Origin: Nitzschia sp. pyKryTriq1
Lineage: Eukaryota > Bacillariophyta > Bacillariophyceae > Bacillariales > Bacillariaceae
Reading direction: 5' to 3'
Assembly: GCA_956465555.1 (NCBI GenBank)
Contig: OY101116.1
Location: 1,426,001 to 1,490,000, forward strand
Length of the DNA: 64,000 nt
Shown here: in pieces, positions 1 to 64,000 of the stretch
Layout: each line of letters opens with the position of its first letter
How positions within the stretch are numbered: position 1 is the stretch's first letter
Translations under genes and position numbers: made by a program
The notes under the pieces: generated by a model
Seen by the model: only the letters and a program-made list of their open reading frames with translations
Database searches by the model: none
Told to the model about the DNA's origin: nothing

Positions 1-251
1 TCGGGCTAAAGGACTAATTTGACTGTGGGTTAACCGTTTCACGTTTCACACCGAAGCACGGATTTCGCGCGATGGAATTTTGGCGATATCAGCATCTCAA
101 AAATTACTACCTTGGCGATAACCATACTCTGTACTCTCTCTGAGCCTCCATTGATCAATTCTTTCATACAGAAAGTAGAACAAGCGTCTATCCTTGCGTA
201 GTTGGCAGCAGTTTATTTTTTGAGTGATTTCTTGAGACGATATTTAGGTAT

Positions 252-512
252 ATGTCGGCTTTGGATTACTATTTTCGAGGTGGAAATGATGATGAGGATG
301 CATCCGACTACGCATCTGAGGACGAAGAAGATGCTGTAGCAGCCTTTCTCACACATGATGATGACTCGGCTCATGATTATATACATCCAGCACAAGCCCA
401 TGGTGGCGGTGGAATTGTTGCTAGGGCTGTATCACTGCTCGCTGGTTCATTTGACAATGAATCTACAATTTTTCATGGAAAAGAAGCGGAGCCCGAAGAC
501 CATTTTATGTAG
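252..512 (+). CDS. Uncertain short acidic ORF
   Basis: An ATG-started ORF of 86 codons. Its first 40 residues are very acidic (runs of Asp and Glu) and it then has a Gly-rich stretch. I recognise no family. It runs towards, and overlaps by 40 bp, the end of the transposase relic on the other strand, so it could be the N-terminal scrap of another mobile-element protein, a small real gene, or chance. Nothing else was seen in bases 1-251. Confidence 0.2.
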   Translation: MSALDYYFRGGNDDEDASDYASEDEEDAVAAFLTHDDDSAHDYIHPAQAHGGGGIVARAVSLLAGSFDNESTIFHGKEAEPEDHFM

Positions 513-1249
513 TGCGATTTCCTTGCAAAGCCTCCAAGATGCATCCTTTGCTGGTCCCCCTTGTCGACCCCAAACATGTACCGGTGGTATTCCTTCAGCG
601 GATGCGGTACTTTCAGTTGTTTACACACATTCTGCCCCTCGCGTCTTTGGGTGTCCTCCAATTGCGTGTTCAATAGAGTCGAGACGCAATTCACTACTCG
701 GTTATCTCGCCATTGAACCAACAAGACTTCATTTACCTTGCTCCGGTCGGCTGTAGCCGGCATACCAACCAAATGAGCCAACCAATCGATACGGTATCGT
801 TGTCCATTCTTCTTGTTTGGACATTCCTTGACAACTCCAACCAGGTGGCCCGAAATACCGTCGATCGGCCGGCTATCAGTGGAAAAAAGGAAAGAAGATC
901 CTAAAAGTTTTCGTTGGGCAAACCGGGCACGGGACCTTTTACCAGTGGCCTTCTGCACCGGTTGCTGGTCGATTTCCATGCTCATACCCATTGCTCCAAC
1001 TTCGCCAACGACGATGGGCGAGGTATCGGCAGATACTTGAAGGATGTCGTCCGCTGGAGGCGGCTCGTCGGCCATGTCCGTGTCGGTGGGAGGAATTGTC
1101 GTGTTTTTGGTCACAATTGTTAAATTACCATTCGGAGGTGTTGTGTCCTCCTGAAACAAAGCACGGATGAACCAAAATTGATGCTTGCATGAATAATCAA
1201 CAAGAAAGTACATACAAAAATAATAATGAAGGCTTGAAGACAGGGTCAA
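473..1249 (-). pseudogene. PiggyBac-like (DDE_Tnp_1_7) transposase relic
   Basis: The reading frame ends in a stretch typical of the C-terminal half of piggyBac-family transposases: WRDNRVVNCVSTL, then a P-x-x-x-x-Y-H-R-Y-M block, then GVDKGDQQRM and GGFARKSHYIKW. The GVDxxD Asp corresponds to the last catalytic Asp of the family. The blocks that normally carry the earlier catalytic Asp residues are absent, and homology stops abruptly at the KW motif, followed by unrelated residues and a stop at 473. The upstream part, from about 1152, follows a plausible 3' splice site (tttcag). It is low-complexity, then has a short beta-rich segment. With one catalytic Asp and no intact domain, this is a truncated copy or domesticated fragment. 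No inverted termini were identified. Confidence 0.6.
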
Positions 1250-1702
1250 TGATGAGTTAGTTTGTAAAAGAGGATGTACTGAAATAGTCCCAGAATAACT
1301 ACAGTACCATAAAGTATGAAGTTGTTGTCCGTTTATGTTCTACTCTTCCCGATTGAAAAACAACCACTAAAACTGTCGACGAAGCAACAAGCAACGTCTG
1401 AAGAAAATGCTACTGGCAAAGTAACATCTAACAGCATCGTTACATTCTTGTTGTGAGTGTATGCGGTGCCTTACATTGTGGCTTGGATGCCATTTTTCTT
1501 CGAAGATCGACGGGGTCTACAATACGTAATAACTTCGCCCCTTCTAAGATGGTACCAGTATGAGGATAAAAGTAGGAACAGCGATCCCTCGCTCAAGAGT
1601 GTCGAATGATCGAAAGCGATACTATGGTTCGTGGATGGCTATGGTGCTCGTCTTCGCGCTTTCGATGATTCAATTTCGGGATGCTGCTTTCGTCTCAAAG
1701 AA
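1250..1702. other. Intergenic, with membrane-anchor-like frame at its end
   Basis: No independent gene is seen. From ATG 1560 to the TGA at 1704-1706 there is an open frame, different from that of the sulfotransferase ORF, encoding a basic N-terminus followed by a short hydrophobic segment (MAMVLVFALSMI). It may be the real N-terminus of the next gene; see findings. Confidence 0.4.
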
Positions 1703-3079
1703 ATGATGACCTCTACTACACCAGCACCACGGAACAAAGACAAAGACAATGGCGATGGTACTCCAAGCGTACTTGTACTCGAACCCTTTGCCACTAGAGG
1801 AGCACCAGTGGTGGACAGGAATACAACCAAAAAGAACCTCATATTTCACATCGGGCCTCCCAAAACTGGTAGCACCACCATTCAGTGTCTGATGCGAGAG
1901 CAAGAATTTACATTGTTGCGCCAGGACGGGTACAGTCTCATGGAAACAGAAGCGTGTCGACCAAAAGGACATGGGAAGCTCGAAGTTAGTCCTCTCGTCG
2001 GCAACGGCTATTTGCCCAAGTGCCTTCAGAAGGTAGATGGGTGGTACGCAGCACGACTTCGTACTATTCATCAGGAGACCGCAGCATCCATCGCTCCACC
2101 GCCGGATTGTTGGGTGGAGTATTTACAACTGATCAACCAACAATATGAAGCTGGGAATCACGTGATACTTTCCAATGAAAACATCGCCTCAAAGTTGGAA
2201 TATAGCTCTTTGGATTTGATCGTCGAGGATTTGGCCGGGCGCTTTGACATTCATTTCGTGGCCGTATATCGTCACTACTTTGACTGGATTGCTTCGTTTT
2301 ACAACCAAGAATTCAAGAAAATTTGGACAAAGAGACGAAAATTTGGGGAGTGGCAAGGGCGAACGAAACGAGCCATGGCGATGCCACGCATCATCGAATA
2401 TGCCTTGGAAGCGGTGGCAAAAGGAAAACGAGGAGAATTGGATCAATTGATTCCCATCTACAAATCAAAAGCCGACAACATCCGCTTTACTGTTCTGGAT
2501 ATGCATCACGGGGACAAAGAACTGACAACATCACAATCAGCTCGGACGTCATCTGCGACTACTCCCACACTTGAAATTGACTTTTTCTGCAATGCTGTGC
2601 CTGGAATGCTTCGAATGTGTGGTCACTTCTTGTCAGCTGCCAACCTCCAAGAGAAACGTAAGAATCCCTCTTCACGCGGAGTAATTGCGTATGATCGAGT
2701 AGTTACAGCAGCATATGCTCGTGGATGGATCAAACCAAACGTATCCAGGACAACGGCCGCTCTTGCTGCCCGTACTTTCCATTTGAAGACACTCAATGCC
2801 TCTTCAACCGCAGGCTTGCCCCAGATATGCCCGTCGGATCAGGAACTGCGAGTGCTTTGGGATCGGTCACTGCTGTATGCTCAGCGGATCTTTCCCTCAG
2901 TGGAACAAGCCCCCGACAACCTTGAGAAACATTTACAGAGAGGTTGGGATCGTACGATCGCTAAGCAAACTCTATGTGATGTGGATGTAGAACTCGTGCT
3001 CTTGGACCCCCGCTGGGAAGAATTTTTCAAAACGATCACTCCAAAGACTCGTCAAGACGAGCTGTGGGACACGTATTAG
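1703..3079 (+). CDS. Sulfotransferase-family protein (PAPS-dependent)
   Basis: About 458 residues from the first ATG in this frame (1703); an in-frame GTG lies at 1631. The conserved segment FHIGPPKTGSTTIQ, about 50 residues in, is the 5'-phosphosulfate-binding loop of PAPS-dependent sulfotransferases. VYRHYFDWIASFYNQ fits the 3'-phosphate-binding block with its Arg and Ser. Such enzymes transfer sulfate from PAPS to sugars, proteins or lipids, often in the Golgi. The acceptor cannot be told from sequence. The Golgi class are usually type II membrane proteins, but no anchor is in this frame; one lies just upstream in another frame. The C-terminal 200 residues are divergent. It is convergent with the repeat protein downstream. 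Confidence 0.72.
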   Translation: MMTSTTPAPRNKDKDNGDGTPSVLVLEPFATRGAPVVDRNTTKKNLIFHIGPPKTGSTTIQCLMREQEFTLLRQDGYSLMETEACRPKGHGKLEVSPLVGNGYLPKCLQKVDGWYAARLRTIHQETAASIAPPPDCWVEYLQLINQQYEAGNHVILSNENIASKLEYSSLDLIVEDLAGRFDIHFVAVYRHYFDWIASFYNQEFKKIWTKRRKFGEWQGRTKRAMAMPRIIEYALEAVAKGKRGELDQLIPIYKSKADNIRFTVLDMHHGDKELTTSQSARTSSATTPTLEIDFFCNAVPGMLRMCGHFLSAANLQEKRKNPSSRGVIAYDRVVTAAYARGWIKPNVSRTTAALAARTFHLKTLNASSTAGLPQICPSDQELRVLWDRSLLYAQRIFPSVEQAPDNLEKHLQRGWDRTIAKQTLCDVDVELVLLDPRWEEFFKTITPKTRQDELWDTY

Positions 3080-3543
3080 CGTCATGTGTTGTTGATACAT
3101 CATTTTCTACTAGCAGTTTCAGTGTCAATGGAATTGTTCGATGGGATCATCGAGTCGTAGAAACCTCTTGGTTTTTTATTTCAATGAAGAATACTCGACA
3201 ATACAGCGTGCAGCATTGTTGGCGCCAGGCATATAGTAGCCGACGATTCGAAGCCGGCATTGCCATTCGGATCAAAAGTCTCCCTGCTTAGTCTAAAATA
3301 TACCCATAAGAATACAATCAGTACATGGTACATTACCGCTCGAAACCCCCAGCCATCCCAATACATCGTCAGGTTTGGTGGTGATCGCAATCCGTTTTAG
3401 CTAGGAGTATTGGCTTTCCCAGCTCGTCACACTATACTACGAATAGCTAGAACTCATATTTCGCCGCAGCTATAATACAACTCGAGTGAATGGATGGGGC
3501 ACAAAATTGCATCGTGGCTAGTATAGGGCAGTCAATACGAATA
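3080..3543. other. Intergenic, convergent 3' region
   Basis: This lies between the stop codons of two convergent genes. No ORF with coding character, repeat or RNA gene was seen. It presumably holds both 3' UTRs. Confidence 0.5.
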
Positions 3544-4888
3544 CTATAGATCGAACAAACGTGCCGGAGACTGCTGTGGTACGTAGGATACATGGAATTC
3601 ACGGACATTGCCCGGTGGAACTCGAGCACTCAACAATCGACCAGGTTCATCGGGAATCTTGACGTGAAGCGTGGTACCGGGGGCAGCCCCGGGTGGGACT
3701 TGTACCAATAATAGTTTTTGTTGGTTGTGTGCAGGAGACGGCTGTTGTGGTCGTTGTTGATGGTAATAGTCGCTCATTGCGGGAGAATACGGTTCTTGTC
3801 GTTGTGGTTGTGGTTGGTGATGATGATGGTGGTGATGATGCTGGGACGAAAAGTACGCTGCGGGAGAGTTGAGAATGGAGGACGATGCCGGAGTCAGTGG
3901 CTCTTCTGGATCGTATTGAACGTGAAATTCACTACAGTCGGGAGGAACCACCGCCGCTACCAAACGATTCTCGCCAGGAATTTGCACGTGAATAGTACTG
4001 CCAGGAACGGTACCAGGAGGGACCACCACTTTGACCAACCTCATACCGGAATGGCTCGTAACACTACACGTAGGTTTGTGGTTGACGCTTGATGCAGCAG
4101 CAGAATGATGGCTCGATCGGGGTGCTGCAACCGGTGAATATCGCGATGGTGGGTGGTGTGATGGGAAATCGTCGTCCAAGCATTGTGAAAAGGGAGGAGG
4201 AGGGCTGGAAGGAGGGGACGCCATTGCCGTCACATCTACATAATTGCTGCTGACAGGATACGCTTGAGCATATGGCATTGGTAATTGTTGTTGAGGCGAC
4301 GGTGGACTGGATGGTTTAGCAGGAAGGGACATAGGAGTGGCCATGGTTGGCGCGGATGGGGCAGGTGGTGCTGACGGAGCAGGTGGTGCTTTGACATAAA
4401 AAATGGAACCTGGCCGTGACCCTTGTGGAACCTCGGCCTTGATGAGTCGTCCATTCCCATCAGGATGTGCGACGTGAATTGTCTGGCCTCCAACGACTCC
4501 AGCAGGAACAGTTACTGTAATAGAAAAGTGCGTCAATATGAGTTATTCAAGTCGAAAATAATGACAACACGAGCAATACCAACAGCAATAGCAATTGCTG
4601 GTGTACCGGTACTGATCAGCGTTGATGCCACGTACCTGATATGAGTTGGCCATCAGATGCATTGCCATTGTTGTTATCATTGGCTTGATATTGCAGCGGG
4701 GAGCTTGGATAGTGACTACTGAGGGGAGAAGGATGTGAAAGAGTCGCAGAGCCTGCCGCAAGGGCGTTTCCTGCTGTCTTCACATACGTGCGTCGTTGCC
4801 CAGGATAACCAGAGATCTCGTCCGACGACGCTTGCTGCTCGTAGGCGGTCTTGGGATCGATCCAGGAAGGTGGGAGGCAGCAAAACAT
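3544..4888 (-). CDS. Pro-rich protein with three VPxG..PG repeat modules
   Basis: Two exons: 4888-4636 and 4514-3544, with a 121-bp intron 4635-4515 (GTACGT..ACAG). The join makes a Val codon and gives about 407 residues. Exon 1 starts MFCCLPPSW, with Cys residues that could be acylated. Exon 2 has three related modules of about 40-45 residues, each with a VPxGxxxGxT(I/L)HV half and a second VPxG/VPPx half ending in FHV or FYV, separated by Pro/Ser/His/Gln-rich linkers with a His run. The modules look like small beta units. I cannot assign a biochemical function. There is no signal peptide or membrane segment, so it is probably cytosolic or membrane-tethered through the N-terminal Cys pair. 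Confidence 0.7.
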
Positions 4889-5389
4889 TGTCTTGTCGTT
4901 TCTTATAGTAGTCTAGTCAGCCGATGTATCGTGCCAAGAGAAGTAAGAGTTGGAGTACAAGTAAGTAATGGGGGTTTCCGACGATGGTGGGCGACTGGTG
5001 AGTGGTCCCGGTACAAAAGTGGTGGGAAAAAGAGGAGCCGAAAGATCAAAATCGCCAAATTAAATTCGAAACTTTAGCGATCCAGCGGTCCGACTGATTG
5101 GATTCAAAATTACCGTTAAGTGACAGTTTCGATTGGAACGTCTTGCCTTGACGCCGCCAAAACTCACACTCACTCTCAAAACAGACTACAACTGCAACCA
5201 ACGCGCCAAGCGCAAAAGGCGAGATCACCATGATGATGATGACCGCGCGTCGCTGGCTGCTCGCTCTGATGCTCCCACACGTCGCACGCTCTACCGGTAC
5301 AGTATGTACTGTATTTGAACACCCCAAACATGTCACAGACCTCTCGTTCCATTTACTTCACATAACTGAAAGAGCATAGCATCAAGAAA
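4889..5389. promoter_or_regulatory. Divergent intergenic region
   Basis: This lies between two divergently transcribed genes, so it should hold both promoters. An AG-rich stretch (about 5020-5060) and the word TACCGGTACAGTA near 5293 are visible. No gene was seen. Confidence 0.4.
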
Positions 5390-6031
5390 ATGAGTCAACG
5401 AAAAGCATGGAACGAAGCCATGAGGTCTGCGGCCGGGGCGCAGGCGTTGCCTCCAGGATTGCAACCAAAAAACACAAAACGAAGATCGGATCGGCGGAAA
5501 AAACAAGATCGACGAGACAAAGCTCGAAAAGTGCTTGGCGTCGGTGGCCCCGAGAGCAAGGAAATTTTAGCAGCTGCTTGGATGGATGCATTGGAGGACA
5601 TTCATCCTTCTGGCGCTGGTGGCGGCGGCGAAGACGATGATAGCTACGATGAATTGGATGAACTTGAAAACGACAAGAAAAAAAGGAGCCGAACCGGATC
5701 GTCCAAGAAGGCGCAGTCGGGAGTTCTTCCCAAACGTTTCAAACCGCGTTCGGTGGCAAGCGTTTTAACGGAAGAGTTTAGTCGATTTGATGGGGTGGCG
5801 AAACCTTGGCTCGATAGTGAGGCGCGGAGGCGAGGGCAGCGGCCTCCCACTCGAAAGTTTTGCCCAGTGACTGGCATGGAAGGCATTTACACAGAGCCAA
5901 AGACGGGGCTTCCTTATGCCAATCTGAAAGCTCTTGAACAAATCAACGAACGACCTCCTCCCTGGATGACGTTGGGAGGTTCACTGGCTTACCACGAATG
6001 CGTGAAGAGTATTCGCGACGATGAGTTCTAG
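5390..6031 (+). CDS. YL1_C-domain nuclear protein (INO80C/VPS72-like)
   Basis: 213 residues, single exon, ATG in context aaaATGAGT. The N-terminal third is Lys/Arg-rich (a likely nuclear signal), then an acidic Asp/Glu patch. From about residue 155 there is a clear YL1 C-terminal domain: RKFCPVTGMEGIYTEPKTG followed by LPYANLKALEQI. This short domain occurs in subunits of the INO80 and SWR1 chromatin remodellers (Ies6/INO80C and VPS72/YL1) and binds the remodeller scaffold. Its small size and C-terminal position favour an Ies6/INO80C-like subunit over full-length VPS72, but I cannot decide. Confidence 0.8.
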   Translation: MSQRKAWNEAMRSAAGAQALPPGLQPKNTKRRSDRRKKQDRRDKARKVLGVGGPESKEILAAAWMDALEDIHPSGAGGGGEDDDSYDELDELENDKKKRSRTGSSKKAQSGVLPKRFKPRSVASVLTEEFSRFDGVAKPWLDSEARRRGQRPPTRKFCPVTGMEGIYTEPKTGLPYANLKALEQINERPPPWMTLGGSLAYHECVKSIRDDEF

Positions 6032-6913
6032 CTAGAGCAACTCGTATCTGATGGGTACCGTGTGTGCAGTCATTGGAGCCCTTGTGTGGCGTCGGCGAAT
6101 ATCCCTATTCGAGCAATTTTTAATGCGATTGCCTTGACCTCAAAGGCATACATACAATTGAGAGACAGTCGGCGGCTTGCTGTTTACCATATGCATCGAG
6201 TTCGCGATTTTGAGAATTTGATTTCCTACTATCAGAGTGTCGAGACTAGGAATTGGCAGCTTGCTACTAGATGTGGTCTCCATATGTTGCCCCATACGAT
6301 TTTGTGCTGCCCAAATATATACGAATACTGCAATGTTTATCTGACCTCAGACTTCCATGCAGGAGAGAACAGGACCCACCAACCAGCCACTCTATAGCTG
6401 CAAATCGATGCGAGTAGTTTCTCAAATGTGGCCACTGAGTAGACTGGCGACTCTATTATAGGAGCAATGTTTTGAAATTTGAGAAAGTAGTCTACTTACC
6501 GGTAGGTCTACTCTAGAGATAGTACGAGTAGGAGATGACCCGCGATTTAGTCGTTCATGAGCATGACGATTTTCTTCAGTCGACGACGAGATTTGATTTT
6601 TATTTTCCTTCATTCATGGTGACGTCATAGACTTTTCCTTTCCGTCCGTAGAAAGCTGGTAAGTTTTCTACGTGAGCCAATGGCTCCCAAAACTGCCGAC
6701 TGCTGCCACCCGCATCCCGGTATGTACATCATCGAGAGTCGAGACCACTCTCGATGAGACCTTCGACGATGATGATGGAACGATGACGAATGACGACAAT
6801 ACTGGTACTTGTAATAACCGACAGCAACAACACTCCTTTTGGAATTTCATTGCGGTGTCAGGTTGGCCTCGTCTGCTCATCTTCAAACTCTTCAAACCAT
6901 AGTTGATTCAATC
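6032..6913. other. Intergenic, 5' region of DMT transporter gene
   Basis: Several short ORFs occur here but none has recognisable homology or convincing composition. Nothing else was identified. Confidence 0.4.
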
Positions 6914-8350
6914 ATGAGGCTATTTCTTCTGGGATGTGTTCACTTGGCACTCCTTCGATACAACCATGCGTTCACGCCGGGTGCAGCGACAGCGCAAAGG
7001 GTGAAGGTGGACAGCCCAGTACTCGTGCATCGGCGCTACGAGCACCCAGCTACCCGAATATCTCCAGCTGTACCCAACAAGACGCTTTCCAGATTTGTAT
7101 CGCTCCCTTCTACCAGCTCGGACCTGGAAGAAACAGATAAATCCAAGGCCGCCAAAGCAGACAAGCTACTTGGGATTCTAGTTCTTTTGACAGTCCCAAT
7201 TTCGTGGGGCACCTACGTGCCCGTTGTCAGATATCTTTATGCAATCCAGCCTCCTGTCCCGGGATTTGTATTTTCAGCATGCTACTACGCACTGGCGGCT
7301 CTTACTACGTCATCTCTGGCGTTTTGGCAAAGTCGAAACACAAAAAGCGACCAGCCGGACAACAACGCACAAGAGAAGGCATCTACTGGCATGCCGATAG
7401 TTGCAGGAGTTGAGCTTGGAGCTTATCTATTCATCGCAAATTGCCTGCAAGTGATTGGACTTCGCACAGTTGAATCCGACCGAGCCGGATTCTTGGTCCA
7501 GCTAACAACAGTCATGGTACCGTTTGTGGAAGCTCTTTTTGCTGGGAATCTGGCTAAGGTTCCTGTACGGACATGGTTTGCTTGCGTTTTCGCATTTATT
7601 GGTCTATTTGTGATGGGTCTGGATGGAAGAATCGTGTCCGATCCCATTTCCGCATTCGTCACGGCCCTCTCCTCTTTCAATCAAGGTGACCTTCTGATTA
7701 TCGGAGCAGCCATTCTCTATACCTTGCATGTGGTTCGGCTCGGGGCCTACGCCAGGCAAACCACGCCGATGAAGCTTGCTGCCTCAAAGGCAACCGCCGA
7801 GACAATTTTCAGCATAGTTTTAGTCGGAGGTCTGACCGCTTTATCGTCTGTTCTGGGAGAGCAGACTGGCTTGCTGGGTTTTGCGTCCAGCACAGGAAAA
7901 GAAATATTGACTTTTTTCGCATCTTTCCGGGAGGGTCTATCAACAGGAAGCTTGTCACCATCTGTGCTTTTGCCTGCTGTTGGTGCTGTGCTCTGGACAG
8001 GATGGGTGACGTGTGCATACACGATATATGCGCAATCCTTTGGACAATCAAGAGTGACACCTACAAATGCAAACCTAATCTACACTTTTCAGCCTATCTT
8101 TACGGCGCTCTTCGGCTGGTTGCTCCTCGGAGAGACCATGGGCCCATCTGGTTTTCTGGGAGGAGCCATCATCGCCTCTTCTGTCTACGTGGTTGCTTCA
8201 GCAAATCTTGGGGACAACGAAGCAACTACAGACGGTGACATGACTGAGAATGGCCATCAGAAGCAGAGCTTCATAAGCGATGACACTTCCAATGCGGCCG
8301 ACAAACTGTTTCCGACGGAAAGCAGTGAGCAGAAGACTCCCCGTGCCTAA
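6914..8350 (+). CDS. Plastid-targeted EamA/DMT-family transporter
   Basis: 478 residues, single exon. The ATG at 6914 gives a hydrophobic signal peptide ending RYNHAFTPGAA. The AFTP site matches the ASAFAP-type plastid signal of diatoms (Phe right after cleavage), followed by a Ser/Arg-rich transit region. From about residue 80 a multi-pass membrane protein follows, with two EamA-like halves: LVLLTVPISWGTYVPVVRYL in the first, and TPTNANLIYTFQPIFTALFG with WLLLGETMGPSGFLGG in the second. DMT carriers move small organic solutes; the substrate is unknown. The hydrophilic C-terminus is Ser/Thr/Asp-rich. A paralogue lies at 16867-18399 on the other strand. Export across a plastid membrane is an inference from the leader. 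Confidence 0.8.
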   Translation: MRLFLLGCVHLALLRYNHAFTPGAATAQRVKVDSPVLVHRRYEHPATRISPAVPNKTLSRFVSLPSTSSDLEETDKSKAAKADKLLGILVLLTVPISWGTYVPVVRYLYAIQPPVPGFVFSACYYALAALTTSSLAFWQSRNTKSDQPDNNAQEKASTGMPIVAGVELGAYLFIANCLQVIGLRTVESDRAGFLVQLTTVMVPFVEALFAGNLAKVPVRTWFACVFAFIGLFVMGLDGRIVSDPISAFVTALSSFNQGDLLIIGAAILYTLHVVRLGAYARQTTPMKLAASKATAETIFSIVLVGGLTALSSVLGEQTGLLGFASSTGKEILTFFASFREGLSTGSLSPSVLLPAVGAVLWTGWVTCAYTIYAQSFGQSRVTPTNANLIYTFQPIFTALFGWLLLGETMGPSGFLGGAIIASSVYVVASANLGDNEATTDGDMTENGHQKQSFISDDTSNAADKLFPTESSEQKTPRA

Positions 8351-8508
8351 TAATTGTCTTGCTCCGAATCGGATAAGTGTACAGCGACGAAAGTCTAATT
8401 TTCCATATGCAGGGCCAATGAATCGTGCACCAGCTCTCTGGAATGATTTAATTTTCCGATGGAGTAGGACAAGAAACAAGCTCCAATTCATCCGGGTCAT
8501 GCTTCACC

Positions 8509-11500
8509 TTATTTTATTTCAGATTCCGTCACGGTATCGCGTTCTCCAGCGAAATCTACCCTCTTGTGGCCTGATTCGGACTGTTTGTTGATCGGCGGAG
8601 CTCGTTCGAGATCAAGGTCGCCAGAACAATGCTCTGACCTTTCTTTAGTGGGCTTCTCCGCCCCGGCAGCCGGACTTCTCTCTGAGACGCCAAAATCATC
8701 TGCCGCCCCTGTCGCAAAGTCAGATGCGACTCCCATCCGAGAGGTGGTCATACGGAAATTTCCAAAGCTAGGTCTCGTTGGCTGTCGCTGGTGCCGTACC
8801 TTCATCATCAGCGGTACAAAAATAAACAGAAGCATAGACATGCAGCATGCAAATACCAAAGATACGCTCAGAAAGTATCGAGGCCCGACGCTGTCTTCTT
8901 CGATTAGAAACAAAACAGGTCCTGCCACAAGTAACAATTGAAGCCAACAAAACAGCGCCAATCCCAGCCCAGCGCTCTCGCTATATTCCTCGCCCCATCT
9001 CCGTGCCTTGTATGCCTCATAAACAGCGAGAAGCAAGATACAGAAGTTTATCCCGACCGTCAACCCCAGGAATGTCCAGCCAGCCGGGCCCATATTTCCG
9101 CATGTTCCATATAACTTCCAATCTTCTTCTTTAACAACTTTGATTTCATAGTTCATCGGATCCACCAATGTCCAGACGAGCATCAAAATGAAATTAAGCA
9201 CGAACTGAACGCTGAAGTGCGCAACGGCGCGCTTTGCCGAGACATTAGTACGTCGAAATGCCATGGCTCCGTCGGCTACTTGGTTGATTCGCCAGAGTTT
9301 GGCGAGCAGTGCCGAAATCACCAGGCTAAACCCCATACTTAAAAACCAAGCATTTGCCATGCAAGCAATGTCGTGTCCGCGAGCTGATAGTTCCTCCCAA
9401 CCAAGCAAGCTCCTGGAGAGAATAGACAGACCGATGACAAAAACACCGCCACAAATCGCCGAAAGGAAAATTGGCTGCATCATTTTTACTTCGTTCTTCT
9501 CTCGTCTCATGTGCACCCAAATTGCAAACGCGATGGATGTGCATGAGATGACTGCCACCATCGTAAACCCGACAATTCTAATAGAACCCTCCGTCGAGAA
9601 TTGTGGGGAATTGGATACGTCTTGAGACAATAGAAAAACAAGGTCTCGTCCCACACAACCGGGATAGTTGCCACCATCGACAACAGCAAACGACAAGGCT
9701 CCAGTAGCGACCCCTGCTTGTAGATCTTTCGCCGTCACAGTATAATTTATGGTGAAGCTTTGGTTGGGTTCCACTATGACTAACTTTGGCTTATCATCCG
9801 ATCCAAACACAGAAGCTGTCGTAATGGTAACCCAATCAGGCATGGATTTGAATGCGATTTGCACTGGAAATGCTTCACCATTTACAACGCTGACACTTTC
9901 CGGAATAATCTCATCGCCATCGCTTACTCCCGAGAAATTCAATTGAGGGGCAGACAGGATTACATTTTCCATGGCGGGACAATCAAAGCAGCTCTGGAAT
10001 TCCTTCACCCAGTACGATGCGGATGTACAGGAATCCTTGTTTTGGATGAAATCAAGTGCGGTAGTTGCGCTAGTGTCATTGACCAATCGCCCCTGGATAC
10101 TGGTATCGTAAGGTTCATCAGAGTGAACGACTTGCAGATACTCTCCGATGATACTCTGTATGAGATGGTCTCCAATGTCACTTGGTTCCTCGCCCTGAAT
10201 TAGTAGATCGTCACTCAAGATACTCGGAAACGGGTGGAAACCGCTGCACATCCAACTACTTGTTGCATATTTGTAGAGTTTCAGCCTTTCGACTGGAACA
10301 TACTCCTGCGTTTCCTTGTCTAGAATCTCAAGCATGACCAGCCTTGGGGCCTTCATTTCCGTATTGTAGGTGTAACGAAGCCCAGAGACTTGGAACAATC
10401 GATCGCCATTCGTGGCTACGTTGGATACAAAGGCAGCCTCTCTTGTTACCAATTCAAACAGTCTGTAAATTGTGACCCCGCTGATTGTCCCCGTACATTC
10501 CGTACTGGCAAAAGGGAGAGATGACCATATATCGGATACCTGAATCGTTGAATGATCAGCCAGAAGTTAGTCAAGAATAATTTGAATGAACCCGACAAAA
10601 GAAACACAAGAATGGCTACCGATACGTTGACTCACCCTTACAGGTCCCGCAGGCCAGCCCTCCCCGCGGATACCACCGGACTGGATGAATGAAAAATCAG
10701 CTCCAGTGTACCAGCGCAATGCATCTGTGTGTAGGTTGCCGATTGGACATTCTCCTCCAAAGCACGCACGAAAGTCGTCCAACCTTGCGATCGGCATGGC
10801 AACCGACAAACCTCGAACAGGATTGTTGAGCCGCGCCTCTTCTGCCAGTTCTCTCAGAAAAACCACATCTCGCCGCAGCTCGTCGTCCTTTGTCGAATTG
10901 GGGAAGCTCTCTAGGCTATGCTCCAAGAGGGTTAAACCAGAAACCTTTTCCCGGTCGTCTGTAAGAGAGATTCTTAGTTGACGAGCAATGTCGTCGTCAT
11001 CCTCATAACTGATGACCCAAACGTTATCCTTCCCGACCTGTCTTGGTTGCTCGTAGCTTTTGTCATGAGTCCGAATATTAACAAGTACCGCGGGTCCATG
11101 CTCAAATTCTAGCACCGTGTCAAGAAAAGGTTGAAAGGCTTCTGCATGGGTCTTTATTAGAACTGGGATCCAACATCTCTCATTCAAAGAAATTTCGTCA
11201 ACAGTTGTTCGATTTTTCTCCAAAACGTATGCGTCGTAGGGTGTAAAGGTCTCCAAACAGCCTTTCCCCCTGTTTTCATGATATATATAATTCAAGAGTG
11301 CCCTCGCGGCCGCCTCAGGTGGAAGAGATTTGACCGCCCCAGTCGAAATATATTGTTCTTGGACATAAATGATGGCAAGACCTGTAGCTTCATCGAAATG
11401 AACATTCTTGACGTACTGGCTCCAAGAGTTTGTCGTTTCAACAAACTTATTTCCGTGAATAGTCGGCCGAAAAGTCTCTGTTTGAAGACCTGAAAGATCT

Positions 11501-11829
11501 CGGATGGATACCTCAGAATCACCCTTGTGTTGATCCATTAACGACGGATTCGTCCAGAAAGTCCTCATTCCGAAATAGTCATGCATGATCAATCGATTAA
11601 CGTTCCAGTCCAACGGATGCATCTGCACAAAGACGCTTTGGTAGTCCAACCTATTGATGATAAGATTTGCATCATCAATCCCGTCCGAGTGCTGCCGGAG
11701 AAAGGCTCGAATCAAGGCAATGCCTCCCTCGCAACTGCTGTCGTCCACATCGACACAATCCTCGAGTCCTCCACTCAATAGCGTTGTCGTGCTGAACACG
11801 AGGCTGACCGAAGGCGACGAAACAGCCAT
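8509..11829 (-). CDS. 5'-nucleotidase-like ectodomain fused to class C GPCR
   Basis: Two exons, 11829-10636 and 10539-8509, with a 96-bp phase-0 intron (GTGAGT..TTCAG). This gives about 1074 residues from ATG 11829 (context ccaaccATGG). Residues 1-300 resemble a degenerate metallophosphatase half. About 300-550 are a clear 5_nucleotid_C domain: GNLHTDALRW, SGGIRGEGWPAGPVR|VSD across the intron, LPFAST, FQVSGLRYTY. A beta-rich spacer follows, then from about residue 718 seven membrane segments of the GABA-B/mGlu (7tm_3) type, then a charged cytoplasmic tail of roughly 80 residues. The metal ligands typical of active 5'-nucleotidases (DxH, GNHE, GHxH) are not seen in the N-terminal half, while the base/ribose-binding half is kept. 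I infer a nucleotide- or nucleoside-sensing receptor. No strong signal peptide is visible, so an upstream exon may be missing. Confidence 0.8.
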
Positions 11830-12637
11830 GGTTGGCAAACTGGGAGACTAATACAACAATGTTTCTCTGATTTTTTGTTTCCTTTTTGGACTGCCTTCTC
11901 TTTCTTTTCAAGGGGCGCTGCAATATGGAAAGGGAACGAAGCTCTTGGTTGCGACCTCTACCCTCAACTCTCGACTATTCTACTACTACTACGAACTACG
12001 ACTCTCTCTCGGTGAGAGCTACCGGCAGTACCGGTAGTAGAAGAATTATACTGGCTCACGATGGAGACAAAATACGTAGTAGAAGTATGAAAAACGATTA
12101 TGCCCACCCATAGCAGGTACCGGCAGGGTACGTGTACCGGTACCGGTAGGACCTAATGTTCGAGTACGGGTAGAGACTACCGGTACTCGAAAGTGGGGAT
12201 GCAGAGATCTGCGTCGCGTGTCTCGGTACCGGTTCACTTCTTGGAGACCTATGCGAGAAATTTAGCCATCCCGTACCGGTACCAGTACCGTACCGGTGCT
12301 GTATGAGTACCAGGTACTCGTACAGTACTGGTACTTGTACAACAGTACAACAAGGGGTAATAGACCCGGTACATGTCATACTGTACCGGTATCGGGGTAC
12401 ACCGGGGTGTGGGTCATGGTCATCTCAACACAAAATTCAACATCACGCGCCCCCCTCCTCTTCCCATGCATCTCCCATCATCTCTCGTCGGCTCGCATCG
12501 ATCTCGAATGAAACATCTTTGACTTTTCTGGAATACAGTTCCGAATTGAGCGAGTCGTCGTCGTCGTCAACGCCATTACTGACTATCGCTGCCTTGTAAT
12601 ACTCCACGAATTGAAGTAAGCACAGTCTCTTGATACC
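11830..12637. repeat. Intergenic region dense in TACCGGTA/GTAC palindromic words
   Basis: This lies between the divergent GPCR and calpain genes. From about 12010 to 12410 it is filled with TACCGGTA, GTACCGGTAC and GTACAGTAC-like words, many self-complementary. No ORF with coding character was seen. Promoters of both flanking genes must lie here. Confidence 0.55.
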
Positions 12638-14071
12638 ATGTCACCACTACCAAGCTGGGAGCAATTGTATAATGGTCGGGCTGGATTCTTTTGGAATTTT
12701 TTGTGCTGCCCGTTCATTGGAGCATTTGGCTTGATCTGGCGATCATTGCATGTTTATGCTTTTCCATGCTGTACCGTCCTCTGCCAAAGATTGACGGTGA
12801 ATTGTTTTTGGCGTTACTTTTGTTTTTGGTTTCGTTGGCCCTACGAGGACGAGGGCTTTTTTGGAGCCAAGGCTCTGGGAAATCACGACGCTGAAACAGG
12901 CGCCCAAATGAATCGAAAAACTGATTGGATTCGAGCCCACGAACTGAAGCAATTTCAAGGCAAGCGTCCCCAGCTTTTTGAAGGTGAAATAGAACCACAG
13001 GATTTGTGTCAAGGTGCCGTTGGGGATTGCTGGCTGGTGGCAGCTTTTGCCTGTGCCAGTGAATTTCCCGATTTGATCCGGCACATGTTTCTCACAAAAG
13101 AATATAATCCTCGTGGATTGTACAAGGTTCGAATATACGATCCTCAAGTCGAACAATGGAAAGTTGTGGTGGTAGATGATCGCATTCCTTGCCCAAAGGG
13201 CACAAAATCCCCCCGCTTCATGAAGCCCAATGGAAATGAGCTATGGGCCATCATTCTAGAGAAGGCGTATGCAAAGCATTGTGGAAGCTATGCAGACATG
13301 TCGGGTGGTTTTGTGTTGTGGGCCTGGCTGTCCATGACGGGTCACAATGTCTTTCAACTATCTCTAGATTCGAAAAAAGGCAAATCATGGTACCGAGAAG
13401 ATATGAAAGCGCTTCCGAACCCCAAGGACAAGCGGGATTGTGGATTCCGTCGCTCGAAAGAAAAGTTCAATGATGAAGAAGTTTGGACCCTTCTCAAGAA
13501 GTATGATGCCCAAAAAGCCTTGCTTTCAGCTTCCATTGGTAAACGCGCCGATCGGGTAACGGATGGACCAGCGGGAGAACAGATGCTTGAGAAGGAAGGT
13601 TTGGTGGCAGGGCATGCGTATTCCATCATTGCTGCCGTGCAAGTCGGTGAACGCATTCGAGGAGTACCAAAACCCAACGGCAAGACCTTCCGATTGGTCC
13701 ATTTGCGCAATCCTTGGGGGTCATATGAATGGAAGGGAGCTTGGAGCGACACTAGCAGCATGTGGAAGAAATACAAATCTATTGCCAAACAAGTCGGTCA
13801 TACCAATGCTGATGATGGAAGTTTTTGGATGAGCTTTACAGACTTTAAGAAAACGTTCACTACCATCAATGTCTGCGACAGAGACACCAATAAGGATGCA
13901 TCCTTGGACATAAACGAGGACAACGGATCACTTGGCATTTTGCGAGGCTTCTGCTGTGGATGTGCTCGATTCTGGTGTCTTTGCCAAGGCTTTCGAAATT
14001 TGTATCTGTCGCACGAAACGACCGACAAAACATTGGATGCCAATGAAGGGAAATGTTGTTGGATTTGCTAG
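12638..14071 (+). CDS. Calpain-type cysteine protease (peptidase family C2)
   Basis: 477 residues, single exon. The calpain catalytic core is complete: QGAVGDCWLVAA gives the nucleophile Cys131, GHAYSIIA gives His326, and HLRNPWGSYEWKG gives Asn358. An EF-hand or C2 domain is not evident, so Ca2+ control, if any, would lie in the core. The first 75 residues are unusual, rich in Cys, Trp and Phe (FWNFLCCPF, PCCTVLC, CFWRYFCFWFRW) and could insert in or be acylated onto membranes. The C-terminus has a second Cys cluster (GFCCGCARFWCLC) and ends CCWIC. It therefore looks like a membrane-associated cytosolic protease. Confidence in the enzyme family is high and in membrane attachment only moderate. 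Confidence 0.9.
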   Translation: MSPLPSWEQLYNGRAGFFWNFLCCPFIGAFGLIWRSLHVYAFPCCTVLCQRLTVNCFWRYFCFWFRWPYEDEGFFGAKALGNHDAETGAQMNRKTDWIRAHELKQFQGKRPQLFEGEIEPQDLCQGAVGDCWLVAAFACASEFPDLIRHMFLTKEYNPRGLYKVRIYDPQVEQWKVVVVDDRIPCPKGTKSPRFMKPNGNELWAIILEKAYAKHCGSYADMSGGFVLWAWLSMTGHNVFQLSLDSKKGKSWYREDMKALPNPKDKRDCGFRRSKEKFNDEEVWTLLKKYDAQKALLSASIGKRADRVTDGPAGEQMLEKEGLVAGHAYSIIAAVQVGERIRGVPKPNGKTFRLVHLRNPWGSYEWKGAWSDTSSMWKKYKSIAKQVGHTNADDGSFWMSFTDFKKTFTTINVCDRDTNKDASLDINEDNGSLGILRGFCCGCARFWCLCQGFRNLYLSHETTDKTLDANEGKCCWIC

Positions 14072-14928
14072 TAGTAAGAATATTGAAGTTCTAGCTAAAA
14101 GGGATAAGAGCGTGGATAATTATTGTTTTTTCTTTGAACAAATAGCCGAAATGAAGTCGCTCGCTCTGTGTTTACCGGGGCTTGCGACCCGCACAAGAAG
14201 CAATACATCTTGGATTTCTTGCTTGTGGCTGCGTTGCGCGCCGTTGATGACGAAAACATGCAATACCATGCACTTGTTCGCTGCTTTGCGATATCTAGCT
14301 GGTACTACTAAGAGTAGAACTACGAGTACGAATACTGGTACTCGTTACTACTCTTGTTCACTGCTCTAGATCATCCCGAAAACCCTCTTGTTGATCCTCT
14401 CGTACGCTCCAGAAGATATATTTTTCTACTGTAGACGGTCTATTGATCCTCTCGTACGCTCCAGAAGATATATTTTTCTACTGTAGACGGTCTATTACTC
14501 TTCATGATACATAATATAATAATAATAATATGTACTGTAAGAGAATGTTGCTATGTATGATTTGCTACGGTAGTAGCCTACTAGGTAGGTTCTACGCGTG
14601 TGCTACGTGATACTGGTACTTTGTACTGCGCAGAGGAGTCCATCAAGTCAATTTGAAATGGACCGCAAAAAGCAAAGAGAAGGCGCCGGCGTTGCACGAG
14701 CGCTGGCCGGCCACACATCAGTTTGCAACCGACACTTTCGGAAATTTGAATTGGTGTGCTTGCGAAAAGGAGTGTTTCTCATTGGCCCTCTTTGAGCAAC
14801 TGCCACCGGACGAGACGATAAAAAAGCGAGCACACCATCATCTCGTTTCTCCACAAAAAGTCAGAAGGACGAGGACGGAATTGTCGTTCCTACTACCTGT
14901 ACTGTACAGTTACTTTATTCTGGACACC
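14072..14928. other. Intergenic region with short tandem duplication
   Basis: It holds the 52-bp tandem repeat listed separately and GTAC-like words near 14310-14345. A frame open from 14653 into the P450 gene is probably 5' UTR read-through, since the better start is at 14929. Nothing else was seen. Confidence 0.4.
14391..14494. repeat. Exact 52-bp tandem duplication
   Basis: Two adjacent, apparently identical 52-bp units (14391-14442 and 14443-14494), each starting ttgatcctctcgtacgctcc. The lack of divergence suggests a recent duplication. It lies in the gap between calpain and P450. Confidence 0.95.
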
Positions 14929-16665
14929 ATGGCCCGCTTTTCTTGGTTGTACGAGTTGGCGAGGAAGCCCGTTCCAGTCAAAAAGGAACCACCAAACTTC
15001 TTCCATGATGCCTCTGAGGTGATCGTTGAGAAGTTCCACGGTGCCTCTAAGGTGATCGTTGAGAAGGTCCAAGACGCCTCTCATGTAGCAAGTGCTAAGT
15101 TTGAGGAAACGCGGCAGTATGTCGAGGAAATTGACTTTGAAAGCATGCGTGATACCATTCAGGGAAAGATCCAAAATGCCACGGACGCTGCCACAGATTT
15201 CGTTGTATCGCTAGATCCTAGAGAAATGCCAGAAGACATGATCATGCCTCTAGCTATGGCGGCTCTAGTTGCTCTCGTTTTGGTTGCTCTCCTTTACCGA
15301 AAGAGACAGCTTCGGCTCCGACACCACGCACAATATGGTGATAACGCATTCCCCCCATTTGCCCCATGCAATTCTTTTGAGACAGTGTCGGCACTTACTG
15401 GATCAGAACAGCCGTGGTTCTTCAAGCAGTGCGCCGAAATGGTTGGGCCTGTCTTCCGTCTTCACCTGCCATTCACTAAAGCTCCCATGTTTGTCGCCAT
15501 TGGAGACGTCGAGACAGCCAAGGAAATCCTGCAAGATCCAGAGACTGTCAAGCCGGCAACAATGTATTCCTCCATTGCTACGATCGCGGGTGGGCCTAAC
15601 ATTGTTTCCTCGGAAGGAATCCATTGGAAGCTCTCTCGAAAGTGTTTGTCGCCCGCCTTTATGAAATCACACCTGGATCGAATGCATCGAGTCTGCAAAG
15701 ACCAGACTGAAATTTGGATCGAAAGTCGCCTCGAACCAGCTATTAAAGCGGGGAACGATTTCGATGTCGGTGAAGAGTGTATGCACCTGACCATCGCGAT
15801 CATTTGTCGTGCTGCATTTGAATACAAAATCAAGGACGGGGAGGCAAAGGCATTGATGAAGGATCTTGCAGCTGTGTCTCAAGACTATGCCGTTGACGAG
15901 ATCCAAAACCCGCTTCGAAAGTTAATGGGTCCAAGTCGTGAGAGCGCTGCTGCCAGGGATCGAATTCAAGCATTTGGCAAGAAAATTCTTAGCTCTCACC
16001 GTAAGCAATCGAAGATTCGGCGCACATCGACCGTGGTATCAAAATCTATCATCGCCTGCATCGACAAGAGTACAACCTACGAGGATGACACTCACCGCAT
16101 TGCTGATATCGTCATGCTGTTGCTTTCTGGACATGACACAACGGCATACACATTGGCGTGGATCCTGCTAGAGTTGGCTCGAAATCCACATGAGCTTAAA
16201 TACCTACGAGACGCTCTCGGAGGAAACGATGATGGATTGGCCCAGCAAATGTTGAAGGATATTCTCCGCGAAGGAATGCGTCTTCGACCGGTGAGCCCTG
16301 GTATTGGCGTCCGAATGATCGGGAAAGATTTCTACTTGAAAGACAAAGCGATCGTCATTCCGAAGGGGTCGCATATCATGTTCCCTTCCATGGTACTCAC
16401 AAGAAACGGTGTCGAAGACCCTGAAACATTTCGCCCCTCGAGATGGACTGAGCACCCTGATCGAACATTCCTTCCGTTTTCAACTGGAAAGCGCAACTGT
16501 GTTGGGCAGGCTCTGGCGCTAGCAGAAGTCACATGGGTTCTCTCGCGGCTGTGCGCTAAATATGTTTTTGAAGTGGTGGACGAAGGAAAAGTTGAGTTCT
16601 GCGCTACATTGAAATGCGTAGGAGCACGTTTGAAAGCACACCGCTACGAAAAATCCGGATACTAG
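14929..16665 (+). CDS. Cytochrome P450 with N-terminal repeat region
   Basis: 578 residues from ATG 14929 (caccATGG). The P450 signatures are all present: I-helix LLLSGHDTTA, K-helix ILREGMRLRP (ExxR), a PSMVLTRN..PETFRPSRW block, and the haem loop FLPFSTGKRNCVGQ with Cys524 as the iron ligand. P450s are haem monooxygenases for lipids, sterols, carotenoids or xenobiotics. The substrate is not predictable, but the ExxR/haem spacing fits the CYP4/97-like clan. Unusually, about 100 residues precede the single membrane span (about 103-122). They include a near-repeat of 11 residues (HDASEVIVEKF, HGASKVIVEKV, QDASHVASAKF) predicted to be amphipathic helix. An upstream in-frame GTG/ATG extension to 14653 is possible but less likely. 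Confidence 0.92.
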   Translation: MARFSWLYELARKPVPVKKEPPNFFHDASEVIVEKFHGASKVIVEKVQDASHVASAKFEETRQYVEEIDFESMRDTIQGKIQNATDAATDFVVSLDPREMPEDMIMPLAMAALVALVLVALLYRKRQLRLRHHAQYGDNAFPPFAPCNSFETVSALTGSEQPWFFKQCAEMVGPVFRLHLPFTKAPMFVAIGDVETAKEILQDPETVKPATMYSSIATIAGGPNIVSSEGIHWKLSRKCLSPAFMKSHLDRMHRVCKDQTEIWIESRLEPAIKAGNDFDVGEECMHLTIAIICRAAFEYKIKDGEAKALMKDLAAVSQDYAVDEIQNPLRKLMGPSRESAAARDRIQAFGKKILSSHRKQSKIRRTSTVVSKSIIACIDKSTTYEDDTHRIADIVMLLLSGHDTTAYTLAWILLELARNPHELKYLRDALGGNDDGLAQQMLKDILREGMRLRPVSPGIGVRMIGKDFYLKDKAIVIPKGSHIMFPSMVLTRNGVEDPETFRPSRWTEHPDRTFLPFSTGKRNCVGQALALAEVTWVLSRLCAKYVFEVVDEGKVEFCATLKCVGARLKAHRYEKSGY

Positions 16666-16866
16666 TCTCCTGTAATAAGAGGTACCGCGTTACATTTCAA
16701 CTGAAGGGCGCCCTTGCAGACAAAAGTAATATCTCCTCTCGGCTGTTCCAAGGCAAGCAAGGCCGCCTTTCAAAAGCTATTCCATAAAACATCACGAAAC
16801 AATATCTAGATGGATTCTTTTGGACACGAGCAGATTCAATCTTCATTATTATACATAGAAGTATTA

Positions 16867-18399
16867 TCATGAAGGATTCTCGTCATTGTCGTCATCATTT
16901 TGAATCACCAGCAAAACAGCGGAGCCGATGAGAAGCCCTCCAGCGTACCCGGTAGGCCCAAGCAATTCACCCAATACGAGAAATGCCACAACTGCCGTAA
17001 AGAGCGGCTGGATTGTGTAAATTAAATTCGCAGTCGCAGGTGGAACCCTCGCCTGGCCGAAAGTCTGCGCCGATATCGTATAGCCGACGGTAATGAGACC
17101 AATCCAAGTTGTGGCAGCGCCAAGTTTGAACCATTCGTCAGAGGAAATAGCTGGATCGTGGACACTCTCCCAAAAGGCATCCTTGTATTCGACAATATTA
17201 TTGCCAGATGCTACTGCCATTTCCCACAGTTGATTGCTGGGGTCTGGTGAAGAATCTGCAGTGGCTGCAGATGCGAGAAGGGATGCTACAATTACAACGC
17301 CACACCACAACGTCTCTGTCGACGCCTTTGCCACAGCGAGCTTGATTGCTGGGGAATTCTTGGCATATGTTTCCAGCCGAAGGCAATGGAAAGTGTAAAA
17401 GAGAGCAGCAAGGATAATAGAGACATCCCCTTGTGAAAATGAAAAATTGTCCATTGGAGACAGTAGTCGTGACATTACAATATCGTTGTCGGCGTCGAGG
17501 AGTCCTTCCGAAGAAGATCCCCCGTCCAATCCAATGAAAGCCACACCTGCCAATGCCATGAAACAAGCCAGCCACGTTCTTGCTGGGAGCACATCAAAAT
17601 TGAGTGCCACAAAACTTTGTACCAAAGGCACAAAAATTGTCGTCAACTGCAGCAAAAAGGCAGCTCGATCCGACGATATCGTCTTGAGTCCCACCACTTG
17701 CAAAGCATTCCCCAGAAACAGATACGTCCCTAGCTCGAACCCACCCCACAGCGATAGAGCGTCACCAGCAGAACCTGAACCTGACGAAAAAACGTCCATG
17801 GGGGATGAATTTGTTGTCGTATTAACTGATGTTGGCTTGTCCTCTTGAATTGGGGCTTGAGTACCACCAGGAAATAATGAGAGTACAATCGCGAGCGAGC
17901 TTGTCGCAATAAGGTAATAGACGAATTGAAACAAAAATGGTGGCACATTTGGCTGTATGTCGTATACGTATCGAACGGCTGGCTCAAAGGTACCCCATGC
18001 CAAAGGGACAGTCAGGAGAACCAACACGCCTGCTCGTTTTTCATCAGCGTCAACCTTGTCGGGCACGGACGCGAAACGTCGAATTCGACGACTCCCGCTT
18101 CGTGCTACTTGTCTTCTGCCTATCTGATTCGTCGTTTCCAGCATCGGATGGTACATACAATCATGTCGTGACTTTTCTGTTCTCGCGGTCCAGGTAGTTG
18201 TATGGTAGGAGGTACTACTAGTAGCCGCAAATGCACGCACAGGTGTAAGTGAGATACCAACGACGACGACGACGACGACGACGACGGCCACCACCACGAA
18301 GTTGCATGCCACCATCGCGGATGCTGCCGTCGAGCGCCTCCTCCGACTGTTTTTTCGAGTACGAGTACGGTACATCACAATATTTTGTATGGATACCAT
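16867..18399 (-). CDS. Plastid-targeted EamA/DMT-family transporter, paralogue
   Basis: 510 residues from the first ATG in frame (18399); a later ATG at 18315 gives a cleaner signal peptide. The hydrophobic core is almost pure valine, followed by LTPVRAFAAT, an ASAFAP-like plastid-targeting site, and an Arg/Ser/Thr-rich transit region. The membrane part aligns block by block with the transporter at 6914-8350: LVLLTVPLAWGTFEPAVRYV against LVLLTVPISWGTYVPVVRYL, and PPATANLIYTIQPLFTAV near the C-terminus. Ten or so membrane segments in two EamA halves are expected. The substrate is unknown. The two genes are about 8.5 kb apart and inverted, so they are an old dispersed duplicate rather than a recent tandem. 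Confidence 0.8.
   Translation of the reverse strand: MVSIQNIVMYRTRTRKNSRRRRSTAASAMVACNFVVVAVVVVVVVVVGISLTPVRAFAATSSTSYHTTTWTARTEKSRHDCMYHPMLETTNQIGRRQVARSGSRRIRRFASVPDKVDADEKRAGVLVLLTVPLAWGTFEPAVRYVYDIQPNVPPFLFQFVYYLIATSSLAIVLSLFPGGTQAPIQEDKPTSVNTTTNSSPMDVFSSGSGSAGDALSLWGGFELGTYLFLGNALQVVGLKTISSDRAAFLLQLTTIFVPLVQSFVALNFDVLPARTWLACFMALAGVAFIGLDGGSSSEGLLDADNDIVMSRLLSPMDNFSFSQGDVSIILAALFYTFHCLRLETYAKNSPAIKLAVAKASTETLWCGVVIVASLLASAATADSSPDPSNQLWEMAVASGNNIVEYKDAFWESVHDPAISSDEWFKLGAATTWIGLITVGYTISAQTFGQARVPPATANLIYTIQPLFTAVVAFLVLGELLGPTGYAGGLLIGSAVLLVIQNDDDNDENPS
18261..18286. repeat. (CGA)n/(GTC)n microsatellite inside signal peptide
   Basis: A trinucleotide run of about eight to nine units within the DMT transporter gene. 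On the coding strand it is (GTC)n and encodes most of the poly-valine core of the signal peptide. Confidence 0.9.
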
Positions 18400-18952
18400 C
18401 GTCTTTGGCAACGCACTGGTACTGTACTGCACCGGTATGGATCATCAGCTCTGGATGGGACGATGATGATGGTGACGGTCGAAAATCGAGAAAAAGGACA
18501 AACAATATGTAGAAAGATCCATGCATGGGGATACATAGTATGTACGTACTGTACGAGTACTTGTAGACTACAGTACCAGGTACCTGGTACCAGTAATACA
18601 ATCAGAAGATATCATTATGCGAAAGATCTCCGATCAACACGACCATTAACAGCGTCTTGCCGTGTGCCGCTTGCCGCCCGCTTCGCGCGCAGCCAGCAGC
18701 CAGCACTCTCAAGATCACCTCGACCACACAACAAAACAAAAAACAACGCGAGACGACGAGGAACGAGGCACGAGGCACCGCCGCGAAGCCACACTGTGTA
18801 TTATGTTGTGTTGTCAGTTGTCAGTCCTATTGTGATGTTCACATAGCGGTGCCAAAGAAAAAAACACGAACCATGGCCGAGGACCGAGGACTTCTCCAAA
18901 AGCCACTACTTTCACTAACCGACTTTTAATTGACAAAGAACGGCGAAGCGGT
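18400..18952. promoter_or_regulatory. Divergent intergenic region with GTAC words
   Basis: This is the shared 5' region of the DMT paralogue (minus) and the zinc-domain gene (plus). GTAC/CCAGGTACCTGGTACC-like palindromic words cluster at about 18540-18600. No gene was seen. Confidence 0.4.
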
Positions 18953-20098
18953 ATGTCCATACTCCCTACGATGACGGAAAGAGAAACGGAAACAAAATAT
19001 TTGGTGGTGGTGGGAATGAATCGACCAAGGCTGAACAAAATTATGGCACTGGTGGAAGAGCGACAAGCAATGTCGTCATCACCATCGTCATCGTCGTCAT
19101 CATCTGAGGCGGAGGAATTGGATGGTTCTTCTTCGTCTGCCGCAACACTTTGTGTGGAGTTGGTTCCATGTCTCGCCGCCATGGGTTCCTACCCCGACGA
19201 AAATGGTAATTCCATGAGGTACTTGTCCAATGTGGTCTATCACGACGGGTCTCCCATGACGGCATATTTTGACGACCCATCGTTTCGGGAGAATCTGGAT
19301 TCGGTCCTGCTGATAGGATACGAATGGCAAACGAATGACCAAGACAAAATCCGAGCGTACTTCCAAGCGAACCAGCTGGAAACTTCTATAAAGTGTGTGA
19401 ATCCAAATCCTGATTACGACAATCTGCAGGATGAATTTGAGGCCTTCAAAGGTTTGGACGATGCGGTAAAGCAACAATGTCTGATCGACGGATCTTTAGG
19501 TCCAGCCAAAATGGCAAAGTTGGTCGTCGATTCCATTTGTCATATCAAGAAGCTCAAATCAGATATGATCAAACGAGAAAAGGAGGAAGCTGAACAAGCT
19601 GCAGAATCCACCACCACTGCTACCCACGAAGAAGAATCCGAACAGCAGGAGCAGAAACCACAGCACGAGCCCGCCGACCCGAGTCGCCCACGTTATGCCT
19701 GTCGCATGTGCCGGACCATTTTATTTGGCGAGAATCACTTGGCACAGGATCACATTCAAAATCGCCACACCTTCAAGAAAATGAGTCACTCGAGCAATGG
19801 AAAGCGATCGACACCCACGGTGGACTGCCAATCAATATTTTGCAGCGACGATGTCTTGCAGTGGTTGTCGCCGAGTGGAGAAGATATTGAAGGCAAATTG
19901 ACATGCCCTAGATGCTCCCACAAAATTGGGCATTGGAAATGGGCAGGGGCACAGTGCTCTTGTGGGACATGGGTGACACCTGCCATCCAAATACCGGCAA
20001 CCAGGGTCGATGTTGTGGCTCCGTACCCTCCCAACTCATCGGCAGGTCTAGTAGTAGGAGTCGTCAACCCCATCATCCTACCTTCAGACACCCAGTGA
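18953..20098 (+). CDS. Yvh1/DUSP12-type zinc-domain protein lacking phosphatase
   Basis: 381 residues, single exon. The C-terminal third matches the zinc-binding region of Yvh1/DUSP12: YACRMCRTILF, a His-containing spacer, an SIFC..DVLQWL block, then LTCPRCSHKIGHWKWAGAQC and SCGTWVTPAIQI with RVD. In known members this follows an N-terminal dual-specificity phosphatase with an HCxxGxSRS loop. No such loop is present here. The N-terminal 200 residues instead begin with a short beta-strand-like TKYLVVVG, a Ser run and an unrecognised alpha/beta region, then a Glu/Gln-rich linker. In yeast the Yvh1 zinc domain alone acts in late 60S ribosome assembly (Mrt4 release), so a phosphatase-free ribosome factor is a reasonable inference. 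Confidence 0.75.
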   Translation: MSILPTMTERETETKYLVVVGMNRPRLNKIMALVEERQAMSSSPSSSSSSSEAEELDGSSSSAATLCVELVPCLAAMGSYPDENGNSMRYLSNVVYHDGSPMTAYFDDPSFRENLDSVLLIGYEWQTNDQDKIRAYFQANQLETSIKCVNPNPDYDNLQDEFEAFKGLDDAVKQQCLIDGSLGPAKMAKLVVDSICHIKKLKSDMIKREKEEAEQAAESTTTATHEEESEQQEQKPQHEPADPSRPRYACRMCRTILFGENHLAQDHIQNRHTFKKMSHSSNGKRSTPTVDCQSIFCSDDVLQWLSPSGEDIEGKLTCPRCSHKIGHWKWAGAQCSCGTWVTPAIQIPATRVDVVAPYPPNSSAGLVVGVVNPIILPSDTQ

Positions 20099-20443
20099 TT
20101 CTTTAGCCCCCAAGGATAACGTCAACAATCTCCAGACTCCAGAAATGCCTTCTGCAGTCGACAGTACCAGTACAGAAAGTACAGTAGTCACTCTAGTATC
20201 GTTGATCCGTCCGACTCGACCTTTCCATCGGGTATGTCGGTTGGTGGTATTGCTCATCTAAAGTCCAGAATGTCTGAGGAAGATATTTATTAAAATAGGA
20301 GCAGCAATCGCAATGCGGACAAGGCTCGAAAACGCTTTCTCAACAGGATTGTGAATAAATGACTTTCTAGAGAAGTTCTACTACAGAAACCATTTCGATT
20401 TTATAGACTCTAGATTGCATTCACAGTCGACAGAACAGTTTGT
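20099..20443. other. Intergenic, convergent 3' region
   Basis: This lies between the ends of two convergent genes. No gene or clear repeat was seen. Confidence 0.4.
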
Positions 20444-21748
20444 CTAAACTATTGTAGATCCTTCCCATTCACCATAGTCCTTTGTGATAGAAAGTGCGCA
20501 ATGTTTGGTGCAATCAACACAAAATACTTTATGGAGCATCGCTAATATTCGTTCTTGAATCTCCTCCACAACATTGGTAGGTGTAAAGCCGTCACATGTG
20601 GAGCGAGCAATGGTAACTAGAAACGGCGGAGGAATGACGGCGGAAGCGCTGGGCGATGAATCTAGCAGTTGTTCAAGCATGCGTTCGACTCGCTCAATCG
20701 ACGCAACGATTGCGTCGATTGGATCCTTTTGAGCGGTGGATTGTGCATGAGGCATGTTCCAGAATGGAATGGCTTCTAGAATCGGATTCAAGGCTCTTTC
20801 TCCGTATGGCCGCACAAGTTCCTGGAGTCTGCGAATCGATGTCTCGCATACCTTAGGCGACGAATAGTAGTGGGTCAATCCCCCAAGGGGCGTTACGGTC
20901 GCTTCATCCGTCAATACCCCTTGAAGCTGAAGTCGAAAATCTCTTAGCCTTTGCCTGTAAGAAGAGGAATCAAGGTCAGATGGCGGATTGTTAGCTGAAG
21001 AAGAATTCTTCTGAAAACAGTTGGACTCAGTCATGACCCGAAGAAATGCAACTGTCAAATCGGGATCCACGCTATCAATATCCGTTAGATATGGATTCCA
21101 GCAAGCAAAGTAATCTAGGCAAATATCCAAAATCCAAGGCATTGAACTCTTCCGCAACAAGTCAGACATTTTGATAGCTGAATGATTGACTTGCTCCAGC
21201 TCTGTCACGTGTAGATTGAGTGTTTGTGGCAATTCCAAATCCCGTAATAGCACCACCGAGTCGTCATCCAAATAGTAAGGATGACTCCAGTCTACTTTGA
21301 GCTGAGCATGTATGCTTAGATCACAAAAATGGGCAGGCTTGGGCTTGTCCTCTGTGATTTCGCCCGGAGAGGGCTCAAATGCACCAACGTGGAACTGGTG
21401 GTGTCCACAGGGTATTTGCTTCGAAAATTTGGGCTTGATCCACTCGATCGTTTGGAGCTGGGCAGCCAACACCAAGGGAAGAATCCACTCGGCGATCCCG
21501 GAAGCTGTCGAGTCCAACAGCTCGTAGAGGTCTTTGCTACTCTCTCTATCCTCCGACGTCAATTCAGCAAAGGCCTGGCGTGGGGTAAAACATGCTGTAG
21601 CGGGAACTGTGGGGCAGGCCAAGTCGGGATGAGCGTCCAAGTGAAGCATCGACCACGGTCGAAATATCTTTTTCTTTCGGAGGATCGCATGTATGTGTTC
21701 CAGGCAATGGTGGTGGGCCTCCACGATGACCACGTCAAGAGGAGGCAT
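20444..21748 (-). CDS. UPF0489 (C5orf22-like) protein
   Basis: 434 residues from the first ATG in frame (21748, MPPLDVVIVEAHHHC); an in-frame GTG lies 7 codons upstream. Family marks: the N-terminal VEAHHHCLEHIHAI block, then MLHLDAHPDLACP (His/Asp cluster), then PWILDICLDYFACWNPYL with an Asp pair. These acidic and His positions recall the arginase/deacetylase fold to which UPF0489 is thought to belong, so metal binding is plausible. No reaction is known to me for the family. There is no targeting signal. The C-terminus carries extra Cys residues (VFCVDCTKHC). Confidence in the family is good; function is unknown. Confidence 0.75.
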   Translation of the reverse strand: MPPLDVVIVEAHHHCLEHIHAILRKKKIFRPWSMLHLDAHPDLACPTVPATACFTPRQAFAELTSEDRESSKDLYELLDSTASGIAEWILPLVLAAQLQTIEWIKPKFSKQIPCGHHQFHVGAFEPSPGEITEDKPKPAHFCDLSIHAQLKVDWSHPYYLDDDSVVLLRDLELPQTLNLHVTELEQVNHSAIKMSDLLRKSSMPWILDICLDYFACWNPYLTDIDSVDPDLTVAFLRVMTESNCFQKNSSSANNPPSDLDSSSYRQRLRDFRLQLQGVLTDEATVTPLGGLTHYYSSPKVCETSIRRLQELVRPYGERALNPILEAIPFWNMPHAQSTAQKDPIDAIVASIERVERMLEQLLDSSPSASAVIPPPFLVTIARSTCDGFTPTNVVEEIQERILAMLHKVFCVDCTKHCALSITKDYGEWEGSTIV

Positions 21749-22126
21749 CTGATGATTCTTATTTGGCACACATGGACGGGTGGAGCTGCAATGATATCGT
21801 CGGGGAGGATATGCTTTGTGAAAAGCTTCTGTAGCATGTATTTTACTGTATTTGTTGTGATGATTGATTTCCTACTACCTACTACCGGTATCATCTTGGT
21901 GATTACTCACAGAGCGTGTGAGGTTTTCGGCTCGTACTCTGTAGATCCGATGACGTACAGGAGCGGCCGGGAAATCAATGTCGGCGGATTAGAACGCAGG
22001 ACAGACCACGGAAATTGTCTTGTGAGGCAAGCGCAAAACCAATAATTCCACGATTAAAAAGTGTATCCGCGCGGTAAAGCCAATTCCTTGGTATTGTTAG
22101 TACGATCGCCAAATGGTGCAAATTTT

Positions 22127-22220
22127 GCAACATTGTTGCAAATCAGATTTGCAACATTGTTGCAAATTTTGCAACATTGTTGCAAATCGCCAAATGTTGC
22201 AAAATTTGCAACAATGTTGC
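22127..22220. repeat. Cluster of GCAACA-T-TGTTGC palindromes
   Basis: Three direct copies of the 13-base near-perfect palindrome GCAACATTGTTGC (22127-22139, 22151-22163, 22171-22183) and one reverse-complement copy (22208-22220), embedded in AAATTTTGCAA-type sequence. The phrase tcgccaaatg recurs on both flanks. Confidence 0.9.
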
Positions 22221-22730
22221 AAAAGCGCGACCAGTCGGTACAACTCTTTGAACAACTCGACTACCACTGTACCGGTACGACAAAAAATAATAATAAGATT
22301 CTCCTCGAGACCCGTTGACTTCCAAAGTAGATATTCTACTCGTAGACTACATGTACTACGAAGTACACCGCCACTCTCTAGTAGTAGTAGACACTTGCTC
22401 CAACACGCCGCTACTAGTTATGGCCGTTGTCTGGTAGATCCCAGCTCGTTGTTGGGGGGATGCCACATCAGCAGTTGTGCTGTGTCAACACATCACAAAC
22501 AAGAAGACTCCGTCAGGAACAGTTCTTTTTGAACACTGCTGCTCCAAGTTTGAGTCTTCTTTGTCGTTGTTCAAGTTCTAGTATCCCTACTCTACTAGTA
22601 GTACCACTGGTACCGCTGATGGTCTTTTTTATGTACAAGTAAGATAGTGCATTGCTGAGGAATCACCTTTTGGTTCCATTGCGTTTTTAAACATAGTACA
22701 GGTCAAGAAGGGATGAGCATCCTAAATATT

Positions 22731-22928
22731 GCTGGTCGTTAGCCATTGTTGGGTTATTTTCAAAAGTACGGGCTTCATGAAGAAGGCAGAGAAGAAGATT
22801 CATACGAAGCGTGCATACGAATGCCAACACCAGGCGCGAATGGAGGTACGGATCTCACGAGGAATACTGAGGGCAGATGCGGTTTCAATGAGAGTGCGCT
22901 TGATGGGAAGGAGAACTATTCTATTTGA
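22731..22928 (+). pseudogene. Possible gene fragment, unrecognised
   Basis: An open frame of about 60 codons between stops, with balanced composition (LGYFQKYGLHEEG, RNTEGRCGFNESALDGKE). It has a look of coding sequence but no start, no neighbours in frame and no family I recognise. It may be the remnant of a secreted protein gene or chance. Confidence 0.2.
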
Positions 22929-23718
22929 GACAATGTCTGTGATCCCGCAACAAGCAGTGTACCATTGTCCCGCCGAATAGTATTTGAAATTGAGGTCGAG
23001 AACTTCGAGTCAACTAAGTCATACATTTTTATTATGAAGCCGCGCGTTGGTGTGCATTATGGACGAAATATACATAAACATATTCGTATAAAGCAAATAC
23101 TCTGCGCGCGAGGTACGCCCGGTATGATCTTGGAGCCATACCTGGTGCAGTGTGGTACCAGTACTGTACCGGTACCGGTACAAGACGACTGACACGTCAC
23201 TCACTCGTCACGCCCGCCCCCGCCCCCGGCCGGCGGGCTCCTCGCCAAACATAAATTCGACGGTTGGATATCTGCCGTAACTAATGTGATCTGGACGTTA
23301 TGTACAGTTTTTACTTTTATTCGTGATCGTAGCTCTTGTACTGTAAAAGGAACGTGCACACTTAATGTGACGGATGGTTGGAATGTAATTTACAGTTAAG
23401 TAGACCATGCAGAAACTTTTATACCACGACGTATATAGAAATATTTTCATTTTTTTTTAGAAGTCACTGAATACTTTAAAAAAATGGGATCGCTCACATT
23501 ATTTACTGCAGAACTACCGACCGTAAGGTACTACGTACTACGAGTACTGGTGCTCTATTATCAAGAGAAAGGGAAGAATTCGTTCGATGCTTGTTTGTAC
23601 AGTACAGTACCTGGTACTCATACTGCACTGGTTCGTACCTTCATCCATCTTTCTTCACCTTTGTTTATTTTTTTCTTCTACCGCATATCCGCCGCCATCA
23701 AAAGAAATCATCATCATC

Positions 23719-25657
23719 ATGAAGGTCGACGTAGCTACCGGAACTACTTCCCGTCTTGTCTTCTTGTGTGCAGGAAGCCTCGTCTCGACGATGATGCATG
23801 CCGCCGATGGCGCTCTTCCCCCCAAAAGTCTCATTGAAAAAGAGCTTTTGCAGGAAGGTCTTCCCGATACTGGGGAACAATGGGTGACGATGCCCAACGG
23901 TATTGAATACCAACCAGCGGCTGACCTCAGTCCTCTTGCGCAACTTCACTTGCGTCAATTGACGAGCGAGAACACAACAATGGACGCCTTCGAAAAGATC
24001 TTCGCCGATGGAACGGAAACGTACTACGACGAGTACGCTCAGGCATGGCGAGCACTCGGATTTTACATTGATTGTGATTACCAGGATGAAGGCAGGCGTC
24101 GAAGTTTGCAAGATGCTGGCGACGACGAACGTGCTGGTTGCAGTCGATTCATGCTCTGGGCAGCGGTAAGTTATATTTCCTTTCCTCTTTTTTCTCGTTG
24201 TCCTTGGTATTCTCAGTCTTTGTCATCTTCTTGTTCCACTGACATATTCTTCTTCATATCATTTTTGTTTGTTTGTGTCCGTCGCTTCCTCATCGTCTTC
24301 GTGCAATCAGTACGTGGATGAAGACTACTCCGGCAATGGAGTTGGAGAGTACATGTACTACAATCGCAACGCCAACGTCTGGGATCAAGATGCCTGCACA
24401 TACGATGCTAGCAACCGATGCGTGAAAATGGATTGCCACTTGCCAGACACGCACTTCACCCTCCTTGGCTTTTTCAAGGAACCGAAGTACGACGAATGGA
24501 TGGAACAACTTTTCAAGCACGAGGGCGACTGCGTCTGGACCGATGAAGAGTACCAGTTCATGCAAGGAAACCGAGAAGTCTGGCCGAAAGGTTGCACAAA
24601 CACTTGGTTTGGTTTGCCGGGGGAGGAGGACGGGATGAGCAATTCCTCCGGGTATATCCATTACGACATCAAGCCTTCCAAGTACGGTGAAATGAGCATC
24701 GGTTTGTACACTGATTCTTCGTGTATTGTTGAATACACCGGCAAACTGGTAGACCCAGAAACGCTGATGTATGACATGGTTTGCTCGGGTCAAGCTGAAG
24801 GAGGTGATGATACTGACGCGTTGTGTTGGACCAATAAAACCAGCTACAATGATGCCTATGACACGGTCATGGCTACTACGAACTATACTAATGGAGATGG
24901 TCGTCGGCGAGGCAACCTCTGGGAATTGATGGGTGAAATGGAACAGTGGAATCGTGCCTTTGACGTTTTCAAGCAATGCCAGCCTTGCAAGACCTACGAC
25001 ATTACCCACTTCGTTGCTCGAAAGGGCTATGTGGCCAATTCGCAGGGAGATCGATACAACTGGACCAGTGCAGCTTCTGATAAAGGGGATGACCACCAGG
25101 ATGGTGAAGACGATGGCGATTTCTTTCATTGCCACGATGACGCTGGATATGACGATGTCAACCAGGTAAGCAACAGCGCCAAAGGGTATTCTTGAGTTGT
25201 TTGGTATTGACGACAGACCCATCCTTCTTTTTTATATATCAAAACTAACACCACTTTCATCCGACATTCACCGTTTGTTCTCAAAAACGAATGGTGGTAC
25301 CCCAAGTGCATGAAATTTAAGACCAAGACACGAATGATGACAGCATCTTGGCGCGATGTTGAAATGGCCGGCGCCCAAGGATCGATCACTGCCGTACAGC
25401 TCCCCGGTTTGGAAGGGACGTTTCAATACAGCTCTAAGGGGGTGGTGTACGGAGGAGGGCCCGAAAAAAAGATGTCTGACGCAGTGTCGTACGGAGTTTC
25501 CTGTGCGCTACTGTTCCTTTCCTGCACACTGTTTGGTGCCTCCTCGTACCGCCTTTTCAAAATATGCAAGGACGTATCACATTCCGTGAACGAGCCACTT
25601 GTTCCCTTCAAGGGAGTCGAGCCACTTGTTGATCGCTCCGAGGGAGTTGTAGCCTAA
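23719..25657 (+). CDS. Cys-rich type I membrane protein, lineage-specific
   Basis: Three exons: 23719-24165, 24311-25165 and 25307-25657, all phase 0, giving about 550 residues. Donors are GTAAGT and GTAAGC. The first acceptor is caatcag. The second acceptor is uncertain: AG at 25306 gives NQ|CMKFKTKTRM, whereas AG at 25216 keeps a longer open exon after a 51-bp intron. The protein has a signal peptide (hydrophobic after MKVDVATGTTSR), a long Cys-, Tyr- and Asp-rich extracellular part with several N-x-S/T sites, and one membrane span (SYGVSCALLFLSCTLFGAS) before a short tail. It is most likely at the cell surface or in the endomembrane system. I do not recognise a named family. Similar architectures are common in diatom genomes. 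Confidence 0.75.
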
Positions 25658-26234
25658 CGAAGGCAGTATTGTCAGCCACGTTGACAATAATTTGCTCCAC
25701 CTTACACTTAATCAAGTCTTCTGCTTTGTATATTACCAACTGTAACCAAACGGGAGTAGTTCAGATGACGCAACGGTAGACTAATCAATCGTAACTCCTA
25801 CTTGTACTACTGTCAGAGTATTACCACACTCGTAGTTTGGACAACTGGAAATCGGAGGTATGCGAGACGTCGATTCGCGCACTTCAAGAGCTTATGCGGT
25901 CGTAGTACGGAGAAAGAGACTTGACTCCGATTTTTCTAGAAGCCATTCCATTCTGGAACATGCCTCATACTTCGTACAGCATCCACCACCCAAAAAGATC
26001 CAGTCGAACGTGAAAAAGGGAGCCTTTTCGATATACTATGCATCGAGCATAAAATTCACCAGATGGCTTGGTGAAAAGGATGAGAATTGGTTGTTTCTGC
26101 TTTTCAGGTTTCGGAAAATTGTTTGTCGGACCACTCAATGAATCAGATGCCCTCGCTGTCAGTGTTGTGTCAAGCAATGATGATGATTGATTCATTCATT
26201 TTATGGTTGAGGCAAAAAATCACGATGATCCATC
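25658..26234. other. Intergenic, convergent 3' region
   Basis: This lies between convergent genes. Short ORFs only, and no repeat of note. Confidence 0.4.
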
Positions 26235-27842
26235 TCAATCTTGGTTGCTGTTGGTCCAATCCACCAAAAATTTGCTGAATCCCAAGTAGAAGAGGACATG
26301 ACGGATCAAATACGAACAAGCAGCAACGCCCGCATCTAAATAGACATCTTGGTCCGCGGTAGCGACCATAACTTGAGAAACCTCTCCCATCATTCCGACC
26401 CAATCCAAGCCCCCTACAGCCAGGTAGGCCACCAGCAAAAAAGTCAATGCTGGAACAAGGGTGAGATTGTCTTGGGGTTTCTCTTGTACGGACCAAGCAG
26501 TTCTCCAGGTAGTCTTGACGGGCACGAAGCCATCGGCGACCAATTTGGTATGCAGATCTGGACAGTGACTGCTACCATATAACAAAGCGGAATGAGTCTT
26601 GCGATCATCATTCTCCTTCAAGGTATTTCGCATAATATCTAACGCATGATCATTGCGCTGGGTCACCAAGAGCGACCAACCCCGATCCTGATCGGCCCCG
26701 CTTTTGTTGTTGTTATTTTTGCTCAAATTGGCATCGCTGGAAGACACCAAGACTTGTCCGAAGAAAAAGCGACGAATCGAGGCAACATCAAATTTCGCCA
26801 TGCTGGTAAATATGGGCCACGCGATTTCGCTGAGTGCGCTTGGATTGGGTGCTACCGCCGCACTGCGACCAGATTTCCTTCCGTTGCCATTGAGAAGACT
26901 GGACCAATCCAGCAAGATCACAGATAATTCCGGGGATGGAACGGTCATCCATAAGATAGCTCGCAACGCATTCGCTAGCTGGTTTCCAGGTAGGAATAGA
27001 TTGGTAAAGAGACGTCGCTTGACCAAGGACTGTGCATAAGATAGTTGCGGTGGTCCGACCAACAAGGCGGAAACTGCTTCCGCCGCCGCCGATGACGCCT
27101 GTGGATTCGGGGATGCAAGTTTCCAGAGGGGCTGCTGGGAACCAGTACTACTACTAGAACTGCCTTGTTCACCTTGATCCTTGTTGGCCAACTTGAGAAA
27201 TTCTTGCCGTGTTAGATCGGCGTGCACCCACTTGGGTTGCGTGTAATCTACTTGTGAGGCCTGACACGTCCATCCGTAGGAATTCGCCAAATTCTGGTCG
27301 TTCGGAGACGCCATGATGGGAGCCTTCAAGCGCCATCGTTTCCTGGTCGATTCATATTCGAGCAAGTCCTGATCGACGAGCAATTCGTAGTGCACGTGAT
27401 CGAGATTCTCGGAGAACTCTGCCGTGTTGTAGAAGTTAAAATAGTCGGCATCTGCAAAGTGCAGCTGGGCGTGCAAATCCACCAGTGTTTCTCCGCGCTG
27501 AAAGGTGGTCACTGCCGTCTGCATTTCCCACGTGTCTCCGTCCTTGTTCCATCGCAGATAGACGAGATCATTGTTCGGGGAGTTTCGGCTGCGATCTTTC
27601 TTCTTTTCAGTGACAAAACTGGCGCCAAAATTCGGGGCAGTGGAGGCGGACACGGGACTCTTGCTTTTACGCCGCGATGGTGGTGATTGGTGTGCTGTCC
27701 TTTGCAGTTGGAAGGAAAGCGCTCCGGGCCATCCAGCGAGGAGTAGGAGTAATACAGATACCTGTAGCACCAGTGGTACACGTACAGGTACCGGTATGAG
27801 AGCTGGTCTCACAATCATTGGTGGAACAGCGCGCTTCACCAT
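26235..27842 (-). CDS. Plastid-targeted membrane protein, unknown function
   Basis: 535 residues, single exon, ATG 27842. The N-terminus is a long hydrophobic signal ending GWPGALSFQLQR, an ASAFAP-like site, followed by a basic Ser/Pro-rich transit region, so plastid import is likely. The middle is soluble and includes YLRWNKDGDTWEMQT near residue 95. Near residue 430 there is ALLYGSSHCPDLHTKL followed by TTWRTAWSV, which resembles short His-containing blocks in TraB-like or plant plastid proteins of unknown function. Two membrane segments follow near the C-terminus (PALTFLLVAYLAV and AACSYLIRHVLFYLGF). I cannot give a reaction. It could be a thylakoid or envelope assembly factor. Confidence 0.65.
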   Translation of the reverse strand: MVKRAVPPMIVRPALIPVPVRVPLVLQVSVLLLLLAGWPGALSFQLQRTAHQSPPSRRKSKSPVSASTAPNFGASFVTEKKKDRSRNSPNNDLVYLRWNKDGDTWEMQTAVTTFQRGETLVDLHAQLHFADADYFNFYNTAEFSENLDHVHYELLVDQDLLEYESTRKRWRLKAPIMASPNDQNLANSYGWTCQASQVDYTQPKWVHADLTRQEFLKLANKDQGEQGSSSSSTGSQQPLWKLASPNPQASSAAAEAVSALLVGPPQLSYAQSLVKRRLFTNLFLPGNQLANALRAILWMTVPSPELSVILLDWSSLLNGNGRKSGRSAAVAPNPSALSEIAWPIFTSMAKFDVASIRRFFFGQVLVSSSDANLSKNNNNKSGADQDRGWSLLVTQRNDHALDIMRNTLKENDDRKTHSALLYGSSHCPDLHTKLVADGFVPVKTTWRTAWSVQEKPQDNLTLVPALTFLLVAYLAVGGLDWVGMMGEVSQVMVATADQDVYLDAGVAACSYLIRHVLFYLGFSKFLVDWTNSNQD

Positions 27843-28690
27843 CGTTCATCAATTTCGTTCTTCGTTCGGTGCAGTTTTCAAAGCAATATTAAAATGATAA
27901 GTCAGTGCTGAGACTACGTGTATCTACTACTAGTAGAGAGTAGAGAGTTGTGAGAAGACTGTGTTGATGCTGAATTGACGCCTTCCTTCGAATAATGCCA
28001 ACAAAAAAGAATAAAAACGAAGAAAGAGGGAGCTCAGCCCATCTGCTTTCGCTCTGCTTCAGTTCGGATAAATCATCGATCGTGATGAAAGGTCTGCTTT
28101 CTTCGATCGTACAGACTGCTGTACCAATACCGTACTGTACCGGCACAGTACGGTACAGTACGAACTTGTACTCTGCGCACCCCCGTCTGATAACGGTAGG
28201 TACCATACATAAGTACGGTACTTGTACAAGTACCGTACCGCGTCCAAGCAGCACGTGTCTGTGTGCATACCGGGCTACCTACCAGTACCACTCGTACAGT
28301 ACATACTAATCACCGTGCCGACTGACATGACTGCACCGACTGGCTGGACCACTACAGTACATTCTGTCGACTCTCTACCGTACCGGTGTACTTGTACCAC
28401 CTGTAGTAGAGAGAGGTAGCAGACGCGAGTGTACACCCCTTCGACCTACCTACAGTGTAGTCTCTACCCCGGTACAGTCTACAGTCTACCGGTATGTACA
28501 GTACAGTACGAACGTGGTACCGGGTAGGGCGTGTCTACTAGCTCTCTACTCTACTAGAGACTGCGCGGGAACATTAGACTACTCACGCACAATGAGTCTC
28601 TCTACTCTACTCTACGTTGTAGAGAGAGCTCTAGTAGCTAGAGTACTCACCGGTTCATGGCTACTAACTTCTATCGTACGTACCTATCTA
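27843..28690. repeat. Intergenic block of GTAC and CTCTAC/TAGAGA words
   Basis: Dense short palindromes (GTACAGTAC, CCGTACCGG, GTACTTGTAC) at 28110-28520, then CTCTACT/AGTAGAG-rich sequence at 28530-28690 just beyond the stop of the ABCF gene. No gene was seen. The small T-rich ORFs look accidental. Confidence 0.5.
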
Positions 28691-31283
28691 CTACGTACTA
28701 GTCTTGTTGAGCACCTTGAACTGAGACTTTCGGTATGCTTCAAAACTTGCGACTTGCTGGACTTTACCGTCGTTCACAACCCAGGCTTCGTTGGCAACAG
28801 ATTCAACAAAGTAATTGTCGTGCGAAACGCAGATTACAGCACCCTCAAATTTTTGGACGCTCTCCACCAAACTTGCCACAGATTCGAGATCGAGATTATT
28901 AGTGGGCTGAAAAAAAGTAGAACGACAATTTCCAAAGTTAGGCACCAAGAAGGAACAACAATACATAAACCGATTAGCGCATGGTTGGAGTTCCAAAGCT
29001 TCTCACCTCGTCCTTTAGAGAGGAAAATACATGATGGTTAGCAAGACGAATATCTAAGCAGCTCAACAGCATGGCACTGGAAACACACTGAACCCGTTTT
29101 GCTACTTACCAAAACAAGGACATGCGGACATGTATAGGATACTGCGGCCAGTGCAACGCGCGATCTTTGGCCTCCAGATAGAGCAGAAGCTGGAGTATTT
29201 TGCAAGTCCTTTATTTTTGTGCCTCCAGCATTGGCCACCGATGATCCCGACGTAACACCGCAACTAGACAAATGTCCTCGTAATTTCTGAGTGTGTTCAT
29301 TACTTCCATCGCCAGGGAAAAGCTTCTGAAGAAATTCCAGTGGTGTCAAAGTAAGGTCAATCTGATCGGCATGATGTTGATTTACCAGTGCAAAACGAGC
29401 ATGTGGGTTGCGCTTGATTTCGCCATCAGTTGCTTCGAGGTTGCCCATGATAAGTTTGACCAACGTCGTTTTCTGAGAGGTCATGTGAGAGGAGGTGCAT
29501 TTCAAAGAAGGTCAGACACAATACCACGGCCAAAAGTTGTGACAAAGATGCACAATAGCGTATACTGTTAAAAACTCACTCCATTTCCATTTTCACCAAG
29601 GAGCACAATTCGAGACTTGGAAGTGATACCAAATTCACAGTGTTGAAACAACCTTGCCGGGGTGGCATTGGGATAGCCGAATCCAACATCGAGCAGTTGC
29701 ACAACATAGCCATCCAGCTCTCCACCGGCTGAAATCTTGATAGGAAGTTCCATATCCTCTTGCAACGCAGCAAGTTCTTCCGCGTGTTCCAGATGAGCCC
29801 GTTCAAGCTTTTCGGCCTGTTTCGCCTTCATGCCCATTTTGTTGATTTGGGAGGCACTCCCTCCGTATTTAAAACCGTGACCGGCATATTCGCGCAAGGA
29901 ATCAATTTCTGCTTGTCGGGATGCTTGCTCTTTGGCAAATAATGCTTGCTCGTCCTTCCTACGTTTCGCCCAGAGAGAATAATTGCCTTTTTGCTGAGTC
30001 AAACGACGCGCGGCACCAGAAATATGGAGACAATCCGTGCACACTTCGTCCATAAAATATCTGTCGTGGCTAACAATGACAACAATGCGCTGTTTCCACG
30101 TCTCGGAGGTTGACAGTTCCCTCGCTAACCACATGACCGCCAGAATAGATAAGTGGTTCGTCGGCTCGTCTAAAAGCAAGAGATCAGGCTTGGCAAAGAT
30201 AGCAGCAGCTAGCATAGTCCGAACTCGCCACCCTCCGCTCAATTCTTTCAGCGGTCGTGCTTGTAGCGAAGAAGAAAATCCGAGATTGTCCAGCAAGTCT
30301 TTCGCCCGCCGTTCGGCAGAGTTTGCATCAATTTCTTCTAGACGCGACAAGACATCTCCATGACGTTGAGATCCTTTCGCATCCAGTTCTCCGGCAGCAG
30401 CGTTTTGATCTAGACCCTTCAACTCATCAAGTAATAAAGTACGTTCCAGGTCAGCCTCGACAACACATTCGACCGGTGTCTTCAGTCGCTGCGCATCTGT
30501 CAAATTAACTTCTTGCGACACATAGTGGACAGTGACATTCACAGGGATATCTCCCACTTGACGGGCTGCAAAGGCTCGCAATAGAGTGGACTTTCCCATT
30601 CCATTTCGTCCAATCAGACCATACCGCTTCCCCCAGACGAGTCGACATGCGGCGTCTTCTAGCAGGGGCTGACCTCCTCCAGGATTGGGCAAAGTAAAGG
30701 CTTTAGCATCCAAGGCTCCCTTGTAGGCACCCAACTGACAACGCGCTTGTACAGCAGCAATTCGCGCAGCTGTCAATTCTCTCTCTACCTCCATTCTGTC
30801 GGCTTCAGCTTGCTCAGCAGCACCAAGCTTGCCCTGCTTTCGGTTGCGTTCTTCTCTTTTTGTGGCTTTTTCATCTTTTTTCTTGACCTGTTTGGCAGAT
30901 TTTTCTGTCAGAGATACATCTTCAATTAGGCTGTTCTTGCTAGCCGCTTTCACGCCAATATTCAATGCCGGTACATCATCTTTTATGGCCAACTTTTTGA
31001 CTTCTTCCGAAAGTACTTTGGGTTCCATGATAGCAGCACTAGCAGCAGCATCGCCTCCTTGACTTCCAACTTTAGCTACCAACGCATTTGCCTTTCCCAT
31101 TGCCTCGTCTTCGTCCTCCAAATAGCCAGCACTGGCAAGAAAGCTGGATACCATCGTGGCAGTCTCTTCTCGGTCGCCGTCGCTGTCATTTTGAAATTCT
31201 TCCAAGGCGCCCACAATATATTCAAAGATATCCTCGTCCAAGTCGGGTAGGAGTTCTGTACAAATCTCGTGGACGGTAGGCAT
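28691..31283 (-). CDS. ABCF-family ATPase, GCN20/ABCF3-like
   Basis: Four exons: 31283-29580, 29472-29110, a 6-nt microexon 29012-29007, and 28906-28691, all phase 0, giving about 762 residues. Introns are 107, 97 and 100 bp. An N-terminal helical domain of about 180 residues resembles that of Gcn20/ABCF3, which contacts Gcn1. NBD1 has GRNGMGKSTLLRAF, LSGGWRVRT and LLLDEPTNHLS. NBD2 has GENGNG|KTTLVK across an intron, LSGGQRSRVALA, VLVL|DE|PTNNLDLE across the microexon, and VSHDNYF. There are no membrane segments, as usual for ABCF. The role is translation control on ribosomes and, by analogy, Gcn1-linked amino-acid stress signalling. Without the microexon the second Walker B would lose both acidic residues. 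Confidence in the family is very high. Confidence 0.92.
29007..29012 (-). other. 6-nt microexon (GACGAG, Asp-Glu of Walker B)
   Basis: On the minus strand the order is ctctctaaag, GACGAG, gtgaga. The six bases are bounded by a 3' splice AG and a GTGAGA donor, are in phase 0, and encode exactly the Asp-Glu missing between the flanking exons (..HVLVL and PTNNLDL..). Confidence 0.8.
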
Positions 31284-31956
31284 GGTATGAGTACGAGTAC
31301 CGTAGTTGTCTGTTTGTACTGTGGTGACTTTTTCCTTTGCAGCTCGATCCCAGAATCCCAGACGAGCAATACCGCTACGGTAGGCAAATAAGATATCAAT
31401 GGTCCTTGTAGCTACTGGTACCGGTGTATTGGGCGTTCAATGTTTTAATGTTGTTGACAATGGTACAGTACTTCTACCGGTATGGTACAGTACTTGTACT
31501 GTTCCGGTACCTGGTAGCATGTCATGAGCGGTTCATGGCGCGTGTGTGAGCGTCGTCGGTTGGCGTTTGTCGTGTCTCATCGTGCGGCTCTCTATCTGTG
31601 CGGGTTTTATTTGACAAGGCTGACAGCAGACAGCAGGCCGCGCGAGCGGGGCGGGCAGGGATCTTTCTTCCTCCGATCTGATCCCGGCAGGATACGGCGG
31701 TATGTACCGGTACGAGTATGTACTTGTACAGAACGTATGAGTACCAGAAAAAACCCAAACGAAACGCCGCCTTTGTATGTGACGGCATCGTTTTTCAAAA
31801 CCTCGCACGCAGACATTAGTTTGAAGTTCGAGTAGAAGACTGAGACTACAACATCTACTCAAGGACCTCATCTCATTGTCAGCCGAGTCCGCAAAGAGCG
31901 TATTATACGAGTCTTAGACTACAAGTACTTTGGACATCAAATAAAGAAGAACCAAG
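31284..31956. promoter_or_regulatory. Divergent intergenic region with GTAC words
   Basis: This is the shared 5' region of the ABCF and MSS51-like genes. Palindromic GTAC/TACCGGT words occur at 31280-31310, 31400-31515 and 31695-31745. No gene was seen. Confidence 0.45.
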
Positions 31957-33450
31957 ATGGATCCAGACGCAATCGCTGCAATGCTCCAAAAGCAAATGGG
32001 GACGACTTCCGTGGAAGAGACCAAGGACCGGTTCTCCAAGCTTTCTGAAGAAGAAGGAATGGCTGTCTTTTTTAGCGCCATGCAACAAGCAGGACCAGAC
32101 GTCGACCCGATGGAAATCATCAAGCAAGAAGTTCTGGAGAAGCCCAACGTTCTATTGTCGGAGTTTCGCAACCGTCCAGGCCGGCCGCCCTTTACGCAGG
32201 CAAAATGCAGTGGCTGCGCCAAGGGAAGCATTCCTATGAAACGATGCACTGCGTGCAAGGCGGTCTGGTACTGTTCGAAAGCGTGCCAAATCAAAGATTG
32301 GAAAATAAAAGGCGCTCTTGTGAATCGTCCACACAAGTACAACTGTCCCGAAATTGTGCAGGTCAAGCGAGAATTTGCATCTTCCCCGAATGGAATGGCA
32401 TTGCGAAAGAAGTTCTTGTGGGCCGATCAACACGATGCCGAGGGGGCGTTTTACGTGTTTGAGTTTCTCGTTCGTCGAGGCGTTCGAGGAACGGTGGACT
32501 ATCTCAGCTTTTGGGACAGGCCCAGTATCTTGGAAGGAACCTTTGTGAGTGAGGGGAACGCAGATAAGCATGGCTTTCAAAATGGACAAATGCTGCTCCA
32601 GAACAAGTTTCCTTCGCTGCACAAAGGCTGGGTGAATCTTTCCTCTGACGAATATCCTTCAGGAGACCCTCCCACCGCAACTATTCCACCTGGTGGGATC
32701 AAGTCATGGCCCGAGTACATGGAATTTCGAGACCTATCGTACTCGTCAATTGCACCCTTGCTATTGACCAATGTTTTGACAATCTACCAAATGCTCCACC
32801 ATGAACTCTCTCTTACGAACACAAAGAAAATCACAGTCGCCCTGTTGGGTGTCGAGTCTGAGGTTAACCAGATTCCCCTATTCGGTGAACTGGCCCACTT
32901 ATTACCCTCTGGCTGTGAATTGGAGCTTGTCCTCCTGTCCCCTTCGGTCAAAGCCATGTGTCGACAAGGAGCCCAAAGTCCAACGAAGCCGCCGAGCATA
33001 ATTTCTTCGTCGAAAGACCATGTTGTCCTTGACAAGCAATCTACTACTGGACGGGTCCGTGTGAGACTCGATGCTCAACACGGTACCTTTCACGAAACCG
33101 GGTATTGGACTCCTGATGCGGTGATTGGTCTAAATGCGGGCTTATCTACCTATCCTGCCTGGAGCCGGACGATGGTGAAGATTCTTGCATTGCGTATCCC
33201 CTTTTCATTTTCGGATCATTCATACATGCAGCAAAGATCTATTCAAAAGGGATGGGTCCCTCGTATCGTGGAAGCCATTGCGAAGCAGGAAGGGACCACG
33301 TCCTTGCCGCTGCCACGCCTTGATATTTCATTGAATCCGTTCCATTCGATTGCCAATCGTGACGCGGCTCCAGTCCAAGTGCCCAACCTCGAAAATGGAT
33401 ACCTCATGACATGGGATGGCAAGTCATATGATTTCTCCTCTTCCAAATAG
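31957..33450 (+). CDS. MYND zinc-finger protein, MSS51-like
   Basis: 497 residues, ATG in context aagATGG. A MYND finger lies at about residues 85-130: CSGCAKGSIPMKRCTACKAV, then WYCSKACQIKDW and a closing His/Cys (HKYNCPEI). The C-terminal half carries the region shared with yeast Mss51 and animal MSS51/ZMYND17: TVALLGVESEVNQIPLFGEL, ELELVLLSPSVK and the PDAVIGLNAGLSTYPAWSRT block. In yeast Mss51 activates COX1 translation and assembly in mitochondria. The C-terminal domain is also found in other MYND proteins, so a strict cytochrome oxidase role is not assured. There is no clear mitochondrial presequence at this start. The N-terminal 80 residues are helical and acidic. Confidence 0.78.
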   Translation: MDPDAIAAMLQKQMGTTSVEETKDRFSKLSEEEGMAVFFSAMQQAGPDVDPMEIIKQEVLEKPNVLLSEFRNRPGRPPFTQAKCSGCAKGSIPMKRCTACKAVWYCSKACQIKDWKIKGALVNRPHKYNCPEIVQVKREFASSPNGMALRKKFLWADQHDAEGAFYVFEFLVRRGVRGTVDYLSFWDRPSILEGTFVSEGNADKHGFQNGQMLLQNKFPSLHKGWVNLSSDEYPSGDPPTATIPPGGIKSWPEYMEFRDLSYSSIAPLLLTNVLTIYQMLHHELSLTNTKKITVALLGVESEVNQIPLFGELAHLLPSGCELELVLLSPSVKAMCRQGAQSPTKPPSIISSSKDHVVLDKQSTTGRVRVRLDAQHGTFHETGYWTPDAVIGLNAGLSTYPAWSRTMVKILALRIPFSFSDHSYMQQRSIQKGWVPRIVEAIAKQEGTTSLPLPRLDISLNPFHSIANRDAAPVQVPNLENGYLMTWDGKSYDFSSSK

Positions 33451-34108
33451 AAGAAACTGTTTTTTCTTCGTCGGGTTGAATAAGGATCCAGCAGCAAATA
33501 ATTCAACCACGAAGTCAACCAATAGCTACCGGTAGCCCCGCAGACACTGCACGCGCATCCGGGGTTCTTTGCACCTAACACGACTACCGGTAGCTACTAG
33601 CAGATTGTATCGCATCACCGTACAGTACCTTGTGATCCCATGCATTCTTATTTGTGCTACGCACCACGGAGCAAGGTGATCGATAGTTTTTAGATCTTTT
33701 TATTTATTTTTATAGAGCATATTTGCAAAGTCCTGGAATTATAGTCTACTAGTACGAGCAGACCAGTGCCAGCGTCATCCAATCTTCCATGACAAACGGC
33801 AAAAATTTGCTTGAAAAAATGGACGATAGAGCTGCTTTGAAGGTCAACATGGTAATTGGATCCGTGGGCGCATACTGACTGTAGTCTGCGTTGACATTAT
33901 TTTCAACAAAGGAGGAAGTATTATCATCATCATCGTCGTCGTCGTCGTCGTCATCTCTGTTCTATATGGGCATACTGTACTCGTGATGGCTGGGTTCATC
34001 CTGTGTCCATCGTTCAACATTTCTTCCTAGCATTAAACTTGCATTTTGCGCCGAGACCTTCTTTCGGCTACCGCGCCGGATAGAAGCTCTACTGCACGTA
34101 CGTAGCTA
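33451..34108. other. Intergenic, low-complexity stretch
   Basis: TACCGGTAG words at 33520-33600 and a (TCA/TCG)n run at about 33921-33955. No gene was seen. Confidence 0.4.
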
Positions 34109-34231
34109 CTAGTGGGCCTTTTCTTTCTCTGTCTCTTGTTTCATTTCACGGCGAACAAAGAAGAGCCACGCCAGGAACACCGAGCCCTGAAATACAACCA
34201 CGCCAAACAGCAGCTTTTCGACCCAAGACAT
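34109..34231 (-). CDS. Candidate 40-residue single-span microprotein
   Basis: ATG 34231 to TAG 34109. The product begins MSWVEKLLFGVVVFQGSVFL, continues AWLFFVRREM, and ends in a charged Lys/Glu tail. This is one convincing membrane segment with a basic stop-transfer edge, the layout of small mitochondrial or ER membrane subunits. It lies alone between two plus-strand genes. No family is recognised, and the length is short enough for chance, but composition is clearly not random. Confidence 0.45.
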   Translation of the reverse strand: MSWVEKLLFGVVVFQGSVFLAWLFFVRREMKQETEKEKAH

Positions 34232-34849
34232 TTTTTTCGGAGAAAAATATTTTCAATTTGCCGTGGGAACCAGAACGTTGCGTGACACGGTCGGTGAAGC
34301 GCTGTGCTGTACGAGTACTCGTAGGTTTTATTCGTAGTAGTGGGGAATTTCAAATAACAAGAATCCAGCGAAAAAGGGCGATGATAGAGTATTGAAGAAG
34401 CCTCGCGGAAGTTAGGCGTGTATGATGTTGCACAAAATAGGTATCGTACCTGATACAATAGAAGGCTTGGATGAAAAGACGAGTATCAGTATCAGTATTA
34501 TGGTGCTGTACGCTGCACTGGTGGGTTTGTTTCGAATGGAAACAACGGAGAACGGAGAGCAGCGAGAAGCGACGACGGGTCGCGAAAAGCGCTGCGTGCG
34601 ATGATGGAGGGAGAGGGAGGAGCAAGGAAAGATACGGGAAAATGAAGGGGTGTACACGTACCCCAAATCAACAGGCAACACATACACGTACTGTACGTAC
34701 TGCAGCAGTTTTAAAAATTCCCCCAATTCCTGCTTGGCTGGTCTGTCCCGCCGCCGCCGCGAACAGAGCAATAACAACAACAACAACAACAACAAGACAC
34801 AAACCAACAAGCATAAAACTTATAAAACAACGATTGATTGATTTCCACC
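34232..34849. promoter_or_regulatory. Divergent intergenic region
   Basis: This holds the 5' regions of the microprotein and the next gene. An (AAC)n run of about 24 bases near 34772-34796 lies in the likely 5' UTR of the downstream gene. GTAC words occur at 34305-34325 and 34655-34705. Confidence 0.4.
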
Positions 34850-35128
34850 ATGGCAGCAAGATCATCAGGCAACAAGCTCGTATTAGCAGCTGTCGGAGCT
34901 ACTGTATCTGCTATCGGTATTGGGACGATATATTTGCCGTTCATTGCTGACAGAGATAAAATGAGAGGTCTGCACGAGGAAGCAAGTCCGCCAACCTCTG
35001 CCATGTTGGCCCAAGAAATCAAAAAGCTCCAGACAGACGGATTACTGAGGGGCGATGACGATGATGGAAACGGCGCTAAGCCAGAACGAAAAAGTCTGGC
35101 GCCTGGAAGCATGTGGAAGAGATTTTAG
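34850..35128 (+). CDS. Small single-span protein, possibly SMIM20/MITRAC7-like
   Basis: 92 residues from ATG 34850 (ttccaccATGGC, a strong context). A short basic N-terminus is followed by one membrane segment (LVLAAVGATVSAIGIGTIYL) and PFIADRDKMR, then a soluble tail ending LAPGSMWKRF. This layout, an N-terminal span with a short tail ending PG..W, is like SMIM20/MITRAC7, an inner mitochondrial membrane chaperone for newly made COX1. Similarity is weak and judged by eye, so only the small mitochondrial-type membrane protein part is firm. The MSS51-like gene 1.4 kb upstream also belongs to a COX1-related family, which may be coincidence. Confidence 0.6.
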   Translation: MAARSSGNKLVLAAVGATVSAIGIGTIYLPFIADRDKMRGLHEEASPPTSAMLAQEIKKLQTDGLLRGDDDDGNGAKPERKSLAPGSMWKRF

Positions 35129-35929
35129 AGAGACGAGGAATGAGGAATATGATGCAAGCACCCGGGTCTGCCGTTTCCCGGTCCGGTCGTGGGCTACGGA
35201 CCCGCGAAGCTGATTTGGAATTGTTGGCAAACCTACAGCCCAGAAAAGTGGTGTCTTGACGTTCGTGAAGTGGCGAGAACCATGGGGATGCGAGTTATAA
35301 AAGCACTCGATTTGAAGCGACGCTACAATCTCTCCCGGACCATCCTACCAAGAATGAATTAAAAATATTCACTTTAGTAAAACAAGAACTGTGTACTTCA
35401 AAACTTTCCAGCTTCCTTTCTCATTACAAAGAGAGTATTCGATTTCTCTCTCTCTCGATACAAGTAGAGAAAGAAAGATCCCCCGTCTCTGCTACTCCTA
35501 CTACCTGTAGAGAGTAGAAAGAGAGAGAGAGAGAATACGAGTAGATCATCATACTACTTGATCCATACCGGTACCCGGTACAGTGCAGTGTACCCCGGTA
35601 CAGTACTACTCGTACAGTACCAGTACTGTACAACAGTGGCGGGCGGCGGCCGGACACAACATGGACCAGGTGGACTCGACTCTCGATCTACGAATCATCA
35701 TCGATCCCGTGGGTATCCGTACCGGTAACGGTACACGATAAGACAAAACAGGGCCAAGACAAACCGGTAAAGACACAACGCAGCACGCGGTCTCCATCAC
35801 TCCTCTCTAATACCGGTAGATGTATTCATAGACTAGCTACTCTCGCTATGTTAGAGTAGAGGGAGACTAGGACTTGAGAGCCATGCAATCGACAAGAATC
35901 AGTCTGCTTGAACAAGAGATATACACACG
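35129..35929. repeat. Intergenic block of GAGA and GTAC words
   Basis: CTCTCTCT/GAGAGAGA runs at 35445-35535, then TACCGGTAC/GTACAGTAC palindromes at 35565-35740. No gene was seen. Confidence 0.45.
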
Positions 35930-37030
35930 ATGAGCGAATCATCAATAGGACGTTTGTTTGTGACTCCGACTGGAGGTATAACACCCGCCTGCTTTCTGCT
36001 GCTCATCGGTCTGCCCGTCATTTTCTCTGGAAAGATCCTGATCGGCGCATTGTTCGTTGCAGCGGGACTATGCTTCGCACTGAGGGAAGCCATGAGAAAA
36101 ATAAAAGAATCCGAAAAGCAAGTCATTCGATATACTATATTCAATCCAGAAGATATCATCGGAGAGCTGGAAATGCTAGAAGAAAGCAGGCAGGTCGATG
36201 AAAACAGCCAAAGTCAGTGCATGGCAAGTCTTGCAGCTCTGGCGAAGAAATACAATAATAAACACGACAACACCAGAGCGTCTCTCCCACTACTCTGTCA
36301 ACAAGCCGCCTATATTTGTTTGCGATTATTTCCAGAAGATGACGATATTGTGGCAGGTGCCATTTCGCTGCTGGCCTTGATTGCCAAGAATAATCAAGTG
36401 CGACAACGCAACAAATTCCAGGCAGACGAATATGGCCTTGATCGACCTATCGTCGCATTGAAAAAGGCGCTGGAGCGAGCCAAGAAGGAAGAAGACGAAA
36501 CGAAAGAAGAGCTGCTGGCGGAAATTCAAAGGAAAGGAGCTCTACTTCTGGGTGCACTAGCCGACGGCGACAAGGAATTTGACCTACCCATCAAGATCGT
36601 CGAAGAAGATGGCCTCGAGCTTATTCTAGATGCAGCGAATTGGTTCCGATTACATCAAGATGTGGCAAACTGGACTCTCTGGGCTGTATTCATTATATGT
36701 TATGAGCATCTTCGCAACAAAGTTCAGTTGGTTCGATTGGCGGGCATTACGACGGTGTGTGAGCTGATGAAGAACAACCCAAACTGCCTTGAAGTCAACA
36801 GACATGGCGTTGCGATACTATTTGACCTAATGAGGGAAGGAAATGAAGAAGACGGTGTCAAATGGGACCCTTGGGAGGTCCGAAAGCTTGCACTTGCGGC
36901 AGGACTCCACACAGTAGTCCTTAACGCAATGACGGAGTTTTCCGATTCGATGGACATTATGATGATGGGACAAGAAATGCTCATCGGAACAGGCTACAGA
37001 GGTGATATTCCTCAGGCTCAGCAGTTGTAA
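35930..37030 (+). CDS. ARM-like helical repeat protein with N-terminal membrane hairpin
   Basis: 366 residues, ATG 35930. Residues about 15-60 form two adjacent hydrophobic segments (ACFLLLIGLPVIFSG and IGALFVAAGLCFAL). The rest is a run of helical pairs typical of armadillo-like folds, with blocks such as LPLLCQQAAYICLRLF and GAISLLALIAKNN and a matching pair near LILDAANWFRL and DVANWTLWAVFI. No catalytic motif was seen. Such proteins usually act as scaffolds. It is likely anchored at a membrane with the repeat domain exposed. The family is not named with confidence. Confidence 0.7.
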   Translation: MSESSIGRLFVTPTGGITPACFLLLIGLPVIFSGKILIGALFVAAGLCFALREAMRKIKESEKQVIRYTIFNPEDIIGELEMLEESRQVDENSQSQCMASLAALAKKYNNKHDNTRASLPLLCQQAAYICLRLFPEDDDIVAGAISLLALIAKNNQVRQRNKFQADEYGLDRPIVALKKALERAKKEEDETKEELLAEIQRKGALLLGALADGDKEFDLPIKIVEEDGLELILDAANWFRLHQDVANWTLWAVFIICYEHLRNKVQLVRLAGITTVCELMKNNPNCLEVNRHGVAILFDLMREGNEEDGVKWDPWEVRKLALAAGLHTVVLNAMTEFSDSMDIMMMGQEMLIGTGYRGDIPQAQQL

Positions 37031-38172
37031 ACGATAATTTACTTCGAGTATAATGGTTCATCTGTGTAGGCTGGAGACCGTCTACTACGCAGCATTCGCT
37101 CTCTCTAGAGAGAAGTGTCCATGGTCTGATTGTTAGATAGTATACTCGTAATACCGAGGCTTCCAACTCTCTACGTTCGGTTCGTACAACGATGGTACGA
37201 GAGGAATGCAGATTTACTGGTTGTGTGATAAAGGGTTGGCCCGCACTACTGAAACGTGAAGCGAACAGAAGAGAGAGAAAGCTGAGCGTACCTCCTAGTA
37301 CAGTAGTAGGAGCTCGGACCCCTGACCTACAAAACTTCGAGTCGATCCAACTACTGTCCTGTACTAGGAGCAAGAGTTAAAAGTTTTCGAATACTTTTAT
37401 GTATTCTTTTTTCGATCTATATCTCTCCATCTCGTTTTGTTACTTTCAATCTATCTCTACCGGTACTACTCTCTCTACTACTAGCTAGAGAGAGAGGACG
37501 TCTGGAGAGAAAGAGGAGGAGTCAGTTGATCATCGTGCAGCTATCGAGAATCAAGAGAAGAAATCATTGCGTGCGCCGTAGATACAAGTAGACAAACGGA
37601 ACTGTAGTCTCTAGTACCGGTGCTGAGGGTACCGGTATGTGTAGTACCGGTAGTCTACCGTACAGTACTACATACCGGTGCTGTACTCTCTACCCCTCGT
37701 ACATAGTACCGAACCGGTAGAGAGAAGAGAAACATCCCATCAGATCTACCATACCGGTACGGTATACCGGTATGTACCGGTATGTACCGGTACGTATGGC
37801 TTCGGATTATTCATTCATCAGCAAGAATTTTCTTGAAGCACATATTTAACATATGGGTTATTTATGGTTGTGACCGAGCCAACGGATAGAACCGTTAAAA
37901 ATCATATAAGTAAGTGAGATTGGGCGCATGTAAGATGCGCGCTCGGTGACACAAACCACTATTCGTACACGACAATTTCAATTCGCAACTCTCCCGACTG
38001 ACTAGAATACTCGTACGGTATGATATTATGGTACTTCATCATTTGCACCACTCTTTTTGGACAACATTATCATCCATCATCATCTCTGTGATCTCTTACA
38101 ATCAGTACTCATTAAAGATTTTGCCATCACAACCATTGTACATCTTGAGCCTCAAGTCGAATTTAAACTACA
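37031..38172. repeat. Intergenic region rich in TACCGGTA palindromes
   Basis: The densest run is at 37610-37795, where TACCGGTA and GTACCGGTAC recur every 10-25 bases. CTCTCTAC words precede it (37440-37510). No gene was seen. Confidence 0.5.
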
Positions 38173-38679
38173 ATGATTGACCTCTTCAACGGAAATGGAT
38201 TGTGCTGGACACAAGTGTGTTCTTCGAAGCCTGGCACGGGGTTCTTCCGAACGGTGTCGTTTTGCGAACAAGTTAGAGTCGACGAGATCCCGAACAAAAA
38301 GTCCTTATCCCGGCGGGAAAGAAACGCCTTGTGGTATCCTGAGCCTACAAATGGAGGTGTGAATAATCTGATACAACAAATCATGTGTGGCAGTGGGAGG
38401 GAAAGAAACGGTGACGGGGAGGAAATTGAGTTTGGCCACGATATAGATGCTCGTTCTTTTCCTATTTCAGCAGTGTTGATGGAACAAGAAACTCGACGAG
38501 ATTCTGGACAGCGAGTAGATCCAGCTGAAATTGCGAAGATTTATCACCGGTGCTCTTCTCATAGTGCTTTACGGGCGCAAATGCGTGCAGTGGAATTTGA
38601 GCTCGATGCCGTCGAATACTTGTGCCAACCGTCAAGACACGGAAAACAAAAAATTATTCTCCTTGAAGAAAGAAGATAG
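38173..38679 (+). CDS. Conserved-looking stramenopile protein, unknown function
   Basis: 168 residues, ATG in context acaATGATTG. The segment VSFCEQVRVDEIPNKKSLSR followed by RERNALWYPE is a pattern I associate with a large set of diatom hypothetical proteins (a strand, an EIP turn, then an S-R-x-E-x-x-x-L-W-Y box). A helical C-terminal half follows, with Arg/Glu heptad-like spacing. There is no targeting signal. The function is unknown. Confidence 0.55.
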   Translation: MIDLFNGNGLCWTQVCSSKPGTGFFRTVSFCEQVRVDEIPNKKSLSRRERNALWYPEPTNGGVNNLIQQIMCGSGRERNGDGEEIEFGHDIDARSFPISAVLMEQETRRDSGQRVDPAEIAKIYHRCSSHSALRAQMRAVEFELDAVEYLCQPSRHGKQKIILLEERR

Positions 38680-39623
38680 TCTAGAAATGGCAACGCATGG
38701 GAATTGTCTGAGTACCTCTATCGGATCATGAGCCGCCAAGGCGTTGCTACTCGTTGTTCATTCGTTTATATCAACTTTTAGTCTTCTTCTAAGTGAGATA
38801 GTTTATGACGTTCTTCTTGTCCGTCCCCTGTCTGTTCTACTCTATCTAGCATGCTGAGCCTACTTGTACTAGATCTTTCTACTACCTCTTTAGACATTAA
38901 TTTTAGCCCGACACGAGAGCTCACACCTCCATATGAACACCCCCGTTGAGTTGGGTCGGTCATCGTGTGAGTGAAAGATATGAAACTGTACCGGTACAGT
39001 ACAAGTACTACTTCTTCGGGTCGAAGCTATCAGAGGGATGCATGTTCTTCCATGATCCTCTGCTGAGCCCGAACTCCAAAGGTGCCTCCGAGGCCCGATC
39101 GAAATCTTCGATCAACGCCGAACAAGAACAATAAATCAGTGGGTTAATTACTGTAGTTAGTAGAGACTTGCAGCTCCGAGCTACAGTAGCTCCTCTCTCC
39201 TCTCTACTACCGGTAGCCGGTAGTAGAGCTCGTCAAGCAAGAAGCTCCTGCTCTCGACTCACTATAGCTAATAGAGATCAAAGAAGGGCTAAGGAAGCCC
39301 CCTTTCGGATCGATCCGATCAAAATCGATCCAACGTCGAAGGATCGAGAACCGCATGCAAGCGCCAAAAGCAAGCACTATTACTGTACTCGTACTATTGT
39401 ACCGTACAGGAATACTCGTGCTCGTTCAGTACAACAGAAGATGCCAAGATTTGGTGCAGTGCCGATGGCGTTTGATTTGGGATTGACTCGCGATGGCAAC
39501 AAGCAGAACCAAGAGCGAACCAAACAAGGCGACGCCCTTGACACGGTGAAAGGGCGTTGAACAGTCAGAAAGCATAGAGCAGATCCATCGCTTGCTACAT
39601 ACTGACGTTCTGTATTCGTAGTG
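38680..39623. other. Intergenic region
   Basis: Short ORFs without homology. Scattered TACCGGTA words (38985-39010, 39205-39225) and GATC-rich sequence near 39300-39350. No gene was supported. Confidence 0.4.
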
Positions 39624-40439
39624 ATGACCAGATATGGCGAGGGCTGGCTTCGACACTTGTTGCTTCTATCGGTGTCATCATTCGTCGTTGCCAACTGCTG
39701 GACACTCCGCCCAGACGTTGTCACTAGCTATACGCACTCGCAACGGCCGAGTTTGAGCGAGGATAATGTTTCCGTATCGCGTCTTCGTGGTAGCCTGTGG
39801 GCTGTGAAGGATGAAAACGTCGAGCAGTCTCCCGCAAAGAAGGCAAACAAGAAAGCAAAATCAAAGAAAAGCGACGAAGTGACTCATTGGCTAGATGAAA
39901 CCGATGTAGTCCAATTGGAATCCAACGGAGACAATGTCTCACTATTTCGTTTCAAAATCCGAGGAAACCCCAGACCTCTGGTTCGTCATCGCACTTCACG
40001 TGGAATGATATACAACCCATCGGCTGGTCTTCAAGAGTCCTTTCGAAGGGAAGTGTTGAACATTCTTTCGGCACACAACAAGCTGGAACTCCCTCTTTTC
40101 CGGGAGGAGGACGCCCTGGTCATGTCAGTTGTTCTGCGAACAAAGCGTCCGAAAAATCATTTTGTAAACAACAAACCTGGTCCTCACCGGCTGAAAGCAA
40201 CAGCTCCACCTGCGACGGGGCAGACTCGAACAGACGTCGACAACTTGATCAAGTTTGTCATGGACTCTATGAACGAAGTCCTGTATCCCGACGACAGGCA
40301 GATATCATCGCTCCATGTGACGAAACTATTGGATAACGAAGGATTATGTGAAGGATCTACAGAAATTTGCGTGCGAACTATTGCCGAAAGCGATCTCGAA
40401 GTCTTGATGGACAATTCTTTCAGAATTGTAGAGCGGTAA
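39624..40439 (+). CDS. RusA-like Holliday junction resolvase, organelle-targeted
   Basis: 271 residues from ATG 39624; an in-frame GTG lies one codon before. The C-terminal half is a RusA-type domain: an N-terminal strand pair ending PRPLVRHRT, then TRTDVDNLIKFVMDSMNEVL and YPDDRQISSLHVTK. The Asp residues of the DVDN and DDRQ boxes correspond to the metal-binding acidic cluster of bacterial RusA, which cuts four-way DNA junctions. The first 30 residues are a signal peptide (LLLLSVSSFVVANCW) followed by a Ser/Thr-rich and then Lys-rich segment, which fits import into the plastid (Trp at the cleavage +1) or endomembrane system. The gene ends only 9 bp from the convergent Nudix gene. Confidence in the domain is high and in targeting moderate. 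Confidence 0.82.
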   Translation: MTRYGEGWLRHLLLLSVSSFVVANCWTLRPDVVTSYTHSQRPSLSEDNVSVSRLRGSLWAVKDENVEQSPAKKANKKAKSKKSDEVTHWLDETDVVQLESNGDNVSLFRFKIRGNPRPLVRHRTSRGMIYNPSAGLQESFRREVLNILSAHNKLELPLFREEDALVMSVVLRTKRPKNHFVNNKPGPHRLKATAPPATGQTRTDVDNLIKFVMDSMNEVLYPDDRQISSLHVTKLLDNEGLCEGSTEICVRTIAESDLEVLMDNSFRIVER

Positions 40440-40448
40440 AATATGTCT

Positions 40449-41969
40449 CTATTGTCGTCTCCGGGAAATGGTGGCAAAGAAGGCGCCTGCTAAGATGCCC
40501 ATGCCAAGATACAATATCGGGGCAACATATTGATTTGCGTCGAAGATGCTGCAATTTTCCCTGCGCGATGACGCCTGCTCGTCATGCGCTCTCCGATAGG
40601 CACTTTGCAGTTTAGAATGAGCCGCTTCGACGTGTGACCTCTTATTGGAGCTGTTGGTGCCACCAGATATTGCCTGGCAGATGATGATTCGATTCTGAGG
40701 TGTGATTTTTGAATCCATTACCTTCATTCGAACGTCGTAATTTTTAAATGCCATCATTTTCCCAGCAAGTAGCAGGTCCATGGCAGGGCCGATAGGGATG
40801 GACAAGTTTTTGCTCGCTGCCTTCCACGACCCTCCCTCTGATAGGTCTTTCTGACAACAGGGCATGACTGCTACGTGGACTCCATATCCAGACGCAATGT
40901 TTAATGTCTCTTCCGACAGGTGTTGGCAAGCGTGACATGCTACAACCAGGATGCGTTCTGGTCTAGTCGTACTCAACGCATCTTTCAACTCCGCGGGTAA
41001 TCCAGTGCGCAAACACTCGGGCCGATACTCGAGTTCCTTTTTGCTAAAGAAGTCGTCTTTCCATGCCCGCTCCACACCCCCATTGCCGACTCGAGCAGGA
41101 TCGACGACTACCGCTTTGGTGGCAGTGGTGCAGATTAAGAACAGTGCAGCCAAGGCACCATGACCTCCTGCGACATCGATGACAATGTCTAATTCCACTT
41201 GTCCCTTTCGTTTCAATGCAGATCGAACAATATTTTGAAACGCGAAGCACTCCTTGAACTCCTTGACGGAAGGAGAATGGATTTTGTTGTCATGAATAGC
41301 GTGGAACAATCGCTTCTCCAAGGTGAACTTGGGCTTTTCTTTCACGTCCATGTAGTAGTGGAGAATGGTGTTTGTTTCTTGGGTATTGCGTTGAAAGTGA
41401 AACCATCCATCGACTCCCAAAGGACGGTCAGTTGAAGAAAGTAGCTCTACCAACCAATGAGAATCATCTGCAAACATATTGTCGAGTGGCACGTCTCTCC
41501 AATCATCAAACCATCTAGGTGTCATCTCCTCGCATTCTCGGATATCAGTATAGGCCGCGCAGTCCTTCTGCGGCATGTGAACTCGATACGTGTGAATCAC
41601 CATTTCCAAAGGATCCTCTTCTGAAGTAAACCGAAGAATGCCCACTTTTGAATTCCTCAGTGAAATAGGAGATATAGAAATGTTGGTCTCTTCAAGTAAT
41701 TCACGACTCGCGCACTCTTCTGGACTTTCATCGGCGTGGTCGAACTTGCCCCCAAAAGAATTATACATGCCTTGTCCAAACCCTCGATTTTTGAGGCCGA
41801 GCAAGATGTGTCTAGGGGAAGCTGTCACTACTATCAGCGTGAACTCTTTTGTCTTTGTAGGATGATATTCGTGGTTGGATGCAGCTCGAAAAAAGCTGTC
41901 CAAAGTATCATGGGATTGCCCCAGCCGAGACTCTGGTAATCGATGCCGAAATGAGTTAATTTCTGTCAT
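40449..41969 (-). CDS. MTH1-type Nudix hydrolase fused to methyltransferase-like domain
   Basis: 506 residues from the first ATG (41969). Residues about 40-190 are a Nudix domain closest to MTH1/NUDT1: GFGQGMYNSFGGKF, then ESPEECASRELLEETNI (Nudix box with one extra residue before the first Glu), then DNMFADDSHW. As I recall, the Asn and the Asp-Asp pair of these blocks bind 8-oxo-dGTP in human MTH1, where the aromatic before the pair is Trp; here it is Phe. From about 235 a SAM-methyltransferase-like fold follows: IDVAGGHGALAALF (motif I), AVVVDPAR, then LVVACHACQHLSEETL and VAVMPCCQKDL. The C-terminus ends in one membrane span and RRRQ, a tail-anchor layout. The likely role is nucleotide-pool sanitation coupled to an unknown methyl transfer. 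Confidence 0.85.
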   Translation of the reverse strand: MTEINSFRHRLPESRLGQSHDTLDSFFRAASNHEYHPTKTKEFTLIVVTASPRHILLGLKNRGFGQGMYNSFGGKFDHADESPEECASRELLEETNISISPISLRNSKVGILRFTSEEDPLEMVIHTYRVHMPQKDCAAYTDIRECEEMTPRWFDDWRDVPLDNMFADDSHWLVELLSSTDRPLGVDGWFHFQRNTQETNTILHYYMDVKEKPKFTLEKRLFHAIHDNKIHSPSVKEFKECFAFQNIVRSALKRKGQVELDIVIDVAGGHGALAALFLICTTATKAVVVDPARVGNGGVERAWKDDFFSKKELEYRPECLRTGLPAELKDALSTTRPERILVVACHACQHLSEETLNIASGYGVHVAVMPCCQKDLSEGGSWKAASKNLSIPIGPAMDLLLAGKMMAFKNYDVRMKVMDSKITPQNRIIICQAISGGTNSSNKRSHVEAAHSKLQSAYRRAHDEQASSRRENCSIFDANQYVAPILYLGMGILAGAFFATISRRRQ

Positions 41970-43384
41970 TTTTTTAAGAAGAAGTCTCGCTTTGTGCGTT
42001 GCAGCAGATTCGGACACCTGATCGTGGAGAGATGCTTGTTCACGGCGTTGATTCCAATAGTTCTACTCCTGGCTGTAGCTCTACTACTAGAGTAGCGTAC
42101 CGACGGTAGAGAGAGAAGACTGCAAGAATGATAGGAAGAGATTGCCGATAGCTTTTATTGTACCGGTAGAGTGTAATAGGATGTGGTACAATGAACAAGG
42201 AGTACGGGGTACGGTACCACACTCGTACGGGTACGATGCAGTACCGGTACCGGTACCTGGTACCGGTTCGGTATTTGCTAAAATTTCCAAACCGCACTCT
42301 TCACCACCCCTTATCCTCCTTTTGCGCAACGACTAAATTGACTAAGGTTTCCAACGCAAAATCCCAGCCAAAAGTCCGACCAGGAGAATTATTGCACGCA
42401 CTGGATGGTTTTCGGCGGCCAAAATAACAGTTCGACAGCTCGACGGTTCTATCTTTTGACACTACCACTACTGTCAGATAGTAATCAAACTCGAAACTTA
42501 CGTTTTCAAGATACCAATAGTGTCGTAAATGAAAAAAAGAAAGGGTCAAAACGGTCTACTACTAGTACTACTAGTACTACAAAGCATTCGGCCACGAACT
42601 TTCAAAAGTCCAAAACGATAGTAGTACTAGTACTACCACAGACCGGCGACTCTATCTTTTGACGCTGCCAAGTGCAATAGTAACCAAACTAAATAATTTG
42701 ATTCGCGACATATAAATAACGAAACATGTAAAAGGACTACTAGTCGATTTGTAACTACTGGTATACCTGCTCATCGCTGCCCCCCAAATTTTTGCAAATC
42801 CCAATGAACTATGGTATGATGTATACCATATTATGATCCCATGATCGAATACTATCTCCGACGTCTGCACTTCGCTCGGTGTTTGATTCCTCCGATCGAA
42901 GTCCCTCTTCAACAGATCCCCGATGTTGAGAAAATAATGAGAAGCGTGCTACTCGTACGAAGTACCACGCAGAGGTAGCGGTACCAGGTACGGTACACAC
43001 CGTATGTAGCTACCGGGACCGGTAGACTACTGGTGATATCACTCGCTCGGAGTCCTTGTTCTCGGAGTAGCTACCGGTATTAAAGTGGCTATTCTAATTT
43101 GTACGAGGAGTAGTGCAGAAGGATACCATCTGCAGTGCTCCAACTACAGGAATGCTCTCTGGTACACTCCACACTCCACCAAAACCTCATCACACCCACC
43201 ACAAACTAGAGGGTTCGTCGCTGGTCCGAATCAAAGTCCATACTTGAAAAGTGCAAGCTCTGTATTATTCGCTCCTTGTCGGGGATCGACGATTCACAAG
43301 TTTCCTTATTTCTGTGGATAAATTGCATTCGCGATAAGCCCATCACTAAGAGAGTTGTGGGCACAAATAAGAGGCAGCAGCAAC
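41970..43384. repeat. Intergenic region with GTAC/TACCGGTA and ACTACTAGT words
   Basis: GTACCGGTAC-type palindromes at 42160-42270 and 42960-43080, and CTACTAGTACTACTAGTACTAC-like sequence near 42550-42640. Small ORFs occur, none convincing. It lies between divergent genes, so promoters are expected. Confidence 0.5.
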
Positions 43385-45591
43385 ATGGGACCGGATCCCG
43401 AGGCAAAAGTTCGACATACGTCGGAGACGGAGTTGCCGACCTGTTTTCCCGACAATCTGCACCCTCCCAGAGCGGGGTTGATTCGCTTCTCTTCGGGTGC
43501 TCTGCACCGAGGGGAGCATCGACGGCAACGTAGCAGCATGCTACGGCGAGCTTCGGACTTGAGAAAATTTTCCCCTGTGATCTCGACAGAACATTGCAAC
43601 AGGGATGATACGGCACCGTTTCGAGGCCCGTACGCTCATCTCCGCAAAGAGTTGGATCATAAATACCATGCGCGGTACCGAAAAGAACGCCAGTGGCTCC
43701 AGGACTCGATCATTGAAGACATCTTAGAGGCCAACCTACCTGATGACTTTTCCACATGTGTGACCCCCAGGGAACCTTGGTTACTATTTACGGTGGGACC
43801 CCGAGGTGCGGGCAAGAAGCACGTTATCAATCAATTGGTCCGGGAAGATCGACTGCCGCTTTTGGGTTTTGTAAGGGTCGATCCAGACGAGATACGGAGA
43901 AGGCTTCCCGAATTCGATTCCTATTCGAATAACAGTCCATGCCTCGTAGATGAACTGACCAGGAAGGAGAGTGGCTTCATTGCAGAGCTACTTTTACTAG
44001 CGGCATTACAGAACGGGCGCAACGTTGTGTTTGATGGTTCCATGAGTGATCCCAACTGGCATCTCAAGTTGGTGGAAAAGCTACGTCAGCAATACGAAAT
44101 GCTTCGCTTTGGCATAATACACATCACCGCTCCCACAAAGTCGCTGCTCCAGCGAGCTCAAAAGAAGTTTCAAGATACAGGTCGAGATGTGACCCAAGAT
44201 GCTGTGATCAGCTATATCCAGCAAATTGAAGATTCTGTCAACATCGTCAAACAATATGTTGACTTTTGTGCAAAAATTCACAATGGATCTGGGCCATTAG
44301 AGCTGATCGACATGGAATGGGAGCAGTTCCACAGCAACTTTCTACAAACATGCGCCTGGAAACCGGGTATGCGCGGCAAACAAAAACTTATACACGAAGT
44401 ATCAGAAGAAGAAATAAGTGCCAGCAGGCACATCAGCATAAAATATGCTCGTAGAAAGCAGCGGCGCTTCTCCGTTCTGATTTCTTCGGAAGAAAACAAC
44501 CGCAGCGACGATCTCAAGTTCTACGGCAAATTTTCACACATCCGTGAAACTTTGGACTACAATTACCACTGCAACTATACTTTTGAACGTCAGAAGCTGC
44601 AGGATGCGATCATTGACGACATGCTTGATGCCGCCGTCATCTTTGACGTTGACGGAAAAATTGGATCTGTCCCTACTGAACCTTGGATCGTTTTCACAGC
44701 TGGCGCAATGGGAGCTGGAAAATCACACACCATGAATGTCCTGGTCGAAAAGGGCAGATTTCCTCTCACAGCTTTCGTGGTGGTGGATCCAGATGAGATC
44801 CGTCACCTACTCCCTGAGTATTCGGTGTATATCGCTTCAAATCCAGAGCACGCGGGCGACCTCACTAGAAAGGAGGCTGGTTTTATTGCTGAGATCCTTA
44901 CACTGGCTGCCGTAAGTTGTTTGAGTTTCCCATTTGACGACGTTATTGTCCCTCGAAAGGGGTCTTCTCACAAACTCTCTCTATATAGCTACGAAGAGGT
45001 AACAACGTGCTGCAGGATGGTAGCCTGAGGGATTCGGATTGGTACAAGGCGTATTTCGCGCGACTCAGAGAAGAGTTTCCTTCAGTACGGCAGGCGATTT
45101 TGCATGTGACGGCTCCCCGAGAGGCAGTTTTTGAGCGGGCGGCGGCTCGTGCCAAGGCGACGGGTCGAATAGTTCCCAAGGCCCTGCTGGAGGCTGCCCT
45201 CGAACAAGTCCCCCGTAGTGTTGAGGTGCTGTCACCGCTAGTCGACTACTACGCCGAATTGAACAATGCGGATAAAGTGGAACTCGTTAAACCGGAAGGG
45301 AGTACATGGGAGGAATTCACCGAGGTTTGGAATCAGTGAGTTAACTCTGGTTGGATGGCATCTTCTGCTGTATTTCTTATGATGATTGTCTTGGCATATC
45401 TGCCAGCATCATTCCCCTCACGTTGTGTTTCCGCGTTTGTGATTTTTTTCTCGTATTGGTTGCAAAGGCGAGTAGCTTATGAAGAGTCAGGCAGACGAAA
45501 GGTTTTGAAAGTTTTGGGCAAGCAGGGGAAGCAGCAAGAGGCGTTGCTCGCAGATGATGACGTCTCCATGGAGAGCTCTCGCACACAGTAG
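43385..45591 (+). CDS. Tandem zeta-family P-loop kinase-like protein
   Basis: Best model: exons 43385-44911, 44989-45335 and 45468-45591, about 665 residues. If the last intron (45336-45467) is retained, the protein ends at the TGA 45337-45339, about 624 residues. Two modules each have an R-G-P/K...LD..YH helix block (lead-in) and then a zeta-type P-loop domain. Module 2 has Walker A AGAMGAGKSHT, the VDPDEIR block and LTRKEAGFIAE, and looks competent. Module 1 has GPRGAGKKHV, so the Walker A Ser/Thr is Lys, although VDPDEIR is kept. The family includes bacterial zeta kinases that phosphorylate UDP-GlcNAc, but eukaryotic relatives are of unknown role, and no antitoxin-like partner is seen. The C-terminal exon adds a basic, then acidic tail. 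Confidence 0.78.
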
Positions 45592-45735
45592 CTAGCTACT
45601 CCTAGTAGGACGCTGATTGTGTGTGAAGATGAACTTTTTGTTGTAAATACCTCTTTAGATTCCTTTACAAGTATCGTACAGTACTCAGTACTGTACGAAA
45701 CAGCATGCGACACACAAAATGGTCAGATGATCTAA

Positions 45736-46188
45736 CTACGCCGAGGTGATGAGACCGTAGGCAAATGATCCAGTCGACACCAACGAGATCAAAACGCCAA
45801 CCCATTTGATGATACCTCCTTTCTTGTAGCGAGCAGTCGTTACGTCCAACGAAGTGTCGCTATATCCTTTCATGTACAAGACGGACCCCACGCAGAAACA
45901 GACGCTTCCAATCGCGTTGGCGATGGGATACTTGAGTCCCCCAATCAATGCCAAGGTAACGTATGATCCCAAACCTTCAAGGTAGTTCTGGTGTCCCCGT
46001 TGAACACGATTGAACTCGTCCGCATTTTTGTGGTACCCGGGTACAGCATAGAGGTTCGGATATTGAACGTTGTATTGCGTGCGAGCCTTCATGACAGCAC
46101 CCGAAAGGTTAAACCCTGTGAAAAGGGTTCCGATACCGGCACCCAAAACGACCCAGCCATATTGAGCTGGAACTTCGATGGCGACCAT
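45736..46188 (-). CDS. MGST3: MAPEG-family microsomal glutathione S-transferase 3-like
   Basis: 150 residues from the first ATG (46188, MVAIEVPAQYGW). Family marks are strong: VMKARTQYNVQYPNLYA (AR..Y.V.YP.lYA), then EFNRVQRGHQNYLEGLGSYV (the FN..QR.HQN.LE glutathione-site block), LKYPIANAIGSV, and YMKGYSD. Four membrane segments are expected, as in MAPEG trimers of the ER or outer mitochondrial membrane. Members conjugate or peroxidatically reduce lipid hydroperoxides with glutathione. It sits between the two zeta-family genes on the opposite strand and appears unrelated to them. Length is normal for MGST3. It ends about 145 bp from the convergent tandem kinase gene. Confidence 0.9.
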   Translation of the reverse strand: MVAIEVPAQYGWVVLGAGIGTLFTGFNLSGAVMKARTQYNVQYPNLYAVPGYHKNADEFNRVQRGHQNYLEGLGSYVTLALIGGLKYPIANAIGSVCFCVGSVLYMKGYSDTSLDVTTARYKKGGIIKWVGVLISLVSTGSFAYGLITSA

Positions 46189-47118
46189 GCTGAATTTCAA
46201 GAGTGTGTCGCGGAGGAGTTTGGATATTAATACTCACTGGAGTATTGAAGCTCTATTTTGTGTCATCAATGGCGTGTGGTAGGTGGGAGAAACTGGAACG
46301 AATCATCATCAATCATCATCGAAGATCATCGATCGTCGATCGCCTTCTTCGAACGTTTTTCGATTTTCGATGACGTCAGGAAAGTATGTACTGTACGAGT
46401 ACGAGTAGAAGATATTTTTTTATCATACCGGTGGGTACCAGGTACCGGTACTGGTACTGTACGAGGCGTACGTCCCTGTACTTGTACCGGTGCGTACGCG
46501 GTACCCCCCGGTACCGGTACGTGTTGTTGCTTCGGGAACAAAAAAGAAGATCCACCCACCACCCACCACGCCAGCCGGAGGGCCAGAGGAGAAGATCATG
46601 AAGGGGAGGCGGCACGGCGGGGGAACGGCAAATCGACAGAGGCCCGCCCCGCGCCCCCTTTGTGCCAGGCATAAAAGAAGTATTGTTGGGCCCATTTATA
46701 AAAAAGCCCGGCAAGCAAGTTGATAGTGCGTACGTGGGAAAGTCATTCTGTTAAACGAAATGCGATCGGATGCCTAAATATTATTACTGCCCACGGTTGA
46801 ATATTACTTATTGGAAAAGACAATCGTCACGAAGAACCCGATCAATGAAGTTCCCATTTTTTGTAGTCTACGAGTAGCCATCAGGGTTCGGGTCGGTGCA
46901 TGTGCGTCGATGGGGGCGTTTTAGTTGGAAAATCAAAACCTAGTATATATGCCAGGTTGTCACATGCTGTCAAAACCCGAACCAAGAATACTCTATTCTC
47001 GCTATCTCGCTCATCCAGATTCCGATTCTTGAACGGTCCATTTGTCCTTTAGGTCATCGTTCCCTACGCGATACCGGGTCTCTCTAATACTCTAACTGTA
47101 CAAGTTCACGACCTGCCG
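46189..47118. repeat. Intergenic region with GTAC palindromes
   Basis: Dense GTACCGGTAC/CAGGTACCGG words at 46390-46525, followed by a GC-rich patch near 46590-46665. It is the shared 5' region of MGST3 (minus) and the single-domain kinase (plus). No gene was seen. Confidence 0.5.
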
Positions 47119-48228
47119 ATGTATGCTTTGTTTGTTCTTCTTTGGAAGAAGCAAACGTGGTGTAGGAACACTCACAAATTGATTCCATCAAACAAGGAAA
47201 TCAGATACTTCTTTTCCTCTTTGTTTCTGACTTTTGCTGTAATAGCACTGCGACGAAAGATGTGCATTTCCAAAAGCAGAAGCCCTCTTATTGCACCTAT
47301 TCAGGTAGCAATTCCATCGTCATTCGAGAACACTACTCGAGGTGAATGGTTGCCTGTCGATTTTGACATTCCCCTCGACTATGATTGGGATGCATGTACA
47401 GAAGAAAACTACAAATCGGAACAGCCTCGTAAATTCCGTGGCCCCTTCAAGGAGATTCGCGAAAGATTGGATTACTCTTTTCACGCTCATTATTCTCTCG
47501 AGAGACAGGAGCTACAAGACTTCATATTACAGTCCATTCTGGATGGGAATGATCGTGACAAGGTTAAAGGTCGGCGTTGCAGAGAGCCTCCAAATCCTTG
47601 GGTCGTTTTCACCGCTGGCGTTATGGGCGCGGGGAAGTCATATACCATCCGACGCCTTCATGAGCAGGGACTCTTCCCCTTGGAGTCTTTTTCATGGGTG
47701 GATCCAGACGAAATCAGGCGACTATTACCAGAATTTGAAGTATATCTTCAAAAAAGTGCCGAAAACGCGGGCGCAATGACGCGGAAAGAGGCGGGTATGA
47801 TGGCAGAGATCCTTTCCGAGGCGAGTCTAGAGCGCGGGCAAAACGTTTTGAAGGATGGATCGCTACGAGATGCCGATTGGTACAAGAACTATTTCACTGA
47901 ACTTCGGGAAGCCTATCCTGGTATCCGTCTTGGCATCATACACGTCACGGCCCCAATGGATGTGATTCTAGAAAGAGTACAGGAAAGAGCCAAGCAGACG
48001 GGACGGATCGTTCCACGAGACGTTCTCGAAAAGGCAGCTGAACAAGTGCCCAAGTCAGTCAGAATACTTCAAAAGCATGTCGATTTATTTCTTCAAATCG
48101 ATAACTCATGCAACAACGATGGCACAACAAAAATCATTGCCAATGGGATACCAGTGACAACCGTAAGGGAACATTTGGGTAAGAAGCGTGTTGAGGGCGG
48201 TCAGAGATTAGTTAAGATTTCACAATAG
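47119..48228 (+). CDS. Single-domain zeta-family P-loop kinase-like protein
   Basis: 369 residues, ATG 47119, single exon. It is a paralogue of the modules at 43385-45591, with the same lead-in helix block (FRGPFKEIRERLDYSFHAHY) and one P-loop domain: TAGVMGAGKSYT (intact Walker A), SWVDPDEIRRLLPE, MTRKEAGMMAEIL, and KDGSLRDADWY. It resembles module 2 of the tandem protein far more than module 1. The first 50 residues contain a hydrophobic segment (YFFSSLFLTFAVIAL) flanked by basic residues, so it may be membrane-anchored; the alternative start MCISKSRSP just after it would give a soluble form. Substrate is unknown; nucleotide-sugar or other small-molecule phosphorylation is an inference from the family. 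Confidence 0.78.
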   Translation: MYALFVLLWKKQTWCRNTHKLIPSNKEIRYFFSSLFLTFAVIALRRKMCISKSRSPLIAPIQVAIPSSFENTTRGEWLPVDFDIPLDYDWDACTEENYKSEQPRKFRGPFKEIRERLDYSFHAHYSLERQELQDFILQSILDGNDRDKVKGRRCREPPNPWVVFTAGVMGAGKSYTIRRLHEQGLFPLESFSWVDPDEIRRLLPEFEVYLQKSAENAGAMTRKEAGMMAEILSEASLERGQNVLKDGSLRDADWYKNYFTELREAYPGIRLGIIHVTAPMDVILERVQERAKQTGRIVPRDVLEKAAEQVPKSVRILQKHVDLFLQIDNSCNNDGTTKIIANGIPVTTVREHLGKKRVEGGQRLVKISQ

Positions 48229-48625
48229 ACTAGACTCTTTGCTAAGGAACCAGTGTGTCTACAAACACAGTAAGGTAGTTGTAGTATGATATGGACCTCT
48301 GGGCGATCCATGGAGGGAGCAATTCGAAGGAGTCCAATGGACGTCACGGGTTCCCGCATTCTTCTGTCTCGTCCTAGTTGGCGAATTCTCACAAGCATGC
48401 ATGTGCAGCGACAGCGCCTCATCCAACCTCGCTTGATGTTCATATTCAACCCATGTTCGGCGCATCGAGCACTGTGCAATGAGGGAGGGGGCTTCTAGTA
48501 GTTGCTTCTAGTTCCACGATAGGCGCAGGAGGCTGCTCGATAGGAGGGTCGTCCACGCCCGGCTTTTCCTCCATGCTCGTAGGAGTTTTCGGCAATGCTT
48601 CAGCTGCTTCGTTTCCATTTCATCG
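48229..48625. other. Intergenic, convergent 3' region
   Basis: This lies between the single-domain kinase and the oxygenase-like gene, which converge. Nothing distinctive was seen. Confidence 0.4.
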
Positions 48626-50840
48626 TTACAGACAAACGTGGTCTGTGCTATTGCTAGTGGAATCCGTGGGGAATGTTTTGTCCGCGTCGTTGTCAGGAGT
48701 TCCAACAACTTCTTCGGTGGGGGGATTGGGGAGACAGTCAACAAACCCGATAGTGTTACGAGGAATGCACAGAGGGCCTCTTATTGGCTCCGTTGAGCAG
48801 TGGAAGCGACATATTTTGTGAAGATCGTCGAAATTGCACATCATTGAAATCATATCCATGGTGCGATCCTCGACATCCGCGTCCTCTTCGAATGCGTTTT
48901 CGGCGATGCTCTCGACCCGCTCAAAGAATTCAACCATGATTTTATCTTCGGGGCTCCCCTCCGGAAAGTTGCGAACGCCAGCGTGCTGAAAGTCGCCAGT
49001 AAACATTACCCCTGGAGCGGCCTCCAAAACGACTAGATGTTGATTTTCTCGAACGATGCGATACTGTTCGTCTTCTTTACCTTCGACGATGCGGCAATAG
49101 CCATAAGAGCACCTGAAGGAGAAGCCAGAGGACGGCGATTTGATTTGATGAGTTTTAAAAACGCTGGACAGTCAGGGTCAGCCAAGTACGTTCAACGACT
49201 TACCCTCTTCGATCGATTTGATTCTTCTGTACCCCAACACTGATCTTTCCACTGCCCCCCATTCCAATCAGCACACTGCAGGGAGCATAAGGCGAGGCCA
49301 TTGCTTCATTGTATGCTGCTCTGTCGTATTCCCAGCCCCCTACTGGAATTGCAACGAATGGAGCATCGTCGTCATCATCTGCCATCTTTGGGTCCTGGGG
49401 ATACCAGCTCGTGGTTTGACGGGGAATGTCGTGGTGGATGGACTGATCTTCGGTTCCTCCGATCAAAATACCCAAATCATGGATCCTTTCATGTTCTGGA
49501 TGAATGAGTCCATGTTCTGATAAAAGTGACTCCACCATGGATCTAGTTGAGACGAAATGGTGTCCATCATGACGCCGCAGTGGAACTTGCCATCGATAAT
49601 CGTTTCGAATATCTTGGCAGATCGAATTGGAAAAGGTGATATAACCGTGCCGGGAAGACTTGTCGATGTCGCTGGCGATTGACTTTCGTAGACGTCCACG
49701 CTCGTCAAAGAAGATTGATTTCAATTTAGAAACTGCCTCGGCCGAAAGACCTGCCTTGTGCATTCTTGCTCTCGATGTTCCTGGATAAAAGGGTCTTTTC
49801 AGCTTCTTGTTTACCATTTCCATGATACTCTTCTGGCGCACAAACTCTTCGCACGAAAGCTCTTCTTCGGTGACCAACAGAGACCCGTCACGAATTCGAT
49901 CTGGTATTTTGGTTTCTCCTCCGAGAGTGAAGTGGCAGATCTCCGCTTCTGGGTTCTTCTTCCTTTCTTCAAGGTCACGGAGAAGTCGTTCACATTCGTG
50001 CCTAACTTTTTGTACCCCTTCATCCTTCAGGATGCGTTCTGGTATTGCATACGTGTCGTGGGCAGCTTCGTCTTTGGTATAGGCATCGGGTCGAATAGAG
50101 CATCCAGCCCGTTGGAGTGCAGCCGATAACATTCTCTGCAACTGTCTCAGATGTCTGGCATGCAATCCACTGGGCACAATCTTGCCATCAATTTCCTCCT
50201 CAATTTCACCGAGTCTTTGATTCAATAGTTGGGCCACGAGATCTTTCAGGTCTGGCAAGTCCAACAGCAGATTCAACAAGGAAACATCCAACGTGCCAAT
50301 TACTGCTGTGGTGGAACTGCCCTGAACAACAACGTGGTGCATCGGCATCGCTAGGCGCCTCAAAAAGGCATACTTGCGCAGTGAGCTCCTTGGGAAGAGC
50401 CAGTCGGCTTCGTCTGCCCCTGCAATGACGCTCGTAGCGGCCGAAAGCTTTTTGCACGCCTCGAGGATTTCAAGACTGTCGTCGGACCGACTCGATAGCA
50501 AACACTTCACATCCTGTAACAAGCGCGTATTGCCGTTACTGGAGTCATCTGTTGACTTCTGACAAGTAGTGAGGAGTCGACGCCAGGTCATTCGGATTCG
50601 ATCGCGAATGTTGTTGATCTCATCATCCTTGGAAATATCACCACCATCGTTCACTCGAGTCGTAACAAGGCAGCCAGTTCTTATGTTTCCCGGAATTTCT
50701 TCCAAGAGCAAGGGCCGCAGAGATATGGAGAAAAAAGCCTCCGAGGAATGGAACAGAGAATTGATGCTCGTCGTATCTTCTGTACTACCAGTAGACTGAT
50801 TCAGTTCGATTGACGGCACCTTCCCATTGAAATTCGTCAT
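48626..50840 (-). CDS. 2OG-Fe(II) dioxygenase-like protein (HxD...H)
   Basis: Two exons, 50840-49204 and 49112-48626, with a 91-bp phase-2 intron (GTAAGT..TTCAG). The join makes a Gly codon and keeps a long open frame, about 707 residues. The N-terminal 430 residues are helical and charged with no known family. Around residue 470 there is QSIHHDIPRQ (candidate HxD iron pair), then APCSVLIGMGGSGKISV, and after the intron VMFTGDFQHAGVRNF, which looks like the distal His of the double-stranded beta-helix fold (GDxxHAG) with a following Arg. That spacing and order fit 2-oxoglutarate/iron oxygenases. The substrate is unknown. The C-terminal 80 residues are Cys-rich, then acidic. The oxygenase call rests on motifs read by eye. 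Confidence 0.6.
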
Positions 50841-51489
50841 GGTATGTATTGACTGGTTCAGTAGCGCTCAGCGCTCACGGTTTTGCGCTTTTATGAATGA
50901 AGGGCACGATTGACAAACAACTAGACTAGATGTCTTGCTGCATCATGTTGTTTCGTGCGTGTTTCGTGGTCAGCGAAGGTGAATACGAGTACTTGTACTC
51001 GTAATGGAAAAAGAATCGTGAAATAAAAAGTCCGATAAAAAGAAGCACAATAAGAAGAGACAAAAGAGAGGAGAGGAAAAGTCCCAACATCAGGCCGCAT
51101 GCATGCAGGATGCAGGCAGAACCTCTACATAAAAAAATGTTATTCCCTTGTTGGCAGAACCTTGCTTGACCAACAAGTACTACTTATTGGTCCCGCTAGC
51201 TGCGCCTACCGCATCGACGAGAAGGACAGTCGTTTGAGTCGACTTTTGCATTCGGATGGGTCCACCTTTTTCTCGGAAGCCAGGGCGGGATTGATGCGAG
51301 TGGGGTGAGTGTGTGAGTCAGGTGTGAGTGACCGTTGTTCGTGGGTTTCTCGCCAACGACGAACGACCAATTTTTTCAGCTAGTCTACTCGTACGACACC
51401 AACCACAACATCATCACCATCTTTCGTTATTGGTTCTTCTACCTACATAATTCTCGCATCACTTCAGTTGCAGTTGCGTCTACTATTTC
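50841..51489. other. Intergenic, divergent promoter region
   Basis: An A/G-rich stretch at 51005-51090, CGAGTACTTGTACTCGTA near 50984-51002, and CT-rich sequence just before the Sec14 gene. No gene was seen. Confidence 0.4.
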
Positions 51490-52618
51490 ATGTCTTCTTG
51501 CTTGTGCCATCTGAACGAGCTAATATCACAACCTTGCTCGTGTTTTGTAAGAAATCAAGCCACCGCCGACGAAGCTTCCATCTTTGAAACTACCGGTATG
51601 CCTGCACCAACCGCAATTCCAATGACGTCTGCCGTGTCCTTGATGGTCGGAGAGGTGCCGACCATTACTCCGCAGTCTGAGAATGATATTCTCCAAGAGA
51701 AGATCTCATCCCCAGCTTCACTAGTCGAGGAAGATCAACCCGATGAGGAAGCTGTGGAAGAATTGAAAAGTATAGTTCGAAAAGCGTGGGATGATGAACC
51801 AGAATCTACAACCATCGGGAACAACTGTCGAGAAGATTGCGCCGCCCTCTTGGAAAAAATGCTCGCCGACCGACCACAGCTGATACGCATATTGATCGCC
51901 CGAAAATACCAAATGGAAGCATGTATGAGTTTGTTCTTTGAGCAGCTTCGGTTTCGAGCGAGATGGAAGCCCGAAAGCATTCAACCCGAGGATATTCCGA
52001 ATGCCTTGCCTTGTAAGTTGACTCGGGTTATTATATACTGTCGTGATGCACTGGTAAAGAACGTTCTCCTAACTTTTTCAAACAGCTGGTGCCTGGAGAC
52101 TGGCGGGGTACACAAAAGATGGTATTGTAGTGAGCAATTACAAGCTTCGATACTGGAAACCGGGCAAGTTGGGGTCAACACCCCAAAAGGGTGGAAGCAA
52201 CCAGAGTGACGGGTTGGATGATGCTGTTCAAGAATACACAAATTATGTCGTTTATATGATTGAATCCATGATTGCGAACATGAAGGCGCCACTGACTCCG
52301 CAGAAGTTTGTTGTCTTGTTTGACCTGAAGGGTTTCACGCCTTCGCTAGTTTTTCGAAAAGACGTCCGGCTTATGATTCGGAAGTTGATTTATGTGGCGC
52401 AATCCCAGTATCCAGAACGTCTGCATCAAACACTTTTGGTGAATGCTCCTTTTGGTTTTGAGTCTGCTTGGAGGTTGATTAAGCCGCTTCTTGACGAGAA
52501 GACTGCTGCCAAGATTCATTTTGTCAATGTAGAGTCGCTGACAAAGGAAATTGACGCAGAAGTTTTGTCGAAGGAATATGGAGGCAAGCGCGAGGAGTAC
52601 CCGCTTCCGTCTGCGTAG
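51490..52618 (+). CDS. Sec14-like CRAL-TRIO lipid-transfer protein
   Basis: Two exons, 51490-52012 and 52086-52618, with a 73-bp intron (GTAAGT..ACAG) in phase 1. The join gives NALPSGAWRLAGYTKDG, about 351 residues. An internal ATG at 51598, directly after a TACCGGTA word, is an alternative start. The N-terminal CRAL-TRIO-N helices (ADRPQLIRILIARKYQMEAC) precede the lipid-binding domain: VVLFDLKGFTPSLVFRKDVR and a TLLVNAPFGFESAWRLIKPL block, then LDEKTAAKIHFV. Members carry phosphatidylinositol, phosphatidylcholine or other lipids between membranes. The ligand cannot be assigned. There is no GOLD or membrane domain, so it is a soluble protein. It converges with the TTL gene. Confidence 0.85.
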
Positions 52619-52797
52619 TCTAGTATTACGACAACGTTTTGATGTTTAAGTGTAGCAAAGTAACTGTGAGGTCTTAATTTGTTTCTTTGGTGAATTTTTC
52701 CTTGAAAGGTAGAAAATCAACCTACACTATTATTCCGAAGCAGAGTATCATAGACTGATAGGTTCTGCTCTGAACGATACGGAGTACGTGATCACTC

Positions 52798-54618
52798 CTA
52801 CTTCACAATGGCGGGAACCGTCATCAGGTGCGTCCACAACGAATCTTTGGGTAAAGTTCCTTTCATGGCCAGTTGCACGGCATCGCGCATTAATTCGTGA
52901 TCATTGACAACTGCGCCTTTGGGATCTTCATGGTAAAGTCCATCATATAAGTTCAGACCTCTGGTCAAAAGTGGTTGCTTCTGGCCAGGATCATATAGGA
53001 CTGGAATGCCATTGCATTCAATCAAATACATGCGCCCGTCTTGATCGAGCATCCAGTCCGCACTATGAATTTCAAATTGTAATGTTGTGCGGCGTGGTGA
53101 TTTGGTGGTGGTGGTGGTGGTAGTAGTAGTAGTAGTTTGAACCCCCGTCTGGCACGCTTCTGGACCAGGAGGTGTTACTTCCAGTTTGCCTTGATCAATG
53201 GCCCGCCTCAGAACAGTTTGCAAATTGGTTTGGCAAAGCTCCGTCAGGTTCCACTGAATTCGCCAAGGATGATCTCGATACAGTCGATGTGTCCGCATGG
53301 TGGTGATTTGCACTTCGTCGGACGTGTCCTCCTGACTCCATTCGTTGGTGGCTGTGGCCAAGTAATACAAGTCGTGTTGGTAGAGTTGCCATTCGATCCG
53401 GCCAGAATCCATATCTTGCGTGCATCCAATCCACTGATATGTCTTGACATGACATTTTCGATTGTCGTGCCACAAGAGTGGTCGAGGAATGTGAGCTTGA
53501 AGCTGGTCATCTGCCTCCAAGGGACTCGTGGGCAATGACTTTAAGACTTGAACTGCACGACCGCCGTTCTGGTTGACTTTTTTGAGAAACCACAATTTTA
53601 CTTCATTATTCTGCGCTGCAGCATATGCCTTGGCTTCATCAATTGTAGCAAAGGTGGGAGGCATCAGTTCGGGAACCAAGTCGTGCAGTAAATCCTTTTC
53701 GTCGAGGTACTTTCGCCCCACCAAAAAGAATCGCGTCCCACTTCCGAATTGAGGTTCATCGCACAATTCGACGGTACGTCTACCAAGGGGACAGTGATAT
53801 TGCTTGGGTTCTTGTCCGAGCGATTTCTGTTCTTGATACCAAGGCTGAGTCGGCCACGCGACGTAACCATAGTTTCGGGTCAGGTAATGCAAGAACAAGG
53901 AAAGGTGTCCGCCCCGACCCGCGTCACAGACGTACTTGACCGGTGCTGGTCGAGAAATTGTGGTGGTAGGAACCGCCATCTGCTGATGTAGAACATCTAA
54001 AGATTCCAAGTAATCCACCATTGAAATGACTTGCTCACCCAGCAAACACCCATGTTCCAAGAAGGCTTGACAGCGAGAAACGTTTTCGTCCGCGATCGCT
54101 TCTCGAATCAGCTGTATCTTGGGAGCTGCCAGGACATCCCCTAATACATGACACAGTGCTTGCACTGTCGGACCGTATCCCACGATCGTAAATTCATGAG
54201 TGCCTATATCGTCTCGCTGTAACGCATCCATCAGCTCAGTGTCGCTACTGTGAGGCAAAAAGGATCTTCGCTGGACTAGAGTTTCCGTCTCCGTTTCCGT
54301 CTTCCGACCAGGAGGAGGAGCGTTTGGAACACATAATTCATTCGAAGTGAACCATGGAACGGGACGATTGCTGGCGGCCAGCTTCTTCAAAACCCCTAAT
54401 CGAGGATGAGTGGCAGGAATCTGTTGCAAATCCTCGGGATCAAAGTGCAATTGCGTGAACAGTACTTGTACCGGTATGCTGGCGTTGCTTTCGCGTGCCG
54501 CGTGCACGGCGAGATTCACCAGATCGACCCATAGTCGACATTTTGGAAATTCTACTTTGAGAACCACATCGGGCTGGACATCACAGACAATCAGTGTCTT
54601 CTTGGATAGGCTTGACAT
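52798..54618 (-). CDS. Isochorismatase-like domain fused to tubulin-tyrosine-ligase-like domain
   Basis: 606 residues, ATG 54618, single exon. Residues about 1-210 resemble an isochorismatase-type cysteine hydrolase: TLIVCDVQPDVV (catalytic-Asp strand), then the VGYGPTVQALCHVLGD helix where the catalytic Cys should sit, and a QLIREAIAD strand. The Lys of the usual triad appears replaced, and the Cys is displaced by one position, so activity is doubtful. From about 235 a TTL-type ATP-grasp domain follows: KLWFLKKVNQNGGRAVQVLK, HVKTYQWI, then QFEIHSADWMLDQDGRMYLI and ECNGIPVL near the C-terminus, with the acidic and Asn residues that bind Mg-ATP. TTL-like enzymes add Tyr, Glu or Gly to tubulin or other proteins. 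A poly-Thr linker interrupts the ATP-grasp part. Confidence 0.82.
   Translation of the reverse strand: MSSLSKKTLIVCDVQPDVVLKVEFPKCRLWVDLVNLAVHAARESNASIPVQVLFTQLHFDPEDLQQIPATHPRLGVLKKLAASNRPVPWFTSNELCVPNAPPPGRKTETETETLVQRRSFLPHSSDTELMDALQRDDIGTHEFTIVGYGPTVQALCHVLGDVLAAPKIQLIREAIADENVSRCQAFLEHGCLLGEQVISMVDYLESLDVLHQQMAVPTTTISRPAPVKYVCDAGRGGHLSLFLHYLTRNYGYVAWPTQPWYQEQKSLGQEPKQYHCPLGRRTVELCDEPQFGSGTRFFLVGRKYLDEKDLLHDLVPELMPPTFATIDEAKAYAAAQNNEVKLWFLKKVNQNGGRAVQVLKSLPTSPLEADDQLQAHIPRPLLWHDNRKCHVKTYQWIGCTQDMDSGRIEWQLYQHDLYYLATATNEWSQEDTSDEVQITTMRTHRLYRDHPWRIQWNLTELCQTNLQTVLRRAIDQGKLEVTPPGPEACQTGVQTTTTTTTTTTTKSPRRTTLQFEIHSADWMLDQDGRMYLIECNGIPVLYDPGQKQPLLTRGLNLYDGLYHEDPKGAVVNDHELMRDAVQLAMKGTLPKDSLWTHLMTVPAIVK
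53104..53135. repeat. (GGT)n(AGT)n microsatellite encoding poly-Thr
   Basis: About ten trinucleotide units inside the TTL-like domain. On the coding strand they are ACT then ACC codons and give a run of threonines. Length variation would change the protein without shifting frame. Confidence 0.9.
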
Positions 54619-55051
54619 CGCTGTGGGTGCGTGAAATGGATTTCAAGTGCAGCACGCTACCGGTACTGTATATGTAGACGACTACGAGTACAACTTATTA
54701 AGAAGATGTTTTGTGTTGTGTGTTGTGTCCTTTTTTCGTCATGTTGTGTGGATCCATTTTATTGATCGAGTTGCTCCAATGAATAATGGAAGCAAGCAAG
54801 CATCAAGCAGTTTTCGAATTTAGTGCCCAACGTTAAATTTCGGTTAAATAAAGTGGGTATCGACTCAGCGGACTTGTCAACGAATTTGAAAATTTGAACA
54901 TAGTCTACCAAAAAAAGCGATCGACGATGGTCGAGTATTATTTTGACCACTCCACTGACTCCTTGTGACACAATCACAGCAGCAAGAAAGTCATCAACTG
55001 CTAAAGTATTGTTAGGCACTCACTTTTCTACTCTAGCGGATGCGAGCATAG
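54619..55051. promoter_or_regulatory. Divergent promoter region
   Basis: This is 433 bp between the divergent TTL-like and GT2-like genes. TACCGGTACTG lies near 54659. No gene was seen. Confidence 0.4.
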
Positions 55052-56077
55052 ATGAAAGGACACCACAACCGACACTGGACTGAAAGAAAGCAACATTTGC
55101 AAAATCGAATCTTCAAACCAAGAAGTTTCGCAGCACCCATCGGCTGTCTCATTTCCGTCTATTTCATCATTCATTGGCAAATTCTCAATAATACCTCATC
55201 CCAATCCCAACTCGATACATTCCAAGTTCCATCATATATTTCCACTATGGCTGCGTCGTTGATCGTTGTGGCTCCGACCTTTTACACAAGTCTCGACGAG
55301 ACACGATATCTTTTGGGCGTTCAAGCGTGCCAAGAAGCGGCTCGCCACCGGATTCGCCTCATTTTGGTGGATGACTCCCCAACTGACGACATTCGTCTGG
55401 GGCTAGAAGCTGCCGGTCGAGACACACAGGGCGACTCAACAACAACAACAACAAAAGGATACGTCAGGGTGGTTCGACAAACGGCCAAAGGTCGAAAAGG
55501 AGCCGCGTTGCGGGAAGCGATTCAGTTGGCGTATCAAGAGGCCACGACGGATGAATCGTCACAACGCAGCACGGTGGTGATAGGATTTCAAGAGTTAGAA
55601 AAAATAGACATGTTTCGCCATTGGACCCCATTGGTGAATCATATGATGGATACATCTGCCGATGTCACTGCCCTGCGGCGTGCAGATCCGAGTTTTCTAA
55701 GTCACTATCCGATCGAGCAATATCACTGTGAGTCCTTTGCGAACCTTTATCTCAACTCACTAGGAGCAGATATTGGATTAGCATCCATCGATTGGACGAT
55801 GGGTCCAGTAGCATTTCGGCACACATATGCGCACCACTGGACAGACTTTGATGGAGAGCTGTGGGATGCGCAGCTAGTTCCTTTGGTGAAGGCTCATCTT
55901 GCTGGTGCCAAAGTTTCATCGTTTGAAGTGGACTATTACCATCCAAAGACGATGAAAGAAGAAGAGGAGGGAGTCGCGAAATGGAATGAAAAGCGTCTAA
56001 TGCAGCTCAACTTTCTAAAGGATACAGTTGGAAAATTGATGGTTGAGAATTCACCAGCTACATTTAAAAAATCATGA
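55052..56077 (+). CDS. GT2-like glycosyltransferase, type II membrane
   Basis: 341 residues, ATG 55052. A basic N-terminus, then one signal-anchor segment (APIGCLISVYFIIHW), then a luminal GT-A-like domain: SLIVVAPTFYTSLDETRYLL, RLILVDDSPTDDIR (the DD strand seen in GT2 enzymes), VVRQTAKGRKGAALREAIQL (the GK.GA..G-like helix) and TVVIGFQELEKID in the place of the usual D-x-D strand. The canonical DxD is not obvious (FQELE), so catalysis is uncertain. The Golgi is the likely location. It ends 62 bp from the convergent cactin gene. Confidence 0.65.
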   Translation: MKGHHNRHWTERKQHLQNRIFKPRSFAAPIGCLISVYFIIHWQILNNTSSQSQLDTFQVPSYISTMAASLIVVAPTFYTSLDETRYLLGVQACQEAARHRIRLILVDDSPTDDIRLGLEAAGRDTQGDSTTTTTKGYVRVVRQTAKGRKGAALREAIQLAYQEATTDESSQRSTVVIGFQELEKIDMFRHWTPLVNHMMDTSADVTALRRADPSFLSHYPIEQYHCESFANLYLNSLGADIGLASIDWTMGPVAFRHTYAHHWTDFDGELWDAQLVPLVKAHLAGAKVSSFEVDYYHPKTMKEEEEGVAKWNEKRLMQLNFLKDTVGKLMVENSPATFKKS

Positions 56078-56139
56078 GTTGGAGGAAAGTTCAGGCTACA
56101 GTACTATTTCTCTTCTGGTATCGTGTCACCACGTACTTT

Positions 56140-58185
56140 TTAACGGCGGTACCAGTGTGTGGCAAAGTTGAAGTACAGCGACAGCACGCCGCGTTCAAAG
56201 GTGCACTTGAATCCCCGCTTACGAGATCGATTCCACTCCCTGTTGATAATCTTGAACGCGACATCCTCGTACGGTGGACCAGCATGAAATCTCAGAATGC
56301 AAAAGTCGTTAGAGCCCGCTGCTTCAATAAAGAACTGTGGAGTCTTGGTTGGATCGACAAGATCTGGATAAAATATATTGAACTTGTAACCCTGCACCGT
56401 CTTTGGAGGAGGATTATCGTGATCGTAGTGTGTTTGGTTGTACTTGTTCCAGTCGTAACCCGTCTTGACTCGGTTGAAATATCGAGGTTTCCTTGGCGCA
56501 TAGCGATCTTGCCATGAATACTTCTTTGTGGATTCCAGTGCCACTTCGTCTGTTTCCCCAAGTTCATCCTCGCGATTTCCAAAGTCGGCGTCAACATTCT
56601 GCGGCACCATGGATGCTCCACCTTCTTCCTCAGGTTCATCTTTCCTTTCTTCTTTCTGCCTAGCCAACTCATCCTTGCGCTGTTCGAGCCGTTCCAGTTG
56701 GCGAACAAGCATCTTGGAGTGGAGCTCAGAAAGGTCCATTTTTGCGAGATGTACAATCAGTTGTTCCTTCACCTGTCGCCAGTAGACCTTATTGTCCATA
56801 ACCGCATCGTCTCTCTTGGCTAATTTGGCATCGATTTCTTCCCCCATTTTCAAAAGAGCAGGTTTCGATTGCCCAGCAAAGATTTCTTTAATACTTGTGA
56901 CTTTCTTTGCGTATGGGCTGTCATCTCCACCATTTTGTAGGAATTTGACCTCGTCCCTGGCAACGACCTGCAGGGCATCCCAATAAAGTAGAATGGAGTT
57001 TTTGCTCACTCCTTCGGTCATTCCTTCTCGTTCCAACATTCGAAATGCGTCTATGTCTACCAATAACTCCTGAAGCTCTGCTAATTTGAGGACCTGAACA
57101 ATCTTGTGTGGCTCCTCAAGTTCTGCTTCGAGCTTGTCCAACTGTTCCAATGCATTGTAGCGTTCTTTGTACTTGACAGCCGCTCGGTGGTTCTTTTCTT
57201 CGTCCGTCAATCCGAATAGCAACAAATTCTTTGCCAACACATCAATTGGTTTCTCCCGGCCCTCCACGAGTCGAATTGCAGAGCGTTTGCGTTGTTGCTC
57301 GAGATGAAATTCTTCTTCCTTTCGAGCCCAATCATCGTAGTTCTCTAGTTCCTTCATTCTCGACTCTTCGGCACGCAGTCTCTCCATTTCATCACGTTCT
57401 GCGTCTCTCTCCTTGCGTCGTCGTCGAATCGTATCGATTTCTAACAGAGTATCTGGATGGTCCGACTTGGAGGATGCAGGTGCCTTCTCCTTCTTCTTGC
57501 TCCAAGTAAACGTTTCATGAAGATTGGGATCGTTGAAAGGGTTCTCCTCGGCCGTGTATCCGAACCTAGCTTGAATTTTGGCGGCCCTCTTTTGTGCTCG
57601 CCGTTCCTTTCGCTCGTCCAAAGTCTCTCCACGAGCTTGTAGCTTTACGAGGAGTTTTTCATTGATCAGTTTGGCTTTCTTGGCACTGCGATCGTTGCCT
57701 TGTTCGTCGCTGCTCGACGAAGACGAAGAGTCATCATCGTCGTCGTCAGAGGAAGAATCACTGTCGGACGGAGAAGACGAGCGCTTTCTGTGTTTCTTGC
57801 TGTGGCGACTTTTTCGCCTCCTTAATTTTTTGCTCTTTCGGCTGCTACTTTTCGAACGGCTACTTTTTTTCTTGCGACGCTTGCGCTTTCGATCTTCCTC
57901 GGCAGACGAGGAGCTCTCTACAGAGTCGTCATCATCATCGTCATGGTCATCGTCTTTTCTCTTCTTGTGTTGTCGCCGACTACTGCTCTCGTCTCGACGT
58001 TTACGGTCGCCTTTTCTGGAGTATCGATCCTCCTTCTTTTCCTCGGAAAGGATGAGGGCTTCCGGATCAGCATCGTCCTCGTTCACGTCGTCTTTCTTGC
58101 GTTTATGCGCTGTTATTTCATCGTTGTGACGATCCCTGTCACGGTCTCGACGGTCGCGTCTGTGATCACCCGATGAGGATGGCAT
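56140..58185 (-). CDS. CACTIN: Cactin, spliceosome-associated protein
   Basis: 681 residues, single exon, ATG 58185. The first 230 residues are a long Arg/Lys/Ser/Asp-rich region with RS-like runs (a nuclear, splicing-factor composition). The middle is the helical cactin_mid region with ETFTWSKKKE, NYDDWARKEEEFHLEQQRKR and IDVLAKNLLLFG. The C-terminal cactin domain is complete: YFNRVKTGYDWNKYNQTHYD, PPPKTVQGYKFNIFYPDLVD, CILRFHAGPPYEDVAFKIIN, ending GVLSLYFNFATHWYRR. Cactin is a conserved nuclear factor that acts in pre-mRNA splicing in yeast, plants and animals. Length and order are normal. The only oddity is the low-complexity N-terminal third. Confidence 0.95.
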   Translation of the reverse strand: MPSSSGDHRRDRRDRDRDRHNDEITAHKRKKDDVNEDDADPEALILSEEKKEDRYSRKGDRKRRDESSSRRQHKKRKDDDHDDDDDDSVESSSSAEEDRKRKRRKKKSSRSKSSSRKSKKLRRRKSRHSKKHRKRSSSPSDSDSSSDDDDDDSSSSSSSDEQGNDRSAKKAKLINEKLLVKLQARGETLDERKERRAQKRAAKIQARFGYTAEENPFNDPNLHETFTWSKKKEKAPASSKSDHPDTLLEIDTIRRRRKERDAERDEMERLRAEESRMKELENYDDWARKEEEFHLEQQRKRSAIRLVEGREKPIDVLAKNLLLFGLTDEEKNHRAAVKYKERYNALEQLDKLEAELEEPHKIVQVLKLAELQELLVDIDAFRMLEREGMTEGVSKNSILLYWDALQVVARDEVKFLQNGGDDSPYAKKVTSIKEIFAGQSKPALLKMGEEIDAKLAKRDDAVMDNKVYWRQVKEQLIVHLAKMDLSELHSKMLVRQLERLEQRKDELARQKEERKDEPEEEGGASMVPQNVDADFGNREDELGETDEVALESTKKYSWQDRYAPRKPRYFNRVKTGYDWNKYNQTHYDHDNPPPKTVQGYKFNIFYPDLVDPTKTPQFFIEAAGSNDFCILRFHAGPPYEDVAFKIINREWNRSRKRGFKCTFERGVLSLYFNFATHWYRR

Positions 58186-58704
58186 GGATTGCGGAACCCT
58201 ACTGAATCAATACTAAAGTGGTATGATGCAACGACAACTAGTAAAGTACGAGCACGGTCATGGTTGCAAACATGCATCAATCTCGTCATCAAAGTGCTCA
58301 TCGCTGTCATCGATCCACCGATTTTCTTCGTCCATCTCGCTTTCGCCGCTCCGCCGGGGCGCACGTTTAGTTTTCTCGTACGTACCGGTATGTACCGGTA
58401 CTGGTACTGTACGCGTAGGGTACTTGTACGGTAGAAGTGCAATGGCGAACGACGGACGGTCTGTCGCGAGTGCAACGTTCAACGGGAAAATCGCGTCGTT
58501 GGACGGACAGACAGAAATGGTAAAATCAATCGAATGAATCAAATTAGTTCAATTCAAACCCAATGCTCGTTCTCGAGAAAAAATAATCCGTTGCGCCGAC
58601 GATGACGATCATCGAACAACAGAAGTTCTGAGCTTATTCTTCTTTCAAAACAGAAAGGATCTTCTCCTTACGAGTACAAGTAGGCTAGAAGTACTGCATG
58701 CAAG
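58186..58704. promoter_or_regulatory. Divergent promoter region with TACCGGTA words
   Basis: This is the shared 5' region of cactin and a small gene. CGTACCGGTATGTACCGGTACTGG-like sequence lies at 58380-58425. No gene was seen. Confidence 0.45.
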
Positions 58705-59179
58705 ATGAGTGTAGCATCAAGTACGAGCTCATCGCCCTCGAGCAAAATTCCCTATTTTGTACTGCGTCTTGCCGATGGTCGGGCCAAAGCGTTGTTTACT
58801 GTTCCGACAGCCATGGCGGTGCGTTATTAGTCTGTGTGTTGTGTGAGCTAGACTACTTTTGACACTGTCCCAGTACTCACTGAAATTATCGCATTTTCTC
58901 TTCTTTTCGGATTGTCATTCACAGAATGCTTTGGTCGTGAATCCAGTGCTTTGCCGAGGATCCTCGTTTGATTTGACCATTGATGTAGTCAGCCAAGGTC
59001 GGAATAAGGCAAAACCCGCCGCCACCACAGCAACAACAACGCCATCGGCGACTTCTTTCTTGTCGACCGAATTTTACAGTCCCAGTCCAGAAGAGACAGC
59101 CCAAGCGATTTCGGAGCGTATCGCGGTTCGGATGGGAAGTCCCTCCCCGGTCTTGTCTCAATTCTTTGGCATTCAGTAG
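58705..59179 (+). CDS. Small two-exon protein, unrecognised
   Basis: Exons 58705-58818 and 58925-59179 with a 106-bp phase-0 intron (GTGCGT..TCACAG), about 122 residues. Without splicing the frame stops four codons after the donor. Exon 1 gives a Ser-rich start and a strand pair (IPYFVLRLADGRAKALFTVP). Exon 2 continues NALVVNPVLCRGSSFDLTID, has an Ala/Thr-rich linker, and ends in a helix (EETAQAISERIAVRMG) and VLSQFFGIQ. No family recognised; a small cytosolic or complex-subunit protein is possible. Confidence 0.55.
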
Positions 59180-59559
59180 ACTCCTAGAATTGTACGTACT
59201 TTGGAAAGGAAAATGCCGTGGTACCCGTGTATATACTCTTGATGAAAGCAATTGGGGACAATGTGTGGCCGATCTCTACTAGAAATTTTGGTTCCTGCGA
59301 GTATACAAGTTAAACGATCGGAACCGTTCGAGAGAGAGAGACATGAAGAAGGAAACTGTTACGTCATGATGTCAGATTTGGAATCTATCATCCTTCGGTG
59401 GACTTTTGACTGGGCCAGAACGCATCTATAATCTCGACTTTGTGTGACATCTCTCTAGCATGCAGTACGAGATATTATGTTTGCTGAAAATTTAGATCTA
59501 CTAGTATTTTTGGAATAGGAGTACTTTGCAACGACAACCAAACAACTACTCGTAGTTGG
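59180..59559. other. Intergenic, convergent 3' region
   Basis: No gene was seen. A GAGAGAGAGA run lies near 59328-59342. Confidence 0.4.
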
Positions 59560-59766
59560 CTACGTTTGATTGGCATCATCTGGCCAACCAGCTGCTTTTC
59601 TTACTTTGTCTCGGCATTTCTTCCACTCATCGATAAATGCCTTACAATACTGTTCTTTATGATTGAATCGATTCAAGCAATACTGAATGGCGCATGCTTG
59701 GGACGTGCAGAATTTCTGTTCTGGGGGGAGCTCGGCGTCACCATCGGCCCTTTCGTCGCTTGGCAT
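59560..59766 (-). CDS. CMC4-like twin-cysteine mitochondrial protein
   Basis: 68 residues, ATG 59766. The core reads CTSQACAIQYCLNRF, then a short linker, QYCKAFIDEWKKC. The CxxxAC.IQxCL block followed by a C-x9-C helix matches CMC4 (animal CMC4/MTCP1 p8 and yeast Cmc4), small proteins of the mitochondrial intermembrane space folded by Mia40 through paired disulfides. Two helices with Cys pairs are expected. There is no presequence, as usual for Mia40 substrates. The exact role of the family is not well defined; links to cytochrome oxidase assembly are suggested. Confidence 0.78.
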   Translation of the reverse strand: MPSDERADGDAELPPEQKFCTSQACAIQYCLNRFNHKEQYCKAFIDEWKKCRDKVRKAAGWPDDANQT

Positions 59767-60234
59767 CTGGCGTTTCCAATGCCTTTACTTCAGATGTGGT
59801 TTGTTATGATGTGATGATAATCTCTTGACACCTCTAAGCATTCTGTGAATGTTCTCTTGTTTCTCTATTTGTTTGGTTTGGTCGTTGTGAAAGTGAAACA
59901 GAAAAGAGAGAGAGAGGTTCGTCGGTCGGCGTTCGGCGAAATACTGAAAATCACGGGCCTGTAATAGTGCTGTAGTGGTACCTGACAAAGGACGGACGCA
60001 AGAGCTGAAGACGTCGGCGAAACGAGAAACTATGGATACTATTGTGCTGTACGTTCTGTACCGGTACTGTACCAGTATTCGCACAGTAATAGCAGCTCTC
60101 TAGTAGAGTTGTTAGTAGACAGCGCTCGAGCCAAAATCTCGGAATCTAAAACAACTTGTCAAACGACTACTCGTACCGTATCTAACATACGTACATAGTG
60201 GTAAAGTATTGTACCGTTGACTACGGTATGTAGA
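59767..60234. other. Intergenic region
   Basis: This lies between CMC4-like and COG3, both on the minus strand. A GTACCGGTACTGTACCAG word lies near 60058-60075. No gene was seen. Confidence 0.4.
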
Positions 60235-62817
60235 CTATTTCGATGCTTTCAAAGCGTTTTTCGTTTTCTTCTCCACTTCATCCAGCAACAACAGCACCTC
60301 TCCACGAGTTGTCTCATCCCATCCGTTGACCCCATCTTCACCCTCAATGGCAAGCTTCCGGATTTCTGCTAAGCCCTTGGATAGTTTCTTCGCAATAGGT
60401 TTGAGTAGAATACTTTGGGTAGCAGGATTGTCAAGATACAAGGCCATCTGTGAAGTCACCTGGACGGCAGTCTCTTGGATCTTTTCGGAGGTTCCTGCCA
60501 ACGTGCTCTTGACTTTCTCTCCTTGAAGTGATGCGTTCTTCTTCTTGGCGTCCTCACTTGTCGACTGCAACTTTTCGACAATAATGATGACGTCTCCTGA
60601 CAATGACTTGCATGTGTGGTCAATAAAGTCGTTACAGGCCGTTCGAAGGGCCTCCTCCAGATCCCGTTTCGAGTCTACGGATGCTTCATTGATCGAGACT
60701 CCCTCACGCAATAACGTCACCAGGGCATTTTCGGTACTCATCGAGAACAATCGACGGTTCCGGTTGGCGAGGAAACGAGACACGGCCTTTCCAGCATCGC
60801 TAAAGTCTAACTGGCGTTCCACCGAACGTAAATCGATATCGAAAGGAGAAAGCTGTTCTCGCAAAATCTATGAAGCGTTCAGCCATGAGCAATCATCATC
60901 AATTTATGTCAGAAATAGATAACCACGACGCTAAATTCCCGCTGCCCCCAGGCTTCAACTTACCAATAGATGCTTCACCAGAAACAAATCCGCATCCATG
61001 AGACCGCGCCGCTTCTGAATGTAGGCGGCACCATCCCTCAGGCACTTGGTACAAGATTGTACGGATTGCAGAGCGATATCCTCAAACACGCGGGGCTCCA
61101 CCACTCGAAAGATCTTGGACAAGATACGAAGAACACTTCGCATAGGAGGAAACCACGACTCGTAGACTTGTAGTTGCATCTGGACGGCATCATCGCCGTC
61201 GTCGCCACCATGAGCCTTTTCGTCTTCAACAGTGTGTATCTTCTTGAGTTTTTCGGGATAGTCGAGATCCGAAGGTGTAGCTTTGAAACGGATGACCTCC
61301 TTGATCAAAGAATTGGTAGCACAAAAGATGAGACGTTCTTGGGCATCTTCAATAACACTCGAAATGGCACGAGCTGCTGCTGTTGTAGTTGGCGATGCAC
61401 TGGCCATGGATCGCTCTTCGCGCAGTACGCTAACCACCTGGCAAAGTGTGTCCAAATCCAGCAAGGTCACCAATCCTCGACGGACCGTGCGGTGCAACGC
61501 AGAGCACAAGTTGGACAGATAATTTTGGAACTCTGAATCGTGATAGGTTCCATCGTCCGACACCATTTGGGATCCAAGTGTTGAGGGTCCTTTGTTCGTG
61601 TCAGAATCGTCGTCTTCTTTCTTTGTTTCTTGCGACTGAGGCTTCTTATCACCAAAAAAGTCCAAATATAGAGCCGTCTCCACAGTGCAAAGGCGAATCA
61701 AAAAGACACTCGCCAAGCGAGTCATTCCCACGAGTCCATGCTGTTCCTTGAGCTTGTCCATGTGAGCCCGTACGGTGGCCTTGAGCAAGGACTCTCTCGA
61801 GGAGCAGTACGTGTTCCTGCAGAGCTGCAGCAATTCATGGTACGCTTCCCCTCGGTGCAATCGCTTTCTCACCAGAGACAAAAGTCGATTGCTCCTCGAT
61901 GAAATCCCATGAAAGCGCGTAAACACGAGGGAAGCCTCCAGTTTATCAGCCGCAATGGGAGTTTTCGGGATGTTGAGTGCATCCGCCACCTGCCGGGTGG
62001 TAGTCGATATTCGGTCAACCACAGCTTCTCGAATCAAGTAGAGCGCAGCATCTTGTAGCGCCAGAGCACGACGATAGTACTCCACGTTCCCGCTGACTTG
62101 ACTATCTGCCGATTTGCGCTGTCGTTTCATTTCTGCCTCGAGCGCTTCCTTGCCGCCGCTTTCTCTTCCAAAGAACTCGACCGCGTCGTCAATTTTGTCC
62201 AAGGTCGGTTGGAACTCATCGTTGTCGACTTTCAATTTCGCCAGACCCCGCACTACAGATTTTCCTTTGAACAAGACACCGACCAAAACTCCGATTTCAT
62301 CGACAGCATCATAGTGTTTCAAAGGCATGCCGATCTCTTCCGCGTGACGACTCAACATCTCCTGCTCTCCTTGAAGACGATCGGCTGCCGCGGAAAGTTC
62401 TCCCGAGTGACGAATCAGCTCGGCATGGCGATTCGAAATGTCTTCGGCAATATTGATGGAAGCTCGCAGTGCCAGTCGCAGCGAAGTCGTGTGCTTGAGC
62501 AAGTGTGTCAAGTGATCCGACTTTTTGCACGCTTCGTCAAGTGCCTCGGTGACGATGCCGCTTTTGCCTTTTGATGATGATGAGGAGGAGGAGGAGGAAG
62601 ACACAAGAGCACCACCGGATGATTCGAGGACTGGGGGAGTCATGGCTTGCAACAAGGTATCCACGCCATCGTCCTCCGAGGTTGACGACAGAGCGGCAGG
62701 TCCCGCGGTCAACGCCGCGATCCGCGACAACCGGGAAACCTGTGCCGTTGAACGGGGCGCAAAGAGCTCGTAGGATACATTGCCGGACTGGCTCCGAGGA
62801 GGAGCCGCAGTTGTCAT
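60235..62817 (-). CDS. COG3: Conserved oligomeric Golgi complex subunit 3
   Basis: Two exons, 62817-60964 and 60867-60235, with a 96-bp phase-0 intron (GTAAGT..CATAG), about 828 residues. The N-terminal Sec34 region is recognisable (AAADRLQGEQEMLSRHAEEI, then a long helical bundle). The C-terminal block spans the intron, HLL|ILREQLSPFDIDL, followed by LANRNRRLFSMSTENALVTL and a DSKRDLEEALRTACNDFI helix, which matches COG3. COG3 is part of lobe A of the COG tether, which guides retrograde vesicles within the Golgi. Length equals typical COG3. The Ser-run linker near residue 75 (GTT/TCC-type codons) is low complexity. This is a single-copy housekeeping gene. Confidence 0.92.
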
Positions 62818-63359
62818 TCTACTAGCGATGAGTTACACGTAGCTCCCACCTGACGAAGATGGGGTTGCTAGTAGAGAGTAGACGCCGACAAATTGAGTAA
62901 GGAAGTCACGGTCTTGTTGCTGCTATCCAAAAGGCAACGCCATGGTCATCTTTTTTCGCACGTGTTTTACGTGTACTACGGTACAACAAGTACAGTAGAG
63001 GACTTCGTACGTACAGAAGTATCGACGTTACGACTACTTCGAACATGAAGACGTCTGTCCTTCTGCCGTCATCCGTGGGGCTCCCGCCGACGCGATGAAA
63101 GCGCGAGGATCGATCCAAAATACGCGAATACTTACTTCGGTACCGGTACAAGTACTGTACTCGTACTGCTACCAGGGTGGTCGAAATCGTCCATCTGCGG
63201 ACCAGCAGCCTTGTTGTTACGATTACTCTACGAGTACCGGTATTGTTCGTAGCAAGAGAACCAGATATTGGCGAGAGAGCGGTTGACATCTACTCTTTGA
63301 CCTTGCTTTCTGATTTTGACCTCGACTCTTCGGCGAAAGAACCAAACAATCAATCCACC
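62818..63359. promoter_or_regulatory. Divergent promoter region with GTAC words
   Basis: This is the shared 5' region of COG3 and CstF-64. GTACTACGGTACAACAAGTAC-like words occur at 62970-63020 and TACCGGTACAAGTACTGTACTCG near 63140-63165. No gene was seen. Confidence 0.4.
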
Positions 63360-64000
63360 ATGTGGGGAGGAGGAATGCCGGCACCAGCTGCCCGTCCAGG
63401 TGGTCAGTACGGCCAGCCGATGGGTAAGCCGTCGTTGTCGCTGCCGTTGCGGTTGCCGTTGTTTGACCCTGTCTCTGGAAATGGTTTACTAACCTTTTCT
63501 CTTCCTTCTTTGACTTTTGCAGGCCAACAGCAGCAACAGCAAAAGCATGACATCTTTGTTGGAAACCTTGCTTTCAATACCACAGAAGAGCAGCTGCATC
63601 AAGCATTTTCGGAGATTGGTCGAATCATCAAGGTGCGATTGGTGACGGATATGGAGACTGGAAAACCGCGAGGATTTGCTTTTGTGGAATTCGAAGATCC
63701 ACAGGCAGCGCTCAGTGCCATTCGAAACATGAATGACTATGAACTCAACGGGCGCCGAGTCCGTGTCAACTTTAGTAACAGCTCGCACCTCGAAGCACTG
63801 GCAGGAAAGCTGGGAATGGATTTGTCCCAGCAGACGCAGCAGCGGGGGCAATCTTCTACGGCCACCAGTGCCAGTGCTCCATCGAGTGCGGGAACCAATG
63901 CAGTGTCGGATGCTTTGAAAGCCATGTCCAAGGGGGAAATGTATGACGTTGTCGCCAAATTCAAAGAGGTTGCCGATCGGGATCCAGATGAAGCCAGGCG
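63360..64000 (+). CDS. CSTF2: Cleavage stimulation factor subunit 2 (CstF-64), 5' part
   Basis: Exon 1 is 63360-63423 and exon 2 starts at 63523, with a 99-bp intron in phase 1. The frame is still open at the window end, so the gene is partial. A Gly/Pro/Gln-rich start is followed by one RRM: HDIFVGNLAFNTTEEQLHQA (RNP2), GKPRGFAFVEFEDPQAALSA (RNP1 GFAFVEF) and LNGRRVRVNFS. After a Gln/Thr/Ser linker comes the start of the CstF-64 hinge (DALKAMSKGEMYDVVAKFKE), which binds CstF-77 and symplekin. The protein recognises the U/GU-rich element downstream of polyadenylation sites. The C-terminal domain lies beyond the window. Confidence 0.9.
   Translation, partial: MWGGGMPAPAARPGGQYGQPMGKPSLSLPLRLPLFDPVSGNGLLTFSLPSLTFAGQQQQQQKHDIFVGNLAFNTTEEQLHQAFSEIGRIIKVRLVTDMETGKPRGFAFVEFEDPQAALSAIRNMNDYELNGRRVRVNFSNSSHLEALAGKLGMDLSQQTQQRGQSSTATSASAPSSAGTNAVSDALKAMSKGEMYDVVAKFKEVADRDPDEAR

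Follow-up and report, generated by a model that had tools for sequence, protein, structure and literature searches.

The window analysed here (the whole 64,000-nt stretch C2:1426001-1490000 of a 40.65-Mb assembly) carries on its minus strand, at 8509..11829, a gene for a receptor that we call the window protein. The sequence-only reading of this DNA had given the gene that strand, those coordinates and a 96-bp intron, and in all of this it was right. The features of the gene are as follows.

8509..11829, minus strand: receptor coding region, 1074 aa plus stop; ATG at 11829, stop at 8509
10636..11829, minus strand: exon 1, with the N-lobe and the first third of 5_nucleotid_C
10540..10635, minus strand: 96-bp GT-AG intron within the 5_nucleotid_C domain, from sequence and homologues
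8509..10539, minus strand: exon 2, a single open frame with the remaining 5_nucleotid_C, linker, stalk, seven-transmembrane (7TM) domain, C-tail and stop
10816..11817, minus strand: putative degenerate metallophosphatase-fold lobe, about aa 5-338, limits from the alignment to the relative P0014
10228..10773, minus strand: 5_nucleotid_C lobe, aa 353-502, split by the intron (Pfam E 1e-23)
9979..10029, minus strand: cysteine linker (C569, C582, C585), from alignment column counts
9619..9966, minus strand: predicted beta-rich stalk, about aa 590-705, from the secondary structure of the P0014 model via the alignment
8812..9594, minus strand: class C (GABA-B-like) 7TM domain, aa 714-974 (Pfam 7tm_3)
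8512..8781, minus strand: C-terminal tail, about aa 985-1074, from the P0010 model

The intron starts with GTGAGT and ends with CAG, and across the splice junction (..SGGIRGEGWPAGPVR/VSDIWSSLPF.., that is, ..GPVR/VSDIW..) the window protein aligns with its homologues without a gap; alternative splice pairs (19 pairs in all) also leave the frame open. The intron had been supposed to join the two domains of the protein; instead it splits 5_nucleotid_C, of which exon 1 encodes profile positions 14-57 and exon 2 positions 60-153, and the junction between the domains lies within exon 2, whose 676 open codons carry the second part of 5_nucleotid_C, the linker and the 7TM domain. The enzyme-like part is linked to the receptor part by uninterrupted exon sequence.

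Where does the protein begin? An in-frame TAG lies 18 nt upstream of the ATG (in the region of window 11829-11847), hydropathy and inspection by eye revealed no clear signal peptide in the window protein or in most of its relatives, and a by-eye look upstream of the ATG gave no convincing candidate for a signal-peptide exon. Many relatives, some of them transcript-derived, likewise begin with the domain's first strand, and hydrophobic leaders were seen by the same means in P0003, P0009, P0014, P0042, P0046 and P0066. At the other end, the C-terminal tail is presumably cytoplasmic and disordered, to judge from the P0010 model, in which residues 976-1088 have pLDDT <50.

The neighbouring genes on the plus strand encode a YL1_C protein (5390-6028), an EamA transporter (6818-8347) that is convergent with the receptor gene (the stops are 158 bp apart) and a calpain-type protease (12620-14068) whose start lies upstream of the receptor; the intergenic stretch 12000-12420 has many TACCGGTACC-like words. 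The segment 6443-15404 of the window is 100% identical over its 8962 bp to C7:2486500-2495461, at the end of contig C7, which is probably an assembly overlap or a very recent duplication; window 50000-51500 was found only once in the assembly.

Fold of the two lobes and fate of the enzyme's residues

Pfam places 5_nucleotid_C at aa 353-502 (E 1e-23, 84.6 bits against a cut-off of 23.6) and 7tm_3 at aa 714-974 (E 5e-28, 98.9 bits against 33.5); the motifs GNLHTDAL, SGGIR and FQVSG are present and the 7TM fold is of the class C type, so that the original domain assignment is borne out. C791 and C878, which we take to be the conserved extracellular-loop cysteines of class C GPCRs, are kept in 58 and in all of the 60 rows with letters, respectively, and each of the linker cysteines C569, C582 and C585 is Cys in all 61 rows with letters. 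Neither Metallophos nor a Venus-flytrap ectodomain (ANF or periplasmic-binding) gave any Pfam match on the window protein at E up to 1, and on the absence of a Pfam flytrap match we rejected a GABA-B receptor proper.

What, then, is the N-terminal half? Sequence profiles hardly detect it: profile–profile comparison of the N-lobe was marginal (probability 1.3%, with a score of 21.5, where the highest among 40 column shuffles was 19.2). Structure prediction, which had also been proposed as a check, yielded a nucleotidase fold on a relative: in structure comparison the predicted model of P0014 matches 5'-nucleotidases as well as metallophosphatase-only chains, and its ectodomain matches CD73 over 466 residues. 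(For P0010, the first model made, only the 7TM part was listed, the C-lobe being of low confidence.) The models of such relatives give the fold of both lobes with good confidence, and the N-terminal half of the window protein would, by analogy, adopt a metallophosphatase fold. The lobe has nearly invariant residues, namely F98, H102, P103, W106 and N109 (P0014 numbering).

The di-metal ligands of CD73 are, we assume, D36, H38, D85, N117, H220 and H243. We located their columns from the profile alignment, the spacing and the predicted secondary structure, and allowed two or three candidate columns for each of four ligands. The alignment A3 has 63 rows (P0001, P0004, P0005 and P0036 excluded) and its enlarged version 67, through addition of the window protein, P0085, P0086 and the L017 paralogue (see below); gaps removed seven rows from the ligand count and five from the pocket count. 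In the 60 rows counted, D36 was kept twice, H38 never, D85 53 times (with E in five more), N117 once, H220 twice and H243 five times, and the bridging-Asp column has D in 57/64 rows and E in 5/64. On either reading of the columns no row kept five or more ligands, and on the stricter one 59 of the 60 kept two at most. With a tolerance of ±3 columns and the second N117 register, none, one, two, three and four ligands were found in 4, 35, 16, 4 and 1 rows. The sole four-ligand row was that of the window protein, which has D62, H228 and H255 as candidates on the loose reading and an Asn near N117 at ±3 columns, lacks D36 and H38, and has more ligand candidates than any other member. Judged from the alignment, then, most of the metal ligands are lost across the receptor family, and the window protein, with its three to four candidates, may retain partial metal binding. 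The sequence-only reading had taken the ligands to be lost, which applies to most of them family-wide, but not to the bridging-Asp column or to the candidates of the window protein itself.

Motifs were counted as well: GN[HD][DE] occurs in 2/66 family rows against 15/17 nucleotidases, GH[STD] in 2/66 against 12/17, a loose D-x-H (anywhere in the N-part) in 15/66 against 17/17, and GD (N-part) in 34/66 against 13/17. A forced global alignment gave 3 columns with the N-lobe only and 436 with both lobes, the N-part of the latter being without confidence. It sets GNHE against residues 114-117 of P0014 rather than 125-127, which moves the N117 region earlier by about ten columns. We favour 125-127 because a strand is predicted at 122-123 and a helix at 127-130; under the 114-117 register, too, the Asn is missing from most rows.

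The pocket is kept in part. Of the residues that we take to line the substrate pocket of CD73 (R395, F417, F500, R354, N390 and D506), the first three are matched by R, F/Y and F/Y/W, respectively, in 55 of the 62 rows counted. The window protein retains three of the six contacts (R388, F408 and W494) and has F357, Q383 and H500 at the equivalents of R354, N390 and D506, so the earlier statement that the nucleoside-binding half is kept covers the former trio and not the latter. The R354, N390 and D506 equivalents are variable (rank fractions in the lobe 0.84, 0.87 and 0.82, with F500 at 0.63). The pocket test is failed by seven of the 62 rows. All three residues are gone from P0057, P0059 and P0060, P0058 retains a Tyr alone, the Arg is missing from P0050 and P0085, and L017 is without the Arg and one of the aromatics. 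It would thus be plausible for the pocket to bind a nucleoside-like ring, and less so for it to recognise ribose and phosphate.

Relatives in the genome, in other diatoms and on a cyclase

Counted exon by exon, the assembly has 40 matches to 7tm_3 and 13 to 5_nucleotid_C (13 class C loci, with 17 of the 40 7tm_3 matches, lay outside the full-length reading), and one strong G-alpha. Eight matches to silicon transporters make it very probable that the assembly comes from a diatom. Two distinct genes fuse the two domains, that of the window and L017 (C2:50042-52180), in which both lie in a single frame of 1668 aa; long Thr, Ser and Asn repeats occur there (L017 2452-7455, plus strand). When ten other receptor frames were scanned with Pfam, five had ANF, Peripla_BP or SBP above cut-off, one had a weak OpuAC match and four had no ectodomain match in frame. 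Two further places, L019 (2430-5024, minus strand) and L020 (2560-4080, plus strand), combine a hydrophobic stretch with two and one 5_nucleotid_C matches, respectively, and no Metallophos match was listed at either in the profile search of the assembly.

A search for the same fusion in other stramenopiles had been suggested, and the fusion does occur in other organisms. Three protein searches, which scored roughly 8000 candidates sharing most words, yielded at least 58 protein clusters marked with both 5_nucleotid_C and 7tm_3, a count that rests on the collection's Pfam marks (P0022 and P0058 were rescanned here) and includes the near-copies P0086 and P0087. Eleven of the fused clusters have organism names: four from Seminavis robusta, two each from Cylindrotheca closterium and Nitzschia, and one each from Thalassiosira profunda, Cyclotella cryptica and a Bacillariaceae MAG. 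All of these we take to be diatoms, like Nitzschia, and hence all eleven named clusters to be from diatoms. MMETSP transcript names are attached to P0022, P0025, P0051, P0086 and P0087. Bacterial nucleotidases rank far behind the fused clusters and nearly all have the Metallophos mark, no protein named for Capsaspora or a choanoflagellate was among the candidates scored, and a tblastn search against plasmids found nothing. The Seminavis proteins P0007, P0009, P0032 and P0058 are publicly named GABA (acid) type B receptor and have marks for 7tm_3 and 5_nucleotid_C only; the name is attributable to the 7TM part alone.

A tree of 7TM domains was made from alternate homologues (30 rows of the nucleotidase type in total) and 20 other receptors of the assembly, ten of which had been scanned with Pfam. 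In it the nucleotidase receptors need two changes, although a single origin is not rejected (p-AU 0.481), and the flytrap-type receptors L033, L035 and L045 are near them. Branches are long, 11 forks are open, and some joins may be false.

One relative has a different output. P0066 (1015 aa) consists of a hydrophobic start, the family ectodomain (5_nucleotid_C, E 5.9e-27), a single hydrophobic segment and Guanylate_cyc (E 3.7e-26), and is 31% identical to P0010 across 53% of the latter. No second cyclase fusion was among the candidates scored in a search from P0066. This one sequence would support the idea of a portable sensor module.

What might such a receptor do?

The sequence establishes the gene fusion, the family, the type of the 7TM domain and the loss of most metal ligands, and it is very likely that a gene fusion and a pseudoenzyme fold are what we see, as the sequence-only reading had proposed in suggesting that an enzyme fold (predicted here from a relative, with most ligands gone) was reused as a receptor ectodomain. 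The explanation that we prefer, and consider to have a somewhat better than even chance, is that the window protein is a class C GPCR in which a complete two-lobed CD73-like module, without most of its di-metal site, has replaced the Venus flytrap, and that it senses rather than cleaves. The nucleotidase module would face the cell exterior, and a small aromatic molecule, probably nucleoside- or nucleotide-like, would be bound in the cleft between the lobes by the retained Arg and two aromatics. The lobes would close on it, as 5'-nucleotidases move between open and closed states, and the movement would pass through the cysteine linker and beta-rich stalk to the 7TM domain and thence to a heterotrimeric G protein, the molecule being sensed instead of cleaved. 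A sensor with such a clamshell mechanism is likely; that its ligand is a nucleoside or nucleotide is perhaps a little less than an even bet. It is doubtful whether one may go as far as to propose a large diatom family of class C receptors that sense purines or nucleotides, in which a dead ecto-5'-nucleotidase does the job of the flytrap and the module is a general eukaryotic sensor cassette, found also on a cyclase. Several observations weigh against the preferred explanation: the N-lobe reaches only 1.3% probability by sequence, the R354, N390 and D506 equivalents are variable and seven rows fail the pocket test, D-x-H and GD persist in 15 and 34 of 66 family rows, the window protein has three to four metal-ligand candidates, only one sequence shows the cyclase fusion, and neither the window protein nor most relatives have a clear signal peptide.

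The same architecture might house a repurposed pocket, the ligand being something other than a nucleoside or nucleotide and paralogues binding different small molecules. This we think rather unlikely, given that the Arg and both aromatics are kept in 55/62 rows, but it would suit the comparatively high variability of the R354, N390 and D506 equivalents within the lobe, the loss of pocket residues in P0057-P0060 and L017, and the N-lobe's possession of nearly invariant residues of its own. Alternatively, the ectodomain might be a structural or adhesive pseudoenzyme that serves for dimerisation or for contact with a partner protein and binds no small molecule. CD73 forms dimers and class C receptors function as dimers, which would fit this idea, as would the extensive loss of the enzyme's ligand residues; most members nevertheless retain the pocket residues, and a like module occurs on a cyclase, a position where sensor modules sit, so we regard it as improbable.

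Could the module still be an active ecto-5'-nucleotidase, tethered to the 7TM domain, that cleaves nucleotides and signals the product? The relative's model has the complete enzyme fold, the bridging Asp is kept, and the window protein has D62, possibly H228 and H255, and (at ±3 columns) an Asn near N117. Set against these are the H38 equivalent, found in 0/60 rows, and that of D36, found in 2/60, neither of which the window protein has, and the failure of any of the 60 rows to reach five of the six ligands on either reading; activity is thus very improbable, and we rejected it as the main reading on the ligand counts. As to two neighbouring genes merged by a false gene model, the window gene was indeed modelled from sequence and homologues, but the chance of such an artefact is negligible, since the fusion lies inside one exon, L017 is uninterrupted, and at least 58 clusters, five of them from transcript sets, are fused alike; the exon and the paralogue led us to reject it.

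If the preferred explanation holds, a two-lobed module derived from an enzyme would suggest that what the 7TM domain needs is the clamshell principle and not the flytrap family. The partly retained aromatic pocket provides a short, testable list of ligands for these diatom receptors, for which our literature search gave no known ligand, and the close match to CD73, of which many inhibitor complexes have been solved, would offer ready-made compounds.

Comparison with known systems

The layout had been thought undescribed, but the passages seen of three papers already mention it: one Capsaspora class C receptor has 5_nucleotid_C (PMC3251606), diatom receptors are labelled '5-nucleotide-C' in a legend (Fig. 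4) that is the sole mention in the main text (PMC3727952), and class C receptors with 5_nucleotid_C are reported from choanoflagellates and other close animal relatives (PMC12716839, section 9 of which has class C receptors sensing via flytrap or Cache modules). The word 'nucleotidase' is absent from the main text of PMC7452957, PMC5485032 and PMC10328945, on diatom GPCRs or genomes. The N-terminal half, the ligand loss and the function of these receptors are not treated in the titles and abstracts searched (mostly open-access, supplements aside). As far as these portions of the literature extend, therefore, the pairing of 5_nucleotid_C with a class C 7TM domain has been described, and the fold of the N-terminal half, the ligand loss and a sensing role go beyond what is in print.

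The Capsaspora, diatom and choanoflagellate receptors so reported share the pairing of 5_nucleotid_C with 7tm_3, and in the passages seen the C-terminal domain alone is named, without discussion of the fold of the N-terminal half, ligand loss or sensing. From ecto-5'-nucleotidases (CD73, E. coli 5'-nucleotidase and Thermus 2z1a) the window receptor differs in having lost most metal ligands and replaced the other pocket contacts, and in the addition of a stalk and seven transmembrane helices behind the nucleotidase module. From GABA-B receptors and other class C GPCRs it differs in having no ANF or periplasmic-binding domain, its ectodomain being of another fold. Receptor nucleotidyl cyclases, finally, provide the complementary case, in that P0066 joins the ectodomain of this family to a different output domain.
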